DNA of 64,000 nt from Hyphomicrobiales bacterium (GTDB taxonomy: Bacteria; Pseudomonadota; Alphaproteobacteria; Rhizobiales; Xanthobacteraceae): positions 1 to 64,000 of the forward strand of contig JACPOA010000112.1 in assembly GCA_016185205.1 (NCBI GenBank), given 5' to 3'. The notes under the pieces were generated by a model. That model had not been told where the DNA came from. It worked only from the letters and a program-made list of their open reading frames with translations, and ran no database searches. The translations under genes and the position numbers were made by a program. Below are positions 1-64,000 of the stretch, one piece after another (position 1 is the first letter of the stretch; each line of letters starts with the position of its first letter).

Positions 1-20
1 ACGCAGCAACCTTACGCCAT

Positions 21-64
21 GTGGGTTTGTGGACAACGCAAAGCGCGTTGCCCACAAGCCCCAC
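21..64. repeat. Inverted repeat (hairpin) at window edge
   Basis: Two imperfect arms of about 20 bases, GTGGG...CAACGC and GCGTTG...CCCAC, flank a five-base loop. It may be the terminator or REP-like element of a gene lying left of the window. I see no gene in bases 1-320, and nothing else recognisable there. Confidence 0.45.
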
Positions 65-320
65 AAGGCCAAAAACAGCACAAACAGAAGCGGACAAATG
101 ATGTGCTACCAAAACCGGACAACTTGATTAGCTACCGACATTCTATACAGACTCGCCCTGGGTATGAGGGCTAGCCTTATGATGCTGGACGTTTCGCGGC
201 TTCCCCATAGCCGCGGCGTTCCCCCCACTTGATCCAAACGTCCGGCAGGCCCCGGTTGTACGAGCGTCCGGGGTCTTTTCCCTTGAAGTGCAGGGTCCTG
301 GGATTGCTTGGAGGCTAGCC

Positions 321-1394
321 GTGTTAAGAAAACAATTTGCCGATCTGCAAAGCGCCTGTGCTTTCGCGGAAGCAATTGTGGCCACGGTGCGCGAGCCTCT
401 CGTGGTGCTCGACCAAGACTTGCGTGTTATTGCCGCAAGCCGTTCTTTCTACCGGACATTCAATGTCGATCCCGGCGAAACCGAAGGTCGGTTGCTGTAC
501 GAACTGGGCAATGGTGAATGGGATATTCCAAAGCTGCGTTCGCTTCTGGAAAAAATCTTGCCGGAGCACGGCGTGACGGCAGCCGGTGAGATAGAGGCCT
601 ACGAAGTCGAGCATGACTTTCCGGACATCGGGCAGCGCACGATGCTCTTGAATGCCCGCAAGGTGTTCTACGAGGCAGGCTCACGGACGAACATTCTGCT
701 GGGCATCGAGGATGTCACCGAAAAACGCATCCTGGAACGCGAAAAGGACGAGCTGCTGCGGCAGAAGGACGTGCTGCTCGATGAATTGCGGCACCGTGTC
801 GCCAACAGTCTGCAAATTATCGCCAGCATCATTATGATGAAAGCGCGGAAGGTGGAATCGGAAGAGACGCGTCGTCATCTGGAAGATGCTCACCAAAGAG
901 TCATGTCGGTTGCGGTCGTCCAGGAACACCTGCATGCCATTGCCCCCGGGGTGCTGGTCCAACTCGGGCCTTATCTTTCAAAGCTTTGCGAAGCCCTCGC
1001 GCACTCGATGATCGGCGACGATCGCTCAATTTCGCTGAAAGTGTGCGGCGAAGGCGGCAGCGCTACTTGCCGCGATGCCGAGAGTCTCGGATTGATCGTC
1101 ACCGAACTCGTCATCAATTGTCTAAAGCACGCATTCAACGACGACACGAAAGATGGACAGATCACCGTCGCGTTCGATGTTGCCGGAACCGACTGGAAGC
1201 TATCGATCGCCGACAACGGGATCGGAAAACCGGACGGCGTCTTTGCCCAGCCGAAAACCGGTCTCGGCACCGGCATCGTCAAGGCGCTGGCCAAGCAACT
1301 CGGTGCCCAGGTTGTCACTTCGAGTGGCCCGCAGGGAACCACCGTGACGGTCACGCATGCCACTTTTGCGGCGAATGAAATTCGCGCTGCGTAA
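321..1394 (+). CDS. PAS-containing sensor histidine kinase (HisKA_2 type)
   Basis: This is a cytoplasmic sensor kinase of about 357 residues without membrane segments. A PAS domain occupies roughly residues 10-130. A HisKA_2 dimerisation region follows, with the phospho-acceptor in ELRHRVANSLQ (His158 from the chosen start), then a HATPase domain with N box (ELVINCLKHAF, around 266), DNGIG (298-302) and GLGTGI (314-319). I chose GTG 321 because GGAGG lies 7 bases upstream; an in-frame GTG at 288 has no clear ribosome site. Kinases of this class in Rhizobiales often feed light, stress or general-stress pathways, but no response regulator is nearby, so its partner is unknown. Confidence 0.88.
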   Translation: MLRKQFADLQSACAFAEAIVATVREPLVVLDQDLRVIAASRSFYRTFNVDPGETEGRLLYELGNGEWDIPKLRSLLEKILPEHGVTAAGEIEAYEVEHDFPDIGQRTMLLNARKVFYEAGSRTNILLGIEDVTEKRILEREKDELLRQKDVLLDELRHRVANSLQIIASIIMMKARKVESEETRRHLEDAHQRVMSVAVVQEHLHAIAPGVLVQLGPYLSKLCEALAHSMIGDDRSISLKVCGEGGSATCRDAESLGLIVTELVINCLKHAFNDDTKDGQITVAFDVAGTDWKLSIADNGIGKPDGVFAQPKTGLGTGIVKALAKQLGAQVVTSSGPQGTTVTVTHATFAANEIRAA

Positions 1395-1479
1395 ATGGTG
1401 CGCGCAGAGGGCTAGTTATTCAGCCACAAATGAGTTCTACGTTGGCTATATGACCATAACAGCCGGTTTTGCCGGATCG

Positions 1480-2664
1480 ATGAGACGCGCGATCGGCCCG
1501 GTGGCGGGCGCCGCTTGCTTTCTGGCCCTGGTAGGCTGTGCAGGAGTCGCACGTGTTCCCTTCACGCCGCATGAACAGTCAGTCGCCGCCATTCCCGGCA
1601 TTTCGGGCGCTCGCTTGTGGGCGGATGACCCGACCATCGGGACGGGCCGGCGCGTCGTGTCTCCCCTGGCTTTGAAGCAACCAACCGTTCTGGCCCTATC
1701 GGGAGGAGGCGCCTATGCGGCATTCGGCGCCGGTCTTCTGAATGGATGGACCGCACGCGGCACGCGGCCGCAGTTCACAATTGTGACGGGAGCCAGTTCT
1801 GGCGCGCTCATCGCACCTTTCGCATTCCTGGGCGCGGGCCGGGACGAAACGCTCAGGAGCATCTTCACCAGTGGCGAGATGGAAAATTTGCTGCAATCCG
1901 ATGGGTTGATGGGGTTATTAGGTTCCGGCCTCTACAAGACAGCTCCGTTGCGAGAATTAATCGCGCGGCACGTCGACGCCAATTTGCTCGAAGCCATTGC
2001 GCTAGAGAATCGAGCGGGACGTCGCCTGTATGTCGTAACGACAAATATCGATGCGCAGCGTACCGCGATCTGGGACATGGGCAAGATCGCCGCGAGCGAC
2101 GATCCGGGGGCGTTGGAACTTTTCCGTAACATTCTGACCGCATCGGCGAGTATTCCCGGCTTATTTTCGCCTGTCCTCATTGACGTCGAAGGGGAGGGAC
2201 GGCGTTTCGCGGAAATGCATGTCGATGGCGGCGTGACGGCAAATGTACTCATTGTTCCCGAGGCCGTGCTCCTCTCGGGTACGCCGCTCTTTGCGCCCAA
2301 CGCGCGACCGAAAATCTACATCGTCATGAACGGCAAGCTTGCGCCGGAATTCAAAGTCGTAAAAGAATCGACTCTCCCAATCGTGACACGATCGTTTGAA
2401 ACATTAGTTCGCGCCAACACGCACAATACGCTGCTTGCCTCCTACCAATTTTCAAAAAGCCGAAACTGGGAATTCAACTTGGCCTCGATCGATCCCGACT
2501 ATCCGAAATCGGAATCCAGCGGATTCGACACCGCATATATGCGTCAATTGTTCGAACACGGTTATCAAAAGGGACAAAGCGGACAGCTCTGGCAGGCACC
2601 CCAGTTGGAACTTCAAGGTGCCGCCACGGCGCGTCCCAAGGTCGTGACGGCTGTCGCGCCGTAG
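1480..2664 (+). CDS. Patatin-like phospholipase, predicted lipoprotein
   Basis: This is a predicted lipid acyl hydrolase of the patatin family, anchored in the envelope. A short signal peptide ends in a lipobox (LVGC, Cys20 from this start). The oxyanion-hole glycines (SGGGAYAAFGAG, about 74-85), the nucleophile elbow GASSG (Ser106) and the DGG catalytic aspartate (Asp249) are all present, so the Ser-Asp dyad is intact. The start is uncertain: ATG 1450 gives ten extra residues and the frame is open to 1357, but 1480 gives the most typical lipoprotein leader. It follows the kinase by about 85 bases on the same strand. Substrate unknown. Confidence 0.85.
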   Translation: MRRAIGPVAGAACFLALVGCAGVARVPFTPHEQSVAAIPGISGARLWADDPTIGTGRRVVSPLALKQPTVLALSGGGAYAAFGAGLLNGWTARGTRPQFTIVTGASSGALIAPFAFLGAGRDETLRSIFTSGEMENLLQSDGLMGLLGSGLYKTAPLRELIARHVDANLLEAIALENRAGRRLYVVTTNIDAQRTAIWDMGKIAASDDPGALELFRNILTASASIPGLFSPVLIDVEGEGRRFAEMHVDGGVTANVLIVPEAVLLSGTPLFAPNARPKIYIVMNGKLAPEFKVVKESTLPIVTRSFETLVRANTHNTLLASYQFSKSRNWEFNLASIDPDYPKSESSGFDTAYMRQLFEHGYQKGQSGQLWQAPQLELQGAATARPKVVTAVAP

Positions 2665-2787
2665 CAGTGGACTACATGATGGCCATGGGTCGGTCACGCA
2701 CGCCACTTTTGTGGCGAAAGAAATCCGCGCTGCTTGAAAGGCTATGGCCGCATCGCCATTTATACCCAGCGAATACTGGAGGGCGAT

Positions 2788-3033
2788 ATGATCACCGAAA
2801 AACAGCAAAAGTCGCGGGCCTTTATCGAGGCCGCATGTGTGAAGGCCGCAAGCGCCGAAAATCTATGTCGGGAACTCAAGCACGTCAGAATTCGAAGATT
2901 GTTTCCCAACGGCATCGGGGCAAATTGGGAGCCGGCCGGATTCGAACCCGCGCTTTCGACGGTCGCCGAATGCATGGCGCAAAGAGCGATTGGCTCGGTT
3001 ATTGACAGTTATGCGCTGGCTGCCGGGGAATAG
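2788..3033 (+). CDS. Small hypothetical protein
   Basis: This is an 81-residue ORF preceded by GGAGGG seven bases before the ATG. The N-terminal half is charged and helical-looking; the C-terminal half contains NWEPAGFEPALS and reads like a folded alpha/beta segment rather than random sequence. No signal peptide or membrane segment is visible, and I do not recognise the family. It is the only candidate gene in the 420 bases between the patatin gene and the DUF815 gene. Confidence 0.5.
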   Translation: MITEKQQKSRAFIEAACVKAASAENLCRELKHVRIRRLFPNGIGANWEPAGFEPALSTVAECMAQRAIGSVIDSYALAAGE

Positions 3034-3084
3034 CGAGGCAACTGGCAAGTCAGGTTTTGATTTGAGCCCCGCTCAACAAGCCGC

Positions 3085-4002
3085 CTAATCCTTCAACGTT
3101 ACGCCCAAGCGTCCCGCCAGATCCTGCACGAACTGCCAGGCCACGCGGCCGGAACGCGAGCCGCGCGTCGTCGACCATTCCAAAGCTTCGCGATGCAGGG
3201 CGTCGCCGCGCATCGGAATCTTGTAGTGTGCGACATAGCTCTCGACCATCGCCAGATATTCATCCTGGCTGCAGCGATGGAAGCCGAGCCAAAGTCCGAA
3301 GCGGTCGGACAGCGACACTTTCTCTTCCACCGTCTCGCCCGGATTGATCGCGGTCGAACGCTCGTTCTCCATCATGTCGCGCGACATCAGATGGCGGCGG
3401 TTCGAGGTGGCGTAGAAGATCACATTGTCGGGCCGGCCCTCGATGCCGCCTTCCAGCAGCGCCTTGAGCGACTTGTAGGTGGTGTCCTCGGCATCGAACG
3501 ACAGATCGTCGCAGAACACGATGAAGCGATAGGATGAGCCGCGGGTGAGCGCCATCAGATCGGGCAGGCTCTCGATATCCTCGCGGTGAATCTCAATCAG
3601 CTTGAGCGGCAGGCTTTTGGCTTGGCGCGCGAACTCGGCATTGACCGCCGCATGCGAGGCCTTCACCAGCGACGACTTGCCCATGCCGCGAGCGCCCCAC
3701 AGCAGCGCATTATTGGCCGGCAGTCCTTTGGCGAAGCGCTCGGTGTTTTCCACCAGCACGTCGCGCACGCGATCGATACCCTTGAGCAGCGACATCTCGA
3801 CGCGGTTGACGCGCGGCACCGGCGCCAGCCGTCCGTCCGGATGCCAGATGAACGCGTCGGCGAGCTTGAGATCGGGCAGGGTGGCCCGCCGCGGCGCCAG
3901 CCGTTCGAGCGCGCCGGCGATGCGCTCGAGAACGTCGGTTTGACCGGCGGCTTTCGGCTTGCCCTTACTGGCGCTTCGCGATTTCGACTTGGACTTTGCC
4001 AT
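3085..4002 (-). CDS. DUF815 family AAA-type ATPase
   Basis: The predicted soluble ATPase has 305 residues with a lysine/serine-rich N-terminal tail. The Walker A motif is GARGMGKS (103-110), and a Walker B-like FIVFCDDLSFD lies around 190. The family is widespread in proteobacteria and is annotated only as an ATP-binding protein; its cellular role is not established. It is transcribed away from yajC, with which it shares a 214-base intergenic region. The ATG start gives a normal full-length family member. Confidence 0.87.
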   Translation of the reverse strand: MAKSKSKSRSASKGKPKAAGQTDVLERIAGALERLAPRRATLPDLKLADAFIWHPDGRLAPVPRVNRVEMSLLKGIDRVRDVLVENTERFAKGLPANNALLWGARGMGKSSLVKASHAAVNAEFARQAKSLPLKLIEIHREDIESLPDLMALTRGSSYRFIVFCDDLSFDAEDTTYKSLKALLEGGIEGRPDNVIFYATSNRRHLMSRDMMENERSTAINPGETVEEKVSLSDRFGLWLGFHRCSQDEYLAMVESYVAHYKIPMRGDALHREALEWSTTRGSRSGRVAWQFVQDLAGRLGVTLKD

Positions 4003-4216
4003 GGGGTGCTGTTTCCGGAAATTGCGCTGCTCTTAGCGGGCAGGCGTCGCCCCTGCAAGCCGGCGGGAGCGAAAATGCCCGAATCCGGCCGGTTTTGGCG
4101 GGTCGCGCGGCGTTGCAATTAGGGCCGTGGCCGTTATAGTCCGCGCGAAATTCAAGCGCGGATGGCGGGTCGAGGGGCCCGGCCATGCGCCCTCAAAACA
4201 AGGCAAGGAAGCTTCG

Positions 4217-4570
4217 ATGTTCATTTCGCCTGCATTTGCGCAAGGGTCGTTGTTTGGCGGGGCCGGCGGCGACGGCGGCATGCTGATGTCGCTGCTGCCG
4301 TTCGTGCTGATTTTCGTCATCATGTACTTCCTGATCCTGCGTCCGCAGCAGAAGCGGGTGAAGGCGCACAACGAAATGGTCAAGAACGTGCGGCGGGGCG
4401 ACACCGTCGTCACCAATGGCGGGCTCATCGGTAAGGTCACCAAGGTGATCGACGACGACCAGATCGAAATCGAGATTGCGGACGACGTGCGCATTCGCCA
4501 GATGCGGCAGATGATCGCCGACGTGCGCGCCAAGGGGGAACCGGTGAAGGACGAAGCCGCGTCCGGCTGA
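4217..4570 (+). CDS. yajC: Preprotein translocase subunit YajC
   Basis: YajC is the small single-pass partner of the SecDF complex, which assists Sec export and membrane protein insertion. The 117-residue protein has one N-terminal membrane helix (about residues 20-42), followed by LRPQQKRVKAHNEM, the conserved segment after the helix. ATG 4217 is chosen over upstream in-frame starts because AAGGAAG precedes it and the length then matches the family. It is first in a yajC-secD-secF cluster; secD begins 57 bases later. Confidence 0.95.
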   Translation: MFISPAFAQGSLFGGAGGDGGMLMSLLPFVLIFVIMYFLILRPQQKRVKAHNEMVKNVRRGDTVVTNGGLIGKVTKVIDDDQIEIEIADDVRIRQMRQMIADVRAKGEPVKDEAASG

Positions 4571-4627
4571 CCGCCCGCGGCGAAAAGTTTTCCAACCCAG
4601 GTTTTCGGTTACTCAAGTCGGGACGTC

Positions 4628-6229
4628 ATGCTCTATTTCACGCGGTGGAAGGCGACGGCGATTGTGCTCACGGCATTCGTCGTCTGCCTGTTCGCCGTGC
4701 CCAATTTCCTGCCCGAGAAGATGGTGCAGAGCTGGCCGAAATGGGCGCAGCGGCACGTCGTGCTCGGCCTCGACCTGCAGGGCGGCTCGCATATCCTGCT
4801 CGAGGTCGACAGCAACGCGGTACGCAAGGAAAAACTGGAAGTGACGCGCGACGACGTGCGCCGCGTGCTGCGCGATGCGCGTGTCGGCTATACCGGGTTG
4901 GTGGTGCGCGGAAACAGCGTCGAAGTCCGCATCCGCGAGAACAGCAGTTTCGATACCGCGCTCGCCAAATTGCGCGAGCTGTCGCAGCCGCTCGGCGGCC
5001 TTCTCAGCACCACCGGCCAGCGCAGCATCGATGTCACCACGGAAGCCGGCAATCTGGTCCGCCTCACGGTAACCGACCAGGCTATCGTGGAACGCATAAG
5101 GCAATCGGTCGAGCAGTCGATCCAGATCATCGAACGGCGCGTGAACGAGCTCGGCACCGTCGAGCCGCTGATCCAGCGCCAGGGCATCGACCGCATCCTG
5201 GTTCAGGTGCCGGGCCTGCAAGATCCGACCCGACTGAAGGAACTGCTCGGTAAAACCGCCAAGCTCGATTTCCGCATGGTCGATACCTCGATCTCCGCGG
5301 AACAGGCGTTGCAGGGCCGCGTGCCACCGGACTCTGAAATCCTGTACAGTTCCAGCCAGCCCAAGACCCCCAATCTGGTCGAAAAGCGGGTGCTGGTGTC
5401 GGGCGGCGACCTGACCGACGCGCAACCCGGCTTTGACCAGCGCACCAGCGAGCCGATCGTCTCGTTCCGCTTCAACACCAGCGGCGCGCGCAAATTCGCG
5501 CAAACGACGCAGGAAAATGTCGGCAAACCCTTCGCGATCGTTTTGGACAATGAAGTGATTTCCGCCCCCGTGATCCGCGAGCCGATCCTCGGCGGATCCG
5601 GGCAGATTTCCGGCAGCTTCACCGTGCAGAGCGCCAACGACCTCGCCATCCTGCTGCGCGCCGGCGCGCTGCCGGCGCCGCTCACCATCATCGAGGAGCG
5701 CACGGTCGGTCCCGGCCTCGGTGCCGACTCGATCGCCAAGGGCAAGATATCGTCCTATGTCGGCGCGACCATGGTGATCGTGTTCATGCTGGCGACCTAC
5801 GGGCTGTTCGGCCTGTTCGCCAATATCGCGGTCGCGATCAACGTCGCCATGATCTTCGGCGTGCTGTCGCTGCTCAATGCCACGCTGACGCTGCCGGGCA
5901 TCGCCGGCATCGTGCTCACCGTCGGCATCGCGGTCGATAGCAACGTGCTGATCTACGAGCGCATCCGCGAGGAGGTGCGCGGCGGCCGCACGCCGATCAA
6001 CGCGATCGATGCCGGATTCACCCAGGCGCTGCGCACGATTCTCGATTCCAACATCACCACCTTCATCGCCGCCGCGGTGCTGTTCTATATCGGCACCGGC
6101 CCGGTGCGCGGCTTTGCCGTCACGCTCGGCATCGGCATCATCACCACCGTATTCACCGCCTTCACCGTGACGCGACTGATCGTCGCCACCTGGGTGTGGT
6201 GGTGGCGTCCGCAACGCGTGCCGATTTAG
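4628..6229 (+). CDS. secD: Protein translocase subunit SecD
   Basis: SecD uses the proton motive force to help pull secreted proteins through SecYEG at the inner membrane. The 533-residue protein has an N-terminal helix, the conserved LGLDLQGG motif at the start of the periplasmic part, the large P1 periplasmic region, and five C-terminal helices including the family segment GIAVDSNVLIYERIREE. Length is typical for alphaproteobacteria. It lies between yajC and secF, only 9 bases from secF, so co-transcription is likely. Confidence 0.97.
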   Translation: MLYFTRWKATAIVLTAFVVCLFAVPNFLPEKMVQSWPKWAQRHVVLGLDLQGGSHILLEVDSNAVRKEKLEVTRDDVRRVLRDARVGYTGLVVRGNSVEVRIRENSSFDTALAKLRELSQPLGGLLSTTGQRSIDVTTEAGNLVRLTVTDQAIVERIRQSVEQSIQIIERRVNELGTVEPLIQRQGIDRILVQVPGLQDPTRLKELLGKTAKLDFRMVDTSISAEQALQGRVPPDSEILYSSSQPKTPNLVEKRVLVSGGDLTDAQPGFDQRTSEPIVSFRFNTSGARKFAQTTQENVGKPFAIVLDNEVISAPVIREPILGGSGQISGSFTVQSANDLAILLRAGALPAPLTIIEERTVGPGLGADSIAKGKISSYVGATMVIVFMLATYGLFGLFANIAVAINVAMIFGVLSLLNATLTLPGIAGIVLTVGIAVDSNVLIYERIREEVRGGRTPINAIDAGFTQALRTILDSNITTFIAAAVLFYIGTGPVRGFAVTLGIGIITTVFTAFTVTRLIVATWVWWWRPQRVPI

Positions 6230-6238
6230 GGGAAAATT

Positions 6239-7183
6239 ATGCGCCTGCTTCGCATCGTCCCCGACGACACCAAATTCGATTTCATGCGCTTCCGGCGCAT
6301 CAGCTTTCCCTTGTCGGCGCTGCTGTCGATTCTGGCGATCTCGCTCTACTTCTTCCACGGGCTGAATTTCGGCATCGACTTCCGCGGCGGCATGCTGATC
6401 GAGGTGCAGTCGAAATCCGGGGCGGCCGACCTCGCCAAGATGCGCGCCACGCTCAGCACGCTGGGCTTGGGCGAGGTGCAACTGCAGCAGTTCGGCGCGC
6501 CGAACGACGTGCTGATCCGCATTGCCGAGCAGCCGGGCGGCGAGCTTGCCCAGCAGCAGGCGGTCGCCAAAGTGCGCGGCGCGCTCGGCACCGAGGTGGA
6601 GTACCGCCGCGTCGAGGTGGTGGGCCCGCGCGTGTCCGGCGAGCTGTTGTCCTACGGCGTGGTCGGGCTGGGCCTGGCGATCCTCTGCATCCTGGTCTAC
6701 CTGTGGTTCCGCTTCGAATGGCAGTTCGCGCTCGGCGCAATGATCGCCAACGTGCACGATATCGTGCTGACCATCGGCTTCATGTCGATCACGCAGATCG
6801 ACTTCGACCTCACCAGCATCGCGGCGCTGCTCACCATTCTCGGCTATTCGCTCAACGATACGGTCGTCATCTACGACCGTATCCGCGAGATGCTGCGCCG
6901 CTATAAGAAGATGCCGATGCCGGACCTGCTCAACGGCTCGGTCAACCAGACGCTGTCGCGCTCGGTCATCACCCACGTCACCGTCAGCCTGGCGCTGCTG
7001 GCGCTGCTGCTGTTTGGCGGGCAGGCGATCCACAGCTTCACGGCCACCATGATGTTCGGCGTGGTGCTGGTCGGCACCTATACCTCGGTGTTCATCGCTT
7101 CGCCGATCCTGATTTATCTCGGCGTCGGCCGCGGCAGCGACGCGCTCAGCAAGCCCGCCGAGACGGCCAAGAGCCGGCCTTGA
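6239..7183 (+). CDS. secF: Protein translocase subunit SecF
   Basis: SecF is the partner of SecD in proton-driven protein export. The 314-residue protein has the N-terminal helix, the LNFGIDFRGG motif, and the C-terminal membrane bundle with NDTVVIYDRIRE, the SecF counterpart of the SecD proton-channel segment. The stop codon is followed within three bases by the ATG of the next gene, indicating a tight operon with the Mth938-domain gene. Confidence 0.97.
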   Translation: MRLLRIVPDDTKFDFMRFRRISFPLSALLSILAISLYFFHGLNFGIDFRGGMLIEVQSKSGAADLAKMRATLSTLGLGEVQLQQFGAPNDVLIRIAEQPGGELAQQQAVAKVRGALGTEVEYRRVEVVGPRVSGELLSYGVVGLGLAILCILVYLWFRFEWQFALGAMIANVHDIVLTIGFMSITQIDFDLTSIAALLTILGYSLNDTVVIYDRIREMLRRYKKMPMPDLLNGSVNQTLSRSVITHVTVSLALLALLLFGGQAIHSFTATMMFGVVLVGTYTSVFIASPILIYLGVGRGSDALSKPAETAKSRP

Positions 7184-7185
7184 CG

Positions 7186-7575
7186 ATGGCCGACGGGCCG
7201 GGGGCCGATGGTCGACATCTGCCGCGAGCGGCGCTCATCGATGCCTATGGCAATGGCGGTTTCCGCTTTGGCGACATGTCGCACCGCGGCTCGCTGCTGT
7301 GCCTGCCGGACGGCGTCTGGGCCTGGCCGGTCAAGGATGCGGCCGAGATCAGCGCGGCGGCGCTGGAGCTGGTCTTTGCGCGTGGCGAGCAACTCGACGT
7401 TTTCCTGATCGGCGCCGGGCGCGATCCTTGGCCGATCCCGGAACGGTTGCGGGCCCGCTTCCGCGCCTTGGGTGTTTCGGTGGATGCCATGGCGACCGGA
7501 CCGGCGGTGCGCACCTACAACATATTGCTGGCGGAAAACCGCCGCGTCGGCGCCGGCCTGATCGCGGTCGAGTAG
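7186..7575 (+). CDS. Mth938-domain (DUF498) protein, NDUFAF3-like
   Basis: This 129-residue soluble protein has the Mth938/DUF498 fold signature: an N-terminal GNGGFRFGD strand-turn and a central segment ending in FLIGAGRDPWP, then MATGPAVRTYNILLAE. The eukaryotic member NDUFAF3 is a mitochondrial complex I assembly factor, and the bacterial homologue is known to sit beside SecDF genes. The exact bacterial role is unproven; assistance in membrane-complex assembly is an inference. TTG 7180 would overlap secF by four bases and is an alternative start. Confidence 0.85.
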   Translation: MADGPGADGRHLPRAALIDAYGNGGFRFGDMSHRGSLLCLPDGVWAWPVKDAAEISAAALELVFARGEQLDVFLIGAGRDPWPIPERLRARFRALGVSVDAMATGPAVRTYNILLAENRRVGAGLIAVE

Positions 7576-7596
7576 TCTCTCAGCTAGACTGTGCCG

Positions 7597-8448
7597 ATGC
7601 AGGCCAATTTCGACCATTGCGCCGCGCTGGTGCGCGAAGCCGACCGGGATCGTTTCCTGGCGACGCTGTTCGCGCCGGCCGACCGTCGCGATGCGCTGTT
7701 TGCGCTCTATGCCTTCAACGCGGAGATCGCGCGCGTGCGCGAGGTGGCGCGCGAGCCGCTGCCGGGCGAAATCCGCCTGCAATGGTGGCGCGAGGTGCTG
7801 GCCGGCGAACGCGACGGCGAGGCGGCTGCGCACCCGGTGGCGGCGGCGCTGCGCGAGACGCTTGCGCGCTACGGCTTCGTCGCAGCTCCGCTGCTGGAAC
7901 TGATCGAGGCGCGAACATTCGATCTGTACGATGAGCCGATGGCGAGCATCGCCGATCTGGAACTGTACGGCATCCGCACGCAGTCGCCAGTGTTCGCCAT
8001 GGCCTCAGGAATTCTCGGCGGGGGCAAGTCGCCGCCGGAATTATTCACGCTCGGTGCCGGTGTGGCGTACACGATTAGTGTGATACTGAGCCAGCTTGGA
8101 CGGCATGCTTCGAGACGGCAGCTTTATATGCCGGTCGAAGTGCTGGACCGGCATCAAGTCGTCACCGACGATGTTTTCGCTGGGCGGGCGAGCGAGCCGT
8201 TGCTCGCGGCACTTGGCGAGATGCGCGGGCTGGCGCGTGCGCATCTGGCGGCGGCGCAGGCCAAGCTGACTTCCGCGCCGCCGGAAATCCTCCCGGCATT
8301 TCTGCCGGTCGCGCTGGTCGGTCCGCTGCTGCGGCGCATGGAGCGGGTGGGCTATGCGCCGTTGCAATTCGAGCCGGCCGCGCCCTGGCGCCGGCAATGG
8401 ACGCTGTGGCGGGCGGCGCGCGACCCCAGCCGCATTTTCCGCGCGTGA
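7597..8448 (+). CDS. Squalene/phytoene synthase-fold protein, NDUFAF6-like
   Basis: The 283-residue protein has the squalene/phytoene synthase fold. The first aspartate-rich motif is replaced (AFNAEIARVRE), so prenyl-diphosphate chemistry is doubtful. This pattern is like the complex I assembly factor NDUFAF6 rather than a carotenoid or hopanoid synthase. It lies 21 bases after the NDUFAF3-like gene and probably shares its operon. GTG 7591 is an alternative start. The gene converges on trmFO with only three bases between them. Confidence 0.8.
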   Translation: MQANFDHCAALVREADRDRFLATLFAPADRRDALFALYAFNAEIARVREVAREPLPGEIRLQWWREVLAGERDGEAAAHPVAAALRETLARYGFVAAPLLELIEARTFDLYDEPMASIADLELYGIRTQSPVFAMASGILGGGKSPPELFTLGAGVAYTISVILSQLGRHASRRQLYMPVEVLDRHQVVTDDVFAGRASEPLLAALGEMRGLARAHLAAAQAKLTSAPPEILPAFLPVALVGPLLRRMERVGYAPLQFEPAAPWRRQWTLWRAARDPSRIFRA

Positions 8449-8451
8449 TAT

Positions 8452-9867
8452 TTATTCCGCCGCGGCCGCCGTTTCACCACCGATCCAGCGCGCCAGATCG
8501 TCCAGCGCGCGCTGGCTGAGCGCGCTTTTGCGCGCCAAGTTCTTGGCCGAGCCGCGGCCGAACTTGCGGCCGTCGCGGTCGTAGGCGGCGGGCTCCGGCA
8601 CGGGCGGGAACAGGCCGAAATTGACATTCATCGGCTGGAACGACGATGGCCCGGCATCGATGGTCTCGATATGGCCGCCGGTGATGTGCGCGAGCAGCGC
8701 GCCGTGCGCGGTCGTCGGCGGCGGCGCGAGCAACGTCTCGCCACGGCGCTCGGCGGCAGCAAAACGGCCGGCGATGAGGCCGACGGCGGCGGATTCCACA
8801 TAGCCTTCGCAGCCGGTGATCTGGCCGGCGAAACGCCAGCGCGGATTGGCCTTGAGCCGTAGCGTGTCGTCGAGCAGCTTGGGCGAATTGAGGAAGGTGT
8901 TGCGGTGCAGGCCGCCGAGCCGGGCGAATTCGGCATTCTGCAGTCCGGGAATGCCGCGGAAGATGCGCACCTGCTCGCCGTGTTTCAATTTGGTCTGGAA
9001 GCCGACCATGTTGAACAGCGTGCCGAGCTTGTTGTCCTGGCGCAGCTGCACCACCGCATAGGGCTTCACATCGGGGCGGCGCGGATTGGTGAGGCCGAAC
9101 GGTTTCATCGGTCCATGCCGCAGCGTCTCGCGCCCGCGCTCCGCCATCACCTCGATCGGCAGGCAACCGTCGAAATAGGGCGTGCTGGCTTCCCAGTCGT
9201 GAAACACCGTCTTGTCGCCGGCGAGCAGCGCGTCGATGAAGGCGTCATACTGTTCGCGCGACAGCGGGCAGTTGATGTAGTCGGCGCCGGAGCCGCCGGA
9301 GCCGACCTTGTCGTAGCGCGACTGGAACCAGGCCTGATCGAGATCAATCGAGTCACAGTGGACGATTGGCGCGATGGCGTCGAAAAAGGCGAGCGCATCC
9401 TCCGCCGTGAGTGAGCGGATCGTGGCGGCGAGGTCCGGCGAGGTCAGCGGCCCGGTCGCGATGATGACGCTGTCCCAGTCGTCCGGCGGCAGCGAGACCT
9501 CGGCTCGCTCAAGTTTGACGAGCGGATGGGCCGCCAGCGCCGCCGACACGGCGGCGGAAAATCCATTGCGATCGACCGCCAGCGCGCCGCCCGCCGGCAC
9601 TTGGTTGGCGTCGGCCGCGCGCATCACCAGCGAGCCGAGCCTGCGCATTTCCTCATGCAGCAGGCCGACCGCATTGTGGTCCTTGTCGTCGGAGCGGAAC
9701 GAGTTCGAGCAGACCAGTTCGGCCAAGCCGTCGGTCTTGTGCACCGGCGTGGCGCGCAGCGGCCGCATCTCGTGCAGCACCACTGGCACGCTGGCCTGGG
9801 CGAGCTGCCAGGCAGCCTCGGAACCGGCGAGGCCGCCGCCGATGACGTGAACGGTTTTCAGGGTCAT
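8452..9867 (-). CDS. trmFO: TrmFO, folate/FAD-dependent tRNA U54 methyltransferase
   Basis: TrmFO uses methylenetetrahydrofolate and FADH2 to methylate uridine 54 in the T-loop of tRNA, making ribothymidine. The 471-residue protein starts with an FAD-binding Rossmann motif ([17 protein letters not shown]) and contains the family-specific CSNSFRSDD segment near residue 54 and a second [13 protein letters not shown] block near the C terminus. Length is normal. It stands alone on the minus strand with a palindromic repeat just upstream. Confidence 0.95.
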
Positions 9868-9917
9868 GCGCGCAAACTAGGCGCCGGGGGCCGGCACGGC
9901 AACCTGCGTTCTTGCCT

Positions 9918-9966
9918 GCGCATGATCTTGTCCGAAAACCTGTTCCCACTTTTCGGGATCATGCGC
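9918..9966. repeat. Palindromic REP-like element, copy A
   Basis: A 49-base near-palindrome has ends GCGCATGATC and GATCATGCGC and inner arms CCGAAAACC...CTTTTCGG. The same element recurs near 32777, 38167 and, interrupted, 62316. It sits between trmFO and a DUF1127 gene. The family is common between genes in Bradyrhizobium-type genomes. Confidence 0.85.
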
Positions 9967-9969
9967 TAA

Positions 9970-9997
9970 AACGAAAACGCCCGCGACGAGCGCGGGC
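9970..9997 (-). terminator. Rho-independent terminator of the DUF1127 gene
   Basis: On the minus strand a GCCCGCG stem, a five-base loop and CGCGGGC are followed by GTTTTCGTTTT. It lies 30 bases beyond the DUF1127 stop codon. Confidence 0.75.
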
Positions 9998-10026
9998 ACT
10001 TTCAGTTTGATCTTGGAGCGCGCAGC

Positions 10027-10182
10027 TTAGATCTGGTGCGCGGCGTTCCAGGCCAGCCGCGGAATATCCGAGCGGCTGATGCCGATATCGGCGAGTTCGC
10101 GGTCGCCCAGGCGGGACAGTTCGCTCAGGCTCCGATTGTAGCGCTTCCATTGCTGGATGAAGCGGACGAGTGCGGTAAGCAT
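10027..10182 (-). CDS. DUF1127 (YjiS-like) small protein
   Basis: This 51-residue protein is too short for ordinary gene finders but matches DUF1127 clearly: a basic amphipathic N-terminal helix (FIQQWKRYNRSLSEL) followed by LGDRELADIGISRSDI, the family core. AGAGGA precedes the ATG by about seven bases. Small DUF1127 proteins in alphaproteobacteria have been linked to RNA, phosphate and carbon homeostasis; the role of this member is not known. It carries its own terminator, so it is likely monocistronic. Confidence 0.9.
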   Translation of the reverse strand: MLTALVRFIQQWKRYNRSLSELSRLGDRELADIGISRSDIPRLAWNAAHQI

Positions 10183-10600
10183 GACGTTCCTCTTTCTCGT
10201 AAGTCCCGGCCCGTGGCCGGTGAATCGACTAAGCGCAACATAGGTATCTGGTGGAACATGAAAAGCGCTAATGCTGCGCTGCAGCTAAGCCAAAAACGCA
10301 TATCTTAAGCAACTGAATTATAAACGAAATACTAATAAGCCCGCATTGTGGTACAACTTGAGACGGGCATCGCTCTCGCAAATGCGAAGGCAACAATGCG
10401 CTGAAACGAGATTCCGGCTCGGTTACAGCGATTTCGAGGCATTTCAAGCGAAATTACCCCAATTCCGTACGTAAATACCCCTAATTCGTTAAGAGCCCTC
10501 GCTTCGTGCTATGCATTGCTGCATTGATCGGGATCGTCAGCCGGGCCATCGGCGTTTTTACTGGATCGTGTAGATTGCAGGCTCTGGGGAGAGGACAGCC
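10183..10600. other. Gene-free AT-richer intergenic region
   Basis: This stretch of 418 bases lies between two divergently read small genes. It is AT-richer than its surroundings. A perfect short hairpin (CCGGCC-CGT-GGCCGG, 10206-10220) lies 24 bases upstream of the DUF1127 start. No ORF, RNA gene or confident promoter could be recognised; it presumably holds both divergent promoters. Confidence 0.6.
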
Positions 10601-10708
10601 ATGTCGATAAAACTGGGTATTGCCGTACTGACTGCCGTTTGCGTCATTATCGGCGGCGCGGCCGGCGCCGCTATGGCAAAAGCCAAAGGCATGGAGCCGG
10701 CGAGCTAA
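10601..10708 (+). CDS. 35-residue single-helix membrane protein
   Basis: This very small ORF encodes a hydrophobic N-terminal helix (about residues 5-25, with GGAAGAAMA at its end) followed by a short charged tail (KAKGMEPAS). GAGAGGA is placed seven bases before the ATG, which is the main reason to believe it. It ends 12 bases before the MFS transporter start and could be its leader gene. No family is recognised. Confidence 0.5.
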   Translation: MSIKLGIAVLTAVCVIIGGAAGAAMAKAKGMEPAS

Positions 10709-10720
10709 GGACCGCGCACG

Positions 10721-11938
10721 TTGCAATCGGAAACAGAGACGCGCCCGCTCGATCGCCGCGTCGTCATCACCGCGCTGGGCATCGCGCAGATCCTGGCCTG
10801 GGGCACCTCGTTCTATTTTCCCGCAGTGTTCGCCGAGCCGATCCTGCACGATACCGGCTGGTCGCTCGGCTGGATCGTCGGCGGCACCTCGATCGGGCTG
10901 CTGGTGGCCGGGCTGATTTCGCCGCAAGTCGGCCGCGTCATCGACCGCCACGGCGGCCGGCCGGTCTTGCTGGCGAGTTCGTTGTTCTATGCCGCGGGCC
11001 TGATCGGCGTCGGTCTGGCGCCGGCTTTGCCGGTCTATCTCGCCGCCTGGGTCTTGATCGGCCTCGGCATGGGCACCGGACTTTACGACGCGGTGTTCGC
11101 CGCGCTCGGCCGCATGTATGGCACAGCAGCGCGCCAGCCGATCACCAATCTGACACTGTTCGGGGGTTTCGCCAGCACGGTGTGCTGGCCGCTCAGCGCC
11201 TTCATGATCGAGCATGTCGGCTGGCGCTCGGCCTGCTTTCTCTATGCGGGCCTGCATCTGCTGGTGGCCTTGCCGCTGCAAATGGCGGTGGTGCGGCGCG
11301 CGCCTGCGCCAGCCGATGGCAAGACCGCGGAGGATGACAAGGATATGCCCGCCGAGCCGGCACGCATCGCCAACGAAACCGCCATCTTCGGCCTGCTCGC
11401 CGTGGTGCTGTCGATTGCCGCCGGCGTCGGCTCGATCGTGGTCGTGCATCTGCTGATTTTCCTGCAGGCGAGGGGCGTCGACTTCGCGATCGCCGTGAGC
11501 CTCGGCACCCTGTTCGGACCGGCGCAGGTCGGCGCCCGCGTGGTCGAGCGTTTGTTCGGCAATCGCTATCATCCGATCTGGACCATGATCGCCTCCTGCA
11601 CCCTGATGGCCATCGGGCTATTGCTGCTGTCCGGCAATTTTCCCGTGCTGCTGCTGGTCATCCTGCTGTATGGCGCCGGCTACGGCATTTCCTGGATCGG
11701 ACGTGGCACCTTGCCGCTCGCTCTGTTCGGGCCGCTGCGGTTTCCGCGCCTGATGGGCAAGCTCGCGTTTCCAAGCCTGATCGTGCAGGCCTTAGCGCCG
11801 TCGGCCGGCGCGTTGCTGATCGAATCTGGCGGCCCCAATGCGACCATCGGCCTATTGACGGTGTTCGCGCTGGTCAATGTGGTCTTGATCGGCGTTTTGT
11901 GGTTGATGTGCCGGGCACAAATCGCGGCGGACCGTTGA
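10721..11938 (+). CDS. Major facilitator superfamily transporter
   Basis: The inner-membrane transporter of 405 residues has twelve predicted helices in two halves. A loop 2/3-type motif (GRVIDRHGGRPVLL) lies around residues 76-90, and a cytoplasmic linker (about 190-220) is rich in charged residues. The start is TTG, supported by AAGGA nine bases upstream; there is no ATG near. The substrate cannot be read from sequence. The next gene, a MaoC-type hydratase, starts three bases after its stop, so the two are probably co-transcribed. Confidence 0.88.
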   Translation: MQSETETRPLDRRVVITALGIAQILAWGTSFYFPAVFAEPILHDTGWSLGWIVGGTSIGLLVAGLISPQVGRVIDRHGGRPVLLASSLFYAAGLIGVGLAPALPVYLAAWVLIGLGMGTGLYDAVFAALGRMYGTAARQPITNLTLFGGFASTVCWPLSAFMIEHVGWRSACFLYAGLHLLVALPLQMAVVRRAPAPADGKTAEDDKDMPAEPARIANETAIFGLLAVVLSIAAGVGSIVVVHLLIFLQARGVDFAIAVSLGTLFGPAQVGARVVERLFGNRYHPIWTMIASCTLMAIGLLLLSGNFPVLLLVILLYGAGYGISWIGRGTLPLALFGPLRFPRLMGKLAFPSLIVQALAPSAGALLIESGGPNATIGLLTVFALVNVVLIGVLWLMCRAQIAADR

Positions 11939-11940
11939 AT

Positions 11941-12402
11941 ATGGAAACCTTGCTGAATTTGCGGATGTTGACGTTCGAGGACCTCTCGGTCGGCATGACC
12001 GAGCGGATCAAAAAGACCGTGGCATCGTCCGACGTGGTCGGCTTCGCCGAGGTGACCGGCGACCGCAATCCGATCCATCTGTCCGAGCATTTCGCCGCCA
12101 AGACGCCGTTCGGCACGCGCATCGCGCATGGCCTGTATACCGCGAGCCTGATTTCGGCCGTGCTCGGCACCCGACTGCCGGGCCCGGGCGCGATTTATAT
12201 TTCGCAGACGCTGAATTTCCGCGGGCCGGTGAAGATCGGCGACACCGTCGAGGTGACCGTGGCGGTTGCCGAGCTGATGCCGGAAAAATTCCGCGCCCGG
12301 CTCGCCTGCAGCTGCGCGGTCGACGGCGAGGTCGTGCTCGACGGCGAGGCCTGGGTGAAGGTTCCGTCAAAAACCTCCGGCCGGCCGCTGCCGCGCGTCT
12401 AG
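11941..12402 (+). CDS. MaoC-like (R)-specific enoyl-CoA hydratase
   Basis: The 153-residue hot-dog-fold protein carries the hydratase 2 signature, with catalytic Asp41 and His46 in GDRNPIHLSEHFA. Such enzymes hydrate trans-2-enoyl-CoA to (R)-3-hydroxyacyl-CoA, linking beta-oxidation to polyhydroxyalkanoate or fatty-acid synthesis (PhaJ type). Length suits a single-domain PhaJ-like enzyme. ATG 11965 is a possible later start. It is coupled to the MFS gene upstream. Confidence 0.85.
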   Translation: METLLNLRMLTFEDLSVGMTERIKKTVASSDVVGFAEVTGDRNPIHLSEHFAAKTPFGTRIAHGLYTASLISAVLGTRLPGPGAIYISQTLNFRGPVKIGDTVEVTVAVAELMPEKFRARLACSCAVDGEVVLDGEAWVKVPSKTSGRPLPRV

Positions 12403-12435
12403 CGAGCGCCATGCGTGACGACTACAAAGCTTGAT

Positions 12436-12744
12436 TTATAAGCCCGGTTTCAGCCCGAACACGCAGCGCCTCGATCCGTCCGGTCGGCGACAAATCGTTA
12501 ACTGAGCGTCCGGCGGCGCAACGGGCATCGCTTCGTCAAACGGCACTAATTCTCCATCGATCAGCCAACCCGTCGGCGTCGAAATCGTGCGCGTGTAACT
12601 CTTGCAATCGTAATCGCCGCAGCACCATTCGCCGCCGGCATTTTTAAAGCCGCCGCGATTGATCCAGCTGTCGTGAGCCAGCGCGGCAAAGCTGAACAGG
12701 GTCAGAACGAGTGCAAGCAGCGAGCGTACCAAGTTTCGCGACAT
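12436..12744 (-). CDS. Exported hypothetical protein, cysteine-rich
   Basis: This 102-residue protein has a clear signal peptide (MSRNLVRSLLALVL, cleavage after ALA at about residue 23). The mature part has five cysteines (WCCGDYDC and two later), suggesting disulfides in the periplasm. GGAGG precedes the ATG. It resembles conserved exported proteins of Bradyrhizobium-type genomes of unknown function. It converges with the MaoC gene. Confidence 0.75.
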   Translation of the reverse strand: MSRNLVRSLLALVLTLFSFAALAHDSWINRGGFKNAGGEWCCGDYDCKSYTRTISTPTGWLIDGELVPFDEAMPVAPPDAQLTICRRPDGSRRCVFGLKPGL

Positions 12745-13014
12745 CGGTGGCCTCCTCGAAGTGGCCCGGCGCGGCGTTACTCAGGTTTCTTCTCTGCTCC
12801 TCCTTCTCCCTTATTGGTCTGCCGTTGGTCGTTGCCCGGCTCGGCAGCCTTGTTGCGTCCACCTGTGATCGGTCGGGACGAATCGAACCAAAAAAGGCTA
12901 GCACGATCCCCATCAAATTCGGATAAATTTGTGCAGCGCGGCATGACTGTCATGCGGCCAGAGGGGACTGGGAACCATAAGTTCCATCAAGTGAATAAGC
13001 GGACCTTACGAAAA

Positions 13015-14037
13015 TTATATGGGTTTGCGTTCGGCCACCGCCACCGGCGCCAGCTCGTCGCGCCGGCGCGGCGCCAGCGACTTCAAATGGCCGGCGGCGT
13101 TGATGAGCGGCGCCACCAGCTCGCCCTTGACCGTGTGCGCGTCGGGATGATCGGCGAAGCCGAAGGTGAGCGGCTCGCGCTCCTTCGTCGGCACGTAGAG
13201 CGTGCCGAACATCCAGTCCCACAGCGCCAGGCAGCTGCCGAAATTCTTGTTGAAGTGTTTTGGATTGTCGGAGTGATGCACCTGATGATGCGCGGGCGAG
13301 ACGAAGATGCGGCCCGCCAGCCCGCGGAATGCGATCCACATATGCGAGTGCTGCAGATGCACGTAGACGTGGATGAACAGCACCAAAATGATGTTGGTGT
13401 CGGCGAGCGCATATTGATAGGCGGTGTCGCCGAACAGGTAATTGCCGAAGCCGTTGGCGATGGCGGCCGACAGCGCCAGGATGTTGGCGAAGATCCAGGT
13501 GTAGACCGGATGCACGCGGAAATTCGTCAGCGGCGTGAGCACCTGCGCGGTGTGGTGCACTTTGTGGAATTCCCACAGCAGCGGCACCTTGTGGCTGAGC
13601 CAGTGATTGAACCAGTAGCCGAGCTCGTAGGCGAGGAACAGCATCAGCGTGATGATCGCGCGTGAAACGTAAGGCGGCAGGCTCGATGGCGTCACCGGGC
13701 CGATGAGCGCGACCAGCCCGGCGATGATGCCGTTAGAGACGAACTGATAGGACAGGATCGCCCAGCCGAACACCACGCCGAACACGAACACGTTGAAGAA
13801 CAGATAGCCGATGTCGGCCTGATGCGAGCGGCTGCGCAGAATGCGGCGCGGGAACAGCGCGCGCAGGATCGTCTTCCAGCGCACGCGGCGGCCGTGTTTC
13901 AGGCGCTGCCAGACGAAGAAGGCGGTTGCGATCGCCAGCGCCGCCGCGAGCGAGGAGAGCGAGAAATGCGAGCCGAGCGAGAGCAGCAGCTTGTCGAGCT
14001 GGCCGAAGAAGAATGAAATGCCGGCCGAAAAATCCAA
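13015..14037 (-). CDS. Sterol desaturase / fatty acid hydroxylase family protein
   Basis: The integral-membrane di-iron oxygenase of 340 residues carries the histidine clusters HWLSH (145-149), HKVHH (158-162), HLQHSH and HQVHHSDN (about 245-275), which ligate iron in this superfamily. Several membrane helices precede and separate them. The reaction is O2-dependent hydroxylation or desaturation of a lipid; the substrate is unknown. It is the first gene of a minus-strand pair, with the GNAT gene upstream at 14108. Confidence 0.88.
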   Translation of the reverse strand: MDFSAGISFFFGQLDKLLLSLGSHFSLSSLAAALAIATAFFVWQRLKHGRRVRWKTILRALFPRRILRSRSHQADIGYLFFNVFVFGVVFGWAILSYQFVSNGIIAGLVALIGPVTPSSLPPYVSRAIITLMLFLAYELGYWFNHWLSHKVPLLWEFHKVHHTAQVLTPLTNFRVHPVYTWIFANILALSAAIANGFGNYLFGDTAYQYALADTNIILVLFIHVYVHLQHSHMWIAFRGLAGRIFVSPAHHQVHHSDNPKHFNKNFGSCLALWDWMFGTLYVPTKEREPLTFGFADHPDAHTVKGELVAPLINAAGHLKSLAPRRRDELAPVAVAERKPI

Positions 14038-14107
14038 AGGGAACTCCTGCGGTGCGCGACCGGCCCAATGTCTTACCGAAGGGTAAAGATTGCGTTAGGC
14101 GAGACAG

Positions 14108-14383
14108 CTACTTCCGCAAATCCGCGTATTCCGGATGCTTGTCGATATAGCCGGCGACGAACGGGCATTTCGGCACCACCTTCAGCCCTTGCGTACGGGC
14201 GATGTCCAAGAGGCCGCGCACCAGCGCCGAGCCGATGCCCTTGCCGTTGAGCGCCGGAGGCACCTCGGTGTGCATGACGGTAAGCACGCCGCCGTCGCGC
14301 CTGTATTCGGAGAAGGCGATATGGCCGTCGGTTGCGAGCTCGAAGCGGCGGCGTTCGGTGTTGTCACGAACGTTATTCGACAT
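14108..14383 (-). CDS. Small GNAT-type N-acetyltransferase (YjdJ-like)
   Basis: This 91-residue protein of the short GCN5-related family contains HTEVPPALNGKGIGSALV, the acetyl-CoA pyrophosphate-binding loop (Q/RxxGxG/A equivalent), and a C-terminal PKCPFVAGYIDKHPEY typical of the YjdJ/DUF4442-like short GNATs. The substrate is unknown. ATG 14383 is chosen because AGGGA lies upstream; a start six codons earlier is less likely. It is divergent from the GST gene. Confidence 0.85.
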   Translation of the reverse strand: MSNNVRDNTERRRFELATDGHIAFSEYRRDGGVLTVMHTEVPPALNGKGIGSALVRGLLDIARTQGLKVVPKCPFVAGYIDKHPEYADLRK

Positions 14384-14451
14384 GTCACAGTCCCTGCACA
14401 ATGATGCGGTGTAACGTCGGTTCGAATGGTCCGTTTTGCAAGGTGTTCGCC

Positions 14452-15066
14452 ATGGCCAACCTCACACTCTATCACGCCTCGCCGTCGCGCTCGTCCATCG
14501 TGCTGTGGATGCTGGAAGAGCTGGGCCAACCCTATGACATCAAGCTGCTGCGCCTGAGCGAAGGCGACAACATGAAGCCCGACTATCTCGCCATCAATCC
14601 GATGGGGAAAGTTCCGGCGCTCAAGCACGGCGACACCGTGATCACCGAGGGCGCGGCGATCTGCACTTATCTCGCCGATGAATTTTCCGACGCCAAGCTG
14701 AATATTCCGGTCGGCACGCCGCGCCGCGGCGTCTATCTCAAATGGCTGTTCTTCGGGCCGAGCTGCATCGAGCCGGCGGTGATCGACCGCGCCGCGCCGC
14801 GCAAGGAAGCGGCCAGGCGCGGCATGCTCGGCTACGGCGATTTCGACACCGTGATGAACGTGGTGGCGAAAGCCATTGAGAAAGGCCCGTGGCTGATGGG
14901 CGAGCAGTTCACCGCCGCCGACGTGATCATCGGCGCCAATCTGCGCTTCGGCATGATGTTCAAGATGATCCCGGAGCGGAAGGAATTTTCCGATTATGCC
15001 GCGCGGATCGCGGCGCGCCCGGCCGCCCGGCGCGCCGAGGCAAAGGACAAGGGACTGGCGGCGTAG
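14452..15066 (+). CDS. Glutathione S-transferase family protein
   Basis: This cytoplasmic protein of 204 residues has an N-terminal thioredoxin-like domain beginning LTLYHASPSRSSIVLWMLEE, where the serine after SPSR aligns with the glutathione-activating residue. The cis-proline segment MGKVPAL and the ITEGAAICTYLAD helix follow, then an all-helical C-terminal domain. The class cannot be fixed from sequence alone. ATG 14452 gives standard length; upstream in-frame starts overlap the divergent GNAT gene. Confidence 0.9.
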   Translation: MANLTLYHASPSRSSIVLWMLEELGQPYDIKLLRLSEGDNMKPDYLAINPMGKVPALKHGDTVITEGAAICTYLADEFSDAKLNIPVGTPRRGVYLKWLFFGPSCIEPAVIDRAAPRKEAARRGMLGYGDFDTVMNVVAKAIEKGPWLMGEQFTAADVIIGANLRFGMMFKMIPERKEFSDYAARIAARPAARRAEAKDKGLAA

Positions 15067-15219
15067 GGGCGACGTTTTCACCCCAAAATCGCCCGATTTG
15101 CGCCAGATCAAGGCGCCACCCCCTACTTTAGTCGTATGCGGAATATACGCCCATACGGCGCGATGATTCGGCCGGGGGTGGCCGCATTCGCGCCGCGGGC
15201 TTCTCGCGGGGAGGAAACC

Positions 15220-15600
15220 ATGGCCGGCATCCGTTTCTTCAATGTGCACCGCACCTGGGAAGACTGGTTCGGAATGGCGCTGGGCCTGCTGGTCGCTCTG
15301 TCGCCCTGGATCGTGGAGCGGCCGCAGGGTGAACTGCCGATGCTGAACGCCATAACGGTCGGCGCGGCGGTGTTTTTGCTGGCCGAGACCGAACTGGTCG
15401 ATCTGCATCGCTGGGAGGAAACCCTTGAGCTGCTGTGCGGCGTGTGGCTGATCGCCTCGCCCTTCGCGTTCGGCTATGCCGAGGCCGAGCTCGCCACCTG
15501 GCATTTCACGCTCGGCGGCATCGTGACGGTGCTGGCGGCGATCGAGCTGTGGCAGGACTGGACGCTCACCGACGAGCAATTGGTCAAGCACGGGCGGTGA
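15220..15600 (+). CDS. SPW-repeat membrane protein
   Basis: The 126-residue inner-membrane protein has four hydrophobic helices and the SPW repeat signature (ALSPWIV and ASPFAFG, one per repeat). The function of the family is unknown. ATG 15220 follows a strong GGGGAGGAAACC site, so the longer open frame from 15136 is rejected. Confidence 0.85.
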   Translation: MAGIRFFNVHRTWEDWFGMALGLLVALSPWIVERPQGELPMLNAITVGAAVFLLAETELVDLHRWEETLELLCGVWLIASPFAFGYAEAELATWHFTLGGIVTVLAAIELWQDWTLTDEQLVKHGR

Positions 15601-15639
15601 CGCAAGGATGCGTTGACGCGCATGGGCGTGAGGCACGGC

Positions 15640-15813
15640 TCACCGCCGGCGCTTGCGCTTGCGCGCGCTGATGAGGTTGGCGAGCTGACGGCGGGCGACA
15701 ATCAGCGGCGGGCGGCTCGCTGCCGGCGGCGGCGTTAGCTTGCGCAGCACGTCGTCGACGATGTCGAGCGTGGCGTGCGCGCTTTGTTTGATGCGCTGTT
15801 GCATGTCGGTCAT
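15640..15813 (-). CDS. Small basic hypothetical protein
   Basis: This 57-residue protein has a helical N terminus (MTDMQQRIKQSAHATLDIVDDVLRKL split around the TP-rich middle) and a strongly basic C terminus (ARKRKRRR). GAAGGAG lies about ten bases before the ATG. The longer frame reading upstream to 16152 crosses the higA remnant in antisense and is not believed. The family is not recognised; the basic tail suggests nucleic-acid or membrane-surface binding. Confidence 0.6.
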   Translation of the reverse strand: MTDMQQRIKQSAHATLDIVDDVLRKLTPPPAASRPPLIVARRQLANLISARKRKRRR

Positions 15814-15951
15814 TGAGGCAAGCTCCTTCGTTCTCGCAGCGCGCCTGCGCGCCCGAGCTTTGGGGGTGGCCCTCGCCGGAAAAGGCGAGGGGGACGGCGC
15901 GCCGATGGGCGCGACCAGTCCGTCTGTCACGCGAGCTTTTGGCCCGCGTGG

Positions 15952-16110
15952 CGCTCGATCACCGCTGACACCGCGGTACGGCTCGGCCGTTATTTCGGCA
16001 ACAGCGCGCAGTTCTGGCTCGATTTGCAGAGCCAGTACGACATTGCGCTGGTCGAGCGGGAGAAGGGTGGGGAGATCACGAAGCGGGTGAGGCCGGCCGA
16101 TGCGGCATGA
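15952..16110 (+). pseudogene. Remnant of a HigA-type antitoxin (C-terminal part)
   Basis: Without any start codon, the frame from 15952 to the stop at 16108 encodes 52 residues that read as the end of a HigA/VapI-family XRE antitoxin: SITADTAVRLGRYFG, NSAQFWLDLQSQYDIA and a charged tail. The helix-turn-helix part is absent; the bases just upstream carry unrelated GC-rich sequence. No HigB toxin gene is present. This is a decayed toxin-antitoxin locus, and the assignment rests on recognising the family motif. Confidence 0.8.
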
Positions 16111-16114
16111 ATTT

Positions 16115-16210
16115 GTAGGGTGGGTTAGGCGCGCAGCGCCGTAACCCACCATGAGATTCGCAGCGATGTCGGTGGTGGGTTACGCGCCTTCGGCGCTAAC
16201 CCACCCTACG
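16115..16210. repeat. GTAGGGTGGGTTAG palindromic repeat
   Basis: Outer arms GTAGGGTGGGTTAG and CTAACCCACCCTAC enclose inner inverted copies of GTAACCCACC and GGTGGGTTACGC. It directly abuts the higA remnant. This family is widely dispersed between genes in many bacteria. A cruciform or RNA hairpin is possible. Confidence 0.85.
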
Positions 16211-16211
16211 G

Positions 16212-16248
16212 GCTTATTCTCTCGTCTTCCCAGCACAGGCGCCAGAAA
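16212..16248 (-). other. Fragment matching the uvrA 3' end
   Basis: These 37 bases match 17695-17731, inside the 3' end of uvrA, at 34 positions. The minus-strand reading [14 protein letters not shown] is identical to the UvrA C-terminal peptide. The similarity weakens beyond. It is a short duplicated relic, not a gene. Confidence 0.75.
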
Positions 16249-16332
16249 TGCCCCGGCGTAACATCGCTCGCGCCGCAGAAATCGGGTGTCGCGGCCTCCC
16301 ATTCGGGTCCAGATAAGAACTCTGGAGGCCTT

Positions 16333-16800
16333 ATGGTGATCACCGCTACCCATAGCACAGTTCTGGACCATCCGGTTGAAACCGTGTGGTCGCTAATCCG
16401 CGACTTCAATAACTATCCCGCCTATATCGACGGCGTCACCGAGAGCGTTATCGAGGATGATAAACGCGGCGACGAGGTCGGCGCGGTGCGCCGGTTCAAT
16501 TACGGCGGCTACTGGATCAGGCAGCGCCTTGGCCAGCACTCCGACCGCGAGCGCTCGCTGACTTATATCGGGATCGACCGGCTGGCATTTCCGCCCGGCA
16601 GAGTTGCCGATCCGCCGTCGCCGACCGGCTATGAAGGCACCATGCATCTGCGCCGCGTCATCGACGGCGAACGCACGTTGATCGAATGGTCGGTCGTGCT
16701 CGATACCGCGCCGGGCGAAGCGGAGCCCTGGCACGCGCTGTTTCAGTCATGGATTCCGGAATGGACGGATTCGCTGCGGCGGACTTTGGCACGGCGGTAG
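16333..16800 (+). CDS. SRPBCC (polyketide cyclase/START-like) protein
   Basis: This 155-residue single-domain protein has the SRPBCC fold pattern: N-terminal TATHSTVLDHPVETVWSLIRDF, a central strand set with GDEVGAVRRFNYGG, and a long C-terminal helix (ALFQSWIPEWTDSLRRTL). Members bind hydrophobic ligands in a deep cavity; the ligand here is unknown. A strong GGAGG site precedes the ATG. It is isolated between repeat-rich stretches. Confidence 0.82.
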   Translation: MVITATHSTVLDHPVETVWSLIRDFNNYPAYIDGVTESVIEDDKRGDEVGAVRRFNYGGYWIRQRLGQHSDRERSLTYIGIDRLAFPPGRVADPPSPTGYEGTMHLRRVIDGERTLIEWSVVLDTAPGEAEPWHALFQSWIPEWTDSLRRTLARR

Positions 16801-17056
16801 CGCCGCAGTTGCTTTGACACCATCAGATTGAGGGACGACCACCTCGCCGCCAACGCCTTCCGGCGGCCGGCCCGTTACCCCATCTATTCCGCCCTACGGG
16901 CCACGGGCTGAGTCACCTCTCCCCGCAAGCGGGGAGAAAGAAGCTCACTCTGCCGCCTGTTGCCCGCCTTTTTTGCGCTTCGCCTCGCGCGCCATCCGCC
17001 TTCGCGCGTTGCGCTTCGGTGGACAGGTCGGCGGATGAGGCTTCCGCCAACCCTGG
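16801..17056. other. Gene-free stretch with hairpin and coding-end relic
   Basis: A CTCCCCGC-AA-GCGGGGAG hairpin (about 16920-16937) is followed by a segment whose minus strand reads KRKKGGQQAAE and a stop. This resembles the hairpin plus RKKGVQAAE-stop arrangement at the true uvrA end (17630-17700). I see no gene here. Confidence 0.45.
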
Positions 17057-17275
17057 TTACTTCGCCGCGACGGGGGTCAATTCAAACACGCGGCCGTGTT
17101 TCGCCGCCTCGGCGATATCGCCCGCGCGCAGGGCGATGCGGACGGCGTCGAGCTTTTTCACATCCGCCGGCGACAAATATGGCGACCACGCGGTGTCGTC
17201 CTCGATCAATTCGACCGGGACTTCGGCGGCGTATTTTCCTTCGTGGATAAATTCTTTTGAACTTCGCGTCGTCAT
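17057..17275 (-). CDS. Small putative antitoxin partner of a DUF4258 protein
   Basis: This 72-residue acidic-to-neutral protein (EFIHEGKYAAEVPVELIED, then LSPADVKKLDAVRIALRAGD) follows the DUF4258 gene, overlapping it by four bases (ATGA), so translation is coupled. Similar small proteins next to DUF4258 genes occur in Rhizobiales. The antitoxin role is inferred from size, order and overlap only; there is no DNA-binding motif that I can recognise. Confidence 0.65.
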   Translation of the reverse strand: MTTRSSKEFIHEGKYAAEVPVELIEDDTAWSPYLSPADVKKLDAVRIALRAGDIAEAAKHGRVFELTPVAAK

Positions 17276-17595
17276 TTGAGCCGCCTCTTGAAATCGTTCG
17301 ACCATCGCTCCGGCGCCGGCCGGTAGGCTGTTACGAGTATAGCTGGTCGCCCGGCATTCCTAGGGACACCCCACATCACATGAATCGGCCGGCCGCCGCG
17401 ATCATACTGGAGAACCAACACCGACGGTTCTTTGCGGGACTCCAGATATTCCTCAACGACAAACGCAGCTTCTATGCCTCCCAATGCTTCTTCAGCAACT
17501 ATATCATCGGCCGCGAGTTCTCGAAAGCCGTGCCGGGACACGATGTAGTCGCCGCTCCGGACAAGCGTTTGGACGCGGCGAAGGATATTGCTCAT
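17272..17595 (-). CDS. DUF4258 domain protein, toxin-like
   Basis: The 107-residue protein has the DUF4258 pattern: IVSRHGFRELAADDI near the N terminus, then VLQYDRGGRPIHVMWG and AILVTAYRP in the C-terminal strands. This fold is related to the RelE/BrnT-like mRNase group, in which many members are type II toxins. A GGGGGT site stands seven bases before ATG 17595; a GTG five codons earlier is an alternative. It is translationally coupled to the small downstream gene, which suggests a toxin-antitoxin operon with the toxin first. Confidence 0.75.
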   Translation of the reverse strand: MSNILRRVQTLVRSGDYIVSRHGFRELAADDIVAEEALGGIEAAFVVEEYLESRKEPSVLVLQYDRGGRPIHVMWGVPRNAGRPAILVTAYRPAPERWSNDFKRRLK

Positions 17596-17665
17596 CGGTA
17601 TGACCCCCACCCGGCGCGCGTGCCGCGCGCCGACCTCCCCCTTTCAGGGGGAGATAAGCTCGCAG

Positions 17666-20605
<2,940 letters not shown>

Positions 20606-20677
20606 GAAACCTGATTTCGGGCAACAGCCCCACGCGCGGCGCCGCCGTGTGACGGGTCGCTGGAGGCTGGTTTTTAG

Positions 20678-20692
20678 GAACGTAGTAAGAAC
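20678..20692. promoter_or_regulatory. LexA SOS box proximal to uvrA
   Basis: GAAC-GTAGTAA-GAAC matches the alphaproteobacterial LexA site GTTC-N7-GTTC read on the minus strand. It is 73 bases upstream of the uvrA start, where it could cover the uvrA promoter. Confidence 0.8.
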
Positions 20693-20844
20693 GGGCGGGG
20701 TTTGCCAGGGCGGCCAGGCAAATCCGGTTGAAAACCGCCGCGCCAATCCAAGCGAATATCCGGACCGGCGCGGCGGATGTCGATCCTGCGTGTGAGCCGG
20801 TGCGGGCCCAACAAATCAGTTGCATAAGGGGCGACTATAGACTA

Positions 20845-20859
20845 GAACAAAACAAGAAC
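20845..20859. promoter_or_regulatory. LexA SOS box in the uvrA-ssb intergenic region
   Basis: GAAC-AAAACAA-GAAC is a second exact direct repeat with a seven-base spacer, 168 bases from ssb and 240 from uvrA. Its T-rich minus-strand reading looks like strong alphaproteobacterial SOS boxes. It probably controls ssb and possibly uvrA. Confidence 0.82.
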
Positions 20860-21027
20860 AATACTTTTGGGTGCCGCTCGCGTCACACGGCGAGCCTGCG
20901 CAGAAGCCCTGTGGATTAAAGCCAATCGCGCTTGCCGCACTCCGGCGCAGGACTAGGGTGGGCAGTTCAATCAAACGGGACCCGCGCGCGGCAGGCGGGC
21001 CCAAAAAGCGTTCATGTGGAGAGCATC

Positions 21028-21513
21028 ATGGCGGGTAGCGTCAACAAAGTGATCCTGATCGGCAATCTCGGGAAGGATCCGGAAATTCGCCGCACCCAGG
21101 ACGGACGGCCGATCGCCAATCTCAGCGTCGCCACCTCGGAAAGCTGGCGCGACAAGACCACCGGCGAGCGCAAAGAGAAGACCGAGTGGCATCGCGTCGT
21201 CGTCTTCAATGAAGGTCTGTGCAAGATCATCGAGCAATATCTCAAGAAGGGCTCGAAGGTTTATCTGGAAGGCGCGTTGCAGACGCGCAAATGGACGGAC
21301 AAGGAAGGCCACGACAAATACTCCACCGAGGTGGTGCTGCAGGGCTTCAACTCGCAGCTCACCATGCTCGATACCCGCGGCGGCGGTGGCGGTGCCAGCG
21401 CCGACAGCGGCGACGACTTCGGCTCCAGCGGGCCGAGCGCCGCGCGCGAGCGCAAGCCGGCCATGGCCGGCGCCGGCAAGCGCGACGACATGGATGACGA
21501 GATTCCGTTCTGA
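21028..21513 (+). CDS. ssb: Single-stranded DNA-binding protein
   Basis: Ssb coats single-stranded DNA during replication, recombination and repair and recruits partners through its tail. The 161-residue protein has the OB-fold ([17 protein letters not shown], with WHRVVVF and EGALQTRKW), a glycine/serine-rich linker, and the acidic tip DMDDEIPF that binds partner proteins. GGAGA precedes ATG 21028; the open frame upstream is not Ssb-like. It is divergent from uvrA under shared SOS boxes. Confidence 0.97.
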
Positions 21514-21540
21514 CTTAGCGCGACGCTCGGTCCTATCCGC

Positions 21541-21562
21541 CGGTCATGCTCGGCCATGACCG
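21541..21562. repeat. Hairpin downstream of ssb
   Basis: Perfect eight-base arms CGGTCATG and CATGACCG flank a six-base loop, 27 bases after the ssb stop. There is no U-run, so it is only a possible terminator or RNA-stabilising hairpin. Confidence 0.5.
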
Positions 21563-21571
21563 GCAATTGTC

Positions 21572-21690
21572 TTACCCGGCCAGCGCCACGCGCACGCCGT
21601 CGATGACGTATTGCACGGCGAGCGCCGCGAGCAGCGTGACAGCACGATATTGGCGGTGGTGCCCTTGAGCCCCGCGATCACGGCGTTTCG
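21572..21690 (-). pseudogene. Duplicated, frameshifted 3' end of marC
   Basis: The minus strand encodes the last residues of MarC (LAVQYVIDGVRVALAG and a stop). Bases 21579-21635 are identical over 57 positions to 23155-23211 in the intact marC. Further upstream the fragment has lost about 13 bases, which breaks the frame, but it stays similar (GTTANIVLS versus GTTANTVLS) to about 21690. It is separated from the intact gene by a nuclease-like gene. It is either the displaced original end of marC or a duplicate. Confidence 0.88.
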
Positions 21691-21772
21691 CAAACGCCTT
21701 TGGCGGTCATCAAACAGGTCCGCCGCGAGGAAACATTCAATCTCAGTCTCTGGCGCAGGTTACAATGAAATC

Positions 21773-23041
21773 TCACAACACGCGCGAGATGGCCTGAATG
21801 CCCTTCATTCCGGTTCCAAACCGAGCAATCGCGTCCCGATGCTTTTCCAGTTCACCATAGGGCAAGAAGCGTATCTGTAAATCCGCGACACGACTGAATG
21901 CGGGCCGCCGAATTTGGGTCCGAACCTCTTCCTCACGGGTGTCGGGCGCGACCAGAAAAAGTCCGTCCGCGGCATGCAAATTGCTGCTCAATGCGAGATC
22001 GAGCATGCGGACGATGCCGGAGTAGATCGACGTCGTATGCTCAACCTCGAAGGCGGCCATGACGCGCGCGCGGTCCTGATCGAGCCAAAGCACGTCGATG
22101 AGGCGGATCGACTCCGCGCCGGGCATGCTTTCGATCGAATCTGGGAGACAATCCAGGCACCCAGCACCGAGCGTTCCGCCATTGTAGATGCGCCCGCGGT
22201 CATTGGCAGCAATCCACACTTGGTAGCCGATCGCCAGTCCCAGATCCCTGAGCCATGCCTGGACTTCGGTGTGCGTGCGGTCGCCCTCCCGGTCGGCGGC
22301 GATCGATCCCTCGAATCTCTTCGCTGTCTCGCGCATCTTTGACAGCTCCGCGAGCCAAGCGTCGCGCACCGGACCTTCAGCACCGACCGGAGGCGCGGAG
22401 AAGCGCTCAATGCCGACATCGAAGAGAAAACCCGCAACCGCACCAAGATCGTTCGACAGAAGATCGCGGTAGGTCTGGTTTAGTCGCAGCATGCCTGCGC
22501 GCATTGCCACGTAATGGTCCCAGCGACCAAGTTTCACCTTCGAACCTGTGACCGCATTGAAACCATTGACGATGGCTGTATTGAACGGCGGCATCAAGGT
22601 CGGATGCAGGAAATAGAGAAGATTTGCGACCGCTGGTCCAAGCCCTTTGATGGCGAGCCGGTCGATCGTTTCGATTCCGGCGATGATCTCCTGCGCCGTA
22701 TTGCAACACGAGCAATGGTGAAGCAGGCGACCGAACGCACGCTGGTTCTCCTGGCTTTCGTAGATGTCTGGAATCCGAAGCTTTGGTTTCCATAGAAAGG
22801 CGTGATCGGCGCCTTTGAAGATTTGCCGCTGCTCGGCGATGGAGCCGACGATCGTCTCCAGCGAAGATCCCTTGTAGAGGTTGCCGAACGTTCCTGCCTC
22901 GATCTCCTCGACGACTTGAGCGATTCCGCGTCGGATGGATCGGAAGTTCTTGAGCCGCTCCTCCCACAGAAACCACGTCCGATAGGTCGATCCCGGATCG
23001 TCCCGCCAACGTTCGATCAAGACATGCAGCAAATCATCCAC
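21773..23041 (-). CDS. Orphan restriction-endonuclease-like protein, inserted
   Basis: This 422-residue protein is not part of the usual ssb-marC-gyrA neighbourhood. The N-terminal half (about 1-210) contains IKGLGPAVANLLYFLHP, reminiscent of a helix-hairpin-helix segment. The C-terminal half has IDVLW and, after a spacer, AAFEVEHTTSIYSGIVRMLDL; the D...ExE spacing suggests a variant PD-(D/E)XK nuclease core. A restriction or DNA-cleavage role is inferred, not shown. GTG 23041 is the start, with GAGGAG seven bases upstream; a TTG at 23056 is less likely. No methyltransferase, integrase or second defence gene accompanies it. Confidence 0.6.
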   Translation of the reverse strand: MDDLLHVLIERWRDDPGSTYRTWFLWEERLKNFRSIRRGIAQVVEEIEAGTFGNLYKGSSLETIVGSIAEQRQIFKGADHAFLWKPKLRIPDIYESQENQRAFGRLLHHCSCCNTAQEIIAGIETIDRLAIKGLGPAVANLLYFLHPTLMPPFNTAIVNGFNAVTGSKVKLGRWDHYVAMRAGMLRLNQTYRDLLSNDLGAVAGFLFDVGIERFSAPPVGAEGPVRDAWLAELSKMRETAKRFEGSIAADREGDRTHTEVQAWLRDLGLAIGYQVWIAANDRGRIYNGGTLGAGCLDCLPDSIESMPGAESIRLIDVLWLDQDRARVMAAFEVEHTTSIYSGIVRMLDLALSSNLHAADGLFLVAPDTREEEVRTQIRRPAFSRVADLQIRFLPYGELEKHRDAIARFGTGMKGIQAISRVL

Positions 23042-23147
23042 GAACGTGCTCCTCAAAAACGAGTTCTATTCGCGTACTAGAAATATAGCACAGGTCATCT
23101 CGGCATACCGCGAATATCCATTGGCCGGATCGCCTAGCACTCGCGCT

Positions 23148-23774
23148 TTAACCCGCCAGCGCCACGCGCACGCCGTCGATGACGTATTGCACGGCGAGCG
23201 CCGCGAGCAGCACGCCCAGCAGTCGCGACAGCACGGTGTTGGCGGTGGTGCCCATCAGCCGTGCGATCGGCGTGGCGAGCGCGAACACCAGGAAGCACAG
23301 CGCCAGCACCGTCGCGATCACCGCCAGCAGGATCGCCAGCCGCAGCGGGTCGCCGCCGCCGCGGCCGGCCAGCAGCACGGTCGCGGTGATCGCGCCCGGT
23401 CCCGCCATCAGCGGAATCGCGAGCGGGAAGGCGGCGATGTTGCGCACGCGCTCCTCGAGCGCCTGCTCGGCCTGCTGCGACTGCCGCTCGATGCGCACGC
23501 CGAACACCATTTCCGACGCGATCGAGAACAGCAGCAGGCCGCCGGCGATGCGGAACGCCGGCAGGGTGATCGACAAAGTGCGCAGCAGCCAGTCGCCGAC
23601 CAAGGCGCAGCCGGCCAGGATCGCGGCCGCGATCAGGCAGGCGCGCAGCGCCACGCTAAGGCGCGAGCGCGCCGGCAAGTCATGCGTGATCGCGATAAAC
23701 GTCGGCACCAGACCGACGGGATCGACCACCACCAGCAGGGTGACCAAGGCGGAGATGAGGAATTCGACCGGCAT
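23148..23774 (-). CDS. MarC family integral membrane protein
   Basis: The 208-residue inner-membrane protein of the MarC/UPF0056 family has six hydrophobic segments, the VVDPVGLVPTF motif in the first helix and PLMAGPGAITA in the middle, both characteristic. Function is unknown; the old link to antibiotic resistance is not supported. It is divergent from gyrA, as in other Rhizobiales. Its 3' end is duplicated at 21572-21690, next to ssb. Confidence 0.88.
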   Translation of the reverse strand: MPVEFLISALVTLLVVVDPVGLVPTFIAITHDLPARSRLSVALRACLIAAAILAGCALVGDWLLRTLSITLPAFRIAGGLLLFSIASEMVFGVRIERQSQQAEQALEERVRNIAAFPLAIPLMAGPGAITATVLLAGRGGGDPLRLAILLAVIATVLALCFLVFALATPIARLMGTTANTVLSRLLGVLLAALAVQYVIDGVRVALAG

Positions 23775-23992
23775 GGCTTCGCCTAACGATAGCTTGGGGC
23801 GGGGGTCAAATCGACGGCAAAAATAGCCCCGCTAAAGGGCCGTTTTGCAGGCGGTTTTCGGCCCCGGCAAATAGTTCCTAAATTATTGAAAATATGCAGG
23901 AAAATAGGCTGTATCGACCGCGTTTTCGGGTGGCAAAGGGGAGGTGAATCAGCTAGAAAAAAGCTCAAGCAAACCCGCGCGGGAACTCAATT

Positions 23993-26728
23993 TTGTCCGA
24001 CACTGAAACTCCGAAACCGGGGGACGGCAGTCCTTCCGACGTGCGCCCCGTTTCGATCACCGAGGAAATGAAGCGCAGCTATCTCGATTACGCCATGAGC
24101 GTGATCGTGTCGCGTGCGCTGCCCGACGTGCGCGACGGCTTGAAGCCGGTGCACCGGCGCATCCTCTATTCGATGCACGAGCAGGGCCACACGCCCGACA
24201 AGAAATACGTCAAATCGGCGCGCGTGGTCGGCGACGTGATGGGCAAATATCACCCGCACGGCGATCAGGCGATCTACGACGCGCTGGTGCGCATGGCGCA
24301 GGATTTCTCCATGCGCCTGCAACTGATCGACGGGCAGGGCAATTACGGCTCGGTCGACGGCGATCCGCCGGCGGCCATGCGCTACACCGAGTGCCGGTTG
24401 GCGAAGCCGGCGATGGCGCTGCTCGACGACATCGACAAGGACACCGTCAATTTCGTTGCCAACTACGACGGCAATGAGCGGGAGCCGGCGGTGCTGCCGG
24501 CGCGCTTTCCCAATCTGCTGGTCAACGGCGCCGGCGGCATCGCGGTCGGCATGGCCACCAATATTCCGCCGCACAATCTCGGCGAGGTGATCGATGCCTG
24601 CATGGCGGTGATCGACGATCCGGCGATCGGCATCGACGAGCTGATCAAGATCGTGCCCGGTCCGGATTTTCCGACCGGCGGCATCATTCTCGGCCGCGCC
24701 GGCATCCGCGCCGCCTACGAAGGCGGCCGCGGCTCGATCGTGATGCGCGGCAAAATCGCCTTCGAGACCATCCGCAAGGAGCGCGAAGCGATCATCATCA
24801 GCGAAATTCCCTATCAGGTGAACAAGGCGACCATGGTCGAGCGCATCGCCGAGCTGGTGCGCGACAAGAAGATCGACGGCATTTCCGACCTGCGCGACGA
24901 GAGCGACCGCGACGGCTACCGCGTGGTGATCGAGCTCAAGCGCGACGCCGAGCGCGACGTCGTGCTCAACCAGCTCTATCGCTTCACGCCGCTGCAATCG
25001 AGCTTCGGCGTCAACACCGTGGCGCTCGACGGCGGCCGCCCGCTGCTGATGACGCTGAAGGATCTGCTCGCCGCCTTCGTCGCCTTCCGCGAAGAGGTGG
25101 TGTCGCGGCGCACCAAGTTCCTGCTGACCAAGGCGCGCGACCGCGCCCATGTGCTGGTCGGCCTCGCCATCGCGGTCGCCAATATCGACGAGGTGATCAA
25201 GCTGATCCGCGGTTCGCGCGACGCCAACGAAGCGCGCGAAGCTTTGATGTCGCGCGAATGGCCGGCCACCACGGCGGCCACGCTGATCGAGCTGATCGAC
25301 GATCCACGCCATAAGGTCAGCAGCAAGGGCACCGCGCGGTTGTCGATCGAGCAGGCCAAAGCCATCCTCGATCTGCGCCTGCAACGGCTGACTGCGCTTG
25401 GCCGCGACGAGATCAAGGCCGAGCTCGACAAGCTCGCCGCCGAGATCGCGGATTATTTGGATATCCTTCGTTCCCGCGCGCGCATCCAGGCGATCATCAA
25501 GCACGAGTTGTCGACGCTGAAATCCGAATTCGCCACGCCGCGCCGCACCGAGATTTCGGAAGCGATCGGCGAGATGGAAGACGAGGATCTGATCCAGCGC
25601 GAGGACATGGTCGTCACCGTCTCGCATCTCGGCTACATCAAGCGCGTGCCGCTCTCGACCTATCGCGCGCAGCGGCGCGGCGGCAAAGGCCGCGGCGGCA
25701 TGCAGGTGCGCGAGGAGGATTTCGTCTCGCGGCTGTTCGTCGCCTCGACGCATTCGCCGGTGCTGTTCTTCTCCTCGGCGGGCCAGGTCTACAAGGAAAA
25801 GGTCTGGCGGTTGCCGCTATCGGCGCCGCAGGCGCGCGGCAAGGCACTGATCAACATCCTGCCGCTCGATGCGGGCGAGACCATCACCAGCATCATGCCG
25901 CTGCCCGAGGACGAGAAGACCTGGGGCCAACTCGACGTGATGTTCGCCACCACCAAGGGCACGGTACGGCGCAATAAGCTTTCCGACTTCGTCGAGGTGC
26001 GCCGCTCCGGCATCATCGCCATGAAGCTCAGCCAGGGCGAGGGCATCGTCGGCGTGCAGATCTGCACCGAGAAGGACGACGTGCTGCTCACCTCGTCGGG
26101 CGGCCAGTGCATCCGCTTCCCGGTCACCGACGTGCGCGTGTTCACCGGCCGCACCTCGATGGGCGTGCGCGGCATCGCGCTCGACGCCGACGACAAGCTG
26201 ATCTCGATGTCGATCCTGCGCCATGTCGACGCCAGCTCGGAGGAGCGCGTCGGCTATCTCAAGCGCGCCAATGCGGTGCGGCGCGGCGGTGGCGAAGAGG
26301 AGGCGGCGGTGGACGCCGAGGAGGCCGTGGTGGCCATCGAACTCGGCGAGCAGCGCTATGTCGAGCTGTCGGCGGCCGAGCAGTTCGTGCTCACGCTGTC
26401 GGAGCGCGGCTACGGCAAGCGCACCTCGTCCTACGAATACCGCATCACCGGCCGCGGCGGCAAAGGCATCGTCGCCATGGATATCTGGGAGAAGGGCAAG
26501 GACGGCAAGTTCAAGCTCAAGCCGAAGATCGGCCGGCTGGTCGGCTCGTTTCCGATCGAGGAAGACGACCAGGTCATGCTGGTCACCGACCAGGGCAAGC
26601 TGATCCGCACCAAAGTCGCCGGCATCCGCATCGCCGGCCGCTCCACGCAGGGCGTGATCGTGCTCAACACGCACGAGGACGAGCACGTGGTGTCGGTCGA
26701 GCGGCTGAGCGAGGATGAAGGCGAATAG
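23993..26728 (+). CDS. gyrA: DNA gyrase subunit A
   Basis: GyrA is the breakage-reunion subunit that, with GyrB, introduces negative supercoils. The 911-residue protein has the active-site tyrosine ([10 protein letters not shown], Tyr131). Its C-terminal domain contains the GyrA box QRRGGKG (from residue 560), which separates gyrase from topoisomerase IV. The quinolone-determining region reads [11 protein letters not shown], so the position equal to E. coli Ser83 is glutamine (Gln92) while Asp87 is kept (Asp96). The start is TTG 23993; no nearer ATG precedes the conserved [14 protein letters not shown] segment. Confidence 0.96.
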
Positions 26729-26732
26729 CGCG

Positions 26733-27434
26733 TTAGCGCGCGCCGGCTTGCTCTAGAATCTTCGCCATCTCGGCAAAACCGCGCCCGCGCGCCAGCCTAA
26801 GCGGCGTGCTGCCGCTACGGTCGGCCAGATTGACGTTGGCGCCGGCCTTCACCAAGGCCGCAAGGCAGGCGACATGACGCTTGCCGCCGTCGCCCAGCAC
26901 GATCGACTCGATCAATGCGGTCCAGCCCAGATTGTTGACGTGATCGAGCGGCGCCTTGGCGGCGATCAGCGTGCGTACGACTTCATCGTGACCGAGATGG
27001 GCGGCGGCGATCAGCGCGGTGCCTTCATAGGGACTGGTGATGTTGGTGGCGCGGCCGCCGCCGGCGAGCGCAAGCTTGAGCATCGGCACGTCGTTGGCGA
27101 CCGCGGCGATGGTGACGATGTCGTATTTCTGCGCCTCCAGCGCGTTGGCATCGGCGCCAAGCTTGAGCAAGGCGCGCGCCGCGTCCGGCTTGCGCATGAA
27201 GACGGCGACGTGCAGCGGCGTGCGTTGGTGGGGGTCGCGCGCCTCGATCGCCGCACCAGCCTTCACCAGGCGTTCGATCGAGGCCACATCGCCCTTGGCC
27301 GCGGCGGCATGCAGGCCGCGATAGGCGGTAATCTCGGCAGCTCCCGGCGCAATTTGCGCGGAGGCGGGCAGGGCCAAAGCCAAGACCATGACCAGAAAGA
27401 GCAATGTCAGCCAGGGTGTCGCTTTTGCCGTCAT
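26733..27434 (-). CDS. Exported ankyrin-repeat protein
   Basis: The 233-residue protein has a signal peptide (hydrophobic stretch with cleavage near ASAQ) followed by five to six ankyrin repeats, recognisable by TPLHVAVFMRKPDAARALL, GTALIAAAHLGHDEVVRTL and STPLRLARGRGFAEMAKIL. A periplasmic protein-protein interaction role is likely; the partner is unknown. ATG 27434 follows AGGCGG; a GTG seven codons upstream is the alternative. It converges on gyrA with four bases between. Confidence 0.85.
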   Translation of the reverse strand: MTAKATPWLTLLFLVMVLALALPASAQIAPGAAEITAYRGLHAAAAKGDVASIERLVKAGAAIEARDPHQRTPLHVAVFMRKPDAARALLKLGADANALEAQKYDIVTIAAVANDVPMLKLALAGGGRATNITSPYEGTALIAAAHLGHDEVVRTLIAAKAPLDHVNNLGWTALIESIVLGDGGKRHVACLAALVKAGANVNLADRSGSTPLRLARGRGFAEMAKILEQAGAR

Positions 27435-27507
27435 GATGCCGCCTGCGTTGGTCACGTCAGGCTTATAAACACCGCGCAGGCGCTATCAGTCGAGAGGAGG
27501 CTTACTC

Positions 27508-27732
27508 CTATTGGCCGAGCCGCTCGACCGTGACCAGGCGGACGCGCGGATTGCCGAATTCGGTGCCGACGCAATTGAGGTAGGGCCAGGCGCGCTGGGT
27601 GCAGGCCTTCAAGGCGGTCTCGGCGGGCTTGGCCAGCGGGCCGGCGTCGACATGGGCGGTGGGCGCTGACAGCACGGTGACGACGGCGGCAATGGCGGCG
27701 GCGATCACGACGGCGGCGGTCGATTTCAGCAT
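27508..27732 (-). CDS. Small exported hypothetical protein
   Basis: This 74-residue protein has a signal peptide or N-terminal anchor (VVIAAAIAAVVTVLSAP). The mature part has two cysteines (KACTQRAWPYLNCVG), probably disulfide-bonded in the periplasm. AGGGGAC precedes the ATG. The pattern matches a small conserved Rhizobiales family without a known role. It is upstream of the ankyrin gene on the same strand, 73 bases away. Confidence 0.72.
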   Translation of the reverse strand: MLKSTAAVVIAAAIAAVVTVLSAPTAHVDAGPLAKPAETALKACTQRAWPYLNCVGTEFGNPRVRLVTVERLGQ

Positions 27733-27880
27733 GACGGTCCCCTGTTTCTGGCGAGCTTGTTGACGCTCTTGAGGGTTAGTCGGGGCTGACCGGCTAAAGG
27801 TTCAAAGCCTCAACGCGCGAAGCGGGCAAAGCGTTCAAGGCGGCCTTGCGGGGCGTAAAAACCCGGGTTAGACCCCAATT

Positions 27881-28378
27881 ATGCCGCGGATCGCCCTCTA
27901 TGCCGGGTCGTTCGACCCGGTGACCAACGGTCATCTCGACGTGATCGGCCACGCCGTCCGGCTGGCCGACAAATTGGTGCTGGCGGTCGGGGTCAATCCC
28001 GGCAAGGCGCCGCTGTTTTCCGCCGACGAGCGGCTGGCCATGCTGCAGGAAATCTGCGCCCCGCTGGCGCGCGCGGCCAAGTGCGAACTCGCCTGCGTGA
28101 CCTTTTCCGGCCTGGTGGTGGAAGCCGCCCGCACCGCGGGGGCGACGATCCTGGTGCGCGGCCTGCGCGACAGCACCGACTTCAATTACGAAATGCAGAT
28201 GGCGGGCATGAACGAGGCGATGGCGCCCGGCATCCAGAGCGTGTTCCTGCCGGCCTCGCCGATGGTGCGCCCGATCACCGCCACATTGGTGCGCCAGATC
28301 GCCGGCATGGGCGGCGACGTCTCCGCTTTCGTGCCGGCCGCCGTGGCCGCGCGCCTGAAGAAAAAGTTCTCCCGTTAA
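27881..28378 (+). CDS. coaD: Phosphopantetheine adenylyltransferase
   Basis: CoaD joins 4'-phosphopantetheine and ATP to dephospho-CoA, the penultimate step of coenzyme A synthesis. The 165-residue nucleotidyltransferase has [14 protein letters not shown] with the TNGH active-site motif (15-18) and the [15 protein letters not shown] segment typical of bacterial PPAT. Length is standard. The downstream cyclophilin begins 27 bases after its stop, so coaD and the two isomerase genes probably form one operon. Confidence 0.97.
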
Positions 28379-28404
28379 GCGCCAACACCAAAATCGGAGA
28401 GTTC

Positions 28405-29013
28405 ATGATCCGCATTCTCGCTTTCGTCATTGCACTGGTATGCGCGGCGCCTGCGGTCGCGCAGGCGCCGAATGAGCCGGCGCCGGCGAGCTACAAGGTG
28501 AAATTCGACACCAGCAAGGGCGTCTTCGTCGTGCAGGTGACGCGCGCCTGGGCGCCGCAGGGCGCCGACCGCTTCTACAATCTGGTGAAGAGCGGCTTCT
28601 ACGACAATGTGCGCTTCTTCCGCGTGGTTTCCGGCTTCATGGTGCAGTTCGGCATCAACGGCGATCCGGCGGTGATGGCCGGTTGGCGCGACCGGCCGAT
28701 CAAGGACGATCCGGTCACCCAGAGCAACAAGCGCGGCTATATCACCTTCGCGATGGCCGGGCCGAACACACGCACCTCGCAGGTGTTCATCAATTTCGGC
28801 GATAACTCGCGGCTCGACGCCTCGGGCTTTCCGCCGTTCGGCCAAGTCGTGTCCGGCATGGACGTGGTCGACAAGCTCAATCCCGAATACGGCGAGGGCG
28901 CACCGAACGGCCGCGGTCCCGACCAGAGCCGCCTGCAGCGCGAAGGCAATGCCTATCTCGCCCAGGCATTCCCGCGCCTGGATTTCGTGAAAAAAGCCAC
29001 CATCGAGCGCTGA
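28405..29013 (+). CDS. Periplasmic cyclophilin-type peptidyl-prolyl isomerase
   Basis: This 202-residue protein has a signal peptide (about 20 residues, cleavage near AVAQ), so it acts in the periplasm on folding exported proteins. The cyclophilin domain shows GVFVVQVTRAWAPQGADRFYNLV, VRFFRVVSGFMVQFG and TSQVFINFGDN. The catalytic arginine is kept in FFRVVSGF, while the usual Q-F-F-I is QVFIN. A C-terminal extension after GMDVVDKLNPEYGEG is longer than in PpiB. Confidence 0.9.
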   Translation: MIRILAFVIALVCAAPAVAQAPNEPAPASYKVKFDTSKGVFVVQVTRAWAPQGADRFYNLVKSGFYDNVRFFRVVSGFMVQFGINGDPAVMAGWRDRPIKDDPVTQSNKRGYITFAMAGPNTRTSQVFINFGDNSRLDASGFPPFGQVVSGMDVVDKLNPEYGEGAPNGRGPDQSRLQREGNAYLAQAFPRLDFVKKATIER

Positions 29014-29048
29014 CGCGCCGAATCCATAGTTCGAAAGGAAACGACACA

Positions 29049-29504
29049 ATGGCTAAACCCGAAGACACGCTCACGCTGGAAACCACCAAGGGCAAGGTGG
29101 TGATCGCCATGCGGCCGGATCTGGCGCCCGGCCACGTCGCGCGCATCAAGGAACTGGTTAAAGAGGGCTTCTACGACGGCATCGTGTTCCACCGTGTGAT
29201 CGAGGGCTTCATGGCGCAGACCGGCTGCCCGCAGGGCACCGGCACCGGCGGCTCCGGCAAGAAGCTCAAAGCCGAGTTCAACAAGGAGCCGCATGTGCGC
29301 GGCACCGTTTCGATGGCGCGCGCGGCCAATCCGGATTCCGGCGACAGCCAGTTCTTCATCTGCTTCGACGACGCCCGCTTTCTCGACAACCAGTACACCG
29401 CCTGGGGCAACGTGATCGAGGGCATGGAAAACGTCGACAAGATCAAGCGCGGCGAGCCGGTCGCCAGCCCCGACAAGATCGTCAAGGCGACCATGGGGGA
29501 GTAG
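29049..29504 (+). CDS. ppiB: Cytoplasmic cyclophilin PpiB
   Basis: The 151-residue cyclophilin has no signal peptide and is presumably cytoplasmic. The catalytic motifs are complete: VFHRVIEGFMAQTG (active-site Arg), SQFFICFDD and the start LTLETTKGKVVIAM. It follows the periplasmic cyclophilin by 35 bases, giving a tandem pair with different cell compartments, an arrangement typical for alphaproteobacteria. Confidence 0.93.
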   Translation: MAKPEDTLTLETTKGKVVIAMRPDLAPGHVARIKELVKEGFYDGIVFHRVIEGFMAQTGCPQGTGTGGSGKKLKAEFNKEPHVRGTVSMARAANPDSGDSQFFICFDDARFLDNQYTAWGNVIEGMENVDKIKRGEPVASPDKIVKATMGE

Positions 29505-29510
29505 GGATTT

Positions 29511-29651
29511 GTCATTCCGGGACGGCCCGAAGGGCCGGACCCGGAATCCAGGCGCAACTGTCACGGAGCATGGCTCTGGATTCCGGGTTCGCGCGCCATA
29601 GCGCGTCGAAGACGCGCGTAAACGCGCTTATGGCGCGCGCCCCGGAATGAC
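29511..29651. repeat. GTCATTCCGGG long palindromic intergenic repeat
   Basis: Outer arms GTCATTCCGGG and CCCGGAATGAC enclose nested inverted segments (GGCCCGAAGGGCC; GGATTCCGGG with CCGGAATCC; GCGCGCCATAGCGCG with CGCTTATGGCGCGC). This composite type is frequent between genes in Bradyrhizobium-like genomes. It fills the gap between ppiB and queA. Confidence 0.85.
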
Positions 29652-29659
29652 GAGACATT

Positions 29660-30769
29660 ATGCGCACCTCGCTCTTCGACTTCGACCTGCCGCCCGACCG
29701 CATAGCGCTGCGGCCGGCCCTGCCGCGCGATGCCGCCCGCCTGCTGGTGGTGCGGCCGGGGCAGGCAACGGAGCTGGACGACCGGCGCATCGCCGATCTG
29801 CCGGACCTGCTCCAGCCGGGCGACTGCCTGGTGGTCAACGACAGCAAGGTGATCGCCGCGAGGCTCTCCGGCCGCCGGATCGGGCGGGGCACGACGGAGC
29901 CCGAAATCGAGGCCACCCTGCACAAGCGGCTCGACGGCTCGCGCTGGCGCGCCTTCATCCTCGGCGCTAAGAAAGTCCAGGTCGGCGATACGCTGCGCTT
30001 CGGCACCGAAGGGCGGGTCTGTTTCCTCGGCGAACTTGACGCTCAAGTTTTACAGAAAGATGAGGGAGGCGAGGTAACCCTTTCATTTTCCTTCCATGGT
30101 CCGGTGCTCGACCAGGCCATCGCGGAACGCGGGGCGATGCCGCTGCCGCCTTATATCGCCTCCCGCCGCGCCCCCGACGAGCAAGACCGGGCCGATTACC
30201 AGACCGTTTTCGCCCATGACGAGGGCTCGGTGGCGGCGCCGACCGCCGGCCTGCATTTCACGCCGGATCTGACGGAACGCCTCATGCGCCGGGGAATAAA
30301 CATCCGCAAGGTGACGTTGCATGTCGGCGCTGGCACCTTCCTGCCGGTGAAGACCGACGATACCAGCGGTCACAAGATGCATGCCGAATGGGGCACGGTA
30401 TCCGCCGAGGTCGCGGATACGCTCAACGGCATTCGCGCCGAGGGCGGGCGGATCGTGGCGGCCGGCTCGACCGCGCTGCGGCTCTTGGAAAGCGCGGCCG
30501 GCGCGGATGGCACGCTCAAGGCCTTTGCCGGCGAGACCGCGATCTTCATCACGCCGGGCTATAAGTTCTGCGCGGTCGACCTGATGCTGACCAATTTCCA
30601 CCTGCCGCGCTCGACGTTGTTCATGCTGGTGGCGGCTTTCAGCGGGCTGGAGTGCATGAAAAGGGCCTATGCGCACGCGATTAAGGCCGGTTATCGCTTC
30701 TATTCCTATGGCGACGCGTGTTTGTTGTATCCGGAACGCCGATGCCCGACCCTTTCTCCTTCCGCCTGA
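29660..30769 (+). CDS. queA: tRNA preQ1(34) S-adenosylmethionine ribosyltransferase-isomerase
   Basis: QueA transfers the ribosyl part of S-adenosylmethionine to preQ1 in the wobble position of tRNA, forming epoxyqueuosine. The 369-residue protein shows the N-terminal [15 protein letters not shown], the central [12 protein letters not shown] and the C-terminal [16 protein letters not shown] motifs. The normal end (YSYGDACLL) is extended by about a dozen residues, so it overlaps the tgt start by 28 bases, making translational coupling with tgt likely. Confidence 0.96.
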
Positions 30770-31878
30770 TCGCATCCGACGGCGCCGCACGCCGCGGCGA
30801 ATTCGTCACGCCGCATGGCCGCGTGCAGACACCGGCCTTCATGCCGGTCGGCACGCAGGCGACGGTGAAGGGGCTGGCGCCCGAGGATGTGCGCTTAACC
30901 GGCGCCGAGATCGTGCTCGGCAATACCTATCATCTGATGCTGCGGCCGGGCGCCGAACGCATCGCCGCGCTCGGCGGGCTGCACAGGTTCATGAACTGGC
31001 AGCAAGCCATCCTCACCGATTCCGGCGGCTTCCAGGTGATGTCGCTGTCGGACCTGCGCAAGCTGAGCGAGCAGGGCGTCACCTTCCGCTCGCATCTCGA
31101 CGGCGCCATGGTGGAGCTGACGCCCGAGCGCGCCATCGAGATCCAGGCACTGCTCGGCGCCGATATTTCCATGCAGCTCGACGAATGCCTGAAACTGCCG
31201 GCCGCGCGTGACGAGATCGCGCGCGCCATGCAATTGTCGCTGCGCTGGGCGGAGCGCAGTAAACGCGCCTTCGAGGGCAGGGCGCACGAAGGCTACGCGT
31301 TGTTCGGCATCGTGCAGGGTGGCGACGATCTGGCGCTGCGCGGCGAGAGTGCGCGGGCGCTCACCGACATCGGCTTCGACGGCTATGCCATCGGCGGGCT
31401 TGCGGTCGGCGAACCGCAGGAGGTGATGCTCAAGATCGTGGCGGAGACGACGCCGATGCTGCCCGAGGGGCGCCCACGTTACCTGATGGGCGTCGGCACG
31501 CCGCATGATTTGTTGGAAGCGGTGGCGCGTGGCATCGACATGTTCGATTGCGTGCTGCCGACCCGCAATGGCCGCCACGGCATGGCCTTCACCCGTTTCG
31601 GCTCGATCAATCTGTCGAACGCCCGCCACGCCAACGATGCGCGCCCGCTCGATGAGCAGAGCGCGCATCCAGTGGCTCGAACGTACTCCCGCGCGTATCT
31701 GCATCACCTGACCAAGGCCAACGAGATCCTCGGCCAAGTGCTGCTCTCGACCGTCAATCTGGCCTATTACCAGGAACTGATGGCCGGCATGCGCGAGGCC
31801 ATTGCCGGCGGGCGGTTCGGCGACTTCCGCGCCGCCACCATGGCGCAATGGGAGCGGGGCGATCTGCCGCCGCTATAA
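30742..31878 (+). CDS. tgt: tRNA-guanine transglycosylase (Tgt), zinc cysteines absent
   Basis: Tgt exchanges guanine 34 for preQ1 in tRNAs with GUN anticodons, before QueA acts. The 378-residue TIM barrel has the substrate loop [11 protein letters not shown] and the nucleophile segment [14 protein letters not shown]. The usual zinc site (CxCx2C plus a later His) is changed: where E. coli has CDCYTC, this protein reads SAHPVA (307-312), with no cysteine, although SRAYLHHL follows intact. It may be zinc-free or lineage-specific. It overlaps queA; ATG 30742 gives the standard start. Confidence 0.95.
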
Positions 31879-31917
31879 GGGATTGTCTCGCGCGCCCCGC
31901 TTGGCTAAAGCCAGCCC

Positions 31918-32775
31918 ATGAACGTGCCACCCGCCTTTCTCGCCAAACGCCGCAAGCCGCGCTTCAAGCTGCCGCCGGGCAGTTGCGACGCGCATTGTCA
32001 CGTGTTCGGGCCGGGCGACACGTTTCCCTATGCGCCCAAGCGGCGCTACACGCCCCCCGATGCGCCGAAGGAAATGCTGCGCGCGCTGCACGACCATCTC
32101 GGCCTCGAGCGGGCGGTGATCGTGCAGGCGAGCTGCCACGGCACCGACAACGCCGCGATGCTCGACTGCATCGCGTCCGATCCCAAGCGCTACCGCGGCG
32201 TCGCCATTGTCGACGACGGCTTCACCGATGCCGATTACGACCGGCTGCATGCGGGCGGCGTGCGCGGCGTGCGCTTCAATTTCGTCAAGCACCTGGGCGG
32301 CGCGCCCGACATGGCCGTGTTCAACCGCGTCATCGATCGCATCAAGGGCCGCGGCTGGCACGTGGTGCTGCATGTCGATGCCCCCGACATCGTGCCGCTG
32401 TCCGACATGATCCGGAATCTGCCGCTGCCGTTCGTGATCGACCATATGGGCCGCGTGCCGTCGGCCGCCGGCGTCGTGCAGCTTCCCTTGCGCGCCTTGA
32501 TCGAGCTGGCGCGGCGGGACAATGGCTGGATCAAGGTGTGCGGCTCCGAGCGCATCTCGATGCCGCCTTATGCGGTGGCGGTGCCGATTGCCCATGCCTT
32601 GGTGGAAGCGGCGCCCGACCGCGTGCTGTGGGGCACCGATTTCCCGCATCCGAACGCCACCCATGAAGCCGACGAGGCCGACCTGGTCGACCTGGTGCCG
32701 CAATTCGCGCCGGAGGCGCTGGCGCAAAAGCGTCTACTGGTGGACAATCCGGCCCGGTTATACGGTTTCGACTGA
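31918..32775 (+). CDS. LigI-like amidohydrolase (pyrone-dicarboxylate lactonase family)
   Basis: The 285-residue TIM-barrel hydrolase has the N-terminal metal/active-site motif DAHCHVFGP, central RFNFVKHLGG and FVIDHMGRVP, and C-terminal VLWGTDFPHPN with the catalytic aspartate. This pattern is closest to 2-pyrone-4,6-dicarboxylate lactonase (LigI) of protocatechuate 4,5-cleavage, but related enzymes act on other lactones. It is followed by a TctC-type binding protein, which would suit uptake and breakdown of an aromatic or carboxylic acid. The exact substrate is uncertain. Confidence 0.82.
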   Translation: MNVPPAFLAKRRKPRFKLPPGSCDAHCHVFGPGDTFPYAPKRRYTPPDAPKEMLRALHDHLGLERAVIVQASCHGTDNAAMLDCIASDPKRYRGVAIVDDGFTDADYDRLHAGGVRGVRFNFVKHLGGAPDMAVFNRVIDRIKGRGWHVVLHVDAPDIVPLSDMIRNLPLPFVIDHMGRVPSAAGVVQLPLRALIELARRDNGWIKVCGSERISMPPYAVAVPIAHALVEAAPDRVLWGTDFPHPNATHEADEADLVDLVPQFAPEALAQKRLLVDNPARLYGFD

Positions 32776-32776
32776 C

Positions 32777-32822
32777 GCGTGATCCCGAAAAGTGGGTACC
32801 GGTTTTCGGACAAGATCACGCG
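32777..32822. repeat. Palindromic REP-like element, copy B
   Basis: GCGTGATCCCGAAAAGTGGG...CCGGTTTTCGG...GATCACGC is the same family as 9918-9966, here with GTGATC/GATCAC ends, two bases after the LigI-like gene. Confidence 0.85.
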
Positions 32823-32870
32823 TAAATAAAGAGCAAGAAAAGCGCACACATCACTATTGGAGGACGAAAT

Positions 32871-33866
32871 ATGGGCAAGGGGCTCACTCAATTCACCCGC
32901 CGTTGCGCGCTGCTGGCTTTGTCGGCGGCGCTGATGCTGGCGCTGGCGCCGGTCAATTCGGCGCAGGCGGCCTGGCCGGAGAAGCCGATCAAGCTGGTGC
33001 TGCCGTTCGGTCCCGGCGGCGTCGCCGACGTCTCCTCGCGCATCATGGCCGACAAGCTCAGCCAGAAATTCAACCAGCGTGTCGTGATCGAGAACATGCC
33101 GGGCCCCGGCGGCATCGCGGCTGCGCGCGCGGTCGCCGGCGCCGCGCCCGACGGCTACACCATGCTCCTCATCACCAACGGCACCGCGATCAGTGTGCCG
33201 TCATTCAAGAGCCTGCCGTTCGATCCAGTCAAGGATTTCGAGATGGTGTCGATGGTCGGCACCTTCGATCTGGTGTTCGTGGTCAAGGGAGATTCGGAAT
33301 ACAAGACGCTTGGCGATTTCCTCAAGGCCGTGAAGGCGCAGCCCGGCAAGCTCAATATCGGCACGATCTCCGTCGGCGGCACGCAGCATCTCGGCGGCGA
33401 GCTGTTCAAGTCGGTCGGCAATCTCGACGTGCAGATCGTTCCGTACAAGACGTCGCCCGAGATCGTGGTGGCGCTGCTGCGCAACGATGTGCAGCTGATG
33501 GTCGACTTCCCGCCCGCGGTGCAGGGTCAGGTCGCCGACAAGAAGTTGCGCATCCTGGCCGTCTCCAGCCCGAAGGAATCGCCGTTGTTTCCCGGCATCC
33601 CGACGGTCGATGCGGCCGGCGTGAAAGGCTACGAGGTGATCTCGTGGAACGGCGTCGGGATGCCGAAGGACACGCCGAAAGAGATCGTCGCCACCATGAA
33701 CAAGGCGATGCACGAGGTGCTGGCGCTGCCCGAGGTGAAAGAGCAATTCGCCAGGGTCGGCGTCGTCGCGCATCCGAGCACGCCGCAGGAGTTGATGGGG
33801 CGGCTCACTTCCGACATCAAGAAATGGGACGACGTCATCGTGAAGGCCGGCATTCCACGCAAGTAG
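32871..33866 (+). CDS. Tripartite tricarboxylate transporter (TctC/Bug) binding protein
   Basis: This is a periplasmic solute receptor of 331 residues. The signal peptide ends near AQAA (about residue 34). The Bug-family start WPEKPIKLVLPFGPGG, followed by VIENMPGPGGIAAARAVA and TISVGGTQHLGGELF, is diagnostic. Bug proteins bind carboxylates and amino acids. No TctA/TctB membrane genes are in this window, so it is an orphan receptor, common in these bacteria. GGAGG precedes the ATG. Confidence 0.92.
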   Translation: MGKGLTQFTRRCALLALSAALMLALAPVNSAQAAWPEKPIKLVLPFGPGGVADVSSRIMADKLSQKFNQRVVIENMPGPGGIAAARAVAGAAPDGYTMLLITNGTAISVPSFKSLPFDPVKDFEMVSMVGTFDLVFVVKGDSEYKTLGDFLKAVKAQPGKLNIGTISVGGTQHLGGELFKSVGNLDVQIVPYKTSPEIVVALLRNDVQLMVDFPPAVQGQVADKKLRILAVSSPKESPLFPGIPTVDAAGVKGYEVISWNGVGMPKDTPKEIVATMNKAMHEVLALPEVKEQFARVGVVAHPSTPQELMGRLTSDIKKWDDVIVKAGIPRK

Positions 33867-33875
33867 CGCTGGAGG

Positions 33876-34541
33876 ATGTGGGCCACTCCGATCGATCTCT
33901 ATTGCGAGCGCCCTGATCCGTCGTTCTGGGCGGAGCCGGTGAATGCGCTCACCAACGTGGCATTTTTCGTCGCCGCCTGGGCCGCGTTCCGGCTGTGGCG
34001 ACGAAACGGCCATGGCGACCGCGCGATCCTGGCGCTGATCCTGGTCGTGGTGGCGGTGGGGCTCGGCTCGTTCGCGTTCCACACTTTAGCCACCCGCGGC
34101 GCCATGCTGCTCGACGTCGGTCCGATCGGGGTCTTCATCTTCGGCTACGTCCTGCTGGCGCTGCGGCGCTTCCTGGCTCTGTCCTGGCCGCTCGCACTCG
34201 GCGTGTTTGCGGGTTTCATCGCGCTGTCGCTCGGGCTGGCCGTGGGAGTGCCGCGCACGGTGCTCGACGGATCGGCCGGATATTTACCCGCGCTGGCGGT
34301 GCTGTTCGCGATCGGCTGGCCGCAGCGCGCTCGCGTGCTCGGGCGGGCGCTACTGGTGGCGGGTGTGCTGTTCGCTGCCTCGATCGCCTTGCGCATCGGC
34401 GATCTGCCGCTCTGCGGCGCGTTTCCGCTCGGCACACATTTCCTGTGGCACATTCTCAACGCGGCCGTGATTTACGCGGTGCTGTACGGCGCGATCGGCG
34501 AGCGGCAAGACCGTTCTTTTACGCGCGCTGCCGCCTGTTAG
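33876..34541 (+). CDS. Ceramidase-family (CREST) membrane protein
   Basis: The 221-residue protein has about seven membrane helices. The signature residues of the alkaline ceramidase/CREST superfamily are visible: DLYCE at the N terminus, GSFAFHTLA (Ser and His of the metal site), MLLDVGPIG (Asp) and HFLWHILN (two His). This predicts a zinc-dependent lipid amidase. It starts nine bases after the TctC gene; GGAGG abuts the ATG directly, an unusually short spacing. It ends exactly one base before the convergent monooxygenase. Confidence 0.82.
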   Translation: MWATPIDLYCERPDPSFWAEPVNALTNVAFFVAAWAAFRLWRRNGHGDRAILALILVVVAVGLGSFAFHTLATRGAMLLDVGPIGVFIFGYVLLALRRFLALSWPLALGVFAGFIALSLGLAVGVPRTVLDGSAGYLPALAVLFAIGWPQRARVLGRALLVAGVLFAASIALRIGDLPLCGAFPLGTHFLWHILNAAVIYAVLYGAIGERQDRSFTRAAAC

Positions 34542-35726
34542 TTACGGCCCTCCGTACAACCAGGCGATGCCGTCGTAGCTCTGCTGCGGCGTGCGGCCGG
34601 CGACCGCCATGTCGCGCAATTCGGCGGTGACGCCGCGCGCGTGGTAGAACTCGCCGTAAACACGCGCCATGATCTGCACGCGGCCGGTGCGCAGATAGCG
34701 ATCCTGCTGATAGGCATTAAACGCGGCCGGCAGATCGTCCGGCGCGGCCGCCACTTTTTCGGCCAGCGTCACCGCGTCCTCGGTCGCCATGCAGGCGCCT
34801 TGCGCGAGATATTGCAGCATCGGATGCGCTGAATCGCCGAGCAAAGTGACGCGGCCCTGCGTCCAGTTCTTCACCGGCTCGCGGTCGCACAACACCCACA
34901 GCCGCCAGGTTTCGATGCGCTCGAGCAGGCGTAGCACTTCCGGCCGCAAGCCCTGAAAGTGCTTCCACAGCAGTTCCTTGCTGCCTTCGGTGTTCCAGCC
35001 TTCCTCGTAATGGTCGGAATGGAACACCGCGACCAGATTGTACAGCTCGCCGCGGCGCAGCGGATAATGCACGAAGTGGCAGCGCGGGCCGGCCCACAGC
35101 ACCACGTCCGGCCGCCACAGGTCCTCGGGCACCTCGGAACGCTTGAGCACGGCGCGATAGGCGATGTGGCCGGATACCCGCGGCTTGCCGTCGCCGACGA
35201 TACGTTCGCGGATCTTCGACCACATGCCGTCGCAGCCGATGAGGGCTCGGCCCTCCGCGCGCTCCCCGTTTTCCAAGGTGACGCTCACATGGTCGCCGTG
35301 ATCCTCGAAGCCGTCGACGCGCCGGCTGGTTTCCAGCGTGATCAGATTGCTGCCCTGGCAGGCCTTCAGGAAGGTGCCGTGGATGTCGGCGCGATGGGTG
35401 ACCGCATAAGGCTGGCCGAAGCGGGCCATGAATTCGGCCTCGAGCGGGATGCGGGTGATCAGTCTGCCGGTGACCGCATCGCGCATTTCCTGCGCCGGCG
35501 GGCGGTGGGCATCGGCCAGCACGGCGTCCTTGAGGCCGACCTTCTCCAGTACGCGAAAGATATTGGGGCCGAGCTGGATGCCGGCGCCGACCTCGCGGAA
35601 CTCAGGGCTCTGCTCGAACACGCGCACCGGAAAGCCCTTTTGCGCCAGCGCATAGGCGGCGATCAGGCCGCCAATGCCGCCGCCGGAGATCAGAAAGGGG
35701 GCGGAGCTACCGTTTGTGCGGGCCAT
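34542..35726 (-). CDS. FAD-dependent aromatic hydroxylase (3-hydroxybenzoate 6-hydroxylase-like)
   Basis: This is a class A flavoprotein monooxygenase of 394 residues. The motifs are complete: GGGIGGLIAAYALAQKG (FAD dinucleotide fold), IGCDGMWSKIRE (DG motif) and GDSAHPMLQYLAQGA (GD motif). Overall pattern fits the 3-hydroxybenzoate 6-hydroxylase/salicylate hydroxylase group, which uses NAD(P)H and O2 on small aromatic acids. ATG 35726 has GAGG eight bases upstream; 35732 is an alternative. No ring-cleavage gene is adjacent, so the pathway is unassigned. Confidence 0.85.
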   Translation of the reverse strand: MARTNGSSAPFLISGGGIGGLIAAYALAQKGFPVRVFEQSPEFREVGAGIQLGPNIFRVLEKVGLKDAVLADAHRPPAQEMRDAVTGRLITRIPLEAEFMARFGQPYAVTHRADIHGTFLKACQGSNLITLETSRRVDGFEDHGDHVSVTLENGERAEGRALIGCDGMWSKIRERIVGDGKPRVSGHIAYRAVLKRSEVPEDLWRPDVVLWAGPRCHFVHYPLRRGELYNLVAVFHSDHYEEGWNTEGSKELLWKHFQGLRPEVLRLLERIETWRLWVLCDREPVKNWTQGRVTLLGDSAHPMLQYLAQGACMATEDAVTLAEKVAAAPDDLPAAFNAYQQDRYLRTGRVQIMARVYGEFYHARGVTAELRDMAVAGRTPQQSYDGIAWLYGGP

Positions 35727-35816
35727 GGGCATGTCCTCGTGACGAGAAAAAAGTTGGTTTCACGCGCAACATAATCGCCTCTGCGCCGGAGGCAAAGTGG
35801 GTAGCGTTTTGTAACT

Positions 35817-35845
35817 AAAAAGCCCGCCGGGGTGGCCGGCGGGCT
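35817..35845 (-). terminator. Rho-independent terminator of the CHRD gene
   Basis: On the minus strand AGCCCGCCGG and CCGGCGGGCT form a ten-base stem with a five-base loop followed by TTTT. It lies 23 bases beyond the CHRD stop. Confidence 0.88.
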
Positions 35846-35868
35846 GGTCTGCGCAGTGGTCGGGTTGC

Positions 35869-36303
35869 TTATTTGGTGAGTTGGCCGCGCAGCTCGCCGG
35901 CCTTGTTGGCGGCGGTGTGGATGTTGACGTACCACTTGCCGCCCAACATATCGGCGGCCTGGGCATCGGTCAGCGTGGCCGAGCCTTCGAATGCGCCTTT
36001 GTCGGCGCCGGCGATCGGGACCACCACGGCGCCGTTCTTGCCGGTTTCGCCGGCATGAAAATGGGCGGCGGTGGCCGGGCCGCTCATGCCGGTCGTGCTG
36101 CCCTTCCAGGTGAGTTTCTTGCTGGCGTCGTCATAGGTCGCGGTGAGCGAACCGCTGCCCTTGCTGTCATTGGGCGGGACCTCGTTGGACGCCTTCAGTT
36201 CGGCTTTCAGATTGACCATGGCCGCCAGGGATGGGCTGGCGAAGACCAGCGCGGCAGCGCATGCGAAAGCGGTCAGGGTCGACCGCAGAACCGGCGGTGT
36301 CAT
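35869..36303 (-). CDS. CHRD domain exported protein
   Basis: This 144-residue exported protein has a signal peptide (cleavage near SLAA), then one CHRD domain with ASNEVPPNDSKGSGSLTATYD, ATAAHFHAG and a C-terminal WYVNIHTAANKAGELRGQL. The CHRD domain is shared with chordin; its role in bacteria is unknown. GGAGGAG precedes ATG 36303. It carries its own terminator, so it is likely expressed alone or with the small zinc-ribbon gene upstream (54 bases away). Confidence 0.9.
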   Translation of the reverse strand: MTPPVLRSTLTAFACAAALVFASPSLAAMVNLKAELKASNEVPPNDSKGSGSLTATYDDASKKLTWKGSTTGMSGPATAAHFHAGETGKNGAVVVPIAGADKGAFEGSATLTDAQAADMLGGKWYVNIHTAANKAGELRGQLTK

Positions 36304-36356
36304 GGGGCTCCTCCGTGAATAGGCTGCCGTGCAGCCTATGAGAGAAACACCGCATG

Positions 36357-36581
36357 CTAGCATCTATTCCGCGGCGGGCGCGCTGAATGCGTCGTGAGCG
36401 GGATCGAGGTGGTGGAGGCTTCCCCGCAGGCATCGCATTCCCAATGATGGCGGATTTCGCCGCCCTCGACGAATTCCGACATATAGGGAGCGACCATCAC
36501 GTCGCCGCAGTGCGGGCAGTGCGTGGGCGTGGCGAAGGCGCGAATGCGTGAGAGCCTGGCCGTGTCGATATGAAGCTGCAT
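36357..36581 (-). CDS. Small zinc-ribbon protein
   Basis: The 74-residue protein has two knuckles, HCPHCGD and WECDACGE, separated by about 25 residues, forming a zinc ribbon. The tail is rich in threonine, serine and proline. GAGGAGG precedes ATG 36581; the upstream open frame has no support. The family is common and uncharacterised in Bradyrhizobium-type genomes. It likely binds nucleic acid or protein. Confidence 0.78.
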   Translation of the reverse strand: MQLHIDTARLSRIRAFATPTHCPHCGDVMVAPYMSEFVEGGEIRHHWECDACGEASTTSIPLTTHSARPPRNRC

Positions 36582-36766
36582 GGTCGAAGGCCTCCTCTGC
36601 TCGTCTACCTCTCGTGTGTTCGGGAGTAGAGGCCAACCATGGCGAGGGCGCGACGCTGAGATGAAATTGTGGTGACCGGACGGATAAAGTTTTACAAAAG
36701 CCACGTCGCCAGCCGCAGTGCAGCGAACACAGTTTCGACGATTTGGTTAAATGGCGGCGGGGATTT

Positions 36767-36841
36767 TGGTGAGCGGGGAGGGGATCGAACCCTCGACCAC
36801 TTGATTAAAAGTCAAGTGCTCTACCACTGAGCTACCCGCCC
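36767..36841 (-). tRNA. tRNA-Lys (UUU)
   Basis: The minus strand folds into a standard cloverleaf: acceptor GGGCGGG/CCCGCTC (one G-U), D arm with AGCTC...GAGC, anticodon arm CTTGA-CTTTTAA-TCAAG with anticodon TTT, T arm with GGTTCGATCC, discriminator A, and an encoded CCA end. It stands alone between the zinc-ribbon gene and the M20 gene. Confidence 0.97.
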
Positions 36842-36995
36842 AAGAGTCAGTTGCTCTATCGCCTGAGCACCGCACCCTCTATACGCGCCGGTTTACGGGC
36901 GCGCTTATGCCCGGTCAATAGGCGCATGCCGTATTGTTGATCGCGCGCAAACCCTGAGATTTGCTACACTATCGGCTGCTGTCCCGGAGCAGACC

Positions 36996-38174
36996 ATGCC
37001 CATCGTCAACCGCATCGCCGACCTGCACGACGAGATCACCGCCTGGCGGCGCGATCTGCATGCCCATCCGGAGCTGCAATACGACGTGCACCGCACCGCC
37101 GCCAGCGTCGCCGAAAAGCTCAAAAGCTTCGGCTGCGACGAGGTGGTGACCGGGATCGGCCGCACCGGCGTGGTCGGCGTCATCCGCGGCCGCAAGGGCG
37201 GCGCGGGCAAAGCGATAGGCAAGACCATCGGCTTGCGCGCCGACATGGACGCGCTGCCGATCGAGGAGGCCACCGGGCTTCCCTACAAGTCCACGGTTCC
37301 CGGCAAGATGCACGCATGCGGTCATGACGGCCACACCGCCATGCTGCTCGGCGCTGCGCGCTATCTTTCCGAGACGCGCAATTTCGTTGGGCAAGCGGTG
37401 GTGATTTTCCAGCCGGCGGAAGAGGGCGGCGCCGGGGCCAAGGCCATGCTCGATGACGGCATGATGGAGCGCTTCGGCATCGGCGAAGTCTACGGCATGC
37501 ACAATTCTCCCGGCATGCCGGTCGGCCGCTTCGGCATCTGCGCCGGGCCGATGATGGCGGCGGCCGACAGCGTCACCATCGACATCGAGGGCGTCGGCGG
37601 CCACGCGGCGCGCCCGCATCTCGGCATCGACACCGTGCTGGTGGCCGCCCAGATCATCAACAACATCCAGTCGATCGCCTCGCGCAATGTCGATCCGTTG
37701 AAAGCGGCGGTGGTGTCGATCACCATGGTGCAGGCGAGCAATACCGACAACGTCATTCCGCAGACCGTGCAGTTGCGCGGCACCGCGCGCAGCCTGGAAG
37801 CCGGCGTGCGCGATCTGCTGGAGAAGCAATTACATCAAGTGGTGGAAGGAACCGCCGCCGCCTTCGGCGCCAAGGCCAAGCTCACCTACCGGCGCGGTTA
37901 CCCGGTGCTGGTCAACCACGAGCAGCAGAGCGATTTCGCCGCGTCGGTGGCGAGCGAAATTGTCGGCAGCGCCCAAGTCGACACCACGCTGCCGCCGATG
38001 ATGGGGGCGGAAGATTTCTCGTTCATGCTGAATGCGCGACCGGGCGCCTTCATCTGGGTCGGCAATGGCGACAGCGCCGGCCTGCATCACCCGAAATATA
38101 ACTTCAACGACGACGTCATTCCGCTCGGCACGTCGTATTGGGTGAAGCTGGTGGAGACGGCGCTGAGCGCATGA
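36996..38174 (+). CDS. M20 family amidohydrolase (hippurate hydrolase-like)
   Basis: The 392-residue metallo-hydrolase has WRRDLHAHPELQYD at the N terminus, GLRADMDALPIEE and MHACGHDGHTAMLLG, PAEEGGAGAKAMLDDG, and a dimerisation domain starting after GVGGHAARPHLG. These are the motifs of amidohydrolases of N-acylated amino acids and IAA conjugates (HipO/AmhX group). The substrate is not readable. Its stop codon lies inside a palindromic repeat (38167-38215). Confidence 0.9.
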   Translation: MPIVNRIADLHDEITAWRRDLHAHPELQYDVHRTAASVAEKLKSFGCDEVVTGIGRTGVVGVIRGRKGGAGKAIGKTIGLRADMDALPIEEATGLPYKSTVPGKMHACGHDGHTAMLLGAARYLSETRNFVGQAVVIFQPAEEGGAGAKAMLDDGMMERFGIGEVYGMHNSPGMPVGRFGICAGPMMAAADSVTIDIEGVGGHAARPHLGIDTVLVAAQIINNIQSIASRNVDPLKAAVVSITMVQASNTDNVIPQTVQLRGTARSLEAGVRDLLEKQLHQVVEGTAAAFGAKAKLTYRRGYPVLVNHEQQSDFAASVASEIVGSAQVDTTLPPMMGAEDFSFMLNARPGAFIWVGNGDSAGLHHPKYNFNDDVIPLGTSYWVKLVETALSA

Positions 38175-38215
38175 TCCCGAGAAGTGGGAACCGGTTTTCG
38201 GGATAGATCATGCGC
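38167..38215. repeat. Palindromic REP-like element, copy C
   Basis: GCGCATGATCCCGAGAAGTGGG...GGGATAGATCATGCGC is a full palindrome of the 9918-9966 family. Its left end supplies the final bases and the TGA stop of the M20 gene. Confidence 0.87.
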
Positions 38216-38236
38216 AAGAAAAAATGACGAGCTGAA

Positions 38237-40882
38237 CTACTGCACCAATTCGCCCTGCTTTGGGGTCGGCGCGACTTGCGTTGCCTCGGTGACCTGGCCG
38301 CGCCGCGGCAGCAGTTCGGCAAAGCGCGTCTCGAGCGAGCGCCAGTATGCGAAGTCGTTGAGCCGCGTGCGCTCGACCAGCGCCAACGCGACGGCGGCGA
38401 CGAACGGCAGGCTCTGGATCACCAGCACCACCGCGAAGATGTTGATCTCGCGGATTTCCTTGATGTTGGTGGCAACCAGGATCGCCGCGCCGGAAATCAA
38501 CAGGCCCGCCAGCACCGCTTCCCAGAAGGCATGAAAATCCGTGCTGCGGCGCAGGCCGCCCTTGGCGGTGCGCACGAACGGCAGATGGTCCTTGATCACG
38601 CCGAAGCCGACCGCGCGCGCCACCGTCCATTGCACCGACATCGCCGCGAACACCGAGCTCAGCAACTGGCCTTTGTCGATGCGCACGCGCAGCCGGTACA
38701 GCGTCACGAAATGCGCCACCGACACGATGAAGCTGGCGAGGATCGGAATCGTGAGAATGCGGTCGGGCACCGCGATGTCGAGGAAGGCGATCACCGGCAC
38801 CCAGATGATGTTGAGGATGGCCACCACGACGCCGAGCGTTTCGGCGCCCAGCCAATTGAGCCAGCCGAGCGCGAATTCGCGCTTCTGGTCGCGGGTGAGC
38901 CGGCTCGCGCCGGGCAGGAAACGGCGCCAGTGCTTCTTCAGGATCTGGAAGCCGCCGTAAGCCCAGCGATGGCGCTGCTTCTTGTAGGCCTCGAAGCTGT
39001 CGGGCAGCAGGCCATGGCCGTAGCGCCGGTTGGTGTAATGCGCATGCCAGCCGAGTTCGAGCATCGTGAGGCCGAGATCGGTGTCCTCGCAGATGGTGTC
39101 GCTCGACCAGCCGCCGACCGCCTCGAGCGCGGCACGACGCACCAGGCACATGGTGCCGTGCACGACGATGGCATTGTATTCGTTGCGCTGAACCATGCCG
39201 ATATCGAAGAAGCCGGCATATTCGCCGTTCATGGCGTGATGCATCACGCTGCGCTCGCCGTCGCGGTGATCCTGCGGCGCCTGCACCAGGCCGACATTCG
39301 GATCGCGGAACAGCGGCACCAAGTCCTTCAGCCAATCGGCATGCACGACATAGTCGGCGTCGATGATGCCGATCACCTCGGCGTCCGCGGCGGTGTGCAC
39401 CATCGCCAGCCGCAAGGCGCCGGCCTTGAAGCCCACGATGTTATCGGCGCGCACGAACTTGAAGCGCTCGCCGAGCGTCTTGCAATGCTCTTCAACGGGA
39501 AGCCATAAAGCAGGATCGGGCGTGTTGTTGATCACCAGCACGCATTCGAAATTCGCGTAGTCGAGACGGGCGACCGCGTCGAGCGTCTGCTTGAGCATCT
39601 CCGGCGGCTCGTTATGCGCCGGGATGTGGATCGAGACTTTCGGCAGGGTGACGTCGGGCACCAGCGGCGGCGCATCGATCAGCCGCGACGGCTTGCGTCC
39701 GAAGGCGATCGCCGCGATCTCATCGATGCGCGCCATCGCGATGATGATCAGCGGAATCAGCAGCACGGTGCCTAGGCTCAGCGCGAAGGCCGCGCCCGGC
39801 ACGAAATAATGTCCGTTCCAATAGGCGAAGACGGCGGCGAACCAGGCGCCGACCACATTGGCTGCCGCGGTCAGCGTTATCGTCTGCCACAGGGTCGCCG
39901 CGGTCATCGTCAGGATCGGCAACGACAGCAGCACGCTCACCAGCAGCGCGATGCCGGCGAGCCGCCAATGGTCAGGATTGATGATGCTGCCGGTCCAGCT
40001 GAACTTGGGATGGCGCGCGGCGTCGAACAGACCCCAATAGGGGCCGACGCCGCCTTCGAAGATCTTCCACGGCTGGTCGATCGCTTCGACGATGTTGTAG
40101 TCGATGCCGAAGGCCTCGGCGCGCGCGACGAAGTCGCGCAGCACGACCGCCTGCTCGATGCGGCCGGGATCGGCATTCTTGAGATTGTAGCCGGCGCTCG
40201 GCCAGCCGAACTCGGCGATCACGATGCGCTTGCCGGGATAGGCCGCCCGCAGCTTGTCGTAGATCAGGATCGCCTGATCGACGCTCTGCTTGTCGGAGAA
40301 GCCTTCCCAGTACGGCAGGATGTGCGCGGCGATGTAGTCGACCGCCGACACCAGCTCGGGATGCTCGATCCAGACGTGCCAAATTTCGCCCGTGGTCACC
40401 GGCACGTTGGTCAAATGCTTGACCCGCTGGATGATCGAAATCAGGTCGCTCACCTTCTGCTCGCCGCGGAAGATGGTCTCGTTGCCGACGATGATGCCGT
40501 TGACGTTGCTATGGCGCTTGGCAAGGTCGACCACCGAGCTCAGCTCGCGATCGTTGCGATCCTGGTTCTTGTCGATCCAGGCGCCGATCGTGACCCGCAG
40601 GCCGAATTCGGAGGCAATGCCCGGCACCAACTCGACGCCGCCAGTGGACGAATAGGTGCGGAGGCGGCGTGTCAGCGGCGCCAGCAGCTTGAGATCGGTG
40701 CGAATCTGCTCGGCGCGCGCCAGCCCGCCGGCATCGGGATGCGATGAGCCCTCGAACGGGGCATAGGAAACACTTGCTAACTGGCCGTCGAAGTCAGGAG
40801 CGCTGATCCGATCACGCGCTACAGCCCACAACCCAGCCTGCACGCACGCCACGAGGGCGATTACGGCAGCAACGGTGCGCAT
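38237..40882 (-). CDS. ndvB: GH17-GT2 fusion, beta-glucan synthase (Bradyrhizobium NdvB-like)
   Basis: This 881-residue inner-membrane protein has an N-terminal signal anchor, a periplasmic GH17-like domain (about 30-320) with VGNETIF and EFGWPSAGYN (the two catalytic-type glutamates), two helices, then a processive GT2 domain (about 430-680) with HIPAHNEPP, IDADYV, EDTDLG and QRHRW (the D, DxD, ED and QxxRW motifs), and a C-terminal membrane bundle. This matches Bradyrhizobium NdvB, which makes cyclic beta-(1,3),(1,6)-glucan; it is unrelated to the large Sinorhizobium NdvB. The ATG lacks a clear ribosome site and follows a 40-codon ORF by six bases. Confidence 0.82.
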   Translation of the reverse strand: MRTVAAVIALVACVQAGLWAVARDRISAPDFDGQLASVSYAPFEGSSHPDAGGLARAEQIRTDLKLLAPLTRRLRTYSSTGGVELVPGIASEFGLRVTIGAWIDKNQDRNDRELSSVVDLAKRHSNVNGIIVGNETIFRGEQKVSDLISIIQRVKHLTNVPVTTGEIWHVWIEHPELVSAVDYIAAHILPYWEGFSDKQSVDQAILIYDKLRAAYPGKRIVIAEFGWPSAGYNLKNADPGRIEQAVVLRDFVARAEAFGIDYNIVEAIDQPWKIFEGGVGPYWGLFDAARHPKFSWTGSIINPDHWRLAGIALLVSVLLSLPILTMTAATLWQTITLTAAANVVGAWFAAVFAYWNGHYFVPGAAFALSLGTVLLIPLIIIAMARIDEIAAIAFGRKPSRLIDAPPLVPDVTLPKVSIHIPAHNEPPEMLKQTLDAVARLDYANFECVLVINNTPDPALWLPVEEHCKTLGERFKFVRADNIVGFKAGALRLAMVHTAADAEVIGIIDADYVVHADWLKDLVPLFRDPNVGLVQAPQDHRDGERSVMHHAMNGEYAGFFDIGMVQRNEYNAIVVHGTMCLVRRAALEAVGGWSSDTICEDTDLGLTMLELGWHAHYTNRRYGHGLLPDSFEAYKKQRHRWAYGGFQILKKHWRRFLPGASRLTRDQKREFALGWLNWLGAETLGVVVAILNIIWVPVIAFLDIAVPDRILTIPILASFIVSVAHFVTLYRLRVRIDKGQLLSSVFAAMSVQWTVARAVGFGVIKDHLPFVRTAKGGLRRSTDFHAFWEAVLAGLLISGAAILVATNIKEIREINIFAVVLVIQSLPFVAAVALALVERTRLNDFAYWRSLETRFAELLPRRGQVTEATQVAPTPKQGELVQ

Positions 40883-40888
40883 ATAGAC

Positions 40889-41011
40889 TCACAACCAAGT
40901 GGGGCTGGATTGCAGACCCTTGAACCCGTCCCCTGGGCTCAGCCAAAGCTTGATCTGCCAGGAAGCAGCGTAGCTCGGCATCAGGTGCTTATTCAAGTAA
41001 TGTTCGGACAT
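40889..41011 (-). CDS. Possible 40-residue leader ORF upstream of ndvB
   Basis: A short ORF with AGGA seven bases before its ATG ends six bases before the ndvB start, which has no evident ribosome site of its own. The peptide contains three tryptophans (ASWQIKLWLS; SPTWL) and no known motif. Coupling of ndvB translation to this ORF is plausible. It could equally be chance, as it is short. Confidence 0.35.
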   Translation of the reverse strand: MSEHYLNKHLMPSYAASWQIKLWLSPGDGFKGLQSSPTWL

Positions 41012-41069
41012 GGCAATTCCTAGGCGGCTACATGTCGCCCAAAAATTTATTTCAAACTAGCAACGTCGA

Positions 41070-41564
41070 TCAGCGGGCAGTGGTTCCGCCCGAGGCGGCG
41101 GGCGCCTGGGCGGCGGCCTCCTGCGGGGTCGGCGGCAGCCCGGGATTGAGCCAGCAGGCATGGACCCGGCCATTCAGGGTTTCCTGGGCCTTGGGATCGA
41201 TGTTTCCCTGCCGCACCAGGCAGCGGAAAGTGGCCTGGATATGGGCGCCCGGGCAGGCGAACCGGTCGTAAAGTTCGAGATGGCGGAAGGCGGTATCGAG
41301 ATCGTCGCGCCAGAGCAGGCTGACCACCCGACGGCCAAGCCAGACGCATTCCGGATTGCCAGCTGAGCCGGTGAGCAGGCGGGTGGCCTCGGCGATCTCG
41401 TCGATCTTCTTCTGACCTTCCTTGGCGGTGTCGGCGGCCGGTTTCTGCGGCTCGGCCTGTTTGCCGCCGCCGCCGCTCTGGGCAAAGGCAGCGCCAGCCG
41501 TGAGCGAGAAGGCTACCGTGCAAAGCACGGCAATAAACTGACGCAAGCTACTGATAAACGGCAT
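41070..41564 (-). CDS. Exported protein of the beta-glucan locus
   Basis: The 164-residue protein has a signal peptide (cleavage near AFAQ, about residue 28), a glycine/lysine-rich stretch, then a helical core with CVWLGRRVVSLLWRDDLDTAFRHLELYDRF followed by CPGAHIQATFRCLVRQG (read as two separate segments). Three spaced cysteines suggest disulfides. A very similar protein is annotated in Bradyrhizobium as a beta-1,3/1,6-glucan biosynthesis protein, from memory of the family. Its position between the ndvB-like and ndvC-like genes supports that role. ATG 41564 is chosen because the signal peptide begins there. Confidence 0.7.
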   Translation of the reverse strand: MPFISSLRQFIAVLCTVAFSLTAGAAFAQSGGGGKQAEPQKPAADTAKEGQKKIDEIAEATRLLTGSAGNPECVWLGRRVVSLLWRDDLDTAFRHLELYDRFACPGAHIQATFRCLVRQGNIDPKAQETLNGRVHACWLNPGLPPTPQEAAAQAPAASGGTTAR

Positions 41565-41876
41565 TGTCCCGCCGGTGTTTGATTGAGGCCGCCTGCCCGA
41601 AGTCCGGTCTGTTGTGAGACCCGATTGGGACACTAATACGGCGCTAGAGTGCCGGACGCCCCGGCGTTGGTTTTGCCTTTGAAATCCTAATCCCCGCCCG
41701 GACTGTCGTTGCCGACGGAAGTCCCGGCGCTCAAAACTTGGCCCCAACGCTACCCGTTTGTCCAGCGTCTCGATGATCCTTGCTTAAAGGGCACGATCTT
41801 GGCAGCGGCGGCGGCGCGCTATAAGCCGGTCGGCTAGGCTTGCAATCCCGCCGGACCGCCGAATTGGGTTAATCCG
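41565..41876. other. Intergenic region of the divergent ndv genes
   Basis: This stretch of 312 bases lies between the exported protein gene (minus strand) and the ndvC-like gene (plus strand). It must hold promoters for both sides, but I could not recognise a specific promoter, operator or terminator in it. Confidence 0.5.
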
Positions 41877-43472
41877 ATGCGCCTTGGTTTTGTCTGCCTC
41901 GCCGTATCGGCGACGGTCATCGCCGCCGTCTGGGCCTGGCTCGGCATGGCCGTGCCGATGCCGCAAGCCCCCGTGGCGGCCGGCGAAAAGCTCTATTGCC
42001 TGTCTTATGCCCCATTCCGGGGCCTGCAGACCCCGCTCGACCCGGGCACCCTCATTTCGGCGGCCCAGATCGAGGACGATTTGTCCCGGCTAGCCAAGAT
42101 CACCAACTGCGTACGCAGCTATTCGACCGACTACGGCCTCGACCAGATCGCCGGCATCGCCGCCCGCCACGGCCTCAAGGTCATGCAGGGGCTCTGGCTG
42201 TCCAGCCACCCCGACAAGAACCGCGACCAGATCGAGACCGCGATAGCGCTCGCCAACCGCTTTCCCGACACCATCCGCTCCGTGGTGGTTGGCAACGAGG
42301 TGCTGTTGCGCGGGGAGATGACGGCGACCGATCTCGCCGCCACCATCCGGGCGGTGAAGGCGCGGGTGCCTGTGCCGGTGACCTATGCCGATGTGTGGGA
42401 ATTCTGGCTGCGTAACCGTGACGTTGCCGCCGCCGCCGACTTCATCACCATCCATATCCTGCCCTATTGGGAGGATTTCCCGATTCCCGCGCGCCATGCC
42501 GCCGCCCATGTGGAGGCGATCCGCCGCCAGGTGGTGACGGCCTTTGCGCCCAAGGACGTCATCATCGGCGAGGTCGGTTGGCCGAGCGCCGGGCGCATGC
42601 GCGAAGGAGCATTGCCGTCGCCGGCCAATCAGGCGCGCGTCATCCAGGACGTGCTGGCGCTGGCGAGCCGCGAAAAATTCCGCGTCAATGTGATCGAGGC
42701 CTTCGATGCACCGTGGAAGCGCGCGCTCGAAGGCACCGTCGGCGGTCATTGGGGCCTGCTCGACGACGCCAATCGCGAAGCGAAGTTCGCCTGGGGGCAG
42801 GCGGTCTCCGATCATCCGTGGTGGCGATGGCAGGCGGCGGGCGGCATCGCCTTCGCGGCTTTGGTGTTCGGCGCGGCCATGCGGGTGCGGCGCGGCGCGA
42901 CGCTGCTCGCGCTCTGGCTGGCGGTGAGCGCGAATGCGACAGCCGGCGGCATCCTGATCGGCTGGACCGTCGCCAATGTGCCGATCGAGAGCCTGGGCGT
43001 GGGCGGCTGGCTGCGCTCGCTGGCCTTCGCGGCCGTCGCCTTGCTGGCGCCGCCCGTGCTGAGCGCGGCGATGATGCGCGGCACGCCGCTGCCAAGGTTC
43101 TCAGCGCTTATCGGTCCGGCAGGCGAGCGCATCGGCGATCCAGTCGCGTGCGCCGTCGGCGGCATTCTGATCGCAACCATGCTGCTGGCGATCCTGGTCG
43201 CGCTCGGCCTGGTGTTCGATCCGCGCTACCGGGATTTTCCGTTCGCACCCCTCACCACCGCGGTATTGCCGGTTCTGCTGCACAGCCTGCTGATGCCGCG
43301 GCCGGACGGCAACCGCGGCGCGGCTGAGTTGGCCGGCGCCGGCGTGCTGGCGCTGGCGGTGCCGTACATCGTACTCAACGAGGGCTTGGCGAACTGGCAA
43401 TCGCTGTGGACCTGCGCAGCGCTTGTCACGCTGGCGATCAGTCTGGCTCGGGTGCGCGGCGCGCCAGGCTGA
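41877..43472 (+). CDS. ndvC: GH17-domain beta-glucan synthesis protein (Bradyrhizobium NdvC-like)
   Basis: The 531-residue protein has an N-terminal anchor helix, a periplasmic GH17-like domain (about 35-300) with VVGNEVLLRGEM and GEVGWPSAG (the two glutamates), then about seven C-terminal membrane helices and no glycosyltransferase. This matches Bradyrhizobium NdvC, needed for the beta-(1,6) links of periplasmic cyclic glucans, likely by transglycosylation. The two loci (ndvB-like, ndvC-like) share homologous GH17 domains. Its last 35 bases overlap the convergent membrane protein gene. Confidence 0.8.
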   Translation: MRLGFVCLAVSATVIAAVWAWLGMAVPMPQAPVAAGEKLYCLSYAPFRGLQTPLDPGTLISAAQIEDDLSRLAKITNCVRSYSTDYGLDQIAGIAARHGLKVMQGLWLSSHPDKNRDQIETAIALANRFPDTIRSVVVGNEVLLRGEMTATDLAATIRAVKARVPVPVTYADVWEFWLRNRDVAAAADFITIHILPYWEDFPIPARHAAAHVEAIRRQVVTAFAPKDVIIGEVGWPSAGRMREGALPSPANQARVIQDVLALASREKFRVNVIEAFDAPWKRALEGTVGGHWGLLDDANREAKFAWGQAVSDHPWWRWQAAGGIAFAALVFGAAMRVRRGATLLALWLAVSANATAGGILIGWTVANVPIESLGVGGWLRSLAFAAVALLAPPVLSAAMMRGTPLPRFSALIGPAGERIGDPVACAVGGILIATMLLAILVALGLVFDPRYRDFPFAPLTTAVLPVLLHSLLMPRPDGNRGAAELAGAGVLALAVPYIVLNEGLANWQSLWTCAALVTLAISLARVRGAPG

Positions 43473-43812
43473 GCACCAGCAGTCCAACCGCCAGCGCCGA
43501 CAGCGCGATATTATAAAGCACGATGCCGAAGCAGGCGGCGGCGAGCGCCACCGCGAACAGCACCAGCGACGGCCGCAGCAGATTGAGTGCCGCGACCAAG
43601 AGCGCGCCGATGCCGAATACCGAATGGGTGAACAGCGCGATCGCAATTCCTCGCGTGAAGCACAGCCAGGTGTTAAGGTCGGCGGTGCAGGCCAGACCGA
43701 CGGTCGATTGCTCGATGGCGAGGTAGCGCAGATAGAGCGCATAGCCGATCGAGACGAAGCCGACGATCAGCAGAACATTGGTCGCACGCGCGCTCGGCAG
43801 AAACAGTTTCAT
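43438..43812 (-). CDS. Four-helix membrane protein, unknown function
   Basis: The 124-residue protein has four membrane helices. The loop between helices 1 and 2 carries two cysteines (GLACTADLNTWLCF) on the probable periplasmic side. No known domain is recognised. The gene converges on and overlaps the ndvC-like gene by 35 bases, and lies 52 bases downstream of the SPOR-like gene on its strand, possibly one operon. Confidence 0.7.
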   Translation of the reverse strand: MKLFLPSARATNVLLIVGFVSIGYALYLRYLAIEQSTVGLACTADLNTWLCFTRGIAIALFTHSVFGIGALLVAALNLLRPSLVLFAVALAAACFGIVLYNIALSALAVGLLVLSLARRAPEPD

Positions 43813-43864
43813 CGTGCTGCTTCCCGGTTGCGCGGATTATGCCGAGGCGCGCGCCGCTCGACAA

Positions 43865-44803
43865 TTATTGTTGGGCCAGCCGCTGACCGTCGAACTTGAC
43901 CGGCCGACAGGTGACACGGGCGGCGGCGAAGCGGGCGCATAATTGGTTCGCGGCGGCGATATTCGGCAGCGGTCCGACCAGCAGCCGAACGTCGGTGGCG
44001 CCCGGGCGTTGAACGCGCGCGGCGAGCGGATGCAAGCCGGTCAGCAGCGGGCCGAAATTCGCCTTCACCGCCACCCAGCGCATATTCAACACTTCAATAT
44101 TGGGCGCGCCGCCCAGATCGATGCCGATTTCGGGTTTGCGCGGCGGCTCGGCCGCCGGTTCGCTCGCCGGCGCGGACGCCATGCGGGTCGGCGGCAGCGG
44201 AATCGGAATCGGTTCGGGCAGGGGCGTCGCCGCTTGTTGTGCGGGCGTGCTGGGCCAGGGCGCGGAGCTGTCGGTGCGCGCCGGCATCGCCAGTGGCGCG
44301 ATTATCGGCACCTCGGTCCGCGCGGGCGGCGGCGCGGCTGCTGGCTGGCTCTCCGGAGCGGCGGCCTGCGGCGGCGTCGAAGGAGCGTTCGGGATCGTCG
44401 GCTTGGCCATGGGCACGGCCACCTCCTGCGCGGCCTGCTGCTTGATCGAGCCGGTCATGTCGTCGAGGTTGCGCTCGAGCAGCGTGATGCGGGCGGTGAG
44501 GCGGTCGCGATCGGCGGCGAGCACACGCAGCTGCGCTTCGAGGCGCAGGGTTTCTTTATCGATCCCGATCACGCGCGGCTGCACATCCGCGGCGGCGACA
44601 GCGCGGGCCGGCTGGCTGTCCGGCGCGAAGGCCAGCTGCAGCCGTTCGCTGCCACTTTCGGTTTGCGTGGTGATCGCCAGGCTCGCCAGCGCGATGGCGG
44701 CGGCGAAGCCCCAGCCGCACAGCCGCCACAGCGGGTATCGCTTGCCGAGAAGTTTGCGGATATTCGACAAATCGGGCTCCGGCGGCTCGATTTCTGATGC
44801 CAT
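43865..44803 (-). CDS. Membrane-anchored coiled-coil, Pro-rich, SPOR-like protein
   Basis: This 312-residue protein has a short cytoplasmic N terminus, one membrane helix (about 28-46), a coiled coil (about 78-118, with DKETLRLEAQLRVLAADRDR), a long Pro/Ala-rich linker (about 125-220), and a C-terminal domain ending LVGPLPNIAAANQLCARFAA, a pattern like a SPOR domain. SPOR domains bind denuded peptidoglycan, so a cell-envelope or division role is a reasonable inference. It is divergent from glmU, whose product feeds peptidoglycan precursor synthesis. Confidence 0.72.
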   Translation of the reverse strand: MASEIEPPEPDLSNIRKLLGKRYPLWRLCGWGFAAAIALASLAITTQTESGSERLQLAFAPDSQPARAVAAADVQPRVIGIDKETLRLEAQLRVLAADRDRLTARITLLERNLDDMTGSIKQQAAQEVAVPMAKPTIPNAPSTPPQAAAPESQPAAAPPPARTEVPIIAPLAMPARTDSSAPWPSTPAQQAATPLPEPIPIPLPPTRMASAPASEPAAEPPRKPEIGIDLGGAPNIEVLNMRWVAVKANFGPLLTGLHPLAARVQRPGATDVRLLVGPLPNIAAANQLCARFAAARVTCRPVKFDGQRLAQQ

Positions 44804-44965
44804 CAGCAGTCTCCGAGCGGCGAATCACATCGTTGAAAACATTAGCAGAATCCGGCAATGCTCGCTTTCATTGCGGGATACGAAGGGCTAAGCACGCTTG
44901 CTCCTTTGCCCTTGGCCGGTTCGGCTATGGGATGCTGCAAATCTGGCAACACTGAGTCGAAACGG

Positions 44966-46330
44966 ATGCATCCACGAACATGCCTCACGATCGTGCTGGC
45001 GGCCGGCGAAGGCACCCGCATGCGCTCGCCGCTGCCGAAGGTGCTGCATCCGCTGGGCGGTCGCCCGCTGCTTGAGCATGTGCTGACGACGGCAATGCTT
45101 GCCGGTGGCGCCGAGATCGCCGTCGTGGTCGGACCCGATCACGCGGCGGTGGCGGCAACCGCGCAACGCATCGCGCCGGGCGCGCAGATTTTCGAACAAA
45201 GCGAGCGGCGCGGCACCGCGCATGCGGTGCTGGCGGCAAAGCAAGCCATCGCACGCAAACCTGATGATATTCTCGTGGTGTTTGCCGATACGCCGCTATT
45301 GCGCCCCGAAACGCTGACCCGTTTGCGCGCGGTCATCGCCGGCGGCGCCGCCGTGGCGGTGCTCGGCTTCACGCCGGCCGATCCGAATGGTTATGGCCGG
45401 CTGGTGATGCGCGGGGGAGAGCTCGTCGCCATCCGCGAGCAGCGCGACGCCAGCGCGGACGAACGCCGGATCGGCTTCTGCAATGGCGGGCTGATGGCGC
45501 TGGCCGGCGAGCACGCCCTCGCCATCCTCGAACGGATCGGCAATGCCAATGCCAAGAGCGAATACTATCTCACCGACGCGGTTGCCATCGCCCGCGATAT
45601 GGGCTTGAAGGCACTCGCGATCGAAACCGGGGAGGACGACGTGCGCGGCATCAACACCAAGGCGCAACTCGCGCAAGCCGAAGCCGTGCTGCAGGACCGG
45701 CTGCGCAGCGCCGCGCTCGAGGCCGGCGTCACCATGACCGCGCCGCACACCGTGTTCCTGTCGGCCGACACCAAATTCGGCCGCGACGTCACCATCGAGC
45801 CCAACGTGGTGTTCGGGCCGGGCGTGACGGTGGAGGACGGCGCGGTGATCCGCTCGTTCTCGCATCTGGAGGGCGCCCATGTCGGCAAGGGCGCGCGCGT
45901 CGGGCCTTATGCGCGCCTGCGTCCGGGCGCCGAGCTCGGGGCGGACGTGCATATCGGCAATTTCGTCGAGGTGAAGGCGGCTACGATCGAGGCCGGCGCC
46001 AAGGCCAATCACCTCGCTTACATCGGCGATGCACGGATTGGCGCGGGCGCCAATATCGGCGCCGGCACCATCACCTGCAATTATGACGGCATCGCCAAGC
46101 ACCGCACCGATATCGGCGCCGGCGCCTTCATCGGCTCCAACTCGTCGCTGGTGGCGCCGGTCAAGATCGGCGACGGCGCCTATGTCGGCTCCGGCTCGGT
46201 GGTGACCAAGAATGTGCCGGCCGACGCGCTGGCGGTTGCGCGCGCGCCACAGACGGTTAAGGAAGGCTGGGCGAAACGCTTGCGGCAGATCAAGGTGTTG
46301 GGCAAGAAGAAGCCGGCCAAGCCCGCCTGA
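44966..46330 (+). CDS. glmU: GlmU, bifunctional UDP-GlcNAc pyrophosphorylase / GlcN-1-P acetyltransferase
   Basis: GlmU acetylates glucosamine-1-phosphate and then uridylylates it, giving UDP-GlcNAc for peptidoglycan and lipopolysaccharide. The 454-residue protein has the N-terminal nucleotidyl domain ([29 protein letters not shown]) and the C-terminal left-handed beta-helix with hexapeptide repeats ([41 protein letters not shown]). ATG 44966 gives standard length; the frame open to 44858 is not conserved. It is followed 123 bases later by glmS. Confidence 0.97.
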
Positions 46331-46453
46331 ACCGCCGCAGGGCCGATTCCTGGGCCGGTTCGACGCCTGTCACAAGACGAAATGCGTTTTGATTTCCATT
46401 AGCTTGCCGCCGCCGGCTAAAGCAGAAGAACAAGATAGGGGCCATCCACTCGG

Positions 46454-48295
<1,842 letters not shown>

Positions 48296-48304
48296 GATAG
48301 CCAA

Positions 48305-49066
48305 ATGGCTGAGATCGATCAGAAGCCGGCAGACGCGCTGACCACCGATCTCGGGGCGGTGGCGGCGACACATGCGGGCATCGCCGCCCGCATCCGTAAC
48401 TATTTCCTCACCGGCCTGGTGGTGGCCGGCCCCCTGGCGGTCACCGTCTGGCTGGTCTGGTCGTTCATCACCTGGGTGGACAACCTGGTGCGTCCTTTCA
48501 TCCCGGACGCCTACCGACCGGAAACCTATCTGCCGTGGCCGGTCCCGGGCACCGGGCTGGTGATTGCCTTCGTCGCGCTCACGCTGCTCGGTTTTCTCAC
48601 CGCCAACCTGATCGGTCGAAAGCTGGTCGAGCTGGGCGAGGGCCTGCTCAACCGGATGCCGATCGTGCGGCCGGTCTACAACACCATGAAGCAGATTTTC
48701 GAGGCGCTGTTCTCGAAGACCGGCTCTAGTTTCCGGCAGGTGGCGCTGGTGGAATTTCCGGCGCCCGGCATGTGGTCGCTGGTGCTTTTGTCGCAGCCGC
48801 CCAGTGGCGACCTCGCCGTGCGCCTGCCGCAAGGCGAGCATGTCTCGGCCTTCATGCCCTGCACGCCCAACCCGACCACCGGCTTCTTTTTCTACGTGCT
48901 GCGCAAGGATTTGATCGTGCTCGACATCTCGGTGGAGAGCGCGATGACGCTGCTGATTTCGGCCGGCATGGTGCAGCCGGATGGCGACGCGCAGAAGAAG
49001 CTCGCCTCGCTCGCCGCCACCGCGCGCGCGGCGCAGGCGGTGAAGAGCCCGGTGGTTGCCAAGTAA
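48305..49066 (+). CDS. DUF502 family membrane protein
   Basis: The 253-residue protein has two N-terminal hydrophobic helices (about 34-56 and 75-100), a central conserved segment (MPIVRPVYNTMKQIFEALF, then SLVLLSQPPSG) and a C-terminal helical region. This pattern is DUF502, a widespread family without defined function. It begins nine bases after glmS and likely shares its transcript. It converges on recG with three bases between. Confidence 0.88.
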   Translation: MAEIDQKPADALTTDLGAVAATHAGIAARIRNYFLTGLVVAGPLAVTVWLVWSFITWVDNLVRPFIPDAYRPETYLPWPVPGTGLVIAFVALTLLGFLTANLIGRKLVELGEGLLNRMPIVRPVYNTMKQIFEALFSKTGSSFRQVALVEFPAPGMWSLVLLSQPPSGDLAVRLPQGEHVSAFMPCTPNPTTGFFFYVLRKDLIVLDISVESAMTLLISAGMVQPDGDAQKKLASLAATARAAQAVKSPVVAK

Positions 49067-49069
49067 GCG

Positions 49070-51178
49070 TCACCCCGCCCTTATCAGCTTGATCGCCTCG
49101 TCCTTGCCGAACAGATAGAGCAGATGACGCAACGCCTCGCCGCGCGGCGTCGCCAGCGTCGGATCGCGCGCCAGCACCAGCGCGGCATCGTCACGCGCGG
49201 CGCCGAGATATTTGCCGTGCGTCTCGATGCGCGCGATCTGGAAGCCGGGCAGGCCGCTCTGCCGCGTGCCGAGCAGGTCGCCTTCGCCGCGTAGCCGTAA
49301 GTCTTCTTCCGCGATGCGGAAGCCGTCCTCGGTTTCGCGCAGGATGGCAAGCCGCGCCTTGGCGGTGTCGCCGAGCGGCGCCTTGTAGAGCAGCAGGCAG
49401 GTCGAGTGGCCGGGCCCGCGCCCGACGCGGCCGCGCAGCTGATGTAATTGCGCCAGGCCGAAACGTTCGGCGTGTTCGATCACCATGATGGTGGCCTGCG
49501 GCACGTCGACGCCGACCTCGATCACGGTGGTGGCGACCAGCAGCTGCGTCTTCCCGGCCGCGAAACGCTCCATGGCGGCGTCCTTGTCGGCGCCTTTCAT
49601 GCGGCCGTGCACCAGGTCGACCTTAGGTCCGAAACGTTTGCGCAAGTCCTCATAGCGCTCCTGCGCGGCGGCGAGATCGATCTTTTCGGACTCATCCACC
49701 AGCGGGCAGACCCAATAGGCGCGCTGGCCCTCAGCGAGCGCGCGGCCGACGGCGTCCTCGACTTCCTCGACGCGCGTGAGCGGAATGGTGCGGGTGTCGA
49801 TCGGCTGGCGGCCGGCCGGCTTCTCGCGCAATTCGGAAATGTCCATGTCGCCGAAATAGGTCAGCACCAGCGTGCGCGGAATCGGCGTGGCGGTGAGCAC
49901 CAGCACGTCGACCGCCTCGCCCTTCTGCGTCAAGGCGAGACGCTGATGCACGCCGAAGCGGTGCTGCTCGTCGACCACGGCGAGCGCCAGATCGTGGAAG
50001 GCGACGTTTTCCTGAAACAACGCGTGGGTGCCGATCAAGAGATCGATGTCGCCGAGCGCGAGCCGGTCGAGGATTTCGCCGCGCTCGCGGCCGCGCTCGC
50101 GCCCGGTGAGGATGGCCACGCGGATGTCGGCGGCTTCCGCCAGTGGCGCAATCGTATTGAGATGCTGGCGGGCGAGGATCTCGGTCGGCGCCATGAACGC
50201 GGCCTGGCGGCCGGCCTCGATCACGGCGGCGGCGGCGACCAGCGCCACCACGGTCTTGCCGGAACCGACATCGCCTTGCAACAGCCGCAGCATGCGCTGC
50301 GGGCGCGCCAGGTCGGTGATGATGTCGTCGACCGCCTTCTGCTGCGAATGGGTGAGCGCATAGGGCAGCGCCTTGAGGATGCGCGCGCGCAGCCGGCCTT
50401 CGCTGGCCGAGCCGCGGCCGGCCTGACGGCGCATATGGGCGCGCACCAGCGCGAGCGCGAGCTGGCCGGCGAGCAGTTCGTCGTAAGCCAGCCGCGTCCA
50501 GGCCAGGCTTTCGGGCGCGATGTCGTGCGGCTCATGCGGCCGGTGCAGATGGCGCAGGGCCTCGGTGAAAGCGGGAAAGCGCTCGCGCGCGAGCCAGGCT
50601 TCGTCCTGCCACTCCGGCAGCGCGGGGAGCCGCGCCAGCGCGCCGTCCATGGCGCGCCGCACATTGCCGAGCGCCAGTCCCTCGGTGAGCGGATAGACCG
50701 GCTCGACCAGCGGCAGATCGGCAAAACCTTTCTCGTCCACCACCCGGTCGGGATGCACCATCTGCAAATTGCCGTCGTAGACTTCGGCGGTGCCCGAGAC
50801 GTAGCGCATCTCGCCCACCGGCAAGAGCTTCTCCAGATAATCCTTGCGCGCGTTGAAGTAAGTCAGCGTCAGCGTCTGCCCGCTATCGTCGCTGGCGATA
50901 ATGCGATAGGGCGCGCGTGCGCGATGCGGCGGGGCGGGACGGTGCTCCTCGACCGTCACCGCCACGGTGACCACCTGACCGGCCTGCACCTCGTTCAGCT
51001 TGGGCCGCGCGCGGCGGTCGATCGCGCCCGAGGGCAGATGCAGCAGCAGGTCGATGACGCGCGGCGCCTCGCGGTCGAGCAGCCGGGCATAGAGCCGCTC
51101 CAGCTTCGGCCCGACGCCGGGCAGGCTGGTGAGAGAGGCGAACAGGGGACTGAGCACGAGCGGCCGCATGGGCGACAT
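49070..51178 (-). CDS. recG: ATP-dependent DNA helicase RecG
   Basis: RecG remodels stalled replication forks and branched DNA. The 702-residue protein has an N-terminal wedge/OB region, Walker A GDVGSGKTVVALVAA, the DExH-type box VVDEQHRFGVHQR, the TATPIPRTL motif, and the C-terminal helicase half ending LRGRVGRGPGHSTCLLLY. ATG 51178 is chosen for normal length; ATG 51169 is possible. The gene is divergent from sdhE, sharing about 120 bases. Confidence 0.96.
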   Translation of the reverse strand: MSPMRPLVLSPLFASLTSLPGVGPKLERLYARLLDREAPRVIDLLLHLPSGAIDRRARPKLNEVQAGQVVTVAVTVEEHRPAPPHRARAPYRIIASDDSGQTLTLTYFNARKDYLEKLLPVGEMRYVSGTAEVYDGNLQMVHPDRVVDEKGFADLPLVEPVYPLTEGLALGNVRRAMDGALARLPALPEWQDEAWLARERFPAFTEALRHLHRPHEPHDIAPESLAWTRLAYDELLAGQLALALVRAHMRRQAGRGSASEGRLRARILKALPYALTHSQQKAVDDIITDLARPQRMLRLLQGDVGSGKTVVALVAAAAVIEAGRQAAFMAPTEILARQHLNTIAPLAEAADIRVAILTGRERGRERGEILDRLALGDIDLLIGTHALFQENVAFHDLALAVVDEQHRFGVHQRLALTQKGEAVDVLVLTATPIPRTLVLTYFGDMDISELREKPAGRQPIDTRTIPLTRVEEVEDAVGRALAEGQRAYWVCPLVDESEKIDLAAAQERYEDLRKRFGPKVDLVHGRMKGADKDAAMERFAAGKTQLLVATTVIEVGVDVPQATIMVIEHAERFGLAQLHQLRGRVGRGPGHSTCLLLYKAPLGDTAKARLAILRETEDGFRIAEEDLRLRGEGDLLGTRQSGLPGFQIARIETHGKYLGAARDDAALVLARDPTLATPRGEALRHLLYLFGKDEAIKLIRAG

Positions 51179-51301
51179 GCTGGCTTGCGGGCCATGCGGA
51201 CGCAATGCGGCTGTGCACAGTATGCCGCTGACAGGGCCGCACAAGCCCTCTATATAGACCCCGCCCGGCCCCGTCCGGGTTTTTGGCGTTGGAGAACGGC
51301 A

Positions 51302-51592
51302 GTGACAGGAACAGGAATTTCGAGCGATGGGCTGAACGGGCGCCGCAAGCGGCTGCTGTTTCGCTCCTGGCATCGCGGCATGCGCGAGATGGATCTGGTA
51401 CTTGGCAAGTTCGCCGACGCACAGATCGCGGCTTTGAGTGACGCGGAACTCGACGAATACGAGCGCTGGCTCGAAGTCCCCGACCTGAAAATCTTCACCT
51501 GGGTGAATGGCTCGCAACCGACGCCGGTCGAGTTCGACTCCGCCTTGTTCCGTCGCCTGCGCGACTTTCATTACGGCGAGCCGAAAATTTAG
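51302..51592 (+). CDS. sdhE: Succinate dehydrogenase flavinylation factor SdhE
   Basis: SdhE helps attach FAD covalently to the succinate dehydrogenase flavoprotein subunit. The 96-residue protein has the family motif RSWHRGMREMDLVLG, where RGxxE is essential, and the C-terminal WLEVPDLKIFTWVNG. The start is GTG 51302 with GGAGAA nine bases upstream; the very long frame open on its upstream side lies antisense to recG and is not a gene. mfd begins 8 bases after its stop. Confidence 0.92.
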   Translation: MTGTGISSDGLNGRRKRLLFRSWHRGMREMDLVLGKFADAQIAALSDAELDEYERWLEVPDLKIFTWVNGSQPTPVEFDSALFRRLRDFHYGEPKI

Positions 51593-51600
51593 TGCGCGCG

Positions 51601-55122
<3,522 letters not shown>

Positions 55123-55138
55123 CGCGTACCCATCCTCT

Positions 55139-55224
55139 GTCATGGCCGGGCTTGTCCCGGCCATCCACGTCTTGCTTAGGAAAAGTAGAAAGTCGTGGAT
55201 GCCCGGCACAAGGCCGGGCATGAC
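55139..55224. repeat. GTCATGGCCGGG palindromic repeat
   Basis: Arms GTCATGGCCGGG...CCACGTCTTG and AGTCGTGGATGCCCGG...CGGGCATGAC form a long imperfect inverted repeat with nested hairpins. It lies directly after mfd and is another intergenic repeat family of Bradyrhizobium-like genomes. It probably forms a strong hairpin at the end of the mfd transcript. Confidence 0.85.
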
Positions 55225-55254
55225 GGAGTGGGTTGCCGCGCCGGCGCACTCGTT

Positions 55255-55410
55255 CTAATGCGGCATCCTGAGCACCGGCTTGATGCTCTTGCCGGCGCTT
55301 GATTCCGCCGCCGCGCGGTTGATGTCGGCGAGCGGATAGAACGTGATCATGCGCTCGACCGGGAAGCGGCCGGCCATGACATGATCCGCCAGCAGCGGGA
55401 TGAACTCCTG
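55255..55410 (-). pseudogene. Truncated zinc-dependent alcohol dehydrogenase (last 51 codons)
   Basis: The minus strand carries 51 in-frame codons and a stop, reading FIPLLADHVMAGRFPVERM and TFYPLADINRAAAESSAGK then SIKPVLRMPH. This is the C terminus of an aryl/NAD(P)-dependent medium-chain alcohol dehydrogenase. There is no start codon and the homology stops abruptly at about 55410, 26 bases before the DsbA-like stop. The rest of the gene is missing, so it is a deletion relic. Confidence 0.85.
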
Positions 55411-55436
55411 TTATTTTTATGGTCTACAGGCTCCGG

Positions 55437-56084
55437 CTATTCGGCGTTCGCCATGCGCTCGAGCGCCTCGGCGAGATCTTCCGGCGCCTGCGCGCCCGAT
55501 ATGGCGAATTTGCCGCCGAAGATAAAGCAGGGCACGCCTTCGATGCCGGCCTGCTTGGCGGACTGCGCGTCCTGCTCGATTTGGGCGACGTCCTGGTCGC
55601 TGGCGAGCTGCGCCCGTACGGTGTCGGCATCGAGCCCGATATCGGCGGCGGCTTGCACCAGAGTCTCGCGCTCGGTGAGATCGGCGCCTTGCGTGAAATA
55701 CAGGTCCATCAGCCGCTGCTTCATCTCGGCCGCCTTGCCGATGCCTTCGGCCCAGCGGATCAGCCGGTGACAGTCGAGCGTATTGGGCTGCCGCTTCACC
55801 TTGTCGGCGGCATAGACGAGGCCTTCGGCCGCGGCCGCGGCGGTAACGCGCTGGGCAATGCCCTTGTAGCGTTCGGGCGAGCCGAACTTGGTGGTCAAAT
55901 ATTGCTCGCGCGAAATGCCCTCGCGCGGGATCCAGTCGTTGAGAAAGAACGGCCGCCAGTGCACCTCGACCGCGATGTCGGGCTTGAGCGCCAGCGCCTT
56001 CTCCAGGCGGTGCTTGCCGATGAAACACCACGGGCAGACCACGTCGGAGACGACGTCGATGCGGACGGGCTGATTGTTGGGCAT
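55437..56084 (-). CDS. DsbA family oxidoreductase (FrnE-like)
   Basis: This 215-residue thioredoxin-fold protein lacks a signal peptide and is likely cytoplasmic. The active site is VCPWCFIGKHRLE; the cis-Pro segment is GIEGVPCFIFGGKFAISGAQ. That pattern fits the FrnE/2-hydroxychromene-isomerase-like subgroup of DsbA proteins, which act as cytosolic oxidoreductases or isomerases. GGAG precedes ATG 56084; the open frame 17 codons further up has no support. Substrate unknown. Confidence 0.9.
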   Translation of the reverse strand: MPNNQPVRIDVVSDVVCPWCFIGKHRLEKALALKPDIAVEVHWRPFFLNDWIPREGISREQYLTTKFGSPERYKGIAQRVTAAAAAEGLVYAADKVKRQPNTLDCHRLIRWAEGIGKAAEMKQRLMDLYFTQGADLTERETLVQAAADIGLDADTVRAQLASDQDVAQIEQDAQSAKQAGIEGVPCFIFGGKFAISGAQAPEDLAEALERMANAE

Positions 56085-56121
56085 AGGTTGGCTCCTGTTC
56101 AGGGCCAGCCTAACTTTAGGA

Positions 56122-57387
56122 TCACTCGGCCGCAACCATCCGGCTGCCCATCACGCGCTGCATCAGGCTGCTGAGATTGTCGTCGTTCTTCAGCGTCGCC
56201 AGCGTGACATTGGCGGCGATCTTGTCGTGGGCGCGGTGCGGGGTGAGCATTGTGTTCTTGAGCACGGCGGCGATGCGGCGGGCCACCACATGCGCGCTGC
56301 GCAAATCGGTCTGCGTGAAGGCGACCAGGATCGCGCCGTCCTCGTCGCGGCAGGCGAAATCGATATTGCGCACAAGCCGCGTCACCAGCCGGGCGCCGTC
56401 CATGCCGGCGCGCGGATCGAGCGGACCGTCGAACGAATAGCGCGCGACCGACAGAGGCTGGCTGCGGTCGCTGGCGTCGGCCACCGCCTTGGTGAGGTCG
56501 CGCCAGAACGACTCGCGTGTCAGCAGGCCGGTGTCGGGATCGAAAATGCCGTCGGCATCGAGCGACTTGAGCATGCGCTTGAGCCGCGCCTCGAAGGCAT
56601 GCATGCGCACCAGCGGCACCATGCGCGCCACCAGCCGCGCCGGATCGCCGTCGACATGGTCGATATTGGGCAGCGCCTCGGCGAATTCGGCGGGCGCCTC
56701 GCCGATCACCGCCACCGGAATGTCGCGGAAGCGGGTGTCCTGCGCCAGCACGGTGAGGAAGGCCTCCACCATGCGCGGCGAGAAGCCGTCGCCGACCACG
56801 ATGCCATCGATGTCGCGCGCATTGAGATGTTTGGCGGCGGTCTCCACGCTGAGTGCGCCGACCATCTTGATCCGCTCGCCCATCGCGACGCTGAGCGCCG
56901 GATAGAGCGGACCGCGGCCGGCGATCAGCACGGTCGCATCTTCCAGCGCATCGCCGACCGGCAGCGCCATTATTTTTCCGCCGTGCGAGGCAAACAGCTC
57001 AATACGGCGCAGCACGGTGGCATGCAGCGCGCGCACGCGCATCGCCGAGTGCAGGCGCGCGATCAGCCGTTCAACCGGCAGGCCGGCGTCGGCCTGCAGC
57101 GCGAGCGGAATGGCGGCTTCCACATTGCCATGCGCGAGCGCCACGGTCGGCACGATCGGGCCGTTCGCGGTGGCGATCTGCAGGCAGAGCATGCGCGAGG
57201 CGGCTTCGCTGGGCGGCGGGCCCGGCTCGGCGATAACTACCGCCGCCGGCTTGACCGCGACGAAGGCGATCGGCGCATCGCTCCACTTGGTCTCGACGAT
57301 AGGAAAGGCGCCGGCGGCGCTGAGCGCTTCAATCAGGGCGGTCGCCGGCTTCTCGGCGACCACGATCAGCGGACCTTGAAGCGACAT
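56122..57387 (-). CDS. Degenerate GGDEF / receiver-like regulatory protein
   Basis: The 421-residue protein has no signal peptide. The N-terminal and middle parts look like two receiver-like folds (about 1-120 and 145-270; the second reads VLIAGRGPLYPALSVAMGER and GIVVGDGFSPRMVEAFL). The C-terminal part (about 285-400) follows the GGDEF layout (DPDTGLLTRESFWRDL, DEDGAILVAFTQTDL, ANVTLATL), but the GGDEF motif reads RDEDG, so catalysis is unlikely. It could bind c-di-GMP or act as a scaffold; this is inference. Confidence 0.7.
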   Translation of the reverse strand: MSLQGPLIVVAEKPATALIEALSAAGAFPIVETKWSDAPIAFVAVKPAAVVIAEPGPPPSEAASRMLCLQIATANGPIVPTVALAHGNVEAAIPLALQADAGLPVERLIARLHSAMRVRALHATVLRRIELFASHGGKIMALPVGDALEDATVLIAGRGPLYPALSVAMGERIKMVGALSVETAAKHLNARDIDGIVVGDGFSPRMVEAFLTVLAQDTRFRDIPVAVIGEAPAEFAEALPNIDHVDGDPARLVARMVPLVRMHAFEARLKRMLKSLDADGIFDPDTGLLTRESFWRDLTKAVADASDRSQPLSVARYSFDGPLDPRAGMDGARLVTRLVRNIDFACRDEDGAILVAFTQTDLRSAHVVARRIAAVLKNTMLTPHRAHDKIAANVTLATLKNDDNLSSLMQRVMGSRMVAAE

Positions 57388-57466
57388 GAGGGCGCACGCG
57401 GGTTACAAAATACAGAGGGCGACCCTAACGGCGGGCTCTTAACGTCCCGTCAACGACAACGGCAGA

Positions 57467-59005
57467 TTACGCGGCAATTCGCGGCCGAAACGCCCCGGCA
57501 ATCAGCGGATTGGCGCCGTTGGCGAGCAAAAGCGCGGCCGTCGCGGCGCGGTCGGGCGTGGCTCCGGCCAGCCGCTGGCCGAGCAGGGCGTCGGGCAGGG
57601 CGACGATAGTGGCGGCGGGATCGGCGCTCGCTACCTGCGCATCGAGGTCACGTGTGCGGAAACGGTAGCCCCCGATGCTGGTGATACCGCCGCGCGGCCC
57701 GGTGACGGCAAGCGTCTGGCTGTCGCGCTCGATCCGGCAGCCGAAGCCGCTCTCGACGAAGCCTGCCGCGTCCGCCGCAAGATGCGGCTCTGGGCCATGC
57801 TCGGCACCGGGCGGGAAGGCGTGCACCGGCACCATCGAGCCGCGCAGCGCCAGCGTGCCAGCTCCGGTGCGCATGGTTTCGGCCACGCTGACCGCGCCGG
57901 CCGCGCCACGCGGCGCCTCGATGAGGCCGCAGCGGATCGGCGCCGGCATGCCATCGAGCCCGCGCCGCGCCGCCAGCAGGCCGATTTCGCCGAAGCTCGC
58001 AATGTCGACCAGCGCCGCCTTGCCGCGCCAGGGCGCGCCGGCCGCCAGCCGTTCGGGCGAGCGCCACAGCGCGACGATGCTCTTAGACTCTTCGCCGAGA
58101 CAGCCGGCGGCGGCGATCGCCGCCAGCGCCGGACCGGGCAGCACGATGGTGCCGCTATTCTGCTGGCGGCATTGCTCGGTGAATATGTTTGGATCGAAGC
58201 CGTGGTGCAGCGCCAGCGTGCCGCCGCTCAGCAACCACGGCATTACGGTCAACGCTATGCCGGCGAACGAGCCGGGCGGGATCGCCGACAGGATCGCCGC
58301 ATCGCGCGCGGCGCCGCTCTCGAGATAGGGGGCGAGACCGCCGGCAACCAGCTCCATGTGATTGCGCGCCACCGCCACGAGGCCGTCGACGCCGATATCG
58401 AAAGTGACAGCGGCGACATGGGCGGCGGCACTGCCGGGCCGTGCCGGCGGTTGCACGACGTCGACATGGTCGGGCACAAAAATCTCGTCGAGCGGCACCA
58501 CGCCGTCGGGCAGATCTCGGCCGAACGCGCAGACATAGCGGATCGGGAACAGCTCGGCCGCCACCTGCATCGCCAGTTCGGCATGCGCGCTATCGCCGAT
58601 GCGCGCCGCGGTGACGAGCGCCTTGGCGCCGATGCGGCCCAGCGCGTCCACCATCTCCTGCTTGCGCCACAACAGCGGCAGCGGCGCCGCGATCAGCCGC
58701 GCGCGCAGCACGCCGAGCAGCGCGATCACGCCCTCGACGGTATTGGGAAGCTGCAGCGCCACCACCGTGTCGGTCGCGAGACCAAGCCGGCGCAGATACG
58801 CGGCAAAGCCTGAGATGGCGCGGTCGGCCTGCGCATAGCTAAGGCTGCGCGGCGCGCCGTCGGTGAAGCTTTCGCGATTGGACGGATCGATCAGCGCGCG
58901 CGCCTCGGGGCGGCGCACGCCGGCGCGGCGAAACAGGTCGTCGAGCGTGGTGCCGTCAGTGGCGGTGTCGCGTTGCGTATCGCCCAAGTTATTGCCCAAG
59001 ATCAT
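57467..59005 (-). CDS. Degenerate adenylate-forming (ANL) superfamily protein
   Basis: The 512-residue protein has the ANL fold order: an N-terminal LSYAQADRAISGFAAYL, then VALQLPNTVEGVIALLGVL, as in acyl-CoA synthetases. The P-loop (normally SGTTGxPK) is replaced by TFDIGVDGLVAVAR, and the A10 lysine near the C terminus is not visible. FGEIG may stand for the A5 motif. It probably does not make acyl-AMP by the usual route. It overlaps the 3' end of the YejA-like gene by four bases, so the two are translated together. Confidence 0.7.
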   Translation of the reverse strand: MILGNNLGDTQRDTATDGTTLDDLFRRAGVRRPEARALIDPSNRESFTDGAPRSLSYAQADRAISGFAAYLRRLGLATDTVVALQLPNTVEGVIALLGVLRARLIAAPLPLLWRKQEMVDALGRIGAKALVTAARIGDSAHAELAMQVAAELFPIRYVCAFGRDLPDGVVPLDEIFVPDHVDVVQPPARPGSAAAHVAAVTFDIGVDGLVAVARNHMELVAGGLAPYLESGAARDAAILSAIPPGSFAGIALTVMPWLLSGGTLALHHGFDPNIFTEQCRQQNSGTIVLPGPALAAIAAAGCLGEESKSIVALWRSPERLAAGAPWRGKAALVDIASFGEIGLLAARRGLDGMPAPIRCGLIEAPRGAAGAVSVAETMRTGAGTLALRGSMVPVHAFPPGAEHGPEPHLAADAAGFVESGFGCRIERDSQTLAVTGPRGGITSIGGYRFRTRDLDAQVASADPAATIVALPDALLGQRLAGATPDRAATAALLLANGANPLIAGAFRPRIAA

Positions 59006-60828
59006 GGCGCGTCCCCGTGCCACCACGTTTCCGGCAAATAGCCGAACAGCGAGGTGCGAGAGGGATGCTCGATTCGCGTCCAGCGCGCCACCCATTGCTT
59101 GGGCGGAAAATAGAGCGGGATGACGTAGAAGCCCGACAGCAGCACGCGGTCGAGCGCGCGGGTGGCGGCGACGAAATCCTCGCGGCTGGTGGCGCTGAGC
59201 ATGGCGGCGATCATGGCGTCGACCGCCTTCGACTTGACCCCCATATAGTTGCGGGTGCCGTCCTGCGTGGCCGCCTCCGAGCCCCAATAGAAGTATTGTT
59301 CGTTGCCGGGCGAGAGCGACTGCTCCCAGCGGTAGTCCATCATGTCGAAATCGAAGGCGATGCGGCGGCGCTCGAACTGGGTGGCGTCCACGCTGCGCAC
59401 GCGCGCGTCGATGCCGGCGCGCTTGAGGTTGCGCACGAAGGCAAGCGCCAGCCGGTCCTGGTCGCGGGTGGTGGCGAGGATCTCGAACACGAACGGCCGG
59501 CCGCTGGCGCGATGCACGAGTTCGGTGCCCTTGAGCGCGTAGCCGGCCTCGGCAAACAGCGCAAACGCCTTGCGCAGTCCGGCGCGGTCGCCGCCGGAGC
59601 CGTCGCTGACCGGCGGCGCCCAGGCGCCGGCCATGATGTCGTCGCGCACGTTGCCGGGGAACGGCGCCAGCAGCTCGCGTTCGCGCGCATTGGCTGGCAC
59701 GCCATGCGCCGACAGATCGCAGCCGTCGAAATAGCTGGCGGTGCGCTTGTACAGGCTGAAGAAATAGGTGCGGTTGATCCATTCGAAGTCGAACAAATGC
59801 AGCAGCGCCTCGCGCACGCGCACATCGGCGAAGATCGGGCGCCGCGTGTTGAACACCAGGCCCTGCATGCCCTTGGGCAGGCCGTAAGTGAATTCCTCCT
59901 TGACCACGCGGCCCTCGTGCAGCGCCGGGAAATCATAGGCGGTCTGCCAACGGCCGGGATCGGTCTCCGTGCGCACGTCGTAACTGCCCTTCTTGAAGGC
60001 TTCGAAATGCGTGTTGCCGTCACGGTAATAGTCGAACTTGATCTGATCGAAATTCCACAGGCCGCGATTGATCGGCAGTGCGCTGCCCCAGTAATTCGGA
60101 TCGCGCTTGAAGGTGACGCTCTCGCCCGGCTTCACCGCGGTGATGGTATAAGGACCGCTGCCGAGCAGCGGCTCGAAGCTGGTGTCCTCGAAGGTGTCGG
60201 GATTGATCGCGTGCTTGGCCAGTACCGGCATCAGGCCGATGATCAACGGCAATTCGCGGTCGTCGGCGCCGGTAAGATCGAAACGTACGCTGCGCGCGCC
60301 GATCGCTTGCGCACGTGTGACCTTGATATAATAAGTGCGGTAGTTCGGCCGGCCTTTGTCGCGCAGCAGCTCCCAAGAGAAGATCACGTCGGCGGGCGTC
60401 ACCGGCCTGCCGTCGGCAAAACGTGCGCGCGGATCGATCGTGAAGGTAACATAGCTGCGGGCCTCGTCGGTTTCCACGCTGTCGGCGAGCAGGCCGTAGA
60501 GCGTGAACGGCTCGTCATAGCCGCGGGCGAGCAGACTCTCGATCACATAGTTTTTGATATTGGCGGCGGGCAGGCCTTTGACGATGAACGGGTTGAGGCT
60601 GTCGAAGGTACCGAGCACGCCATGCACCAGTTGCCCGCCCTTGCGCGCGGCCGGATTGGCGTAGCTCGCACTGCTGAATTCCGGTCCCCAAGCCGGCTCG
60701 CCGTGCATGGCGATGGCGTGCCGCGCGGGCGCGGCGGCGGCTGGCCTGCCACCAAAGCCGCTGGCGGCCAGCAGCGTGCCGAGTGCGCCACGCAGCAGCA
60801 TGCGGCGCGACGCCTGCAAATGCGTCAC
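59002..60828 (-). CDS. Family 5 solute-binding protein, YejA-like, Tat signal
   Basis: The 608-residue periplasmic binding protein has a twin-arginine leader (SRRMLLRGALGTLLAASGFGG). The family 5 core shows LGTFDSLNPFIVKG, DSVETDEARSYVTFTIDPRARF and the C-terminal FDFDMMDYRWEQSLSPGNEQ. It is most like YejA, the binding protein of the oligopeptide/microcin C ABC transporter Yej. The permease and ATPase genes (yejB, E, F) are not in the window. The GTG start is chosen because the twin-arginine leader begins there; its ribosome site is weak. Confidence 0.88.
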   Translation of the reverse strand: MTHLQASRRMLLRGALGTLLAASGFGGRPAAAAPARHAIAMHGEPAWGPEFSSASYANPAARKGGQLVHGVLGTFDSLNPFIVKGLPAANIKNYVIESLLARGYDEPFTLYGLLADSVETDEARSYVTFTIDPRARFADGRPVTPADVIFSWELLRDKGRPNYRTYYIKVTRAQAIGARSVRFDLTGADDRELPLIIGLMPVLAKHAINPDTFEDTSFEPLLGSGPYTITAVKPGESVTFKRDPNYWGSALPINRGLWNFDQIKFDYYRDGNTHFEAFKKGSYDVRTETDPGRWQTAYDFPALHEGRVVKEEFTYGLPKGMQGLVFNTRRPIFADVRVREALLHLFDFEWINRTYFFSLYKRTASYFDGCDLSAHGVPANARERELLAPFPGNVRDDIMAGAWAPPVSDGSGGDRAGLRKAFALFAEAGYALKGTELVHRASGRPFVFEILATTRDQDRLALAFVRNLKRAGIDARVRSVDATQFERRRIAFDFDMMDYRWEQSLSPGNEQYFYWGSEAATQDGTRNYMGVKSKAVDAMIAAMLSATSREDFVAATRALDRVLLSGFYVIPLYFPPKQWVARWTRIEHPSRTSLFGYLPETWWHGDAP

Positions 60829-61088
60829 CTGCGGGGAGGTGAAAATGGGCGCGCGTGGGGTTCGGATGCGATTCGTCCAGTTTTGCGGTAATTTAACACA
60901 GCCAGCAGGGGCGGGCGGGTCCCGTATTTTCGGCGCATTCGTGGCTTTATTGCAGGCGCGATATCGGCTATCAGGCAGCCTTGAGGTGTCACGCTCCCGC
61001 CGTATTTCACACGGAGAGAGCCGACCTATGAGGCGACCGTTCGGCTGGGCGCAAGGCCGCGAACGGTTAAGAACAAAGGATCATCGGG

Positions 61089-61859
61089 ATGGATCATCGG
61101 ATTGCACGGGCGCGGCCACTGGGTCGGGCGCTCACCGCCGCTATGGCCGCTGCCGGCATATTGGCCGCGGCGGCCCTGTTCGCGGCACCAGCCGCATTCG
61201 CCCAGACGCCGCCCAAGCAGCCGGCCAAGCCGGCAGCACCCAAGCAGGCGCCCGCGGCCCAGCCGGCCCCGCAGCAGCCACCACAGCAGGGCGCCGCCGA
61301 TCAGCCGCAGCTGATGTATTCGCCCTGGATGAAGGTTTGCGGCAAGGGTCCGGATACCAACAACAAGCAGGTCTGCGTGATCACCAAGGACGGCCGCCTG
61401 GAAAACGGCATGCCGGTCGCGGTGGTGCAGCTGTTCGAACCGGAAGGCGAGCAGAAGGTGCTGCGCGTGACCGTTCCGCTCGGCATGCAATTGCAGCACG
61501 GCACCCGACTGCTCATCGACCAAGACCAGCCGGCGCAACAGCCTTACCGGATATGCTTCCCGATCGGCTGCATGGCCGACTACCCGGTGCCCGACGACAT
61601 GATCGGCAAGATGAAGAAGGGGCAGGCGATCACCATCCAGGCGATCAACATGCAGGGCACGCCGATCAGCCTGCCGCTGCCGCTCACCGACTTCGCCAAG
61701 GCCTATGACGGCCCGGCCACCGATCCGAAGGCGTTCGAGGATCAGCAGCGCAAATTGCAGGAAGAGCTGCAGAAGAAAGCCGAAGAGGCGCGCAAGAAGC
61801 TGGAAGGCCAGCAGCCATCGGCCCAGGCTCCGGCCGCGGCGCCGGCACAGAAGAAATAA
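61089..61859 (+). CDS. Invasion-associated locus B (IalB) family protein
   Basis: The 256-residue exported protein has a signal peptide (cleavage near AAFAQ, about residue 39), a proline/alanine/glutamine-rich stretch (about 40-75), the IalB domain with YSPWMKVCGKGPD and conserved cysteines (KQVCVITKDG, RICFPIGCMADY), and a Lys/Glu-rich coiled-coil tail. IalB was named for Bartonella erythrocyte entry, but the family is general in alphaproteobacteria. A terminator follows at 61886. Confidence 0.88.
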   Translation: MDHRIARARPLGRALTAAMAAAGILAAAALFAAPAAFAQTPPKQPAKPAAPKQAPAAQPAPQQPPQQGAADQPQLMYSPWMKVCGKGPDTNNKQVCVITKDGRLENGMPVAVVQLFEPEGEQKVLRVTVPLGMQLQHGTRLLIDQDQPAQQPYRICFPIGCMADYPVPDDMIGKMKKGQAITIQAINMQGTPISLPLPLTDFAKAYDGPATDPKAFEDQQRKLQEELQKKAEEARKKLEGQQPSAQAPAAAPAQKK

Positions 61860-61885
61860 GTCGGCGCAACCAGTCTGACGAATAG

Positions 61886-61914
61886 AAAGGGCGCGGCTTC
61901 GGCCGCGCCTTTTT
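61886..61914 (+). terminator. Rho-independent terminator of the ialB-like gene
   Basis: GGCGCGGC-TTCG-GCCGCGCC, an eight-base perfect stem with a TTCG tetraloop, is followed by TTTTT. It lies 27 bases beyond the stop codon. Confidence 0.95.
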
Positions 61915-61945
61915 GTATTGAAGCTCGCAGCCGTCGCGGGTGCGA

Positions 61946-62278
61946 TCAATTCATCTGGCTGTGGCGCGGCCGATAGGCGCCGCTGTCGTCGCGCACGAAC
62001 ACTTCGGCGACCTGCGGATGACGGACCGGCTTGTCGGATGTATCGGGCAGCAGGTTCTGCTCGGAGACATAGGCGACGTATTCGGTTTCCGCGTTTTCCG
62101 CGAACAGATGATAGAACGGCTGGTCCTTGCGCGGACGAATCTCGGCCGGGATCGCCTGCCACCATTCCTCGGTGTTGTTGAACACCGGGTCGATGTCGAA
62201 GATCACCCCGCGAAACGAGAACAGGCGGTGTTTGACCACCTGGCCGATGGTGTATTTGGCGGTGCGCGTCTTGTTCAT
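61946..62278 (-). CDS. hspQ: Heat shock protein HspQ (YccV-like)
   Basis: The 110-residue protein has the HspQ/hemimethylated-DNA-binding domain: AKYTIGQVVKHRLFSFRGVIFDIDP, then WWQAIPAEIRPRKDQPFYHLFAE and YVAYVSEQNLLPD. HspQ is a heat-induced protein that promotes Lon-dependent degradation in enterobacteria; the same domain was also described as binding hemimethylated oriC DNA. The tail after TSDKPVRHPQV is the usual C-terminal segment. The start ATG lies just after the repeat at 62316. Confidence 0.92.
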   Translation of the reverse strand: MNKTRTAKYTIGQVVKHRLFSFRGVIFDIDPVFNNTEEWWQAIPAEIRPRKDQPFYHLFAENAETEYVAYVSEQNLLPDTSDKPVRHPQVAEVFVRDDSGAYRPRHSQMN

Positions 62279-62315
62279 AAGCTGACCAGATAGTGCATCA
62301 TTGCGGCTTGCGCCA

Positions 62316-62445
62316 GCGCATGATCCCGAAAAGTGGGCACCGGTTTCCCGCCTTCGCGAAGCCCGCTGCCTACTCCGCCGAAGCAGCCGCTTCGGCTGCG
62401 AAGGCTGGATCGGCGGGCGAAGGAAGGTCGGAAAAGATCATGCGC
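62316..62445. repeat. REP-like element copy D interrupted by a second palindrome
   Basis: The left arm (GCGCATGATCCCGAAAAGTGGGCACCGGTTT, 62316-62346) and the right arm (GGAAAAGATCATGCGC, about 62430-62445) of the 9918-9966 family are separated by about 80 bases. The insert is itself a nested palindrome: CCGCCTTCGCGAAG...CGGGCGAAGGAAGG with an inner GCAGCCG-CTT-CGGCTGC hairpin. Confidence 0.8.
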
Positions 62446-62460
62446 AAGCAAATACATGCA

Positions 62461-63501
62461 TCAAAGCGCATAGCGGGCGCCCATCTCCGGGTCCTTGGCG
62501 GCGACCAGCCGGGCGAGGTCGAGCAGCACTTTGGCCTGTTTCCAGGTGGCGTCGTCCTGCATCTTGCCGTCGATCATCACCGCGCCGGCGCCGTCCGGCA
62601 TGGCGGCGACGATCTTCTTGGCGAAGGCGACCTCGGCCGGATCGGGCGAGAACACGGTCTTGGCGATGGCGATCTGCGAGGGGTGCAGCGACCAGGCCCC
62701 CAGGCAGCCCATGAGAAAGGCGTTACGGAACTGCGCCTCGCAGGCGGCGGCATCGGAGAAGTCGCCGAACGGGCCGTAGAACGGCTTGATGCCGGCGGCG
62801 GCACAGGCATCGACCATCTTGGCGATGGTGTAGTGCCAGAGGTCCTGCTGGTAGGCCGCGCGCGGCGCTTCACCTTGAGCATCGGCGATCACTTTGTATT
62901 CCGGATGACCGCCGCCGACCCGCGTGGTCTTCATCGCGCGCGAGGCGGCGAGGTCGGCCGGGCCCAAGCTCATGCCGTGCATGCGCGGGGAGGCGCTGGC
63001 GATCGCCTCCACATTGTTGACGCCCTGAGCGGTCTCTAAGATTGCGTGGATCAGGATCGGCTTCTTGATCTTGTGGCGGGCCTCTAACTGCGCCAGCAGC
63101 TGGTCGAGATAATGGATGTCCCAGGGGCCGTCGACCTTCGGCAGCATGATGACGTCGAGTCTGTCGCCGACCGCGCCGACGATCTCGGTCACGTCGTCGA
63201 GCGCCCAGGGCGAATTGAGCGCATTGATGCGCGTCCACAGGCCGGTCGCGCCGTAGTCGACCGCCTTGGCCATCGCGATGAAGCCTGCACGCGCGGCCTG
63301 CTTGGCCTCGACCGGGATGGCGTCCTCCAGATTGCCCAGCACCACGTCGACCTGGCGGGCGAGCTCGGGCACCTTGGCGCGCAGCTTGTCCAGATGCGGT
63401 GGCACGAAATGGATCATGCGCTCCAGCCGCACCGGCAGTTCGCGCAGCGGCGCGGGCGCGCCGATGGCGAGCGGGGCAAAGAATTGACGCGGAAGTTTCA
63501 A
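62461..63501 (-). CDS. HpcH/HpaI CoA-ester lyase (malyl-CoA lyase-like)
   Basis: The 346-residue TIM-barrel aldolase has [21 protein letters not shown] (metal Glu/Asp), [25 protein letters not shown] and [11 protein letters not shown], as in L-malyl-CoA/beta-methylmalyl-CoA lyases (Mcl). Such enzymes split malyl-CoA to acetyl-CoA and glyoxylate and serve C1 and propionate assimilation. Citrate-lyase beta paralogues are shorter, and the 346-residue length fits Mcl. It is divergent from the AEC transporter gene at the window edge. Confidence 0.85.
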
Positions 63502-63592
63502 GACGCTGGTCCTTCCAAAAGGCCTTTCCGCCGTTTAGAGCAATGCAAAGGCCGCGCCAAGTGGTGAGTTTCGGGCGGCCGGGGCCCATCGA

Positions 63593-64000
63593 ATGATCGA
63601 CGTCCTCAATCTGGCGCTGCCGTTTTTCGGGCTCATCTTCATCGGCTTTGCCTGCGGCAAGCTCAAGCAGATCCCCGATACCGCGCTGGCCTGGATGAAT
63701 TTCTTCATCGTCTATGTGGCGCTGCCGGCGCTGTTCTATCGAATTCTCGCCCAGACCCCGCTCGAGCAGCTGGCGCAGGTCGATTTCGTGTTCGCCACCA
63801 CGCTGGCGACGTTCTGGGCCTTCGCGCTGTCGTTCGCCATCGGCATGGCGATCCGGCGCGGCAATATCGCGGAATCGACCATCGCGGGGCTGGCCGGCGG
63901 CTACGGCAATATCGGCTATATGGGCCCCGGCCTGGCGCTGGCGACGCTCGGGCCGGAGGCGGCGGTGCCGGTGGCGCTGATCTTCTGTTTCGACACGCTG
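63593..64000 (+). CDS. AEC (auxin efflux carrier) family transporter, partial
   Basis: Only the first 136 codons are inside the window; the gene runs off the right edge. The sequence shows membrane helices beginning IDVLNLALPFFGLIFIGFACG, and AGGYGNIGYMGPGLALATLG, a conserved region of AEC carriers. The family exports organic acids and similar anions. ATG 63593 is the start (63587-63592 are CCATCGA-like and give no strong ribosome site). It is divergent from the malyl-CoA-lyase-like gene. Confidence 0.85.
   Translation, partial: MIDVLNLALPFFGLIFIGFACGKLKQIPDTALAWMNFFIVYVALPALFYRILAQTPLEQLAQVDFVFATTLATFWAFALSFAIGMAIRRGNIAESTIAGLAGGYGNIGYMGPGLALATLGPEAAVPVALIFCFDTL

Follow-up and report, generated by a model that had tools for sequence, protein, structure and literature searches.

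We found that the 422-codon gene lying between an intact marC and a second, partial copy of the marC 3' end in the window (i.e., the whole stretch of 64,000 nucleotides analysed here) is a homologue of copL, a gene of the copper cluster of Cupriavidus metallidurans plasmid pMOL30. This family identity is well supported, and as far as found the window gene is a further member of a named copper-island family that is functionally uncharacterised in the literature found. The best joint explanation, which we place a little short of even probability, is that an acquired copL homologue, encoding a lesion-directed nuclease accessory to copper resistance, entered at marC by homology-assisted recombination. 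The features of the locus, in window coordinates, were as follows:

21028..21513, plus strand, ssb (Pfam SSB, E=4.5e-37)
21539..21564, strand not applicable, hairpin in the interval between the marC fragment and ssb
21572..21686, minus strand, second marC 3' end, aligning to the final 126 bp of marC once a 13-nt deletion and a 2-nt insertion are allowed for
21579-21635 and 23155-23211, minus strand, 57 identical bases inside the repeat 21572-21635 / 23148-23211 (62/64 identical)
21687..21772, minus strand, right junction, from the copL-like stop to the marC fragment; unlike the flanks of the nine closest GTDB loci by blastn
21773..23041, minus strand, copL-like gene, 422 codons with a GTG start (coordinates including the stop); intact ORF with a GAGGAG ribosome-binding sequence ahead
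23042..23147, minus strand, left junction, from the marC stop to the copL-like start; single copy in its own genome
23148..23774, minus strand, intact marC (Pfam MarC, E=9.7e-52)

Read along the minus strand, the order was intact marC, a 106-bp spacer, the 422-codon gene, an 86-bp spacer, the 115-bp marC 3' fragment and a 58-bp spacer with the hairpin, followed by the convergent ssb; gyrA was divergent, on the other side of marC. The names uvrA and gyrA used here come from our reading of the ORFs, which are conserved in relatives. The duplication of the marC end is far beyond chance: blastn of this end against the downstream DNA gave E=1e-32, and 101 of 114 aligned columns were identical, with a longest identical run of 58 and a permutation p=0.0005 that ignores marC's own uneven conservation. 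The marC-like stretch continued past the 57-base core for about 50 further bases (84% over 45 bases). Mismatches between the fragment and marC were unevenly distributed, 11/50 in the proximal part vs 2/64 in the distal part (Fisher p=0.002). Within its own genome the fragment stretch had matches only to itself, to marC and, weakly, to 58 bases of another contig, and no repeats of the junction sequences were found elsewhere. These results bear out the initial annotation, which had described a 422-residue gene flanked by intact marC on one side and a further copy of its 3' end on the other, with 57 identical bases plus a diverged stretch, and had noted the absence of an integrase: no second gene was present within the repeat-bounded interval.

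Horizontal acquisition of the copL-like gene is well supported. Its GC3 was 0.69, vs 0.83 for ssb, 0.89 for gyrA, 0.89 for uvrA and 0.93 for marC. The gene was detected in 3 of the 199 genomes searched, its own included, the other two belonging to other genera of the same family; none of 42 same-genus genomes was among the three carriers. BLASTn alignments of the window gene with the nine closest GTDB loci showed that similarity ended within about 15 bp of the ORF ends; since only the gene itself is common to close relatives, the mobile unit appears to be this one gene. The GC3 contrast, the absence from the same-genus genomes searched and the near-empty sites of relatives (see below) thus agree with its first description as an intruder. 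The same arrangement in all close relatives, named there as the contrary case, was looked for and did not occur.

The marC-ssb site was then compared among relatives. A convergent ssb was located downstream of marC at 41 of 48 relatives' marC loci, and where ssb was found the distance between the two genes could be as short as 41 bp or as long as 9,260 bp. Both the length and the gene content of the spacer differed widely within the genus and family (loci L114-L161), and 12 loci had a CNNM/CorC-type gene there. Four loci were near-empty, with ssb-marC distances of 41 bp (L122), 94 bp (L124), 67 bp (L152) and 59 bp (L156). In the window, 58 bp separate the fragment stop from the ssb stop, within the 41-94 bp of these sites; this near-empty spacing makes it most likely that the fragment represents the former marC end, or what replaced it. 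Several points raised in the initial annotation were thereby supported: ssb-marC-gyrA, together with uvrA, is a conserved neighbourhood, ssb and marC lie close together in some relatives lacking the gene, and other cargo occupies the same point.

Its suggestion of a defence hotspot was not supported. There were 109 ORFs downstream of marC, counting the window's own and those from seven loci without ssb, and 87 of them (all except the window's own and the 21 of L160 and L161) were scanned with Pfam and PADLOC. Among the best 25 of 47 Pfam families, CNNM/CorC transporter-type domains came first, in 12 ORFs, followed by alpha/beta hydrolases, DUF4142, methyltransferases, permeases and single cases. 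PADLOC returned six models and no recurrent system: mad2 in two members, and a single member for each of mad3, mad8, AriA and two RT-Protease_XI models. These matches were provisionally put down to shared domains (methyltransferase, protease and ATPase). Since no model had more than two members and Pfam showed mostly ordinary genes among the 87 ORFs, the hotspot was rejected, and the marC-ssb interval looks like a permissive site for ordinary genes.

Recombination at marC is the best account of the duplication, and we infer this route from the uneven identity of the fragment. Incoming DNA with a marC-like end would have recombined with the host marC end; the copL-like gene would have been placed immediately downstream of marC, away from copper genes, and a diverged marC 3' fragment would remain next to the marC-ssb spacer as the scar of that event. 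In its proximal part the fragment was identical to the host marC at 39/50 positions, and the best other-species marC shown also reached 39/50; the uneven identity suggests that a foreign marC-like end recombined with that of the host. Homologous exchange at marC, raised as possible at the outset, is retained as the best account of the duplication, its route being read from the fragment.

The main alternative, possible although well below even, is an insertion with a long target duplication, in which about 115-126 bp of target were copied and one copy later decayed or underwent partial gene conversion. It would explain why one gene was inserted with a direct target repeat on both sides and why the fragment keeps the empty-site distance of 58 bp to ssb, and long, variable duplications are described for restriction-modification systems in the accessible part of PMC3031569; however, the uneven mismatches (11/50 vs 2/64) fit a foreign marC end and homologous exchange better, and only 1 of 81 other loci tested had direct repeats on both sides at a distance of 100 bp or less. 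That locus, L065, had a repeat of 40 bp at 82%; weaker or more distant repeats occurred in several loci, and at one locus the flank was too short. Target duplication as a habit of the family was rejected on this count of close repeats, 1/81. A remnant of an integrase-borne element at the marC 3' end, with the 57 bp as att core and the integrase lost, would account for a duplicated gene 3' end whose homology ends at the stop codon in both copies, but is very improbable, given that no second gene lies between the repeats, that 0 of 47 relatives' loci tested had a marC end repeat comparable to that of the window, and that homology runs past the identical core into marC, which is unexpected for an att site.

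As to the family, CopL (Rmet_6120) of the cop1 cluster of pMOL30 in strain CH34 was 64% identical to the window protein over 422 residues, i.e., full length. The copL of the Xanthomonas copLAB genes is presumably a different gene. The position of the pMOL30 homologue was:

181,088-182,353 (L167:6001-7266), minus strand, copL homologue between the copF-type ATPase gene and a CzcE-family gene (copH), on the strand opposite copF

The published order, as given in the available text of PMC11647585, is copHQ;copL<->copOFGJ, and an antisense start in copL is placed at 181,548 in the portion available of PMC7563307, which falls within 181,088-182,353. The match of the homologue to both this order and the antisense start identifies the family as CopL. 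According to the available part of PMC9045368, transcription starts 14 bp upstream of Rmet_6120; by this figure the Rmet_6120 start codon would be at 181,969, where an in-frame GTG lies, precisely 128 codons inside the conserved ORF. The same calculation elsewhere agreed for copO only with a one-base shift and for copF gave nothing within three bases, and the coordinate match for Rmet_6120 is suggestive only. The published copL CDS may start 128 codons late, at the helix-hairpin-helix motif, cutting off the N-terminal domain (see below).

Published labels for copL differ: the accessible passages of PMC7563307 call the product a cys-rich cytosolic protein, and those of PMC12029693 a type II enzyme restriction. 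With 5 Cys among its 422 residues, the pMOL30 protein does not suit the first label. Published expression data for CH34 are mixed. Under acute copper, copL was not upregulated and the antisense start in copL was (PMC7563307, same passages); with a metal mix, copL is listed as up in the available text of PMC11647585, and CopL is reported as not found in the proteome in that of PMC11647595. No functional study of pMOL30 CopL was found in the accessible portions of the literature searched.

Relatives of the gene were widespread. Searches of GTDB contigs yielded 94, with record titles spanning several phyla, and 80 of these, at 61-90% identity, were retained; in addition, 180 plasmid records contained relatives, 84 of these being typed as conjugative. 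Searching 50,697 phage records returned no match. In viral contigs, which were screened solely with two short peptide patterns, 22 candidate stretches emerged and not one encoded a relative; on these two results a phage origin of the copL-like gene was rejected.

The family is associated with copper islands. From the listings of the 180 plasmid records, 13 regions were chosen for taxonomic spread, and in 11 of them copper or other heavy-metal genes were annotated within 6 kb of the relative, two being without. Copper genes stood beside relatives in Cupriavidus, Caballeronia, Caulobacter, Rhodococcus, Hymenobacter, Listeria, Enterococcus and Lactococcus. A metal-marker match (19 resistance query proteins from the family's own neighbourhoods, two of them from test loci) was obtained at 56 of 80 GTDB loci vs 0 of 48 marC-ssb loci, the latter a weak control because they are one locus repeated. 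A P-type ATPase of the heavy-metal type, like the one usually nearby, was present at 29 of the 80 GTDB loci overall. For 34 of the 80 (L048 left out) density could be compared with a background of 248 such ATPases in 188.3 Mb of 34 whole genomes, or 0.02 expected per locus: with the same query and E limit, the ATPase was found at 17/34 loci, with a binomial P of 3e-20, or 2e-12 with three times the background, figures in which loci within one genus are not independent. The first look scored at most 30 candidates per genome; a looser threshold gave 18/34 loci, the 17/34 being those at one common threshold.

The neighbouring proteins gave the same picture. After 15 of the 80 loci were dropped as redundant or short, 91 of 121 neighbour proteins were scanned, with matches to the HAD hydrolase domain (14, a domain also in P-type ATPases), E1-E2 ATPase (13), HMBD (7), YHS (6) and HMA (5). 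No DNA methyltransferase appeared among the 25 commonest of the 81 families matched by these 91 proteins, and no conserved partner other than metal genes was evident among the recurrent neighbours. Both copies from the same family as the window genome were near metal genes, with a P-type ATPase or copper oxidase and copB-type genes close by. The window copy had no metal-marker match in 64 kb. On another contig of its own genome there was an ATPase 73% identical to one often beside copL homologues, accompanied by a divergent ORF with a translation that, in its C-terminal part, seems to resemble a CsoR-type repressor.

In some assemblies copL was present twice or three times, at 81-90% identity to the window protein: L036 and L037 on one contig, and L039 and L041 on one contig with L034 in the same assembly. 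The L037 copy sits between two convergent P-type ATPase genes. In a Methylocystis MAG a broken second copL (L035:1446-1973) lay about 4 kb from the intact copy, and the copL homologue in a copper operon of a Lactococcus lactis plasmid (L176) had several stop codons, indicating that the gene decays in some copper operons. In a Hymenobacter plasmid, an annotated restriction endonuclease (L171:7297-8493) directly followed the copL homologue within a copper and arsenic region.

The protein had no Pfam or NCBIfam match, and was predicted to consist of two domains, with the following features:

22376..23035, minus strand, N-terminal domain, residues 3-222, with a predicted fold like HhH DNA glycosylases (MjOgg, SsOgg, MutY, OGG1)
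22571..22648, minus strand, helix-hairpin-helix core, residues 132-157 (KGLGPAVAN...PPFNTAI)
21785..22330, minus strand, C-terminal PD-(D/E)XK nuclease domain, residues 238-419, from predicted fold and profile match
22040..22096, minus strand, putative nuclease active site D316 ... E332-x-E334

The PADLOC profile REase_II matched residues 251-400 of the window protein (E=3.7e-12) and all 67 proteins of an alignment composed of the window protein and relatives from 66 of the 80 GTDB loci. D316, E332 and E334 were invariant in 67/67 and form a putative nuclease active site. The predicted fold of the C-terminal half thus agrees with the restriction-type nuclease read from the sequence at first sight. 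Conservation was higher in the N-terminal domain (mean top-residue frequency 0.79) than in the nuclease domain (0.70), and K132, G133, G135, P136, N154 and T155 were invariant in 67/67. Its predicted shape was closest to archaeal 8-oxoguanine glycosylases; Pfam PF00730 (HhH-GPD) gave no match at E <=1, with a non-significant hhalign probability of 1%. The catalytic Lys/Asp positions of glycosylases seem to read Ala137/Asn154, the hhalign register differing at the Asp, and the catalytic glycosylase residues are apparently lost. No closer family stood out in the fold look-ups. A sequence search against solved structures returned mostly coiled coils of viral glycoproteins with weak scores (one of 2e-5), which were discarded as composition noise.

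The copper context, the domain resembling a damage reader and the nuclease triad together suggest cutting at lesions or modified bases under copper stress. The glycosylase-like domain would recognise a damaged or modified base of the kind made by copper-driven oxidation, the PD-(D/E)XK domain with its D...ExE site would cut beside that base, and the protein would act as a repair or clean-up nuclease in copper-stressed cells; we infer both this substrate and this role. Extended to the whole family, the proposal is a tentative one, possible rather than probable: CopL proteins would be copper-stress DNA-quality nucleases, in which a catalytically dead reader like an 8-oxoguanine glycosylase is fused to a PD-(D/E)XK cutter, carried in the copper islands of at least four phyla, where they would locate and cleave copper-oxidised DNA.

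It is also conceivable, if unlikely, that the gene encodes an orphan restriction enzyme for defence against phages or plasmids, merely riding on plasmids with copper genes. The REase_II match of 67/67 aligned proteins, the frequent public annotation as type II restriction endonuclease, the restriction endonuclease annotated next to the Hymenobacter copy and single neighbours matching defence models such as LmuB and IetA are all in keeping with that role. Nevertheless, DNA methyltransferases were missing from the 25 commonest of 81 neighbour families, defence-model matches among the 91 neighbours amounted to one or two members per model (best 25 of 49 models), contact with copper genes is seen repeatedly, in Bacillota, Bacteroidota, Actinomycetota and Pseudomonadota, and neither the 50,697 phage records nor the 22 candidate viral stretches contained a relative. 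The initial annotation had taken the cargo for an orphan restriction-type nuclease; the nuclease part of that description is upheld by the predicted fold, but the gene belongs to the copper-island family CopL. Decidedly improbable in our view is a type IV-like, modification-dependent nuclease, in which the domain with the glycosylase fold would recognise modified bases of foreign DNA and the nuclease would then cut; a predicted base-reading fold apparently without glycosylase catalytic residues, joined to an invariant nuclease triad, would suit such an enzyme, but the copper context is left unexplained.

Copper islands have been studied for their pumps, oxidases and sensors, and the conserved probable nuclease found there, on plasmids of both Gram-positive and Gram-negative bacteria, has been assigned no role in the literature found. 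If CopL acts on copper-damaged DNA as we propose, metal resistance would be tied to genome maintenance, mobile metal-resistance islands would come with a DNA-damage response of their own, and a family to which annotation often gives the name type II restriction endonuclease would consist of repair enzymes; the protein would also offer a direct test of copper harm via DNA damage. The window copy is intact yet away from copper genes, so that its function can be judged apart from the island. A lone PD-(D/E)XK gene at a variable site need not be anti-phage defence, and the copL family itself merits attention.

Compared with known systems, the closest likeness is to CopL of pMOL30, which lies in a copper cluster, whereas the window copy adjoins marC in a 64-kb stretch free of metal-marker matches. 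The predicted N-terminal domain seems closest in shape to the archaeal 8-oxoguanine DNA glycosylases (MjOgg 3knt/3fhf and SsOgg 3fhg), from which the window protein differs in having no significant sequence-profile support, in the apparent Ala/Asn at the Lys/Asp positions and in the nuclease domain joined to it. With the PD-(D/E)XK type II restriction endonucleases BsaWI, EcoT38I, BamHI and PaqCI it shares a predicted nuclease domain with an acidic triad; unlike them, the copL family has an extra glycosylase-like N-terminal domain and a copper-island context, and no cognate methylase was found beside the window gene (ssb and marC being the immediate neighbours, uvrA and gyrA the next). Regarding the locus, insertion of restriction-modification genes with long target duplication was described by Nobusato and colleagues (2000), as cited in the accessible parts of PMC3031569 and PMC3874152. 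A nuclease gene between long direct target repeats is the common trait; here, in contrast, one repeat is diverged and truncated, no methylase travels along and repeats flank 1/81 loci of the family. Integrative elements at gene 3' ends are alike in the exact 3'-end repeat, of 57 bp in the window, where its att role is putative and an integrase or recombinase is absent between the repeats.
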